This document shows positions 1-35,435 of a stretch of DNA of 35,435 nt, in pieces. Position 1 is the first letter of the stretch, and each line of letters starts with the position of its first letter. The DNA is from Chloroflexota bacterium (lineage in GTDB: Bacteria > Chloroflexota > Limnocylindria > Limnocylindrales > CSP1-4). The stretch spans positions 1-35,435 of the forward strand of contig DAHXON010000030.1 in assembly GCA_027364875.1 (NCBI GenBank), given 5' to 3'. The position numbers and the translations under genes are program-made. Below the pieces are notes generated by a model, which was not told where the DNA came from, searched no databases, and saw only the letters and a program-made list of their open reading frames with translations.

Positions 1-1461
1 GGGAAGCGACGGCGCGGCAGGCGCGGCATGGGCGGGACGGGCGTCGGCGGCGGAGTCGCCATCCGGCGAGGCGACGGACCCCTCGGCCGCGCCGGTCGGA
101 TCGGCCGTGCCCGTCTGATCGGCCGCGCGGGGGCCCTCGGCCGCGGCGGTCGGCTCGGGCAGTGCGGTCGCCGCGGAAGCCGGGCGCGGTGTCCGCTTTC
201 GCTTGCCCCGGCCGGGCGTCTTCGCGTCGGGCAGCGGATACCAATCGCAGGCGCACAGGCCCTTGCGGCAGCCGGCATGAGGCAGCCTGGGCTCCTTGAG
301 CTCGGCGGCGATCCGGAAGGCCCGCCCGTCGTCCTTGGAGCAGACGGCGCAGCAGCCACCGGCGACGAGCTCCGCGTCGCGCCCGACTGCCTGGGCGGCC
401 TTGAGCGCGGCGGTCGACCACTCGCGGTGTATGGCGACGATTTCGTCCGGCGGCGGGATCGGCGATCCGGCGGCGCGATAGAGAGCGGCGGCCTGGTCGC
501 GCCTGATGCGGGCAAGCTCGGCCCATCGCCTGGCCCGCCGGGCCGCCCGGACGGCCTTCTCGAGCGACGCGAAGTACAGCTCTTTTGCCGACTCGACCGA
601 AGCCGCGGACGGAGCCGCGCCTTCCAGGCGGGCGACTTTCCGCTCGGGGGCGGCCACGGACCTGGCCAGCGACAGCCAGCGTCGCCGCTCGCCGGTCCAG
701 TTGCGCTCGTTGGTCTCGCGATCGCGCTCGGCCTCGAAGACGTCGAGCGCCTCCCTGGTCAGCAGGACCCGCAGCCCGTTGACGCGCCGGACGACGATGG
801 GGCGCTTGCAGCGAGGACACAGCCTGCCACGCTCCGGCGGTGGGGCGAGCAGCAGGGCGCAGTACGGGCATGTCGCGGCCCCGCCGGGCGCACTCTGTGC
901 CATGCGAGCCGGCGCGGCGAACGGTGCCGGGTCCCCGGATCGCGGCGAGCGAGAAGACCGCGCCGCCGCGGGTCGAGCTGCTGCGGCCCGGCCGACGGCG
1001 GGCCGAGCGGCCGCGGGTCGAGCGGCTGGGGCTGGCCGGGCGGCCGTGGGTCGGGCGGCCGCGGACCGAGGCGCCGCCTCGCGCGACCCCTGGCGCGCCG
1101 GACTCGGGACCGAACCACCGGCCGGCCGGATATCAGCCGGCGAGAACGGTGGGAAGACACCCACTCCGGGCCCGCCCGCCGCCGGCGCCTGCGGGTAACC
1201 GGGCGGCCAGGCACCGGCCGGCGGCGAACCGACTGGCGGCAGACCCGGCGCGGACGAGAGACCCGGAGGGTTGTGCGGCGGGGCCGGCGAATCCAACCCG
1301 ACCGACGGCCGCAGCGGTGCGCGGCTGTGCGCATTGACCGGGAACGGGTACAGCGTGGGCAGCACCAGGTCCACGCGCGGCTCGTCGCCGGGCTTGAGGT
1401 CCGGACGATCGCCTCCGAGGAGGCGCTTCAGAAGGCCTATGCCGATCTCCCGGATTGACAT
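1..1461 (-). CDS. zinc-ribbon protein with long Ala/Pro-rich linker, 3' end beyond window
   Basis: The reading frame runs from an ATG at 1461 to the left edge without a stop, so at least 487 residues are present and the C-terminus is missing. The N-terminus (about 1-45, starting MSIREIGIGLLKRLL) looks folded. Residues about 46-190 are an Ala/Pro/Arg/Gly-rich linker. Then comes a four-cysteine zinc ribbon, CPYC and CPRC at 198-201 and 215-218, followed by a charged, probably helical region. A second cysteine/histidine cluster (CCAVC, then HAGC, then GLCAC) lies at about + strand 228-363. The end is again Ala/Pro-rich. The two cysteine clusters and the folded N-terminus argue that this frame is real; opposite-strand frames show only Arg/Ala-rich nonsense. 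An internal ATG at 903 would begin just before the zinc ribbon and is the alternative start. I do not recognise the family; a nucleic-acid or protein-binding scaffold is only a guess. Confidence 0.7.
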   Translation of the reverse strand, partial: MSIREIGIGLLKRLLGGDRPDLKPGDEPRVDLVLPTLYPFPVNAHSRAPLRPSVGLDSPAPPHNPPGLSSAPGLPPVGSPPAGAWPPGYPQAPAAGGPGVGVFPPFSPADIRPAGGSVPSPARQGSREAAPRSAAARPTAARPAPAARPAAARPAVGRAAAARPAAARSSRSPRSGDPAPFAAPARMAQSAPGGAATCPYCALLLAPPPERGRLCPRCKRPIVVRRVNGLRVLLTREALDVFEAERDRETNERNWTGERRRWLSLARSVAAPERKVARLEGAAPSAASVESAKELYFASLEKAVRAARRARRWAELARIRRDQAAALYRAAGSPIPPPDEIVAIHREWSTAALKAAQAVGRDAELVAGGCCAVCSKDDGRAFRIAAELKEPRLPHAGCRKGLCACDWYPLPDAKTPGRGKRKRTPRPASAATALPEPTAAAEGPRAADQTGTADPTGAAEGSVASPDGDSAADARPAHAAPAAPSLP

Positions 1462-1594
1462 TGCATGGTCAGGGTACCTCGACAAGCGCGGCCTCAACCA
1501 CTTCGACCTTGTCGACGGGCGACCGGTACCGTGCCGCGCGGCAGGCAGATCCGCAAACTACGATCAGTCGCCTCCGGCGACGGACCGGTCCCTA

Positions 1595-2935
1595 CTAGAA
1601 GTGATCGGTGAACATCCCCTCGCCGTCAAATGCAATCTCGTGGAGCGACTCCGCGAGCTCGCAGCGGCCGGTCGCCAGGACCTCCGGCAGAGCCGCCTCG
1701 CTGACGAGGAGCCGGTCGAGGTGCTTGGTGTCGAGGATCCGTACGACGCGCGCACTGACCGGCTGGACCCGCAGGCAGCAGGCCAGGGCGATGTCGAGCG
1801 CCTCCCGGTCGCATTCGACCGTCAGAGGAATGCGGGCGCCCTCGGGTGTCTTGGCGGTGATGCAGTTCATGTAGGTCTTGTACGAGTCCACCTTCGCGAC
1901 CGCCCGGCGCAACGCCACGTCCGCCATCCCGAGCCCCACGGCATTGCCCTGGGTCGCCTCCGTCAGATCGCGAACGACGATCCGCTGGATCGCCGGCGGG
2001 ACGCCAGTGGGACCGGTGTAGTAGCGGCCCACGACGTTCGAATCCATGCCGAGTCCGCTGACGTCCTTGCCGAGCTCGTCGATCACCAGCACGTCGATCT
2101 GGGAGAGCGGGATGCGCGCCAGGGCTTCGGTCGCCATGACGAGCAGCTCGGGTTCGCGGGTGGGGATGCGATCGGCCGGGACCGCCTCTATGTACTGCAG
2201 CCGCGCCCGCCCGTTCTCGATCAGCGCCAGCCCGAACGGGATCGGGGCGTGGGCGAGGGTGAACGTGGCGACTGCCGGGATCAGCTCGTGGAATGCGGCG
2301 AAGCCCTGGGCGTGCAGGGTGTCGGCGCCGTGCTGCTTGGCCAGGCCGATGGCGATCATCTTCATGAGCCCGCTCTCGACCGGTCCGCTGAAGTCCGTGT
2401 GGACCTTCACCCGGTTGATCGGGACGATGAGGTCCGCGCCCTCGAAGGCGTTGCGGTCGAGGAAGGCGGGCAATCCTGGGCGGGCTTCGCCGAGGGTGAC
2501 GACTTCCATCGAGGAGCGGATCTCGCAGCCCATCGACTCGGGCGTGATACCGTACTCGGCAAGCACCTCGAGCTGGCCTTCGGGCGTTGCCCCGCCGTGG
2601 CTGCCCATCGCCGGAATGATGAAGACGCTTGCCCCGGCCTCGCGGAAGCGGTCCACGGCCGCGCGAACGACCTGGTCGATCCGATCGATCCCCCGGCTGC
2701 CGGCGGCCACGCAGACGCGGGCGCCCGGCCGAACCATCGAGATGACGGGCTCGAGAGCTACGCGGACGGCCTGGCGGACGTCTTCGATCTCCGCGGGGTC
2801 GAACGACTGGCGGACGAGCGCCCAGCGGGGCAGCTTCTCGTGCGCGAACTCGGCAAAGCCCCGGTGGTCGGTCGTGGGCGGATCGCTGAGCTGGCCCGCG
2901 CTGTCGATGAGATCGCCCTGGCCTTCGGTCGGCAT
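1595..2935 (-). CDS. LarA/DUF2088-like protein (lactate racemase N-terminal domain family)
   Basis: This is a member of the nickel-dependent lactate racemase-like family (LarA, DUF2088). LarA racemises lactate using a nickel-pincer cofactor, and many relatives act on other hydroxy acids or have unknown substrates. Visible features are a nucleotide-binding-type stretch (VCVAAGSRG), the GSHGGATPE motif that corresponds to the family GTHRxxT region, and a central VHTDFSGPVESGLMKM/IGLAKQHGA segment with conserved His and Lys. I chose the ATG at 2935 because GCGAGG lies about 9 bases upstream. An ATG at 3007 and a GTG at 3025 are also in frame and would overlap the end of uxaC. The gene directly follows uxaC on the same strand, which suggests a role in uronate or sugar-acid metabolism, but the substrate cannot be read from the sequence. 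No larB, larC or larE maturation genes are visible here. Confidence 0.8.
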   Translation of the reverse strand: MPTEGQGDLIDSAGQLSDPPTTDHRGFAEFAHEKLPRWALVRQSFDPAEIEDVRQAVRVALEPVISMVRPGARVCVAAGSRGIDRIDQVVRAAVDRFREAGASVFIIPAMGSHGGATPEGQLEVLAEYGITPESMGCEIRSSMEVVTLGEARPGLPAFLDRNAFEGADLIVPINRVKVHTDFSGPVESGLMKMIAIGLAKQHGADTLHAQGFAAFHELIPAVATFTLAHAPIPFGLALIENGRARLQYIEAVPADRIPTREPELLVMATEALARIPLSQIDVLVIDELGKDVSGLGMDSNVVGRYYTGPTGVPPAIQRIVVRDLTEATQGNAVGLGMADVALRRAVAKVDSYKTYMNCITAKTPEGARIPLTVECDREALDIALACCLRVQPVSARVVRILDTKHLDRLLVSEAALPEVLATGRCELAESLHEIAFDGEGMFTDHF

Positions 2936-2990
2936 GTTCGTGAACCTCGCCTGGATCCTCAGCGTGGAGTCGCCGGGTCGCGCTGCCCGG

Positions 2991-4505
2991 TCATTCTGAC
3001 GCCCCATCGTCGAGCCGGTAGGCACGCTTCGCCAGATCGTAGGCCGTTTCGCGAGCCATCTGGCGCGCCTCGTCTTCGGTCACGATCCGGCGGACGACCA
3101 GGCCGGCCAGCCAGCTGGCGCTGGCCCGCCGCCAGACGTCGTGCCGGACGGGGATGGAGCAGAAGGCGCGCGTGTCGTCGTTGAAGCCGGTGGTGTTGTA
3201 CAGGCCTGCCGTCTCGATCACCTGATCGAAGTAGCGGGTCATCCCGTTGAGACTGTCGTGGAACCACCACGGAGGCCCAAGCCGGACGGCCGGGTAGTGG
3301 CCCGCAAGCGGCGCGAGCTCCCGGGCGTAGGCCGTTTCGTCGAGCGTGAACAGGATCAGGGTGAGGCGCGGATCGGTGCCGAAACGTTCAAGGAGCGGCC
3401 GGAGGCTCCGCGTGAACTCGACTGCCACGGGGATGTCGCCGCCCATGTCGGGGCCGAAGCGCTCGTAGAGCGCCGGGTCGTGGTCGCGCAGCGAGCCCAC
3501 GTGGAGCTGCATCACCAGGCCGTCATCGACGCTCATGCGGGCCAGCTCGACGAGCATGTGGCCGGTGAACCGGCGGGCATCGTCCGGCGTGGCCTTGCGT
3601 CGCAGCGCTCGAGAGAAGATGCCCTCCGCCTCGGCCGGCGTGAGCGCCTCCGTGTAAGCCGACTCGATGCCGTGATCCGTGGCAACGCAGCCCATCTCGC
3701 AGAAGTAGGTCCGCCGCTCCTCGAGAGCCGTCACCAGGGCGGCGACGCTGGTGACGTCGCGGCCCACCGACGCCGACAAAGCGTCCAGGCGATCGCGCCA
3801 CTCGGGCACGAGCACGTTTACCAGCTGGTCGCACCTGAACGTGGGCCGGACGTCGCCGGACCAGCCCGATTCGCGGATGGCCCGGTGCGAGGCCAGGGGA
3901 TCCGCGGCGTCGTCGGTCGTGCAGAGCGTCTCGATCCGCGCCCTCTCGAAGAGCCGGCGGGGTCGGAACTCCGGGCGCGCCAGCTTCTCGGAGACCTCGT
4001 CGTAGATGGCCATGGCGCTGGCGCCGGTGAGCGGCTCGGCGATCCCGAACGTTTCCCGCAGCGCTTCGGACAGCCACAAGCCCGAGGGCGTCGCCCGGAA
4101 CAGGAACGCGTTGTCGGCGAAGAGCTGCCAGATCCGGCGATGGTCCGTCTCCACGGCAGGGGCGGTGGTGGAGGCCGCGGTGGCGGCGCCGGTGGTTGCA
4201 CCGGCCGCGGTGGCGGCGCCGGGCCTGGCCGGGCGCGGCTCGACTCCGAGCGCCTCCAGCGGAATCCCCTGCGAGTAGAGCATCCGCAGGATGTAGTGGT
4301 CCGGAATTATGAACAGGTCGGCCGGAGTCCCCAGAGTGGCGTCCGGATCGGCCAGGAGCCGCGGCTCCACGTGACCGTGCGGGCTGACGATCGGCAATCC
4401 GGCTATGCCTTCGTACAGTTCGCGGGCAATCCGCCGTTGCGCCGGGTCAGGATCGAAATACCGATCCGCCCGGTCCGGGTCGGTCTCCGCGAATCGCTCT
4501 CTCAC
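2991..4505 (-). CDS. uxaC: glucuronate isomerase (uronate isomerase)
   Basis: UxaC converts D-glucuronate to D-fructuronate, and D-galacturonate to D-tagaturonate (EC 5.3.1.12), the first step of cytoplasmic uronate catabolism. The 504 residues include the amidohydrolase-type SPHGHVEP motif near residue 42, the family LFIIPDHYILRML segment, and the C-terminal GLYNTTGFNDDTRAF segment. The start is a GTG with a poor ribosome site. Residues about 92-116 are an Ala/Thr-rich insertion that I do not expect in UxaC and that is encoded by a duplicated 30-base unit. The upstream membrane protein ends 49 bases before, and the LarA-like gene follows closely, so the two may be co-transcribed. No other uronate genes (uxaA, uxaB, uxuA, kduI) are in the window. 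Confidence 0.93.
   Translation of the reverse strand: MRERFAETDPDRADRYFDPDPAQRRIARELYEGIAGLPIVSPHGHVEPRLLADPDATLGTPADLFIIPDHYILRMLYSQGIPLEALGVEPRPARPGAATAAGATTGAATAASTTAPAVETDHRRIWQLFADNAFLFRATPSGLWLSEALRETFGIAEPLTGASAMAIYDEVSEKLARPEFRPRRLFERARIETLCTTDDAADPLASHRAIRESGWSGDVRPTFRCDQLVNVLVPEWRDRLDALSASVGRDVTSVAALVTALEERRTYFCEMGCVATDHGIESAYTEALTPAEAEGIFSRALRRKATPDDARRFTGHMLVELARMSVDDGLVMQLHVGSLRDHDPALYERFGPDMGGDIPVAVEFTRSLRPLLERFGTDPRLTLILFTLDETAYARELAPLAGHYPAVRLGPPWWFHDSLNGMTRYFDQVIETAGLYNTTGFNDDTRAFCSIPVRHDVWRRASASWLAGLVVRRIVTEDEARQMARETAYDLAKRAYRLDDGASE
4173..4222. repeat. 20-base direct repeat inside uxaC
   Basis: An exact 20-base sequence, beginning GGCCGCGGTG and ending GCGGCGCCGG, occurs at 4173-4192 and again at 4203-4222, giving a 30-base period. 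It encodes two rounds of an Ala/Thr/Gly decapeptide in the uxaC insertion. The pattern fits an in-frame tandem duplication. Confidence 0.85.
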
Positions 4506-4554
4506 AACACCACAGTCTAGGCGGCGGGAAGCCTTCGGGCAGGCGGACTGCGAC

Positions 4555-5253
4555 TCAGCCGATTGGCTGTGGCTTCATGAGCACTCCCAGCCAGGCCGAA
4601 GTGGTCGATCCGGTCAGATCGACCTCCAGAACGTAGAGCCCGGATGGCCATGACACGGACGCGCCGGCCGGCGGCTCGGCGACCGCTCCGCCCGAACCCG
4701 CGGCGGCTGCGAGCCGGCCGACGAGCTTGCGCGCGGTGGCCGAGCCGCCCGGAGCCTGCCACCACAACCTGCCCGTCCAGGACGGCATCGAGCTCCCGGC
4801 CGAGACGTTCGGCTGGCAGAAGCCGAGCTGGCGGACGTCGCCGGACACTAGCGTCGCGACCGGGATCGTCGACTGGACGGGCGCCTCACCGGGGCCTTCC
4901 GAGACGGCGTTTATTACCAGCCAGGTCCGGACCACCCGGCCGAGTTCCATGTCATCCACCACGACCAGCCAGCCGGCGTGGCTCTGGCAGAGACCGGAAA
5001 GGACGTCGTCCTCTCCGGGAGTGGCCTTGCTCGTGGCCCGAGGCGGAGTGGCCGCCGCAATATCCGAAGTGGACGCGGTTTCGGAGACCGCAACCGGGGA
5101 CGAGGTGGCCGGCTCGGCGGGATTACCGCCCGGCCACGGCTTGGCGATCGCAACGATCACCAGGAAGGCGGCAGCCGCGAGCCCGAGCCGGATCCGCCAT
5201 CGGATGCCACCCGTCTTGAACCGCCCCCCAAACCCCTCGCCGTATGGACCCAA
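4555..5253 (-). CDS. membrane-anchored protein of unknown function
   Basis: This 232-residue protein has a short basic cytoplasmic N-terminus, one hydrophobic segment at about residues 22-39 (LGLAAAAFLVIVAIAKP) and a Pro/Ser/Thr-rich extracytoplasmic stalk to about residue 80. A folded domain follows, with two well-separated cysteines (GLCQSHAGW and LGFCQPNVS) that could form a disulphide. The pattern is a single-pass anchor with an outside domain. The start is a TTG with GAGG 8 bases upstream; no in-frame ATG precedes the membrane segment. It sits between the hybrid kinase and uxaC on the same strand. I do not recognise a family and assign no function. Confidence 0.65.
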   Translation of the reverse strand: MGPYGEGFGGRFKTGGIRWRIRLGLAAAAFLVIVAIAKPWPGGNPAEPATSSPVAVSETASTSDIAAATPPRATSKATPGEDDVLSGLCQSHAGWLVVVDDMELGRVVRTWLVINAVSEGPGEAPVQSTIPVATLVSGDVRQLGFCQPNVSAGSSMPSWTGRLWWQAPGGSATARKLVGRLAAAAGSGGAVAEPPAGASVSWPSGLYVLEVDLTGSTTSAWLGVLMKPQPIG

Positions 5254-5326
5254 GATCGCTGCCTCGCACCTGCCGGTTGCGCCATCTCTACAAAGGCAGT
5301 ATGGGCCGCCGTGATGTGGCTCGACC

Positions 5327-5363
5327 CGTGCCGCGAGACACGCCCCGCCGGGATTCCGGCACG
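5327..5363 (-). terminator. possible hairpin terminator after the hybrid kinase
   Basis: CGTGCCG at 5327-5333 pairs with CGGCACG at 5357-5363, immediately after the kinase stop. The loop is long (23 bases) and no T-run follows, so this is a weak candidate. Confidence 0.25.
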
Positions 5364-5364
5364 C

Positions 5365-8300
5365 TCAGTCGTGGGGGGTGGCCGGCGGGTCCGCGTCGGG
5401 CGACCGCTTCAGGCGGGCGGACCGGCCGGCGTTCGGCGATTCGTCGATGCTCATCAATCGCTCGTCGCCGCCGGCCTCCCCGTTGCCCCGGCCGCCGGCG
5501 TTGCCGCTGCCCCGGCCGCCCGAGCGCGCCGACCGAGCGCGGTTTCCCCCGGCATCGCCGGTATCTCCCGCGGGCGCGGCCATGGCCTCGTCTACCGCCC
5601 GCAGGAGCGCCTCCGGAGTGAACGGCTTCGCCAGGAACCGGCGCGACGTCGCACCGGCGACGCCCGCCACGTCCTCCGCGTAGCCCGACATGAACAGCAC
5701 CGGCAGTTCCGGCCTCGTCTCGCGGAGCCGGCGGGCAAGCTCGATCCCAGTGCTGCCCGGCATCACCACGTCGGTGACCAGCAGGTCCAGGTGCCCCGCG
5801 CCATCGGCCAGTCGCAGCGCCGCCGCCGGATCCCGGGCCGCGATTACGTCGAAGCCACTCCGGCTCAGAACGGCCAGGCCCAGTTCGCGCAGCGTTGGCT
5901 CGTCTTCGACCAGCAGGACCCGGCCGCCCCGGCGCGGGCTCGACGCGGGCAGGCTCGGGATCGCGGGGAGCTCCTCTCCGCCCGCTCGCGGGAAGTACAG
6001 CTTGAACGTGGTGCCGCGACCCTCCTCCGAGTAGACCCATACGTACCCGCCGGACTGGCGGATGATGCCGTAGGTCGTCGCGAGACCAAGCCCTGTCCCC
6101 TTGCCCACTTCCTTGGTGGTGAAGAACGGCTCGAATATGTGCGACTTCGTTTCTTCGTCCATTCCGACGCCGGTGTCCGTGACTGACATGACCACGTAGT
6201 CGCCGGGCGCCATCTCCAGGTGCGGATGGTCGGCGGCGAAGTTGACCGCCTCCGTGCGCAGGACCAGGCGGCCTCCGTCCGGCATCGCGTCGCGGGCATT
6301 GACCGCCAGGTTGAGGATGACCTGCTCGAGCTGAGTGCGGTCCACCAGGACCGATCCGACCGCGGGCGTGACCGACGCGACCAGGTCGATGTCCTCGCCG
6401 ATCAGCCGCTGCAGGATCGGCTCCATCTCCAGGACCACGTCGTTCGCGTCCACGAGGCGGGGCTGGAGCATCTGGCGGCGCGAGAAGGCGAGCAGCTGCT
6501 GGGTCAGGCCGGCGGCGCGCTGGGCCGCGGCCTTGACGGTGTCCAGAACGCGTTTCGTTTCCGGGTCGGCGGTCATCGACTGGGCGATGTCGGAGTAACC
6601 GATGATCGCCGTCAGGATGTTGTTGAAATCATGCGCCACGCCTCCGGCAAGCCGACCCACGACCTCCATCTTCTGCGCCTGGATCAGCTCCGCCTCGAGG
6701 CGCTTGCGCTCGGTGATGTCCTCGTGGACTCCCAGCACGCCGCGGAACCGGCCGGCTTCGTCGTGGAGGGGCGCATTGAGCAGCCGGACGTCGATCGCCT
6801 CACCGGACCTGGTGATCCGGCGAGCCTCCGCTTCGACGGTGCGTCCCTGCCTGACCTGCTCGACGGAGTCCTCGAACGAGAGGGTGTCGTCGGCCAGCGC
6901 GAACGGCGGCCTCTCGCCGAGGACCTCGCTCGCCGGCCAGCCATACAGGCGTTCCGCGGCCGGGTTCCAGTACGTGACGCGCAAATCCTCGTCCACGGCC
7001 CAGATCGCGACCGGCGACGAGTCGAGCATCGTGGCCAGCAACTCCGAGGTCCGGTGCAGCTCGGTTTCCAGGCGATGGCGCTCCAGGGCCAAGGCCGCCC
7101 GCCGGGAGAGGTCCCCGACGAACCGTAGATCGGAATCGTCGTACGGGGGCGACCCGGATTCGCGAAGGAGAACGATGTCGCCGGCAACCCGGCCTCCGAG
7201 GCGGAGCGGAACCGTCAGGAACCAGGCGAAGCTGTGCTCGGCGGACTCTCCCAGGCCGGGATTCGCCGAGCTGGCGATGACCGTCGGATCGACCGGGCCG
7301 GTAACCGAAAGACCGTGCTCGATCGCTTCACGATCCATGGCGTCGTACGAGGGCACCCGAGTGTCCGCGAGCCGTACGAGATCGGCGTCGATCCGGTCGG
7401 AGCCTCGCCGGGAGAAGGCCCGCACCTCGAGGCTCTGGCGGTCTCCGGACAGGAGCTTGATGACGCACCAGTCGCCCATCTGGTCCGAGGCCGATTGCGC
7501 CAGGCGCCGCAGGATGGCGTTCTCGTCGCCGTTGGCCTCGGTCACGCCCTCCAGGAATTCGGCCAGGATGCGGCTCTGCGTCGCCTCCTGCTCGCGCTGT
7601 GACGCGAGACCGAGTCGGGCCAGGGCGATGTCCGCCCGGCCGGCGAGCTCCTCGGCGAAGACCCGGTCTCTCTCGGTGAATGGAGTCGCGGACTCGCCGT
7701 AGCGAGCCAGCGACAGGACCCCCAGGCGCCGGCCCTCGACCGAGAGCGGCACGGCGATGATCGCCCGAAGGTCGATTGACGCCATCTCCGCGCGGCGGTC
7801 CTCCGGCAGGGAGGCGAGATACGCCGCCCTTTCTTCCGCGCTCAGGTAGGGCTCGAAGACCGCCTCGCCCGTCCGGATGGCTCGACCCATCGTCCCTTCG
7901 TCCGGGCGCCAGGGCTGCCGGGCGAACATGGCCTCCAGCTGCTCGACGCGGCGCGGCTCGTAGCCCGAAAGCGCGACGACTTCGAGTCGCCGGCCGTCGG
8001 GCGTGAGCTGGTAGATGGAGCAGGAGCCGTCGAGCGCCAGCGCCACCCGCTGGCAGAGGAGGCTCAGGAGCGCGGCCTGGTCGCGAGCTTCGGCGGAGGC
8101 CGAGAGGAAGCTCGCCAGAAGGCTCTGGCGGTTGGCCTCGTCGCGGGCGAGAGCTTCGGCCCGGCGGCGCTCCGTCACGTTCACGAAGCGGATGGCGATT
8201 CCGCCGCCCAGAGTCTCGCCGAAGGCGGCCGCATAGACGGCGACGTCGATCCTGGTACCGTCCTTGCGAATCCGGACCCCCTCGACGCCTTCGATCACCT

Positions 8301-8523
8301 CGCCGGCCACGACACGGCGCTGGATCTCGGCGGCCTCCGCCTCCGCCTCGGGCGGCACGATGGGCAGGCTCGGCTTGCCGACGACCTCGTCCGCCTGCCA
8401 GCCGAAAAGCCGCACCGCGGCCTGGTTCCACAGCTCCACGTTGAGGTCGCGGTCAAGGATTACCGTCGCGAGCGGCGAGTCTTCGATGACGCGCTGCCAG
8501 CGCGCGCTCCGATCGCCCCTCAC
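5365..8523 (-). CDS. hybrid sensor histidine kinase (PAS-GAF-GAF-PAS-HisKA-HATPase-REC)
   Basis: This large cytoplasmic hybrid kinase has 1052 residues and no membrane segment. The order is PAS about 8-118, GAF about 135-305, GAF about 320-485, PAS about 492-605, then HisKA with H-box [11 protein letters not shown] (phospho-acceptor His631). The ATPase follows, with N-box around Asn742, DTGVGM at 783-788 and KGTGLGL at 808-814. The C-terminal receiver runs about 867-980, with phospho-acceptor Asp918 ([10 protein letters not shown]) and Lys966. Signals would enter through the four sensory domains, and phosphate would pass from His631 to Asp918. A Gly/Arg/Asp-rich tail of about 65 residues follows the receiver. 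The GTG at 8523 is the first usable start and leaves the first PAS domain complete. No response regulator or phosphotransfer protein is adjacent, so the output partner is elsewhere. Confidence 0.93.
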
Positions 8524-8815
8524 GGGCGAACCTGGGCGGACTCGCCCCGGCGGATTGCCGGTCCTGCGGCGGCACGGCCGCGGCGCACCGGATGGCCAGC
8601 AGGCCGGCGGCGTGGCGAAGGGACGAGGCTGCGAACGGGCATTGCTGTCCTGGGGCGCGAGCCGCGATTGGACACGGCTCCTACAGCTGACGGGAGCGTC
8701 CGTTCATCGCGGGCTCCGGCTATTGAATCACGCGACTCCACGATATCGCATCAAAGGAAGGTGACGTTTTGGGCGGATCCTGGGGCGCAAGAGCCGGGAG
8801 CTGCGGGATCCGGGC
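8524..8815. other. intergenic region upstream of the hybrid kinase
   Basis: No convincing gene lies here. A 73-codon minus-strand frame overlapping the kinase start is Arg/Pro-rich and looks accidental. Near 8774-8812 the sequences CGGATCC and GGATCCG can pair, with an inner CGCA/TGCG pair, which may be a hairpin after the dehydratase gene. AT-richer sequence around 8730-8760 could hold the kinase promoter, but I cannot assign -35/-10 boxes. Confidence 0.4.
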
Positions 8816-10003
8816 TCACGCGCCGGCCTCGATGCCTCGCGCGAGCAGCTCTTCGTATCTGGCCGGATCAACGTTTCCGCCACTCAGGACGCCGACCACG
8901 CGGCCATCCGCCGGCAGCTCCCCGACATGAAAGAGCCAGGCGGCGAGAGTGGTGGCCCCGGACGGTTCCAGGACCAGCCGAACCTCCCTGGCGGCGCGGA
9001 CCATGGCACGAGCAATCTCGTCCTCCTCCACGGCCACGATGGAGTCGAGGTGCCGGCTCAGGATCGCGAACGGGATGCGCCCGATGCTGGTTGTCCGCTG
9101 GCCGTCGGCGATCGTCCGGCCGACCGTCTCCGCAGGCCAGGTCGCGATCTCGCCGTGCGCAAGCGAGTCCCGAGCGTCGGCGGCGAGAGCGGGCTCCACG
9201 CCGATCACGCGCGCGTCGGGCCTGAGCGATTTGACGGCCACTGCCACTCCGCTGGCGATGCCGCCGCCGCCCACGGGGACGAGAACGGTGAGGGGCCGGC
9301 TGGTCGCGGCCGGGGCGGCGGCCGAGCTGGTGGTGGCCGAGCTGCCGCCGACTCCGGCGCGGGTCCCGCCTCGCGCTTCGATCGCGGCGACCTGCTCCAC
9401 GATCTCCAGGCCGATGGTCCCCTGCCCGATGATGGTCGCGGCGTCGTCGTACGGGTCGACGAGCGAAAGACCTTCCGTCCTGGCAAGCTCGGCGGCACGC
9501 GCGGCACGCTCCTGGCTCGAGGGACCCACGAAGACGATCTCGGCGCCGTCTTCGCGAACGCGGTCCACCTTGATCCGCGGAGCATCGGACGGCATCACGA
9601 TCACGGCCCGCACGCCCAGAAGTCGAGCGGCCCGGGCAACCCCCTGGGCGTGGTTTCCGCTCGAGTGCGCGACCACCCCGGCCGCGCGCCGATCGGCCGG
9701 CAGCGTGGCGATGTTGTAGTAGGCGCCGCGAAGCTTGAAAGCGCCGATCGGCTGGAGCGACTCCGGCTTGAGCCAGGCGCGCGTCCGGCCGAAAGGATCG
9801 CCTGCCTCCGGACGTCCGAAAGGCAACAGCGGCGTCCTTACCGCGACGCCGTCGAGGATCTCGGCGGCGCCCCGGATCGCCTCGAGGGTTACTCGATCAA
9901 CCTGGTGGAGGACTTCGAAAGACGTCGCTCCGCCGGAGGTCGCTCGGCTGGAGCTCGGTCCGCCGGAGGTCGATCCGCCGGAGCCGGCCGCTTCTCGTTT
10001 CAT
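8816..10003 (-). CDS. threonine/serine dehydratase-like PLP enzyme (fold type II)
   Basis: This belongs to the fold-type II PLP family of threonine ammonia-lyase (threonine to 2-oxobutyrate and ammonia) and serine racemase/dehydratase. The 395 residues show the Schiff-base motif GAFKLRGA (Lys90), the substrate loop SSGNHAQG (115-122), the PLP-phosphate loop VGGGGIASG (244-252) and a C-terminal VLSGGN (372-377). There is no C-terminal ACT domain, so it resembles the short catabolic TdcB or serine racemase type rather than feedback-regulated IlvA. Two low-complexity stretches are unusual: a Ser/Gly/Thr-rich N-terminus (about 5-28) and an Ala/Ser/Thr-rich insertion at about 211-236, just before the phosphate-binding loop. 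The start is the ATG at 10003; a longer frame upstream reads as Arg/Pro-rich and overlaps the neighbouring gene. Substrate preference is not decidable from sequence. Confidence 0.85.
   Translation of the reverse strand: MKREAAGSGGSTSGGPSSSRATSGGATSFEVLHQVDRVTLEAIRGAAEILDGVAVRTPLLPFGRPEAGDPFGRTRAWLKPESLQPIGAFKLRGAYYNIATLPADRRAAGVVAHSSGNHAQGVARAARLLGVRAVIVMPSDAPRIKVDRVREDGAEIVFVGPSSQERAARAAELARTEGLSLVDPYDDAATIIGQGTIGLEIVEQVAAIEARGGTRAGVGGSSATTSSAAAPAATSRPLTVLVPVGGGGIASGVAVAVKSLRPDARVIGVEPALAADARDSLAHGEIATWPAETVGRTIADGQRTTSIGRIPFAILSRHLDSIVAVEEDEIARAMVRAAREVRLVLEPSGATTLAAWLFHVGELPADGRVVGVLSGGNVDPARYEELLARGIEAGA
9929..9972. repeat. direct repeat in the dehydratase N-terminal coding region
   Basis: The 14-base sequence TCCGCCGGAGGTCG occurs at 9929-9942 and 9959-9972, a 30-base (10-codon) period. 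It encodes the Ser/Gly/Thr-rich N-terminal extension of the dehydratase-like protein. Confidence 0.7.
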
Positions 10004-10046
10004 TGAGTGAGGATAGCCGGAGTGGCATTTTGGCCCCTGCGCAGGT

Positions 10047-11350
10047 TCACTCAGCTGGGCCGACCCAGACCTGCGCTGCGTGGGTGGCGGGCCAGCCTTT
10101 GGTACCCGCGGCGAGCAGTCGCGGGGAGGCGGGCCGGTCCAGGATCGCGGCCATCCCGGCGCCGGAGAAGGATGCATCCTGGGGGAACCTGGTCCACGCC
10201 ATCCCGTCGCTCGAGCGCCAGACGACGGCCGAGCCGTTGCCCGCATCGGAGCGCCAGCCGTCGGCGACGAAGCCGCCGGCACCGTCCACCGCGATCGCCA
10301 TCATCACCATCTGGAGCCCGAAATTCGTGAGGGCGGGCTGGTCTGGCGCCACGCTCCAGCTGGAGCCGTCGGCGGAAGTCCACGCGGCCGCCGCCGTCTG
10401 ATCCACGTTCTCCCCGACGGCGGCGAAGACGCCCGCACCGAACGCGACCGCGAGCATTCGGCCGGCGGCGAGTGCCGGGCTCGTCACCGCGCTCCAGGTC
10501 GCGCCGGCGTTCGTGGAGCGCCACACTGCCGCGGCGCCACGGCGCTCGTCGCCTGAGATGCCGACAGCGACCACGGTGTTTCCATTAGCCGCGAGCCCCG
10601 TGACCTCGGTCGGAGGCGCGGCGGCGGGCAGTGGCACGCGATTCCAGCCCGCGCCGTCGTTCGACCGCCAGTCTTGACGGCCGTGGCCGACTCGGTGAAG
10701 CCAGCGGCAACGTAGCCGGTGGCGGTGGCGACGACCGCCGAGAGCTGCTCCGTGGAGCCGGCCGGCGGCCGGGCCAGAGTGCTCATCGACCACTCTCCGC
10801 CGGGGGTCATCCGCCAGACCGCGGCCGCTCCGGCGTTGCCGCCCACGGCGACCACGCCTTTCGGACCGCTCACCGCGGCTGCGATGTTGGAACCCTGGGG
10901 CGCGGGCAGGCTGTCGAGGCGCTGCCACTTGGCCGCGTCGGCGGAGAACCAGGCCGCGGCCTGCGACGGCGGCTGCTGCTGGCCGAGCGCCAGGAAGCCG
11001 CCGGGAGCGGGCACGAGCGCCTGGATGTACGTCCCGGTTATCGGATGGCAGGGCGAGCAGAAGGCCGGGGCGTTCGTCGGCAAGCCCTCGATCGTGACGG
11101 GTTGATCGACACGAGCCGCGATCCAGCCGGCGCCCGGGGACCCGCCCGACGACCCGGCCGGAGTCGACGCCAGAGCTGCCGCGGACCCGCCCGGCGACGG
11201 CGACTCACCCGGGGTGGACGCCCCGAGAACCGACTCCGAGCCTGGGGCAGATGCCGCGGGGCTTTGCGACAGGACGCTCGAACCGCAGGCCGCCGCGACC
11301 AGCGCCGTCGTTGCGGCGAGGACCAGCAGGCGTCGAAGGGAGCGCGTCAC
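10047..11350 (-). pseudogene. lipoprotein with repeated W-S-DG-W motifs, frameshifted
   Basis: The first reading frame starts with a GTG at 11350 (AGGAGG 8 bases upstream) and has a lipoprotein signal peptide ending in a lipobox-type AAAC at about residues 19-22, then a Pro/Ser/Gly-rich linker. About six related units follow, each near 50-60 residues, with the pattern A-V-W-x-S-x-D-G-x-x-W. Such units are typical of BNR/Ycf48-like beta-propellers exposed outside the cell. In mid-protein the motif continues in another frame: Ala-Val is in the first frame and Trp-Arg-Ser-Asn-Asp-Gly in the second, with five bases (10671-10675) between the Val and Trp codons. One missing base, or two extra, explains this. 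The second frame continues cleanly to the stop at 10047. Both halves look well conserved, so a sequencing or assembly error is as likely as a recent mutation. Intact, the protein would have about 434 residues. Function unknown. Confidence 0.7.
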
Positions 11351-11517
11351 ACCACCATCCTCCTGGCCGGACGCTACGCCGGCGCCGGGCCGTGGTCGAG
11401 CCGCGAGCCCTTCCGGCTCACGCGGCGGTACCGGGGCGGTCAGGGCTCGCGCCAGGCGAGCGACTCGGTGGGGCCCGATATCGTATTGGCGCCCAGCCGT
11501 GTCACAGGAGATCGAGG

Positions 11518-11853
11518 TTGAAGAAGATCGCGGCCTACTCTTCGTTCGAGGATCTCGACATTCGAGTCGGCCGGGTGCTCGAGGTCGAGGACGCGCGGAC
11601 TCGCAAGCCCACCTACCGGTTGACCATCGACTTCGGCGCCGAGATCGGCGTGAAACGCTCGTGCGGTGCTTACCGCAGCTACGCGCCGGAGGCCCTCGTC
11701 GGCCGGCAGGTGATCGCCGTGGTCAACCTGGGCCCCAAGCAGATGGGCCCCGAGATCTCGGAGGTCTTCGTCCTGGGGGTTGACAACGAGGCCGGCCACG
11801 TCGTCTTCCTGACGACGGAATCGGACGTCCCGTTAGGCAACCCGATCTACTGA
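11518..11853 (+). CDS. csaA: CsaA-like tRNA-binding-domain protein
   Basis: This 111-residue protein consists of one tRNA-binding OB-fold, as in CsaA and the C-terminus of methionyl-tRNA synthetase. Recognisable family features are FEDLDIRVGRV near the N-terminus, the RKPTYRLTIDFG strand, CGAYRSYAPEALVGRQV, NLGPKQMGPEISEVFVLG, and a short C-terminus ending GNPIY. CsaA proteins are small dimers that bind tRNA and have been credited with a secretion-chaperone role. The start is a TTG at 11518: AGGAG lies at 11506-11510 with ideal spacing, and the resulting length matches CsaA. Longer in-frame readings upstream are Arg/Pro-rich and lack this support. It is a single gene, divergent from the frameshifted lipoprotein and convergent with livF. 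Confidence 0.88.
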   Translation: MKKIAAYSSFEDLDIRVGRVLEVEDARTRKPTYRLTIDFGAEIGVKRSCGAYRSYAPEALVGRQVIAVVNLGPKQMGPEISEVFVLGVDNEAGHVVFLTTESDVPLGNPIY

Positions 11854-11888
11854 CCGGCGGCGAACGCCTGCCCCGCGCGAAGCCCGAG

Positions 11889-12694
11889 CTACGTGCCCAG
11901 GTAGGCCTTCTTGACCTCCTCGTTGCCGGCGAGCGCCTCCGCGCTGTCCGCCAGGACGATCTGCCCGGTCTGCAGGATGTAGCCGCGGCTGGCCACCTGG
12001 AGTGCCATCTGGGCGTTCTGCTCGACCAGCAGGATCGTGGTGCCCTGGCTGTTGATGTCGCGGATGATCGAGAAGATCTGCTCGACCAGAACGGGTGAGA
12101 GACCCATCGACGGCTCGTCGAGCAGCAGGAGCTTGGGCCTGGCCATGAGGGCGCGGCCGATGGCGAGCATCTGCTGCTCGCCGCCGGACAGCGTGCCGGC
12201 CGACTGATCGCGGCGCTCGCGCAGCCTCGGGAAGAGGCCGAAGACACGGTCGAAATCGGCGTTGACGGCCGAACGGTCGCGCCGGCTGTAGGCGCCCATC
12301 TGGAGGTTCTCGAGAACCGTGAGGCGGTTGAAGATGTGGCGTCCTTCCGGCGCGTGGCCGATGCCCTGGCGGACCAGCTTGTGCGCCGGGACCTCGGTGA
12401 TGTCGTGGCCGTCGAGCTCGATCCGGCCGGACCGCGGGTGCATCAACCCGGAGATTGTTCGCAGCGTCGTCGATTTGCCGGCCCCGTTGCTGCCCAGCAT
12501 CGTCACGATCTCGCCGTGCCTGACCTCCAGCGAAACGCCTCTCAAGGCCTGGATGGCGCCGTACGACGCCACGACCTCGGTGAGCTTCAGAAGTGGAGTC
12601 GTGCCCGAGGACACGCCACTGGGCAGAGCGGCGGTGGCGTCGGCGGTCGTGACGCCGGTCGGACCGGCCGCGGATCGCGGGCCGAATGGGATGT

Positions 12695-12698
<4 letters not shown>
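11889..12698 (-). CDS. livF: branched-chain amino acid ABC transporter ATPase LivF
   Basis: LivF is the second ATPase of the Liv/HAAT importer, which takes up branched-chain or other amino acids from a periplasmic-type binding protein. The 269 residues contain Walker A GSNGAGKST, the LSGGEQQMLAIGRA signature, Walker B LLLLDEPSMGLSP and the H-loop region LLVEQN. The PEGRHIF segment is typical of LivF. An N-terminal extension of about 35 residues rich in Gly/Ala/Thr precedes the ATPase core. The start ATG at 12698 overlaps the livG stop by four bases, implying translational coupling. It is the last gene of the operon and converges on csaA with 35 bases between the stops. Confidence 0.95.
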
Positions 12699-13746
<1,048 letters not shown>

Positions 13747-13750
<4 letters not shown>

Positions 13751-14940
13751 GCCTCGACGAGCTCCACGTTGGCCGCGTCCGCGTCCTCCACGTCGTGGAG
13801 CTCCTGTCTACGCCGCCTGCTTGGGAACAGGCCCTCGGGTCTCAGAAGCATCATCCCGACCAGGGCGAGGCCGTAGAGCAGGTACTGGTAGGTCAGGAAG
13901 TCCACGTGGCCGAATATGGGCAGGCCGTTCGGAAAGTACTGGCCGACGAAGACGTTGAGCTGCTTGAGGCCCTGGCTCTGGATCTCGTAGACGACGAACG
14001 CGCCGGCGGCCACGCCCCAGATGTTGCCCATGCCGCCCAGGACGACCATCGCGAGCACGGTGAAGCTGACCGTGAACCCGAACTGGGTCGGCGAGACGAT
14101 CGACAGCTTGGAGCTCAGGTAGACGCCCGCCAGTCCGGAGGTGGAGGCGCCGATGGCGAAGGCCAGCAGCTTGGTGGTGACGGTGTTGATGCCCATGCTC
14201 GCGGCCGCGAGCTCGTCCTCGCGAATCGCCATCCAGGCGCGGCCCAGCCGCGAATCCTGGAGTCGATATGCCAGGATCATCACGACGGAGATAATCGCGG
14301 CCACGGATATGTAGTACGGCCAGGGGTTGCCGAATCCATAGCTGCCCTGGAACAGACCCAGGTTGGGCAGGATGCCGCTCAAGTTGGGGATGGGCAGCGA
14401 CAGGTTGATCAGCGAGGGCTGGTAGAGCGCGGTTATGCCGTTGGTGCCGTTCGTGTACTGGTCGGAGTTCGTGAAGACGACCGGGACGATCTCGCCGAAG
14501 CCAAGCGTCACGATGGCCAGGTAGTCGCCGCGCAACCGAAGGGTCGGCGCACCGAGCAGGAGGCCGGCCATTGCCGCGACCGCGGCCCCAACCAGCAGCA
14601 TTACCCAGAAAGCCACGTGATTGCCCGAATACGGCGAGGCGCCGTAGGCGTAGGTGTAGGCGCCGATGGCGAAGAAGGCCGCGTAGCCCAGGTCCAGCAG
14701 CCCCGCAAGGCCGACGACCACGTTCAGGCCGATTGCCAGCAGGACCCACACGCCCGCCTGCGAGAAGCCGTCCACGAAGTCCGTCTGCGTGCCGAAGCCC
14801 GAGAAGGGCGGCGCGAGGACGATGAACGGGAGGATGGCGGTGACGATCGCCATGCCCACGACGACGGAGAAGGACTGATGGCGACCGAAGAAATGGCCAC
14901 CCCTGAACCGAGCCCAGGAGGCGCGCGCCGCGGCAGTCAT
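13747..14940 (-). CDS. livM: branched-chain amino acid ABC transporter permease LivM
   Basis: LivM is one of the two membrane permeases of the Liv importer. The 397 residues contain multiple hydrophobic helices and the family segments IGLNVVVGLAGLLDLGYAAFFAIGAYTYA, LRGDYLAIVTLGFGEI and RAWMAIREDELAAASMGIN (the EAA-like loop that contacts the ATPases). The ATG at 14940 overlaps the livH stop by four bases; reading further upstream in the same frame gives Arg/His-rich sequence inside livH, so I reject the longer version. The C-terminus is cytoplasmic, charged and Asp/Glu-rich. Confidence 0.94.
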
Positions 14941-15902
14941 GCTCGTTCCGCCACTTGCTGGCCCAGGATGCCGGTCGGCTTGAAGACCAGCACCAGGATG
15001 AGGATGGTGAAGACGATCGCCTCGCTCCACCTGGAGTAGCCGAGCTGCGAGCTGAAGACCTCGATGAAGGCGATCAGGAAGCCGCCGATCGCCGCGCCGG
15101 TGGTGTTCCCGATGCCACCCAGAACCGCGGCGGTGAAGGACTTCAGGCCGGCCTGGAAGCCGTTGTCGAACTTGGTCAGACCGTAGTTGAGGGTCCACGC
15201 GACGCCGGCCGCGCCCGCGAGAGCGGAGCCGATGAAGAAGGTCAGGGCGATCGTGGTGTTGATGTCCACGCCCATGAGTTGCGCCGCCTCACGGTCGATT
15301 GCCGTGGAGCGCATCGCTCGTCCGAGGTTCGTCCGCCTGACGAACACCTGGAGCGCCACCATCATGGCGACGGCGAGGACGACGATGAAGACGTGGACCC
15401 AGGTGACGGTCACGAGCGACGAAGTGACGGCGAAACCGCCGATCGCGAAGCTCGGGAGCTTGAACGAAAACCCGGCGAGCGGGTCGATCACCTGCGGGAC
15501 GTTGAAATACGCCGTCCCGTACAAGACCTGGATGATGTTCTGGAGGATGAAACTGACACCGATGGCGGTGATGAGGGGCGCCAGGCGCGGCGCTCTTCGA
15601 AGTGGCCGGTAGGCGAAGCGCTCGATCAGCACCCCGACGAGGCCCATGACCACCATCGAGAAGGCGAACATGAGGATTAGCAGCCCGACGAGCGCCACCG
15701 GGTCGTTGACCGTGTTCTGGACTCCTATGGTGGAAAGGAGCCACAGGGTCACGAATGAGCCGACCATGAACACGTCGCCGTGGGCGAAGTTGATGAGCTC
15801 GATGATGCCGTAGACCATCGTGTAGCCAAGCGCGATGAGCGCGTACATGGCACCGATGGTCAGGCCGTTTAGCAGCTGCTGGGTCAGGATCCCGGCGTCC
15901 AC
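14937..15902 (-). CDS. livH: branched-chain amino acid ABC transporter permease LivH
   Basis: LivH is the partner permease of LivM. The 321 residues, the normal length, begin with the characteristic QQLLNGLTIGAMYALIALG and include YGIIELINFAHGDVFM, RPLRRAPRLAPLITAIGVSF, the ATPase-contacting loop GRAMRSTAIDREAAQLMGVD, and GLKSFTAAVLGGIGN. About eight hydrophobic segments are visible. The start is a GTG at 15902 with GGAG 8 bases upstream. It is separated from livK by 101 bases containing a perfect hairpin, and overlaps livM by four bases. Confidence 0.94.
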   Translation of the reverse strand: MDAGILTQQLLNGLTIGAMYALIALGYTMVYGIIELINFAHGDVFMVGSFVTLWLLSTIGVQNTVNDPVALVGLLILMFAFSMVVMGLVGVLIERFAYRPLRRAPRLAPLITAIGVSFILQNIIQVLYGTAYFNVPQVIDPLAGFSFKLPSFAIGGFAVTSSLVTVTWVHVFIVVLAVAMMVALQVFVRRTNLGRAMRSTAIDREAAQLMGVDINTTIALTFFIGSALAGAAGVAWTLNYGLTKFDNGFQAGLKSFTAAVLGGIGNTTGAAIGGFLIAFIEVFSSQLGYSRWSEAIVFTILILVLVFKPTGILGQQVAERA

Positions 15903-15950
15903 GAGGTCGTCTCCAGGGTCGGGTTCGCTGTCAGAGCCCGACGGTGCTGG

Positions 15951-15978
15951 GGGGGCCGGAGATTGCTCCCCGGCCCCC
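15951..15978 (-). promoter_or_regulatory. intercistronic hairpin between livK and livH
   Basis: GGGGGCCGG (15951-15959) and CCGGCCCCC (15970-15978) form a perfect 9-bp GC stem with a 10-base loop. No T-run follows in the direction of transcription, so it is more likely a partial attenuator or mRNA-stabilising hairpin than a full terminator. Such a structure would keep the binding-protein mRNA more abundant than that of the permeases. Confidence 0.6.
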
Positions 15979-16003
15979 GATCATGTCGCGACTGCCCTCG
16001 CCT

Positions 16004-17323
16004 CTAGGAGGCGGAAGGCGCGGCCGCAGCTGGAGGCGCGGTGGTCGTCACTCCGCTGGTGAAGTCCTTCTGCTCGAAGAACGCCCAATCCTTGGTCGTC
16101 GGATCGAACTTGTAGTCGCTGATGATGTGCTGGCTGGTATCGCCGTTCGCATCGAAGGTGATGTTGCCCAGGACGGTATTGAAGGTGGGGGCCGGGGTCT
16201 GCCCGGTCACGTAGGCGCGCACCTTGGCGCGGTCCGGTCCGACGGCCTTCAGGGCCTGGAGGAGGATCTGGGTGCAGGCATAGCCGGAGGCACTGTATGC
16301 GCCCGCTTCGGAGCCGTACTTGGCCTTGTAGTCCGCGTCGAACTTGGCCTTGTCGGGGATCAAGGAGACCGCAGCCACGGTCATGTAGGTGCTGGGATCA
16401 CCGGCGGGGCCGGCCACGTTCAGGAACGAGTTGGCGGTTGCGGCCGAGCCGTCGCTGATGCCGTCGCCGCCGCCGAAGGGGATGTTGGCCATGCCGAGCT
16501 GGGCCATCTGCTTGCGCAGGAGGCCGCCGCCGGTGGCGGTCACGCCGCCGAAGTAGACGAACTGGGGGTTCTTGGCCTTGGCGGCCGTCAGCAGGGCCGT
16601 GAAGTCGGACTGGCCGCTCTTGCCCACGCCGTCATGGCCGACGACCGTGCCGCCCAGGGCCTTGAAGGTCGTTTCGAACTGATCGGCGAGACCCTTACCG
16701 TAGGTCTCGGTGTCGTCCACGATGTAGGCGGTGCGCGCACCGACCACGTTGTAGGCGATGTCGGCGCCGGCCTGGCCCTGGATGTCGTCGGTGGTGGCCA
16801 CGCGGACGTAGGCGATCTGGTCCGGATGGGTTGAGCGCAGCTGCAGGGCCGCGGCACCCTTGGTCAGACCGGGGTTGGTGTTGGCCGGGCTGCACTGGAG
16901 CAGGCCCGCCGCGTTGGAGACCGGGATCTCCGCCTGGGCGACGTTCGAGTTGAACGGGCCGACCACTCCGAAGACGGACGAATCGTTGACGAACTGGCCG
17001 ATGTTGGTGGCGCCCGTCTGAGGATCATGGACGCCGTTGAGGGCATCGTCTTTGGCCACGACCTTGATGGTGTAGCCCGGGACCGGGTTCTCCGCCACGG
17101 CAAGCTGGACGCCGTTGAGGGTCGGCTGGCCGTTCGGCGTTTCGGCGCCGGACAGCGGCAGGTCCACGCCGAGGGTGACCGTGGTGTTACCCGCCGGAGC
17201 CGGCGTGGCCGAAGATCCGGGAGCCGGCGTATTGCCGGCCGGCGACGGGGTCGAAGCTGCAGAGCTGCATGCTGACGCCACGATCGCCACGACTGCGAGA
17301 AGTGCTATGGGTCTGGGCTTCAT
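16004..17323 (-). CDS. livK: branched-chain amino acid ABC transporter substrate-binding lipoprotein
   Basis: This is the extracellular ligand-binding component of the Liv system (periplasmic-binding-protein family Peripla_BP_6). The 439 residues begin with a signal peptide and lipobox (VASAC), then a Pro/Ala/Thr/Gly-rich linker of about 30 residues, then the binding fold. Visible landmarks are LGVDLPLSGAETPNG, VFGVVGPFNSNVAQAEIPV and AYIVDDTETYGKGLADQFE. The C-terminus is Ala/Pro-rich. The ATG at 17323 is preferred over the ATG at 17332 because GGAGG lies 9 bases upstream of it and would be too close to the other. It is the first and probably most highly expressed gene of the liv operon. The ligand is likely a hydrophobic amino acid, but this family also binds amides and urea. 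Confidence 0.93.
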   Translation of the reverse strand: MKPRPIALLAVVAIVASACSSAASTPSPAGNTPAPGSSATPAPAGNTTVTLGVDLPLSGAETPNGQPTLNGVQLAVAENPVPGYTIKVVAKDDALNGVHDPQTGATNIGQFVNDSSVFGVVGPFNSNVAQAEIPVSNAAGLLQCSPANTNPGLTKGAAALQLRSTHPDQIAYVRVATTDDIQGQAGADIAYNVVGARTAYIVDDTETYGKGLADQFETTFKALGGTVVGHDGVGKSGQSDFTALLTAAKAKNPQFVYFGGVTATGGGLLRKQMAQLGMANIPFGGGDGISDGSAATANSFLNVAGPAGDPSTYMTVAAVSLIPDKAKFDADYKAKYGSEAGAYSASGYACTQILLQALKAVGPDRAKVRAYVTGQTPAPTFNTVLGNITFDANGDTSQHIISDYKFDPTTKDWAFFEQKDFTSGVTTTAPPAAAAPSAS

Positions 17324-17342
17324 GCGCCCCATCCTCCATCCA

Positions 17343-17423
17343 CCCGATATCGGGGAACTACCCGCGGAACCACCCGGCGGGTCGGGGATAGACCTATCCC
17401 ACGCGCAGGAGCTGCGTGGGTAG
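17343..17423 (-). promoter_or_regulatory. structured leader of livK with alternative hairpins
   Basis: Upstream of the livK ribosome site are several short palindromes: CCCGATATCGGG (17343-17354), ACCCGC/GCGGGT (17360-17365 with 17377-17382), GGGATAG-ac-CTATCCC (17385-17400) and CCCACGC/GCGTGGG (17398-17404 with 17414-17420). The last two share the three bases 17398-17400 and cannot both form fully. CTACCC (17358-17363) can also pair with GGGTAG (17418-17423), which competes with two of the stems. The layout suggests either a cis-acting RNA or clustered operators. No known riboswitch consensus is recognised. Confidence 0.45.
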
Positions 17424-17664
17424 AAGCCCTGGGCTCGCAGCAGGCCGGCCCAAAGGCTTGCTAAGTAGGTTACTCAACGTTTAGCGTCACGCAAGGGTTT
17501 GACACGCAACCGAAAGGTCGCGGACCTTCTTGGAACGTGCCTGTACCGAAGCGCGGCCCACCCGCGAGGACAGCCCGAGACGGTGTCCCGCGGACTGAGA
17601 CTGCCGCGCCGCGCCTGCTCGGGATCGCCGGGGCCGCCCGCCTGCCCGGGACCGCCGGGGCCGG
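17424..17664. other. intergenic region between the MFS gene and livK leader
   Basis: No gene is supported here. Sequence near 17465-17500 is less GC-rich than its surroundings. On the minus strand it offers a weak candidate livK promoter, TTGCGT, 16 bases, then TAACCT. The part at 17520-17664 is strongly GC-rich, and I see no clear terminator for the MFS gene. Confidence 0.3.
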
Positions 17665-19521
17665 TCAGGCGCAGGGCAGTCGCCGAGCGGTCGGCCTCGG
17701 CCCGGCACGGTCGGGGGCGGTCGCGGCGGCCAGGGCAGGTTCGAACGCCGGGTGTCCCGTCCGCGCAGGAACGGGAGAGAGCCCGCCCGGCAGAGGTTCC
17801 GAAGGCTCGGGGACGCCGCCGTTGGGGATGCCACCGTCGGGGACGCCGTCGCCGGAGACGCCCTCGGGCAGACCGAACGTAGCCCGCATCGGGACCTCGC
17901 GGAGGAAAAGCATCGCGGCCGCCGCGATGAGCGCACCGACTATGCCCACGACGAACGTGGACGCCAGGGCGATCGAGAAGGCCTGGTGGATCCCTTCCAC
18001 GATGTTCGGGACGAGCGGCGCGACCGACGCGCGTGCCTGGACCGGAACGCTGGCGAGGATCAGCTGGCCCAGATTGCCCGTTCCGGTCAAGTCGAGCGAC
18101 CCGCCGGAGCCGGAGCCGCCCGAGAACTGAGTGACGAGCTGCCGCGGAACGCCCGAGTTGAGCAGCTGGGCGGGCACTTCGGTGGCCATGCGGCCGGCGA
18201 AGACCGTGCCCGCGATCGTGAGCCCGACCGTGCCGCCGATCTGCTGGAAGAAGGTCAGGCTCGCCGTGGCCACGCCGACGCAGCCGGTGTCCACCGAGTT
18301 CTGGACGATCAGGGTGAAGACCGCGAACGAAGGGCCCATGCCGAGCCCCGCGACGATCATCCAGACCCAGAGCGTGGGCCGCGGCGTATCCGCGCGCAGG
18401 TTCGTGAGTAGCAGTAAGCCCGCGGCGAGAAGGAGGAGCGAGCCGAACATCAGGGCCTTGTAGTGGCCGGTCCGCGCCACGATCTGGCCCGACGCGATCG
18501 CACTGAAGATGAGGGCCGCCAGGAGCGGCAGCAGGCTGTAGCCAGATTCGGTCGCGCTCGCGCCCGCCACCGACTGGAACCAGCGAGGCAGGAAGATCGC
18601 CGCGCTGAAGAACCCGATCGCGGCCAGGAACATGCCCATGACCGAGATCGTGAAGGAGCGGATCCGGAACAGTCCGAGCGGGACGATCGGCTCGGCCGCT
18701 CGCGACTCGATCCAGATGAAGACGAGCCCGAAGATCAGGCCGAGCAGGATCAGACCGCCGACGGCCGGGTCAGCCCAGTCGCCGGTCTGCTTGTTCGTGA
18801 GCCCCACGAGGAAGGGCCCGATCGCGGCGGCGAAGGCCGCGGCGCCCAGATAGTCGATGTTGCGGCCCGACTCCGGCCGGCGGATGGCCGGGAGCAGCCG
18901 GAACATGATGACCAGCGAGATCAGGCCCAGCGGCACGTTGACGAAGAAGATCCAGTGCCAGCTGAAGTTGTCGGTGATGAAGCCGCCTATGCCCGGCCCG
19001 AGCAGCGACGACAGGCCGAACACGGCCCCGAACAAGCCCAGGTACTTGCCCCGCTCCGAAGGCGTGTACAGGTCCGCGACGACGGCCAGAGCCACGGGGA
19101 AGATGGCTCCGCCGCCCAGGCCCTGAAGGCCGCGGAAGAGGATGAGCTGCCACATCGTCTGGCTGAGGCCCGACAGCACGGATGACACGAGGAACAGGCT
19201 TACGGCCCAGATGACGATCGGCCGCCGGCCGAAGAGGTCCGAGAGCTTGCCGTAGATGGGCCCGCTGATCGTGGCGGACAGCAGGTATACGGTCACGACC
19301 CAGGTGTAGAGGCTGTCGCCGTTCAGGTCGGTCACGATTCGCGGCAGCGATGTGCCGACGACGGTTTGATCGAGGGCGAACAGGAAGAGCGCCAGGAGGA
19401 TGGCGCCCAGGATCTCGAGACGTTCCCTCGGCGTCAGGTCGACGGTCGGTCTATAGGAGGCCGGACGGTCCGACGCGGGTGTGGCGTTGGTCGGAGGCGT
19501 CGAGGCGGTGCGTGAGGTCAT
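17665..19521 (-). CDS. MFS multidrug exporter, DHA2 (14-helix EmrB/QacA-type)
   Basis: This is a proton-driven drug efflux protein of the DHA2 branch of the major facilitator superfamily, in the cytoplasmic membrane. The 618 residues show about 14 hydrophobic segments. Landmarks are FALDQTVVGTSLPRIVTDL in helix 1 (motif D1), GKLSDLFGRRP (motif A) after helix 2, and FRGLQGLGGGAIFPVALAVVADL (motif B region). GIGGFITDNFSWHWIFFVNVPLG is motif C plus the DHA2-typical stretch. The ATG at 19521 has GAGGAG at good spacing; an upstream start is possible but unsupported. After the last helix comes a long tail of about 80 residues with a Gly-Val-Pro-Asp-Gly-like five-residue periodicity, then Pro/Ala-rich sequence. 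No adjacent regulator or membrane-fusion partner is seen. Substrates are unknown. Confidence 0.92.
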   Translation of the reverse strand: MTSRTASTPPTNATPASDRPASYRPTVDLTPRERLEILGAILLALFLFALDQTVVGTSLPRIVTDLNGDSLYTWVVTVYLLSATISGPIYGKLSDLFGRRPIVIWAVSLFLVSSVLSGLSQTMWQLILFRGLQGLGGGAIFPVALAVVADLYTPSERGKYLGLFGAVFGLSSLLGPGIGGFITDNFSWHWIFFVNVPLGLISLVIMFRLLPAIRRPESGRNIDYLGAAAFAAAIGPFLVGLTNKQTGDWADPAVGGLILLGLIFGLVFIWIESRAAEPIVPLGLFRIRSFTISVMGMFLAAIGFFSAAIFLPRWFQSVAGASATESGYSLLPLLAALIFSAIASGQIVARTGHYKALMFGSLLLLAAGLLLLTNLRADTPRPTLWVWMIVAGLGMGPSFAVFTLIVQNSVDTGCVGVATASLTFFQQIGGTVGLTIAGTVFAGRMATEVPAQLLNSGVPRQLVTQFSGGSGSGGSLDLTGTGNLGQLILASVPVQARASVAPLVPNIVEGIHQAFSIALASTFVVGIVGALIAAAAMLFLREVPMRATFGLPEGVSGDGVPDGGIPNGGVPEPSEPLPGGLSPVPARTGHPAFEPALAAATAPDRAGPRPTARRLPCA

Positions 19522-19610
19522 GCCATCTCCTCGTGGCGGAGTGGAAGTCGTGGCGAGGGCAGGCGCGGCGGAGATACGCCGTCGCATGGGGAGTGGCCGA
19601 GACCGACGTA

Positions 19611-19636
19611 ACCGGTTGTGGCAGCTGACCGGTTGT
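19611..19636. promoter_or_regulatory. direct repeat ACCGGTTGT in divergent MFS/VOC promoter region
   Basis: ACCGGTTGT occurs at 19611-19619 and 19628-19636, 17 bases start to start, and the first copy is part of the palindrome AACCGGTT. The position between divergent exporter and VOC genes fits a repressor site. No regulator gene is adjacent. Confidence 0.4.
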
Positions 19637-19802
19637 ACTCACCCGACCGTTTTGGGAAGCGGCATTCTGCCGGGGGCCTGGCCTCATGGAAAGGCTAGAC
19701 TCACGATGCGGTCCGGCTGATGGCCGGCCTCCGGGGCCCGGACTCCGGGGATACGTTGATCCGGCGGGAGCCGCCCGCCCATCAGGAGCCTGGAGGAGTC
19801 CA

Positions 19803-20183
19803 GTGTTCAGAGAGAGCCACGCGTTCTCCGGCTTCTCGTCGAACGACATTCCGGCCTGCCTGGACTTCTACGGCCGAAAGCTCGGCCTCGATGTAACCCA
19901 GGCAAACGGCATGCTGACCCTGCGTCTGCGCGACGGCGGACGGGTCCTCATCTACCCCAAACCGGACCACGTACCGGCGCCATACACGGTCCTGAACTTC
20001 CCGGTTGAAGACATCGACCGGGCGGTCGATCAGCTGACGGCCCTCGGGATCGAGCTGGAGCGCTATCCCGGCATCCCCCAGGACGCCCGCGGCATCGTCC
20101 GGCCGGAGCGGCCCGAGCAGGGACCGCCCATCGCCTGGTTCAAGGATCCGGCGGGCAACATCCTGGCGGTCGTCCAGGGCTAG
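19803..20183 (+). CDS. VOC family (glyoxalase/bleomycin-resistance fold) protein
   Basis: This 126-residue single-domain VOC protein has the two beta-alpha-beta-beta-beta modules of the family: FSSNDIPACLDFYGRKLGLDV at the N-terminus and a C-terminal AWFKDPAGNILAVVQG, where the DPxGN motif marks the second half. VOC proteins act as metal-dependent lyases, dioxygenases or drug-binding resistance proteins; nothing here decides which. The GTG at 19803 is supported by GGAGGAG at 19792-19798. It is divergent from the MFS exporter and convergent with a small membrane protein. Confidence 0.88.
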   Translation: MFRESHAFSGFSSNDIPACLDFYGRKLGLDVTQANGMLTLRLRDGGRVLIYPKPDHVPAPYTVLNFPVEDIDRAVDQLTALGIELERYPGIPQDARGIVRPERPEQGPPIAWFKDPAGNILAVVQG

Positions 20184-20206
20184 AACCGCCGCGGCGGGTC
20201 GCGGGC

Positions 20207-20626
20207 TCAGAGCGAGAGGTTGGCGCCCAGCACGGCGCCGCCTTCCAGCAACAGAGCCAGGGCGATCCAGGCCGCGTAGAAGCCGGCGAGCGCATCGAGA
20301 GGATTGCCGCGTCTGGCGAGGATCAGCGCCGAGCCGGTTGCGAGGACGCTGACGGCGAGCAACGGCATGACGTTCGGCGTGCTGAAGAGCATCGCCAGGG
20401 TCCCAACGGCGAGGCCCACCAGACCGACGAGCGCGGTCTGCGGTCTGAGCCTGACCATCAGGGCGAACGCGATTGCGGCGGGGACGCTGACTGCCACGGT
20501 CCGCCCGGCATAGACCCAGCCGCCGCCGATGGCGAATCCCATGGCGGTTCCACAGGCCACGGTTGCCGCAGCCGCGGCCAGCGGCGCGGCGGTCCTGGAG
20601 TCGAGCCTCGTGGGAGAAGCGATCAT
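20207..20626 (-). CDS. small integral membrane protein, unknown function
   Basis: This 139-residue protein is almost entirely hydrophobic, with about four to five likely membrane helices (for example TALVGLVGLAVGTLAML and AGFYAAWIALALLLEGGAVLG). The ATG at 20626 has GGGAG 7 bases upstream. It is encoded alone, converging on the VOC gene and divergent from the MMPL exporter. I recognise no family. Confidence 0.7.
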   Translation of the reverse strand: MIASPTRLDSRTAAPLAAAAATVACGTAMGFAIGGGWVYAGRTVAVSVPAAIAFALMVRLRPQTALVGLVGLAVGTLAMLFSTPNVMPLLAVSVLATGSALILARRGNPLDALAGFYAAWIALALLLEGGAVLGANLSL

Positions 20627-20774
20627 CTATAGCTCCCGGGCGATCGTGGCAGAACCCAGGGCCGTGTCAAGAAGCCCTTGCGAGTCGCCTTCCGAGTTGC
20701 GGCTGCCGCACGCCCGAATCCGGTCCGTATGGCGCATCAACCCGCGCCCCGGCTTCGGCTGCCCGCCGGTCCGT

Positions 20775-20792
20775 GTGAAGGTTCCGCTTCAC
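20775..20792. promoter_or_regulatory. inverted repeat upstream of the MMPL gene
   Basis: GTGAAG (20775-20780) and CTTCAC (20787-20792) form a 6-bp inverted repeat with a 6-base spacer, extendable to 8-base arms with one mismatch. It lies about 100 bases upstream of the MMPL start, in the divergent intergenic region, and may be an operator. Confidence 0.35.
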
Positions 20793-20891
20793 GCAGCCCA
20801 TTCCGTCGGCGCCCACGTGCGGATCGCGGCATCGCATCGTCGGACCCTCCGCGCTCGCAGGACGCCCGCAACTCGAGAACCAGAGGAAACC

Positions 20892-23210
20892 ATGAATCGC
20901 GTCTTTGCCCTGATCGGAATCGCGAGCGTCCGCTTCCGTTTCCTGATCGTCGCCGCCTGGATCGTGGTGACCGTGGTGGCCGTCCGAACGCTCCCATCCC
21001 TCTCGAGCGTGGCCAAGGACACGACGAGCGGCTTCCTGCCGGCCAACGTGCCGAGCATCCAGGCGGCCAACATGGCCAAGCCGTTCCAGGACGTCAGCCT
21101 GGGAACGGCCACGCTGATCGCGGTCCGCCCTGGCGGACTGACGGCGGCCGACAATGCCGCAATCGATCAGATGGAGACACGGATCAAGGGCGTCAACTCG
21201 GTCAAAGACGTGATCGACCTGGGGATCTCGCAGGACGGCGAGGCCCGCCAGGCCCTGATCGAGGCCCAGGTCGCGGACTTCGGCGGCGCCAGCCCGGCCC
21301 CGCTCGTGGACGCGATGCGATCCGCCGCAGCGGCCGCCGCCCCGGCGGGACTCCAGGTCCATCTGACCGGCGAGATCCCCACCCTCGTGGACAACGCCAA
21401 CAGTTCGGGCGCGTCCCAGGATCGAACTCAGAGCCTGTCGCTGCTGTTCATCGTGCTGCTGCTTCTGCTCGCCTATCGGGCGTTGCTGGCGCCGCTCGTG
21501 ACCCTCATACCCGCCGCGATCGTGCTCGTGCTCGCCGGACCGGTGATCGCCCAGGCCGCCAGCGCCGGCATACAGGTTTCGTCGATCACCGAGTTCATGC
21601 TCATCGTGCTGATCCTGGGCGCGGGAACCGACTACGGCGTGTTCCTGGTCTTCCGGGTCCGCGAGGAGCTTCGCCGCGGCCTCTCCGGCTCCGAGGCGGT
21701 CGTCCAGGCCGTGACCCGGGTGGGCGAGTCGATCACTTTCTCCGCCCTGACGGTCATCGCCGCGCTGTCCAGCGTGGCCCTCGCCCAGTTCGGCCTGTAC
21801 CAGAGCATGGGGCCGTCGCTGGCCATCGGCATTGCCCTGATGCTGCTCGCCGGGCTCACGCTGCTGCCGGCACTCCTGGCCATCTTTGGCCGGGCGGTCT
21901 TCTGGCCGAGCGACATCAAGCACCGCGAGATTGAGCGGGTCGGCATCTGGGACCGCATCGCGGCCGTCTCCACGCGCCGGCCGGCGGTCACGCTTCTGCT
22001 TGGGGTGGTCCTGTTCGGCGGCATGGCGGCCACGTTGCTGAGCACCGGAACAGGCGGTTTCGGCGACATCTCGCCGAGCGCTTCCGGGACCGATTCGGCG
22101 GCCGGTCAGACCGCTCTCAACGCCCACTTCCCCGCGTCGACGATCGTCCGCACCGCCGTCCTGTTCCAGTTCGACAAGCCGGTCTGGGGGAACCTGGCGG
22201 AGCTGCAGACCGCCCAGGCCGGTCTCTCGGCGCTGCCGCAGTTCAAGAGCGTGGTTGGGCCGCTCGATCCCAACGGGATCCCGGTCACGACCGCCCAGCT
22301 GACCCAGCTCCACAACACGCTGGGTCCGGCCAGAGCGCTTCCGCCCGTGCCCACCCCGGCGCAGCTCGCCGCGACGGGTGTAGCGGCGCAGCTCTACAAC
22401 GCCTACCGGGCCGAAGGCCAGCTGATCAGCCCCGACGGCTTGACGGTCGAATACTCGGCCGAGGTCAGCGGCTCCGACTCATCGAGCCCGGCCGCCCTCG
22501 ACACGGTCCCCGGCTTGCGCGCGGAGGTCGATCGCGTGGGCTCCGCCGCCGGCGCGTCCGCCACCGGTTTGCTCGGCAACCTCGAGTTCTCATACGACAT
22601 CCGCCAGATCTCCGCGTCGGACCTCCTGCGGATCATCCCGCTCGTGGCGCTCCTGATCGCCATTCTGCTGGCGGTGGTCATGCGCAGCGCGGTGGCGCCG
22701 CTCTATCTGGTGGCCAGCGTCGTCGTCTCATACCTGGGGGCGCTCGGGCTGACCGGCATCATCTTCGTCCGGTTCGGCGGCGACGCCGGGCTCAACTTCG
22801 TCCTGCCCTTCTTGATGTTCGTCTTCCTGATGGCCCTCGGCTCGGACTACAACATCCTGGTCATGAGCCGGATCCGTGAGGAGGCGCACCGGCTGCCGCT
22901 GCGCGAGGCGGTGGCCCGGGCAATCGGCAAGACCGGCAGCACGGTGACCACCGCCGGGGTGATCCTGGGCGGCAGCTTCGCGGTCCTCGCCGTCGCCACG
23001 AGCGGCACGCCCGGTGCCGGCCAGATCCAGCAGATCGGCTACGGCATCGCCGCGGGCGTCCTGATGGACACGTTCCTGGTCCGCTCGCTCCTGGTGCCGT
23101 CGGTGGTCGTCCTGCTCGGCCGCTGGAACTGGTTCCCGACCAGCCTGGGCGTGGACCAGGGCCCCGCTCCGGTACCCGTGCCGGCGGACGTAGAGGCAAG
23201 CGAGGGCTGA
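20892..23210 (+). CDS. MMPL/RND family transporter
   Basis: This proton-driven exporter belongs to the MMPL branch of the RND superfamily. The 772 residues are arranged as two halves, each with one helix, a large extracytoplasmic loop and five more helices. The Asp-Tyr pairs that serve proton transfer are visible in both: GAGTDYGVFLV (Asp247-Tyr248) and ALGSDYNILVM (Asp652-Tyr653). Each is followed by an amphipathic RxREE stretch typical of the family. The ATG at 20892 has AGAGG 5 bases upstream; a longer in-frame reading upstream is intergenic. MMPL proteins export lipids, siderophores or drugs. With no lipid-synthesis genes nearby, drug or envelope-lipid export cannot be distinguished. Confidence 0.92.
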   Translation: MNRVFALIGIASVRFRFLIVAAWIVVTVVAVRTLPSLSSVAKDTTSGFLPANVPSIQAANMAKPFQDVSLGTATLIAVRPGGLTAADNAAIDQMETRIKGVNSVKDVIDLGISQDGEARQALIEAQVADFGGASPAPLVDAMRSAAAAAAPAGLQVHLTGEIPTLVDNANSSGASQDRTQSLSLLFIVLLLLLAYRALLAPLVTLIPAAIVLVLAGPVIAQAASAGIQVSSITEFMLIVLILGAGTDYGVFLVFRVREELRRGLSGSEAVVQAVTRVGESITFSALTVIAALSSVALAQFGLYQSMGPSLAIGIALMLLAGLTLLPALLAIFGRAVFWPSDIKHREIERVGIWDRIAAVSTRRPAVTLLLGVVLFGGMAATLLSTGTGGFGDISPSASGTDSAAGQTALNAHFPASTIVRTAVLFQFDKPVWGNLAELQTAQAGLSALPQFKSVVGPLDPNGIPVTTAQLTQLHNTLGPARALPPVPTPAQLAATGVAAQLYNAYRAEGQLISPDGLTVEYSAEVSGSDSSSPAALDTVPGLRAEVDRVGSAAGASATGLLGNLEFSYDIRQISASDLLRIIPLVALLIAILLAVVMRSAVAPLYLVASVVVSYLGALGLTGIIFVRFGGDAGLNFVLPFLMFVFLMALGSDYNILVMSRIREEAHRLPLREAVARAIGKTGSTVTTAGVILGGSFAVLAVATSGTPGAGQIQQIGYGIAAGVLMDTFLVRSLLVPSVVVLLGRWNWFPTSLGVDQGPAPVPVPADVEASEG

Positions 23211-23213
23211 CGG

Positions 23214-23235
23214 ACCCGTCCCGGCCCGGGCGGGT
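23214..23235 (+). terminator. candidate terminator after the MMPL gene
   Basis: ACCCGTCC (23214-23221) and GGGCGGGT (23228-23235) pair over 8 bp with one G-U wobble and a 6-base loop, directly after the stop codon. No T-run follows. Confidence 0.4.
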
Positions 23236-23449
23236 CGCGGCCGAGGCTGTCCCGGTTCGGGCGGAGCCGCGGGCCGGTCCGGCAGGGCGGGGCCGCGCCC
23301 GAGCCGGGTCACGGTAGCGGCGGGGCGCAGACCCGACGGCCGCGACCGGCGTGCGGGACCGCCCGTTGGGCCTCCGAGTCGCCACTCGATTCCGTCAACC
23401 GATTCCGTATGACACTGGCGGGCGGAGCAAGCCGCGCACGGAGGCAGAG

Positions 23450-23851
23450 ATGGCGGGCACGGGCGCCAGGACACGGATAGGTGAAGTCAGGACGGTGGGC
23501 ATACCTGTCACCGACCAGGATCGAGCCGTCAGCTTCTACGTCGAGAACCTCGGGTTCGAGAAACGGCTGGACGCGGCCTTCGGGCCCGGGCGGCGCTGGG
23601 TTGAGGTTGCGCCTCCCGGCGCGACCACTTCGATCGCCCTGATGAGCGTTCCCGCGGGCGGCGCGGGCGTGGACACACAGATCCGACTCGCGACGGACGA
23701 CGCGGCCGCCGCGCACGCCGACCTGCGGGCCCGCGGCGTCGACACAGACGAGGAGCTTCTCCTCGTCCCGATTCCGATGTTTGCCTTCCGCGACCAGGAC
23801 GGCAACCGGCTGGTGATCGTCCAGCAGCCCGGCGCCGGTTCCAGGCCCTAG
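23450..23851 (+). CDS. VOC family (glyoxalase-like) protein
   Basis: This 133-residue VOC protein is of the single-domain PhnB/glyoxalase-like type: VGIPVTDQDRAVSFYVENLGFEK at the N-terminus, WVEVAPPGATTSIALM in the middle and FAFRDQDGNRLVIVQQ at the end, where DQDGN is the family DPDGN-like turn. The ATG at 23450 is supported by GGAGG 5 bases upstream. It differs clearly from the other two VOC proteins in this window, so they are not recent duplicates. It is followed on the same strand by the PPOX gene after a 77-base gap that contains a direct repeat. The enzyme reaction is not predictable. Confidence 0.87.
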   Translation: MAGTGARTRIGEVRTVGIPVTDQDRAVSFYVENLGFEKRLDAAFGPGRRWVEVAPPGATTSIALMSVPAGGAGVDTQIRLATDDAAAAHADLRARGVDTDEELLLVPIPMFAFRDQDGNRLVIVQQPGAGSRP

Positions 23852-23887
23852 AGGTCGGGGCCGAGGCCCCCGAGGCCGCGCGAAGTC

Positions 23888-23915
23888 GATCGGACGTTGA
23901 AGTTGATCGGACGTT
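23888..23915. repeat. direct repeat GATCGGACGTT upstream of the PPOX gene
   Basis: The 11-base sequence GATCGGACGTT occurs at 23888-23898 and 23905-23915, 17 bases apart start to start, ending 13 bases before the start codon. It could be a paired operator or simply a local duplication. Confidence 0.5.
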
Positions 23916-23928
23916 ACGGAGCACGATC

Positions 23929-24378
23929 GTGAGCGCCTTTACCGCCACCGAGGTCGAGTATCTGCAGCGCATGACGATGTGCCGCCTGGCGACCGTGGGC
24001 GCAAATGGGCAGCCCCACGTGATCCCGGTCACCTTCCGCTACAACCCCGCCGAGGATGCGATCGACATCGGGGGCGTGGACTTCGCGGCGGGCAAGAAGT
24101 GGCGCGACCTCCAGAGGAACCACAGGGCCACGGTCCTGGTGGACGACGCCAATCCACAGGGAGCCCGGGCCGTGGAGATCCGCGGCGACGCCGAGCTGCA
24201 CGAGAGCGGCGGCGGCGAGGTCAACCCGCGATTTCCCAACTTCGTGCCGCAGTTCGTTCGCATCAGGCCGCGCTTCATCGTGAGCTGGGGGCTCGAGGAA
24301 CCCGGCTTCCATCCATTCGGACGCGCGGTCGAACGGGCGGCCGGCCGCGCCGGGCAGACGAACGAGAGCCCCAGATGA
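23929..24378 (+). CDS. PPOX-class (split beta-barrel) flavin/F420-dependent oxidoreductase
   Basis: This 149-residue protein is of the pyridoxamine-phosphate-oxidase-like split-barrel class, whose members bind FMN, F420, biliverdin or haem. The N-terminus (LATVGANGQPHVIPVTF) and the central AGKKWRDLQRNHRATVLVDD are the usual nucleotide-binding regions. The C-terminal FVRIRPRFIVSWGLEEPG resembles F420-dependent members. The start is a GTG with GGAG 7 bases upstream. The stop overlaps the start of the alpha/beta hydrolase gene (ATGA), so the two are translationally coupled and probably functionally linked. Which cofactor is used cannot be settled without structure-based comparison. Confidence 0.85.
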   Translation: MSAFTATEVEYLQRMTMCRLATVGANGQPHVIPVTFRYNPAEDAIDIGGVDFAAGKKWRDLQRNHRATVLVDDANPQGARAVEIRGDAELHESGGGEVNPRFPNFVPQFVRIRPRFIVSWGLEEPGFHPFGRAVERAAGRAGQTNESPR

Positions 24379-25205
24379 CGTCCGAGCGGTCGAACCGGGA
24401 GCCGGTCGGGCCGGCGGGCGGCTACGCCGAGATCAACGGGCTGCGCCTCTACTACGAGGTCCAGGGCAGCGGGCGGCCTCTTGTCCTGATGCACGGCGGC
24501 GTCGGCGCGAGCGAGATGTTCGCGCCCTTGATCCAGCCCCTCGCCGCGAGGCGGCAGCTGATCGCCGTCCATCTCCAGGCCCACGGGCGGACGGCGGACG
24601 TGGACCGGCCGCTCCGATTCGAGACCATGGCCGACGACATGGCCGCACTGGTATCGGACCTGGGCTACTCCTCGGCCGACTTCATGGGCTACTCCCTCGG
24701 CGGAGGCGTGGCCCTGCAGACCGCTATCAGGCATCCGCAAGTGGTTCGGAAGCTCGTTCTCATTTCCACCCCGTTCCGCCGCGACGGCTTCTACCCCGAG
24801 GTGCTCGCCGGCATGGCCCAGATGGGACCCGAGGCTGCGCGCTACATGCCCCAATCCCAGCTTGCCCAGCTCTACACCGACACGGATTGGGGCGCGCTGT
24901 TCACCAAGCTCGGCGAGTTGCTCACCCGCGACTACGACTGGTCCGACGGCGTGGCGGGGATCCGGGCGCCGGTGATGCTTGCGTATGCGGATGCGGACGC
25001 TGTCAGCACGGCCCACATCGCCGAGTTCTACCGGCTCCTGGGCGGCGGACTCCGCGACGCGGGCCTGGACGGCGGCGGCCGGCCGATCCATCGCCTGGCG
25101 GTCCTGCCGGGCGCGACTCACTACGACGTCCTGACGCACCCGGCCCTGCCGTCCGCGGTCATCTCGTTCCTGGAGGCTCGCGCCACCGCGCCGGTAGCTT
25201 CCTGA
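24375..25205 (+). CDS. alpha/beta hydrolase
   Basis: This 276-residue alpha/beta-hydrolase-fold protein lacks a signal peptide, so it is cytoplasmic. The oxyanion region LMHGGVG lies at 38-44, the nucleophile elbow GYSLGG places Ser107, and YADADAVS (204-211) supplies the acid, Asp206 or Asp208. GATHYD places His249 as the catalytic base. The short helical lid lies between residues about 135 and 185. Its ATG overlaps the PPOX stop by four bases. Such hydrolases cleave esters, lactones or C-C bonds. Pairing with a PPOX protein could suggest a two-step degradation, but the substrate is unknown. Confidence 0.9.
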   Translation: MTSERSNREPVGPAGGYAEINGLRLYYEVQGSGRPLVLMHGGVGASEMFAPLIQPLAARRQLIAVHLQAHGRTADVDRPLRFETMADDMAALVSDLGYSSADFMGYSLGGGVALQTAIRHPQVVRKLVLISTPFRRDGFYPEVLAGMAQMGPEAARYMPQSQLAQLYTDTDWGALFTKLGELLTRDYDWSDGVAGIRAPVMLAYADADAVSTAHIAEFYRLLGGGLRDAGLDGGGRPIHRLAVLPGATHYDVLTHPALPSAVISFLEARATAPVAS

Positions 25206-25244
25206 GCCGTCCGCCGTCTCACGTCGCGGTCCGCATTTCCGCCC

Positions 25245-25271
25245 TGTCGATTCGAACTGTCGTGCGTCGTC
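25245..25271 (+). promoter_or_regulatory. ECF42-type promoter upstream of the VOC gene
   Basis: TGTCGA (25245-25250), 17 bases, CGTC (25268-25271). This matches the ECF42 promoter pattern as I recall it (TGTCGA at -35, CGA/TC at -10). It is repeated with the same spacing before the YCII-sigma operon. The VOC start lies 64 bases after the -10 element. Confidence 0.7.
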
Positions 25272-25334
25272 GGGTTGCTGGACGGTCGATTCGATCGGCC
25301 GTCGATCAAGCACTCGAGCGAGGAGACCGACGCA

Positions 25335-25673
25335 ATGGCAACTCATGTGATCCACGTCGAAGTCGTTGGCCGCGACGGCGAGAAGCTCCAGAAGTTCTAC
25401 GCGGAGGCGTTCGGCTGGGGTATCGAAACCAACAATCCCGGCGGCTACGGGATGCATCGCGAGGACGGCGGGCTCACCGCGGGTATCGGCAAGTCGCCGG
25501 ACGGCGGCCAGGGCCGCGTCACCTTCTACGTCCATGCCGACGATCCGGAGGGAACCCTCCGCAGGATCGAGAAGCTCGGCGGCAAGGTGATCATGCCGCT
25601 GACCGAAGTCGCTCCCCAGACCACTATCGCGCTCTTCGCCGACCCGGAGGGCCACGTCGTCGGGCTGATGTAG
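25335..25673 (+). CDS. VOC family protein, probable ECF42 regulon member
   Basis: This 112-residue VOC-fold protein has THVIHVEVVGRDGEKLQKFYAEAFGW at the N-terminus, VTFYVHADDPEGTLRRIEKLGGKVI in the middle and IALFADPEGHVVGLM at the end. It resembles the putative glyoxalase/CFP30-like group that is common beside ECF sigma factors. The ATG at 25335 has AGGAG 9 bases upstream. It is transcribed towards the sigma factor gene, and a strong shared terminator separates them. A promoter-like element identical in its key bases and spacing to the one controlling the YCII-sigma operon lies upstream. That makes it a likely target of the sigma factor. Its biochemical activity is unknown. Confidence 0.88.
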   Translation: MATHVIHVEVVGRDGEKLQKFYAEAFGWGIETNNPGGYGMHREDGGLTAGIGKSPDGGQGRVTFYVHADDPEGTLRRIEKLGGKVIMPLTEVAPQTTIALFADPEGHVVGLM

Positions 25674-25710
25674 CCCATCCGAGTCCGACGGCGCTCGTTC
25701 GCGCCATATC

Positions 25711-25747
25711 GGGCGGGGTCGCGGATTGCGACCCCGCCCATTTCATT
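25711..25747. terminator. intrinsic terminator between the VOC and sigma factor genes
   Basis: GGGCGGGGTCGC (25711-25722) and GCGACCCCGCCC (25728-25739) form a perfect 12-bp stem with a 5-base loop, followed on the plus strand by ATTTCATT. It sits between convergent genes and may act in both directions. Confidence 0.88.
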
Positions 25748-27074
25748 GGCGGGTTTCGGCGAGGCGGCGCTGGAGGAACCGGCGCTCGGCGTCGTTGACG
25801 GCCAGGGCCGCGGCCCGTTCGTACTCGGCGACGGCCTCCGGAAGGCGACCGAGCCGGCGCAGCATGTCGGCTCGCGCCGCCGGCAGGAGGTGATAGCCGG
25901 CCAGCCGCCCTCGAACCATCGGGTCGTCCAGCAGTGAAAGCCCGGCTGCCGGACCATCGGCCTGCGCGACCGCGACAGCCCTGTTGAGCGTGACCACCGG
26001 GTTCGGGTCGATCCGTTCGAGGCCGGCGTAGAGCGTGGCAATTACCCGCCAGTCGGTTCGAGCGCCGTCGATGGTTCGGGCGTGCTCGGCGGCGATCGCC
26101 GCCTGGAGCAAGTAGCGGCCTGCAGGGACGGCCCGGGCGGCGGCGAATCCCAGATCGAGCGCCACGAAACCGCGCTCGATCTCGCCCCGTTCCCAAAGAG
26201 CGCGGTCCTGATCCTCGAGAAGAGCTATCGAGCCGTCTGACGTCAGCCGAGCATCCCGGCGGGAGTCCTGGAAGAGAAAGAGCGCCAGCAGGCCGTGCGT
26301 CTCGGATCGAGCGGGCAACAAGCCGGCGAGAATCGAGGCAAGCCGAATCGCCTCGGCGCACAGCTCCTGTCGAACCGACAACTCGCCCGACGTCGCCAGG
26401 TAGCCCTCGTTGAAGACCAGGTACAGGGTCGCGAGCACGCCGTCCAGGCGCGCCGGCAGTTCGTCGCTTGTGGGAACGCGGTACGGGATTCCAGCTTCGC
26501 GGATCTTGCGTTTGGCCCGAACGAGCCGCTGGGCCAGAGTCGCCTCAGGCACGAGAAAAGCCCGCGCGATCTCCGGCGTGGTAAGTCCGCCGAGCGTACG
26601 CAGGGTCAGGGCGACGCGGGCGTCGAGCGGCAGCGCGGGATGGCAGCACGTGAAGATGAGTCGGAGGCGGTCGTCCTCGAGCCGGTCCTCGCTCCCGATC
26701 TGCATCGAATCGACCTCCCCTTCCGTTTCCCGGCCCAGACGGTCCAGCTTGTCCGCCTGCCGGCGCTCGCGCCGGATCCGGTCGAGGGCCCGGTTGCGTG
26801 CCGCAGTCGTCAGCCACGCCGCCGCGTTGGCAGGGATGCCATCCCGGGGCCACGTCTCCAGGGCGGCGGCGAAGGCTTCGGCGACAGCCTCCTCGGCGGC
26901 GTCGAAATCGCCGCCCAGGAACCTGATCGACGTCGCGAGAACCGCGCCGTAGGCCTCTCGATAGGCGCGCTCGATCGCGGCGCCGGGGTCGGTGGCGGTG
27001 GACGCGGCTGGGCCGGCGGCGGTGGACGCGGCTGGGTCGGCGGCGTTGGGCTCGGCGGGGTCGCGAGCGGCCAC
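25743..27074 (-). CDS. ECF sigma factor with C-terminal TPR-like domain (ECF42 type)
   Basis: This alternative sigma factor has an unusually long C-terminal extension. Of about 443 residues, the N-terminal part holds sigma region 2 (VLATSIRFLGGDFDAAEEAVAEAF, then the WLTTAARNRALDRIRRER segment) and sigma region 4 (LTLRTLGGLTTPEIARAFLVPEATLAQRLVRAKRKI). The last 230 or so residues form a helical TPR-like domain beginning near LYLVFNEGYLA. This architecture, plus the adjacent upstream YCII/DGPF gene, is the hallmark of group ECF42, in which the C-terminal domain replaces an anti-sigma factor as the control element. No anti-sigma gene is present. I chose the GTG at 27074, two bases after the YCII stop. 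A longer in-frame version starting at 27221 lies inside the YCII gene and reads as Arg/Pro-rich. An Ala/Ser/Thr-rich N-terminal linker is encoded by a duplicated 24-base unit. Confidence 0.92.
   Translation of the reverse strand: MAARDPAEPNAADPAASTAAGPAASTATDPGAAIERAYREAYGAVLATSIRFLGGDFDAAEEAVAEAFAAALETWPRDGIPANAAAWLTTAARNRALDRIRRERRQADKLDRLGRETEGEVDSMQIGSEDRLEDDRLRLIFTCCHPALPLDARVALTLRTLGGLTTPEIARAFLVPEATLAQRLVRAKRKIREAGIPYRVPTSDELPARLDGVLATLYLVFNEGYLATSGELSVRQELCAEAIRLASILAGLLPARSETHGLLALFLFQDSRRDARLTSDGSIALLEDQDRALWERGEIERGFVALDLGFAAARAVPAGRYLLQAAIAAEHARTIDGARTDWRVIATLYAGLERIDPNPVVTLNRAVAVAQADGPAAGLSLLDDPMVRGRLAGYHLLPAARADMLRRLGRLPEAVAEYERAAALAVNDAERRFLQRRLAETRQ
26994..27041. repeat. 24-base tandem duplication in the sigma factor gene
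   Basis: Two 24-base units (26994-27017 and 27018-27041) differ at a single base. They encode two copies of an eight-residue Pro-Ala-Ala-Ser-Thr-Ala-type unit in the N-terminal linker of the ECF sigma factor. Confidence 0.85.
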
Positions 27075-27076
27075 GG

Positions 27077-27475
27077 TCAGGTCGCGCGGCCGGGCACTCG
27101 GGCGGCCGGCTCCGGTCCGGTCATGCCGGGTTGCGGGACGATCGGGCGGACCTCGATCGAACCTAGCATCGCGGCCGGGCAGCGAGCCGCCGCCTCGAGG
27201 GCTTCGTCGAGGTCCCGGCACTCGAGGATGTAGTAGCCGCCCAGGACCTCCTTCGTCTCGGCGAACGGCCCGTCGGTGATCAGCCGGCTGCCATCGCGGA
27301 GCCGGACCGTGGTCGCGGAGCCGGAAGCCGCCAGCCGCTCGCCCGCGACGCGAATACGACGCTCATCGAGCCAGTCGTTGTACTCGAGGAATGGCGCCGA
27401 GATGCCCGCTTCGGCCGGATCCGCGCCCCGACCCTGCTCGCTCTCCGGCGTGTAGACCAGAAGGATGTATCTCAT
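27077..27475 (-). CDS. YCII/DGPF-domain protein, partner of the ECF sigma factor
   Basis: This 132-residue YCII-related protein begins MRYILLVYTPE and has the diagnostic DGPF motif at residues 68-71 (ITDGPFAETKEVLGGYYIL). DGPF proteins are the constant genomic companions and targets of ECF42 sigma factors; their biochemical role is not established. The ATG at 27475 has GGAGG 7 bases upstream. The C-terminal 25 residues are Pro/Ala/Arg-rich, past the domain. The sigma factor gene follows with only two bases between stop and start. A promoter matching the ECF42 pattern lies upstream, implying positive autoregulation of the pair. Confidence 0.93.
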   Translation of the reverse strand: MRYILLVYTPESEQGRGADPAEAGISAPFLEYNDWLDERRIRVAGERLAASGSATTVRLRDGSRLITDGPFAETKEVLGGYYILECRDLDEALEAAARCPAAMLGSIEVRPIVPQPGMTGPEPAARVPGRAT

Positions 27476-27545
27476 TTCGAACCTCCGAGACCGGTTCTGG
27501 CTTTGGGGCCGGACCTTCCGCCGGCCGACCTTCGATCATCGGGAA

Positions 27546-27572
27546 GACGAGCACGGAGCCGGCGAATCGACA
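27546..27572 (-). promoter_or_regulatory. ECF42-type promoter of the YCII-sigma operon
   Basis: On the minus strand TGTCGA (27572-27567), 17 bases, CGTC (27549-27546) lies about 70 bases upstream of the YCII start. The element has the same key bases and spacing as the one before the VOC gene, and both share the extended box TGTCGATTCG. Confidence 0.75.
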
Positions 27573-28043
27573 ATCGGGCGGCAATTGCGGCACACGTTCC
27601 GGGAATCGGCCGCCGTAGCGCTCGTGGCATCCGCCTCGCGCAACGCCCCCTTCTCGCGCGGCGGTGGTGGTGGCGAGGAAGGGGCCGCAGCGGCCCGGCG
27701 CGCGGCCGGCGGAAGGGACCGCCGGCGCGGTGCGCCCCTGCCGCGGCCCATCTGCGCGCGATTCTTGAACAACTTACATGGGGCGGAAGTTGTTCGAGGA
27801 ATCGAGGGCTTCAGGGCGGCCGAAAGACGCGTTGGCGGCCGTTCCACGCACGAACTGTGGCGCGTCGGGGCTCCAACTGCGTGTCCCGGGCGCCTGGTTC
27901 TCGAACAACTTTCGCCTGACGGAAGTTGTACAGGTTCTGGGGCTCGGCCCGGCGCGGGAGCGCGGTGCGGGGGCGCGGCCACGGCTCGGCCGGACGCGGC
28001 GCGGCCCGGCGCGGGGCCCGGCACGCGAAGGATTCTGACAACC
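27573..28043. other. long intergenic region between the YCII promoter and GH12 gene
   Basis: Several Arg/Ala/Gly-rich open frames exist on both strands, but none has a ribosome site or a recognisable protein, so I call no gene. The middle of the region (27764-27934) is a palindromic element described separately. The part at 27640-27760 and 27955-28025 is very GC-rich simple sequence. Confidence 0.5.
27764..27934. repeat. composite palindromic element with structured core
   Basis: Two related palindromes share the form GAACAACTT-N11-AAGTTGTT. The first is at 27767-27795 (9-bp arms) and the second at 27905-27929 (7-bp arms); both spacers end in CGG. The facing arms AAGTTGTTCGAG (27787-27798) and CTCGAACAACTT (27900-27911) are perfect 12-base inverted repeats of each other. 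The outer arms match at 10 of 12. The core also folds: GACGCG (27826-27831) pairs with CGCGTC (27861-27866), stacked on CCAC/GTGG (27844-27847 with 27857-27860). It could be a mobile intergenic repeat (MITE-like), a small RNA or a double operator. No other copy is seen in this window. Confidence 0.6.
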
Positions 28044-28064
28044 TCTGGCGCGCGATCCGCCAGA
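28044..28064 (+). promoter_or_regulatory. inverted repeat just before the GH12 start codon
   Basis: TCTGGCG (28044-28050) and CGCCAGA (28058-28064) form 7-bp arms around a 7-base spacer, ending 8 bases before the ATG, where a ribosome site would be expected. It may be an operator or an RNA hairpin limiting translation. Confidence 0.45.
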
Positions 28065-28072
28065 ATGTGCGC

Positions 28073-28810
28073 ATGGATCGGGTGTGCGGACACGGCGAGT
28101 CACTGGCTCGCGGCAAGTTCCTGCTGCTGAACAACCTGTGGGGCGCGCGCGACGGGCGCGGCACGCAATGCCTGGTTTCGGAGGCCGCGGTCGGCCCGGA
28201 CGGCTCGGTTGCGTGGTCCACGAGCTGGGATTGGGAGGGCCCGCCGGACTCGGTCAAGTCGTACGTGAGCGCACTCCTCGGCTGGCACTGGGGCTGGCCG
28301 AAGCCCGGCAGCGGCCTGCCGATCAGGACCGCCGATCTGGCGCAGGCGCGCTCCGACTGGGCGCTCGAGCTGACGTCGAGCCGGCCCGGACGGCTGAACG
28401 TCTCCTACGACATCTGGCTCGCGGGCGTGCCCGATCCGTCGATGGACGACCTGTCGGACGAGGTGATGATCTGGCTCCATCGTGAAGGCGGCCCCACGCC
28501 GATCGGCCGGGTGAGCGGCACGGTAGACGTCGACGGAGCCCGGTGGGAGCTCTGGGAGGGACCGCATCCCAGTCGAGGCTGGATGGTCCATTCCTTCGTC
28601 CGCACGGAGAGCGCGGCGGGCGCAGCCGGCACCGAGCGCGCCGCGAGCGCCATCTCGACATCGCTCGACCTCAAGGCCTTCCTCGATCACCTCGCGCCAC
28701 GGATGCCCGACGCGACATACCTCGTCGGCATCGAGGCCGGCGCGGAGATCTTCTACGGCGCGGGCAGCCTCGAGACGACGTGCTACGCGGTCAGCCTCGC
28801 GGGCGCCTGA
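28073..28810 (+). CDS. glycoside hydrolase family 12-like protein without signal peptide
   Basis: The 245 residues match the beta-jelly-roll GH12 family (endoglucanases and xyloglucanases that cleave beta-1,4-glucans with retention). Features are LNNLWGARDGRGTQC near the N-terminus (the family NNxWG...GxQC), the paired WSTSWDWEG and VKSYVSALLG strands, SDEVMIWLHREG with the expected nucleophile Glu130, and EAGAEIFYGAGSLE with the likely acid/base Glu225. The start at 28073 begins just before the family core. There is no signal peptide, which is unusual because GH12 enzymes normally act outside the cell. A longer in-frame reading upstream is Arg/Gly-rich without a signal sequence. It converges on a peroxiredoxin-like gene with 12 bases between the stops. 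A cellulose-synthase-like GT2 lies 0.9 kb away. Confidence 0.8.
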   Translation: MDRVCGHGESLARGKFLLLNNLWGARDGRGTQCLVSEAAVGPDGSVAWSTSWDWEGPPDSVKSYVSALLGWHWGWPKPGSGLPIRTADLAQARSDWALELTSSRPGRLNVSYDIWLAGVPDPSMDDLSDEVMIWLHREGGPTPIGRVSGTVDVDGARWELWEGPHPSRGWMVHSFVRTESAAGAAGTERAASAISTSLDLKAFLDHLAPRMPDATYLVGIEAGAEIFYGAGSLETTCYAVSLAGA

Positions 28811-28822
28811 ACCAGCCGCGAT

Positions 28823-29425
28823 TCAGTCCTGACGGGAGCTCGCCAGAACCTCGCGCATCGTTCGGCCGTAGGGCCAGAAGTCGTCGCGCTGCCTGCTGTC
28901 CCACTTCGCCCGCATCTCCGGCGTGCTGATGTCCCAGTCGGAGCGGATCTTCCGGGTGATCTCGCGCAGGTCGTGGCGCAGATCCTCGTTGGATGGCCGG
29001 CCCCAGAACCAGTAGCCGTTGTAGATCTTGAAGATGCGAAGGCCCGGCTCGAGCACGAACGTGTGCGGGATCATCGGGTTGTGCTCCGGATCCGTGTACT
29101 CGGCGATGTCGAGGTCCTTCTGGACGATGCGGCCCGGATCGGACAGGAACGGCCAGGTGGCGCCCAGACCGTCTCGGAGCTCGTTGGTCTCGAGCAGGCC
29201 GTCGGTGGAGATCGTGACGACCTTCGTGTAGGCCACGTTGATCTCCGGCCAGAGCTGCACGAGGTTGGTCAGCTGGCGCCGATCCTTGGGGCAGAAGGCG
29301 CCCCGCGACAGGACGACGACCATTGGGTCGCCACCCTGCATCTCCGATAGTCGGCGGCGCTTGCCGCTCTGGTCGGGCAGTTCGAAGTCGGGGAAGGTGG
29401 CGCCGGGCACGATGTCCGCTCGCAT
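28823..29425 (-). CDS. peroxiredoxin-like (AhpC/TSA thioredoxin-fold) protein
   Basis: This 200-residue thioredoxin-fold protein is of the AhpC/TSA/redoxin type. It starts MRADIVPGATFPDFELPDQSG, followed by LSRGAFCPKDRRQL, which places a single peroxidatic-type Cys45, and TISTDGLLETNELRDGLGATWPFLSD. No second resolving cysteine is obvious nearby. The C-terminal 60 residues (IYNGYWFWGRPSNEDLRHDLREI) are characteristic of a peroxiredoxin-like subfamily. It probably reduces peroxides in the cytoplasm. The ATG at 29425 is preceded by AAGGAA. The same frame stays open far upstream, but that part is antisense to the GT2 gene and is Arg/Asp/His-rich. It is divergent from the GT2 gene. Confidence 0.88.
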   Translation of the reverse strand: MRADIVPGATFPDFELPDQSGKRRRLSEMQGGDPMVVVLSRGAFCPKDRRQLTNLVQLWPEINVAYTKVVTISTDGLLETNELRDGLGATWPFLSDPGRIVQKDLDIAEYTDPEHNPMIPHTFVLEPGLRIFKIYNGYWFWGRPSNEDLRHDLREITRKIRSDWDISTPEMRAKWDSRQRDDFWPYGRTMREVLASSRQD

Positions 29426-29677
29426 GTCTCGTTTCCTTTCGATGAGCGGCGCGCCAGGCCGCGTCGCCGGCGATGGTTCCATCTGGTCGAGCCGATGATC
29501 GCAAAGCAGCCGCCGGACCCCTTGACCGAGCAACGACCTGTCCCGCGCCGCGCCCACCCGCGCGCCGTGAGCCGACGACCACCAGGCCTGCCTGCCCCCC
29601 GCTGCAACGACTCTGATATCCGGGGGGCCGCGCCGTAAACGCCGATCGACCCTTGCGTACTGGCATGGTTGCGAGCC
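29426..29677. other. divergent intergenic region, peroxiredoxin-like/GT2
   Basis: This 252-base region must hold both promoters, but I cannot identify convincing -35/-10 boxes or an operator, and no gene is supported. Confidence 0.4.
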
Positions 29678-31912
29678 ATGCCGGACCTGACGCTTCTCAC
29701 GTCGTTCGCCATCCTCGCGGTCTCGACGGCGTTCCTGCTCGCCGAGGGCGAAGTCCCGATGCCCGGCTGGGCCTGGCGCTTCCAGGCCTTCGTGGCGATC
29801 GGGCTGGGCGTGGCGCTGCTGGCCTTCCTCACGGGATCGACAGGCCCAATCCAGGCCGGCCTCGCGGTCGCGGTCGTGGCGCTGGTCAGCCCGCGCCGCT
29901 GGTTTGCCATCGGGACGATCTGCTTCGCCAGCCTGCTGGTGACGACCGTCCTTTACATCGCCTATCTCGCCCAGGCCGCGGTTCTGCTCGCCCACGATCC
30001 CACGTCGGTGCTCCTGGGCGGTGCGCTCGTCGTGCTCGAGGTAGCTGCGCTGGCCCTGATCCTCGGGACGGCGTTCGAGATGGTGGACGCGATCTGCTCG
30101 ATCGAGCGCGAGCCGCCGCTGCCGCCTCCGCCCGCCCGCTGGCCGGTCGTCTGTATCCAGGTGCCGACGTACAACGAGCCGCCCGAGCTCGTCATCGAGA
30201 CCGTCCGGTCGCTCGTCGCCCTCGACTATCCGGCCCTGCGCGTCCAGGTGATCGACAACAACACACCGGACTCCGAGTTGTGGCGACCGCTCATGGAGGA
30301 GTGCACCCGGCTCGCGACGGAAGGCCACCAGGTCGAGTTCATTCACCTGCCGCATTGGCCCGGCTTCAAGGCCGGGGCGCTCAACTGGGGTCGGGATCAT
30401 CTGGCGCCCGACGTCGAGATCGTGGGCATCATCGACGCGGACTACATCGTCAAGCCCAACTGGCTGACGTCCCTGGTCCCCTACTTCAACGATCCCGCGG
30501 TCGCCTTCGTCCAGACGCCCCAGGATTACCGGACCTGGGAGGATTCGGCGTTCTACCGGGCCTGCTACGTTGGCCTTGCCTACTTCTTCAAGGTGGGCAT
30601 GGTCAGCCGGAACCATTGGAACGCGATCATCTTCGCCGGGACGATGGGCCTGATTCGCCGCTCGGCCCTCGACGAGGTGGGCGGCTGGGACGAGGACATC
30701 ATCACCGAGGACGCCGAGGTGAGTCTGCGCGTCCTCGCCCGAGGCTACCGGTCGGTCTATATCCCGCGAGCTTTCGGGCGGGGGATCATGCCCCTGACGT
30801 ACGAGGGCCTTCGCAAGCAGCGCTTCCGGTGGGCCTTCGGCGGGGTCCAGATCCTGCGGCGCCACTGGCGGACGCTCCTCGACTCGCGCTCCCGGCTGAC
30901 CGTCGCCCAGCGCTACGCCCACCTCATGGGTTCGCTGTGGTGGTTCAACGACTTCCTGACGCTCGGCTTCACCGCGTTCGTGATCGCCACCGCTGTCGGG
31001 GCCGTGCTGGATCGCCCGTTCGTCATCCAGCGGCTCACCGGCATCGGCATCGTGCTGCCTACCGTCTACATCGTCCTCGCGCTGGTCAGGTACCTGTGGG
31101 CCCTGCGTGTGACGACCGGCTCGGGCCCCGTTCTCGCCATGGCCGCTCTGCGAGTCAACTTCTCGCTGAGCTGGGTGATCGCCCTCGCCTGCCTGCGCGG
31201 CCTGGTACAGAAGAAGGGCGTGTTCCTGCGGACGCCAAAGTTCGCCGGCGCGGCCGCGGTCCGCGAGATTCGAATGGTCTGGGTGGAGTCGCTCGTCGCG
31301 GCCGTGTCCGCGGTGCTGCTCGTGCTGGTGGTGGCCCGCCTCGGGCTGGCGCCGCTGGGGCTCGTGCTGATCGGGCTGCTCGCCTGGGCGCTGCTCATCT
31401 ACGGCTCGGCAACGGTGTACGCCCTGGGCGATCCGAATCGCGCGCCGCTCGAGGAAGTCCTGCGCCGCAAGATGGGCCTCGAGCTGACACCGAGCGTCGG
31501 CGACGTGATGAACAGCGGCTTCGGCCGGCTCGGGCTCGTTGCCGGCGGAGTCCTGGCCCTGGCCCTCGCGGCGGGCGTCGTCGCCGCGAGCGCCCAGCCG
31601 CCGGGTTCCGCCCTGCCGTTCAAGGCGGTTCCGGCCGGGCCGGTCACGGGGCCGTTCCTGGGCATCCCGGCCGCGCCAACCGCCGCTCCGACTCCATTGG
31701 CCAGCGCCGGACCGACGGCGAGCCCGACCGCCGTGGTCGCCGGCCAGACGGCAACGCCCGCCTCGACCGCCCGGCCGACTCCGGCGCCAACTCCCGTGCC
31801 GGCTGCGACGCCGGCGCCGACGGCCCGGCCGACTCCGGCCCCAACGCCCGTGCCGGCTGCGACGCCGACGCCGCCGCCACCGGCCGCGGCGACGCCCATA
31901 GCCACGCGATAG
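29678..31912 (+). CDS. cellulose-synthase-like family 2 glycosyltransferase
   Basis: This processive GT2 enzyme of the inner membrane resembles BcsA-type polysaccharide synthases and glucan/hyaluronan synthases, which use a UDP-sugar and extrude the chain through their own channel. The 744 residues have about four helices at the N-terminus, then the GT-A domain. Motifs are VPTYNEPPELV (donor region), IIDADYIVKPNW with DAD at 253-255, TED at 343-345, and QRFRW at 381-385 (the QxxRW motif). About six more helices follow. No PilZ domain follows, so c-di-GMP control of the cellulose type is not indicated. The last 90 residues are a Pro/Thr/Ala-rich tail containing a 54-base tandem repeat. The ATG at 29678 is chosen; a TTG nine bases upstream is in frame. 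The polymer made is unknown. Confidence 0.9.
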   Translation: MPDLTLLTSFAILAVSTAFLLAEGEVPMPGWAWRFQAFVAIGLGVALLAFLTGSTGPIQAGLAVAVVALVSPRRWFAIGTICFASLLVTTVLYIAYLAQAAVLLAHDPTSVLLGGALVVLEVAALALILGTAFEMVDAICSIEREPPLPPPPARWPVVCIQVPTYNEPPELVIETVRSLVALDYPALRVQVIDNNTPDSELWRPLMEECTRLATEGHQVEFIHLPHWPGFKAGALNWGRDHLAPDVEIVGIIDADYIVKPNWLTSLVPYFNDPAVAFVQTPQDYRTWEDSAFYRACYVGLAYFFKVGMVSRNHWNAIIFAGTMGLIRRSALDEVGGWDEDIITEDAEVSLRVLARGYRSVYIPRAFGRGIMPLTYEGLRKQRFRWAFGGVQILRRHWRTLLDSRSRLTVAQRYAHLMGSLWWFNDFLTLGFTAFVIATAVGAVLDRPFVIQRLTGIGIVLPTVYIVLALVRYLWALRVTTGSGPVLAMAALRVNFSLSWVIALACLRGLVQKKGVFLRTPKFAGAAAVREIRMVWVESLVAAVSAVLLVLVVARLGLAPLGLVLIGLLAWALLIYGSATVYALGDPNRAPLEEVLRRKMGLELTPSVGDVMNSGFGRLGLVAGGVLALALAAGVVAASAQPPGSALPFKAVPAGPVTGPFLGIPAAPTAAPTPLASAGPTASPTAVVAGQTATPASTARPTPAPTPVPAATPAPTARPTPAPTPVPAATPTPPPPAAATPIATR
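31769..31876. repeat. 54-base tandem repeat in the GT2 C-terminal tail
   Basis: Two 54-base units (31769-31822 and 31823-31876) encode an 18-residue Ala-Arg-Pro-Thr-Pro-type unit twice, with differences only at the end and a few silent changes. Confidence 0.85.
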
Positions 31913-31914
31913 TC

Positions 31915-31943
31915 GCGCCGGAGCAAAGCGAGGGCTCCGGCGC
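31915..31943 (+). terminator. hairpin after the GT2 gene
   Basis: GCGCCGGAGC (31915-31924) and GCTCCGGCGC (31934-31943) form a perfect 10-bp stem with a 9-base loop, starting three bases after the stop codon. There is no T-run, but the position and strength suggest a transcription terminator. Confidence 0.6.
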
Positions 31944-32050
31944 CGCCGGCCCTGCTCCGGCCCGCCGCCGGCTCCGGCCCCGCCCGCGCCGGCTCTCGTA
32001 GGCGGTTTCGCGGAGAAGACCCATGGACCATCCACCCCGCCCGCTCACGA

Positions 32051-32088
32051 GTTCTCATGACGAGAACCCGCGAGGTCCTTCCTATACT
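32051..32088 (+). promoter_or_regulatory. candidate promoter/operator of the FIST-kinase operon
   Basis: GTTCTC (32051-32056) and GAGAAC (32062-32067) form an inverted repeat with a 5-base spacer. TATACT at 32083-32088 is a good -10 box, and the inverted repeat covers the expected -35 position. A promoter here implies translation starts downstream, at 32147. Confidence 0.45.
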
Positions 32089-32146
32089 CGCCGAGCCGTT
32101 CCCGGGGTCGCCATGCCCGTTTTCTGGCTCAGCTGTGGGTGGGCGC

Positions 32147-33316
32147 ATGCAAGACCATCGGGTTCGCGTGGGCATCGGATCGTGCACGCGCGGCGAGGCA
32201 TTCGAAGCCGGCCGGGAGGCGGCAACTGCCGCCGTCGCACCGCTGGAGGGCGCTGAAGCAGGGCTCGTTCTGGTGTTCGCCACGCCCCGCTACGACCTGC
32301 CGGCGCTGCTCCGGGGCGTAAGGTCGGTCACGGGCGACGCGCTCCTGGTGGGCTGCACCGGTTCAGGGGAGATCGTCGGCGGCCAGTATCTGGGTTTCGG
32401 GGGCGGCGTCGGCGTGCTGGCGATGACCGCCGGGCCATACCGCTTCGCCGCCGCCTCGGCATCCGACATCGAAGGCGACCTCGACGGCGTGGGCCAGACG
32501 CTGGCTCGCGTCGCGCGCGGCCGGGCCGGCAACAGCCCCAACGGCGCCGCGCTCCTCATAACCGACTCGCTCCTGGGCGACCTGCAGCAATTCGTGCAGG
32601 GCGTCTACCGCGTGTGCGGCCCCAAGGTCTCCATGGTCGGCGGAGCGGCCGGCGACGAGCAGCGATTCGTCAAGTCGTCGGTCTTCCACGACGGCGAGGT
32701 GCTCAACAAGGCGGCCCTGGTTCTCTGGATCGCGAGCGAGCGGCCGCTCCGAGTGGTCACCCGCCACGGCTGGGATCCGATCGGGGCCCCGCTGCTGGTC
32801 ACGAGCGCCGAGGGCACTCAGATCGCGGAACTGGGCGGACGGCCGGCGGCCGCCGCGTACGAGGAGGAACTGGGGCTCGAGACCGAGCTGACGCCCGACA
32901 ACTTCTGGGGGACTTCGATCTGGCATCCGTTCGGGCTGATGCAGCCGGACGGGACCCACATCATCCGCGTCGCGCGGTCCAAGAACGACCAGGGCACGCT
33001 CACGATCCAGGGCTGCGTGCCACCGGTCGGCAGCGCGGTCCAGGTGATGGGCGGCTCCGTCGACGATCTGCTCGACGTCACCGAAGAGGTCGCCGAGACC
33101 GCAATCGAGGCGGCCCCGGAACCGGCCGTCCTGCTGACCTTCAGCTGCGCGGCCCGGGCGATGATCTTCAAGGATCGAGCGCCCGAGGAGGCCCGGCGTC
33201 TGCAGGAGGCGGCGGGCGACGTCCCGACGTTCGGCTTCTACTGCTGCGCCGAGTTCGCGCGGACGGCGGGCGTCCTGGGCACGCACAACGCCACGCTCAC
33301 GGCAGTGGCGCTTTGA
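32147..33316 (+). CDS. FIST domain sensory protein (FIST N and C)
   Basis: This 389-residue protein contains the FIST N-terminal domain (LVGCTGSGEIVGG and similar Gly-rich strands) and the FIST C-terminal domain (VQVMGGSVDDLLD, AVLLTFSCAARAMIF, and FGFYCCAEFARTAG near the end). FIST proteins are cytoplasmic small-ligand sensors, proposed to bind amino acids, and often occur with histidine kinases or diguanylate cyclases. The ATG at 32147 begins just before the domain. A start at 32057 is possible but lies within the probable promoter region. The histidine kinase gene follows after 36 bases on the same strand, so the two very likely form a sensory pair. Confidence 0.9.
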   Translation: MQDHRVRVGIGSCTRGEAFEAGREAATAAVAPLEGAEAGLVLVFATPRYDLPALLRGVRSVTGDALLVGCTGSGEIVGGQYLGFGGGVGVLAMTAGPYRFAAASASDIEGDLDGVGQTLARVARGRAGNSPNGAALLITDSLLGDLQQFVQGVYRVCGPKVSMVGGAAGDEQRFVKSSVFHDGEVLNKAALVLWIASERPLRVVTRHGWDPIGAPLLVTSAEGTQIAELGGRPAAAAYEEELGLETELTPDNFWGTSIWHPFGLMQPDGTHIIRVARSKNDQGTLTIQGCVPPVGSAVQVMGGSVDDLLDVTEEVAETAIEAAPEPAVLLTFSCAARAMIFKDRAPEEARRLQEAAGDVPTFGFYCCAEFARTAGVLGTHNATLTAVAL

Positions 33317-33352
33317 GGCAGGAACAGGCGTCCCGCCTGGTTGGGGTAAGAA

Positions 33353-34726
33353 GTGACTGGTCGGAATCGCGGAACTCGGGGCGGCGATGACGGCGTCCCG
33401 GATGATCCGGGCGCCCCGCGCCTCCACCAGGTCCCCCTCGCCGAGTATCAGATCGCGATCCGCGATACCACCCGGCTGAATCAGCTGTTCGCCATCCTGA
33501 GCGAGCCGGCTCCGATAGCCGTGGTCGTGGATCGGGTGCTCCTCGCTTTGTCGGCGCTATTCGCGGCGGACGTGGTCACGCTGTTCTCGTCCGACGGGCC
33601 GTCGAGCCTGTCGCCCCTCGGCGCGATCGGGCTGCCCGACGAGCAGATGGTGGCCACGTTCACGAGCGACGAGGGCAGCTGCGCCCGAAAGGCCATCCTC
33701 AGCCGGTCGGCGGTCCTGTGCGAGGCGAACGAAGGCTCTTGCCGGATGAGCTCCCAGCTGAGCGGCCTCGGGCTGCTGAGCGCGGCCTGGCTGCCGATCA
33801 ACGGCGATCAGAAGGACATCGGCGTTCTCCTGCTCGGCCGCTGCCAGAACATCCCCTTCTCGCGATCCGATGCCGACCTGCTGATGGCCATGGCTCACCG
33901 CATCGGCCTCGTGCTCGAGCGGGCGAGCGCGGAAGAGGAGCGCCGGCGGCTCGAGGCCAGGCTGCGCCAGGCCGAAAAGTCCGAGAGCCTGGCTCGAATG
34001 GCCGCCGCCGTCGCGCACCACTTCAACAACAAGCTCACCGCGGTCAGCGGCCATCTCGATCTGGCCCTGGAAGAGCTCCGCCGCGGAGGAAACCCAGGCG
34101 AGGACATCACCCGTGCCATGGAAGCTGCCGATCAGGCCTCGAGCGTCGGTCAGCTGATGCTTGCCTACCTGGGCCAGAGCCTCCGAACCAGGCGCCGGTT
34201 GGACCTCGTGGCGGCCTGCCGCGACGCCACGCTCGAGCTGCTCGCCAGCATGCCCGACGGCATCCACCTTCGGACCCGGTGGCCCGACTGCGAGGTGACG
34301 ATCCGGGCGAACAAGACCGATCTGATGCAGATACTCACGAACCTGGTCGCCAACGCGGCGGAATCGATATCGGGCGAGGGCGAGGTGACGATCTCCGTCC
34401 GCGAGATTCCGTCATCGGAGATCGACGTCGCCAGGCTGATCTCGCCCGGCTGGAGCTGCGAGGGCGCTCACTGCGCCTGCCTCCGCATCTCCGACACGGG
34501 CAGCGGCATGGATCCCCAGACGGTGCACAACGCCTTCGACCCGTTCTTCACCACCAAGTTCCTCGGCCGCGGCCTGGGGCTGCCGGTCGCGCTCGGCCTG
34601 GTGAGAGCCAACGACGGCTCGATGGCGGTTGAGACGGAGCCCGGTCGAGGCAGCACGTTCACGGTCTATCTGCCCCTTGCGGCTCGCGCCGGGGCGGCCG
34701 GCGGCGCGGACTGCGGGCCCGAGTAA
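33353..34726 (+). CDS. GAF-domain sensor histidine kinase, partner of the FIST protein
   Basis: This 457-residue cytoplasmic histidine kinase has a GAF domain at about 40-190 (VVVDRVLLALSALFAADVVTLF to LLMAMAHRIGLVLE), a short coiled coil at about 190-212 and an H-box VAHHFNNKL with phospho-acceptor His222. In the H-box the usual Asp after the His is replaced by His223. The ATPase domain has N-box NLVANAAES, DTGSGMD and a GLGLPVALGLV lid. No membrane segment or receiver domain is present. The GTG at 33353 has a purine-rich but weak ribosome site. The close spacing to the FIST gene suggests the FIST protein senses the signal and passes it to this kinase. The response regulator is not in the window. 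Confidence 0.9.
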   Translation: MTGRNRGTRGGDDGVPDDPGAPRLHQVPLAEYQIAIRDTTRLNQLFAILSEPAPIAVVVDRVLLALSALFAADVVTLFSSDGPSSLSPLGAIGLPDEQMVATFTSDEGSCARKAILSRSAVLCEANEGSCRMSSQLSGLGLLSAAWLPINGDQKDIGVLLLGRCQNIPFSRSDADLLMAMAHRIGLVLERASAEEERRRLEARLRQAEKSESLARMAAAVAHHFNNKLTAVSGHLDLALEELRRGGNPGEDITRAMEAADQASSVGQLMLAYLGQSLRTRRRLDLVAACRDATLELLASMPDGIHLRTRWPDCEVTIRANKTDLMQILTNLVANAAESISGEGEVTISVREIPSSEIDVARLISPGWSCEGAHCACLRISDTGSGMDPQTVHNAFDPFFTTKFLGRGLGLPVALGLVRANDGSMAVETEPGRGSTFTVYLPLAARAGAAGGADCGPE

Positions 34727-34785
34727 GCGCGCGCTCGACCTGCGCGCAATTCGCTCGGCCCGGGTCGCACGGTCCGGGGTGGGAG

Positions 34786-34802
34786 CGGCCGGCTGACGGC
34801 CG
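34786..34802. terminator. weak hairpin between convergent genes
   Basis: CGGCCG (34786-34791) and CGGCCG (34797-34802) pair around a 5-base loop in the gap between the kinase and the right-edge gene. No T-run is present on either side. Confidence 0.3.
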
Positions 34803-34825
34803 GTCGACCGCCCTCCGGCCCGCGG

Positions 34826-35435
34826 CTACGGTTCAGTCGTGAAGACGCCCGAGGCCAGGACCCTCTTGCTGGAATCCCAGATGCTCGCCGTGTGGGGACC
34901 GTCGCCGTACGCGCAGAGGTTCTGGATCTCGACGTAGTCCGACGCCAGCCAGCTACCGTCCGCTTGCTTCTCGAAACCACTGCCGACGGTATCCGAGCCA
35001 AGGAGCTTGTCGTCGATCATCAGATCCACGTCCTCATCCGCGGAAACCGAGGGTCCGAGCACGATCGTCAGCCGGACCTGCGTAGTGCTCCCGGAACACG
35101 AGAACAGCGCGGGCGTGACGAGGATCGCGCCACCGCTCACGACTCCGGGCGTGGGAGACGCGGCAGCTCCCGTAATCGTGAAGCTGCCCTGGGCCAGCGT
35201 CTTGCCGGTCGAATCGGCCAGGGTGATCGAGTGCTTGCCGGTGCCGAGCTCCTCGCACAGCGTCGACATGGTCTCGTCGTCACTGGCGAGCCAGCTGCCG
35301 TCTGCCTGCGCGTCGAACTGATCCGATACGGCGACCGTATCGCCGGCGTTGCCATCCATGCTCATGGTGACCTGCACGTCTTCCTTGACGCCGGCCGGAA
35401 GGGCGATGGTCATGGTGGCGGTGTCGGTGCCGTCG
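34826..35435 (-). CDS. two-repeat protein of unknown function, N-terminus beyond window
   Basis: The frame stays open through the right edge, and the residues upstream of the first ATG (Asp-Gly-Thr-Asp-Thr-Ala-Thr) read as part of the same protein. The 5' end is therefore missing. The visible 200 or so residues contain two related domains of about 90 residues. Each has a conserved QADGSWLASD motif, a cysteine about a dozen residues later, and a terminal strand ending FTITG or FTTEP. A Pro/Ser/Thr-Gly linker joins them. The pattern suggests an extracytoplasmic beta-rich repeat protein, possibly with Ca-binding or adhesion-like domains, but I recognise no family. Confidence 0.75.
   Translation of the reverse strand, partial: DGTDTATMTIALPAGVKEDVQVTMSMDGNAGDTVAVSDQFDAQADGSWLASDDETMSTLCEELGTGKHSITLADSTGKTLAQGSFTITGAAASPTPGVVSGGAILVTPALFSCSGSTTQVRLTIVLGPSVSADEDVDLMIDDKLLGSDTVGSGFEKQADGSWLASDYVEIQNLCAYGDGPHTASIWDSSKRVLASGVFTTEP

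Follow-up and report, generated by a model that had tools for sequence, protein, structure and literature searches.

The question raised by this locus is whether a sigma factor of the ECF42 type, encoded behind a YCII gene in an operon with a promoter of its own, also controls a separate gene for a small VOC (glyoxalase-like) protein on the opposite strand. Our analyses of the window, by which we mean the whole stretch of 35,435 nucleotides (contig C132 of the assembly), and of 177 genomes of the same class make it very probable, on the strength of sequence comparison, that the site upstream of the VOC gene serves as a promoter for the neighbouring ECF42 sigma factor.

Results

The site upstream of the VOC gene is located at 25245–25271 on the plus strand, and both the coordinates and the bases given for it in the original prediction were correct. 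It has the form of an ECF42-type promoter, TGTCGATTCG-N13-CGTC (full site TGTCGATTCGAACTGTCGTGCGTCGTC), in which TGTCGATTC would be the -35 and CGTC the -10 element, and 63 nt separate its 3' end at 25271 from the VOC gene (25335–25673, plus strand), whose product is an Rv0577-like protein of 112 residues. Transcription would start a few bases past CGTC, and the 5' untranslated stretch (25272–25334, plus strand) contains a GAGGAG ribosome site. The VOC gene and the sigma factor gene (25743–27074, minus strand, with an inferred GTG start at 27074) are convergent by their coordinates, as had been predicted, with a terminator-like hairpin (25711–25739) between them. The first gene of the sigma operon is a YCII-domain gene with a DGPF string (27077–27475, minus strand), and the ECF42-type promoter of that operon, TGTCGATTCGCCGGCTCCGTGCTCGTC, is at 27546–27572 on the minus strand. 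Two further VOC genes are present nearby, at 19686–20183 and 23450–23851, and none of the window's three exact ECF42-type sites is upstream of either. Upstream of the YCII promoter are two near-identical palindromes, GAACAACTT-N11-AAGTTGT, at 27767–27795 and 27903–27929, 136 bases apart; the pair did not arise in shuffles of the window, was found among 278 loci only in three copies of this region, and could be a regulator's paired operator.

Several marks identify the sigma factor. Matches over the cut-off were obtained to Pfam Sigma70_r2 and Sigma70_r4_2 and to NCBIfam sigma70-ECF, and its three closest named relatives are from Chloroflexi MAGs. The sigma2 and sigma4 domains are followed by DUF6596 (residues 210–307) and a helical C-terminal extension, residues 207–443 being almost all-helical in the structural model (mean pLDDT 82.8), and the extension has the length of about 200 residues that marks ECF42 factors. 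Pfam gave no TPR match in the extension; its best Foldseek matches were mostly TPR proteins, with 0 of 1152 at E ≤ 0.001. The neighbouring gene has a YCII domain over the cut-off as well as the DGPF string and stops a few bases short of where the sigma gene is taken to begin, and no anti-sigma gene was found among the seven neighbouring proteins scanned. By the marks tested the protein is a sigma factor of the ECF42 type, and the TPR nature of its extension is supported, not settled. The N-terminal codons of the gene contain an imperfect repeat (26985–27045, AASTAAGPAASTAT), in a part of the protein where model confidence is low.

The rarity of the site depends on how much of it is counted. 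The short form, TGTCGA-N17-CGWC, has three exact matches in the window compared with a mean of 0.33 in dinucleotide shuffles, and three were reached in 1 of 100 shuffles. The expectation of 0.13 such matches offered in the original prediction is arithmetically right for equal base frequencies, but it was set against two matches and the window has three, one of which (26368–26394) is internal to the sigma gene and was set aside. The accompanying argument that two sites are unlikely by chance is only modest for the short form and strong for the extended form, TGTCGATTCG-N13-CGTC, which was observed twice against a mean of 0.01 in shuffles, with two or more in 0 of 100. The genome-wide scan for the short form that had been proposed as a check gave 21 matches across the assembly versus 5 for the reversed pattern, and only the extended form is confined to the two window sites: in the whole assembly (3.82 Mb, 208 contigs) it has exactly two matches, one upstream of the VOC gene and one upstream of the YCII-ECF42 operon, and three matches with one mismatch occur elsewhere. 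The short pattern is thus only modestly unusual, whereas the extended pattern is highly unusual. When a crude reading-frame filter was applied to the other 18 short matches, two were just upstream of a gene frame, judged by eye as glycoside-hydrolase-like (contig C152) and LacI-like (contig C172), and neither site has the TTC extension. A near-match about 170 bases upstream of a second YCII gene (G000:C22) has two mismatches and CGCC in place of the -10 element, and was left out of the count.

A search of the 177 genomes with the VOC protein (E ≤ 1e-15) identified 71 places in 61 genomes, and the 200 bases upstream of each (less at contig ends) were scored against TGTCGA-N16/17-CG[AT]C, with a maximum of 10; three duplicate loci (L135, L155 and L168) had been removed before counting. 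A total of 42 places scored 9 or 10 (12 and 30, respectively), with a spacing of 17 in 34 and of 16 in 8, and all 42 sites start 75–99 bases upstream of the start codon that the alignment indicates. The reversed motif reached 9 in three of the 71 places, and for each of the 42 sites no more than 10% of the shuffles of the same 200 bases scored as high. Families f1 and f4 have a site at 42 of their 43 VOC places, a distant second copy in G082 being the one without. None of the 28 places in families f3 and f5 has a site (scores ≤ 8), and all the genomes in which these lie, except G154, have an ECF42 match; the genomes are related to one another and these counts are not independent. VOC proteins with a site have identities to the window protein down to 49%, and the promoter spacer varies freely, which together indicate that the site has probably been kept by selection and not by recent descent alone. 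A pattern that included a fixed downstream string proved too strict, with one match in 61 genomes.

The 42 VOC promoters yield the consensus TGTCGATTC-N7/8-GCCGTT-CGTC-GT-N4-GTGA, which provides a sharper query for finding ECF42 targets by sequence. The GTGA, 6 bases past CGTC, is conserved at 62–64% at each base and may mark the transcription start; the window VOC site has CTGG there. Leaders of the VOC genes fold better than their shuffles in 34 of 42 cases (z < 0), 24 of them with z < -1 and the mean z being -1.13. For the window VOC leader z is -3.18, with a predicted hairpin at about 25281–25303, directly past the inferred transcript start, and among relatives the position of the predicted hairpin is kept while its sequence differs.

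If the site is a true promoter, it could still belong to another ECF sigma factor of similar specificity in the same genomes, since the assembly contains six other, weak sigma-like matches (E 5e-6 to 7.5e-4) and an ECF42 match is missing from some of the genomes that have the site. Searching the 177 genomes with the sigma factor at E ≤ 1e-40 identified ECF42 in 92, of which 56 have VOC as well and 36 have no VOC match at threshold; VOC only was found in 5 genomes and neither in 80, a co-occurrence with a Fisher p of 1.5e-15 (1.8e-12 without 19 small genomes of family f2), uncorrected for kinship. Among the VOC-only genomes, G086 and G127 have contig-end pieces of an ECF42 gene, and G061, G125 and G154 only distant sigma matches, the VOC gene of G061 and of G125 having the site. 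Promoters of the YCII genes were examined in 38 ECF42 loci, fewer than all ECF42 matches, and one locus in which no YCII gene was found (L104) was dropped; the site is upstream of the YCII gene in 35 of the remaining 37, and the reversed motif in 0 of 37. That the same site precedes the YCII genes of ECF42 loci, and that VOC follows ECF42 within the window's own genus (present in 8 of 8 ECF42-positive and 0 of 13 ECF42-negative genomes), both speak against another ECF factor as the reader of the site, which we consider improbable.

Sigma factor and site-bearing VOC gene are both present in 37 genomes, on separate contigs in 30 and on the same contig in seven, all of the latter belonging to the window's genus, with the two genes 76–3967 bases apart and convergent by coordinates. 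One ECF42 place per genome was used for this comparison, and second places, checked by eye, gave no further shared contig. Genes on separate contigs of a draft assembly may still be close together, but the site in these genomes is more than a component of a single VOC-sigma gene block, and the small self-contained regulon originally envisaged does not hold as a neighbourhood unit, as VOC is on another contig with its site kept in 30 of the 37 genomes. The same observation bears on the proposal that VOC transcription comes mostly by readthrough from the hydrolase gene upstream, with the site adding little. That gene ends at 25205 on the same strand, and a terminator scan found none in the gap of 129 bases, but in those 30 genomes the site is kept at the same distance upstream of VOC, and predominant readthrough is very unlikely. 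That the site arose by coincidence in a GC-rich genome with abundant TCGA and CGTC can practically be dismissed: the short form does have 21 matches in the assembly, including one internal to the sigma gene, but the extended form is present twice for an expected 0.01, the site precedes 42 of 43 VOC places of f1 and f4 while the spacer changes, and it was found conserved upstream of orthologues on other contigs. Through those 42 sites, the co-occurrence and the separate contigs, the comparison lends good support to the predicted membership of the VOC gene in the ECF42 regulon.

The VOC protein matches PF18029 and PF00903 over their cut-offs, and its model resembles VOC folds, with 216 structural matches at E ≤ 0.001. 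In the PDB set its best sequence matches are 3oxh and 2r6u, which are Rv0577-like; Rv0577 has two VOC modules, judged by two matched stretches, whereas the window protein has one. Alignment of 26 orthologues (of the 42 with a site) revealed 28 invariant residues. The metal-ligand glutamate in the last strand of glyoxalase I presumably corresponds to G110 here, a position at which all 26 of the 26 aligned orthologues have glycine. A classical glyoxalase reaction is therefore doubtful, and we take the protein as a small-molecule binder or an enzyme of another kind. Methylglyoxal detoxification was not adopted as its function because it rests on names only.

A motif-only scan of the 177 genomes with TGTCGATTC-N13-TCGTC gave 56 matches, spread over 45 genomes, compared with 0 for the reversed control, and 39 of the 45 also have an ECF42 match. 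The other six are G014, G023, G027, G072, G105 and G120, of which G014 and G072 are >90% complete; the site in G014 is internal to a gene. Inspection of 21 loci, out of the 56 sites, identified six operon-type YCII genes, nine MANYLL-type YCII-like genes and three window-type VOC genes, the rest being one SnoaL gene (G077), one other VOC gene (G023) and one with nothing convincing. The MANYLL-type genes, each with its own ECF42-type site, are from one genome each (L053, L260, L261, L264, L265, L266, L267, L273 and L274) and are on a different contig from the sigma gene wherever the latter was found; BLAST matched their products weakly or not at all to the window YCII protein, and L260 has no Pfam match at 0.001. 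Among the sites inspected, those in G008, G011, G014, G027 and G092:C25 are not followed by a credible gene start, which indicates that chance sites exist.

Discussion

Our results suggest the following course of events at this locus. The active sigma factor would join RNA polymerase and recognise TGTCGATTC as the -35 and CGTC as the -10 element, at a spacing of 16–17 bases, and two units would then be transcribed: the convergent VOC gene and, as positive feedback, the sigma factor's own YCII-sigma operon. The VOC protein would most likely bind or convert a small molecule met during stress. Sigma activity is probably set by the C-terminal helical extension. In those parts of two reports that we consulted, the extension of ECF42 factors is essential for activity and its partner had not been identified in print (PMC8999054, PMC9023288). 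One speculative reading, which we regard as unlikely, is that the VOC or the YCII protein binds the extension and reports its ligand, closing a sensing loop, even with the genes mostly on separate contigs; if true, it would supply the signal partner that ECF42 factors have so far lacked. That the VOC target follows the sigma factor through the class, even on other contigs, is in any case a hint at the purpose of the ECF42 response.

Previously studied ECF factors have both similarities to and differences from this system. The ECF42 factors of Streptomyces venezuelae studied by Liu et al. in 2018 reportedly use a TGTCGA and CG[A/T]C motif and have the DGPF operon as their only target. Like the window factor, they have a C-terminal extension, described as TPR-rich, and an adjacent YCII/DGPF gene, according to the sections consulted of one report (PMC8999054). 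The original prediction treated the DGPF operon as the known ECF42 target, but it is not the sole one: as described in the consulted portion of a study of Sinorhizobium meliloti, overproduction of the ECF42 factor RpoE10 raises six genes, including two operons with glyoxalase-like genes, and TGTCGG-N17-CGTC, with the spacing counted from the printed sequences, precedes the mapped operon starts of its targets (PMC6180224). As in the window, RpoE10 is encoded downstream of a YCII gene. In the same portion of that study, the S. meliloti YCII-sigma operon is unresponsive to RpoE10, whereas in the window the extended string is common to both promoters, and the glyoxalase-like genes are in two-gene operons unlike the lone window VOC gene (PMC6180224). 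Since ECF42 factors with glyoxalase-like targets are in print for S. meliloti, this kind of target is already known (PMC6180224, consulted portion). In the consulted parts of the literature on ECF42, DGPF, YCII and glyoxalase (PMC6180224, PMC8999054, PMC9205884, PMC3776920, PMC8103513 and PMC9023288), no VOC-type ECF42 target was found beyond that of S. meliloti. The present analysis adds a VOC target that has been retained in two families of the class, mostly off the sigma contig, together with an extended consensus. Mycobacterium tuberculosis SigG belongs to another ECF group than ECF42. In the excerpts consulted of one study, the two genes most induced by this ECF factor have glyoxalase-like domains, and, in contrast to the window, no YCII gene is mentioned for it (PMC3776920).

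Candidate targets of several types were also found beyond the class. The sequences around 80 ECF42 loci from many phyla, limited to the neighbourhood of the sigma gene, contain 59 sites in 47 loci versus 0 for the reversed motif, 32 of them upstream of 31 YCII genes and eight upstream of VOC genes. Six of those eight VOC sites are outside Chloroflexi records, in Polyangiaceae, Methylobacter, Methylomonas, two Nitrospira and Terriglobia. Other candidate targets were SnoaL-type (4), AHSA1-type (3), and MAPEG, DinB, DUF1905 and BNR-repeat genes (1 each); three sites have no reading frame downstream and the remaining sites are unclassified. Plausibly, the targets of VOC and YCII type, and those of SnoaL type that some genomes have, are small-molecule binders or converters. 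Among plasmid records, the VOC protein has matches in 13, all at <34% identity, and ECF42 relatives are present in 129; of five annotated plasmid ECF42 regions, those of Chroococcidiopsis, Nostoc and Tsukamurella include VOC genes within 4 kb and those of Nitratireductor and Streptomyces do not. In a cyanobacterial MAG (Pantanalinema, L248), three ECF42-type sites are arranged in a row at 4752–4957 upstream of one YCII gene.
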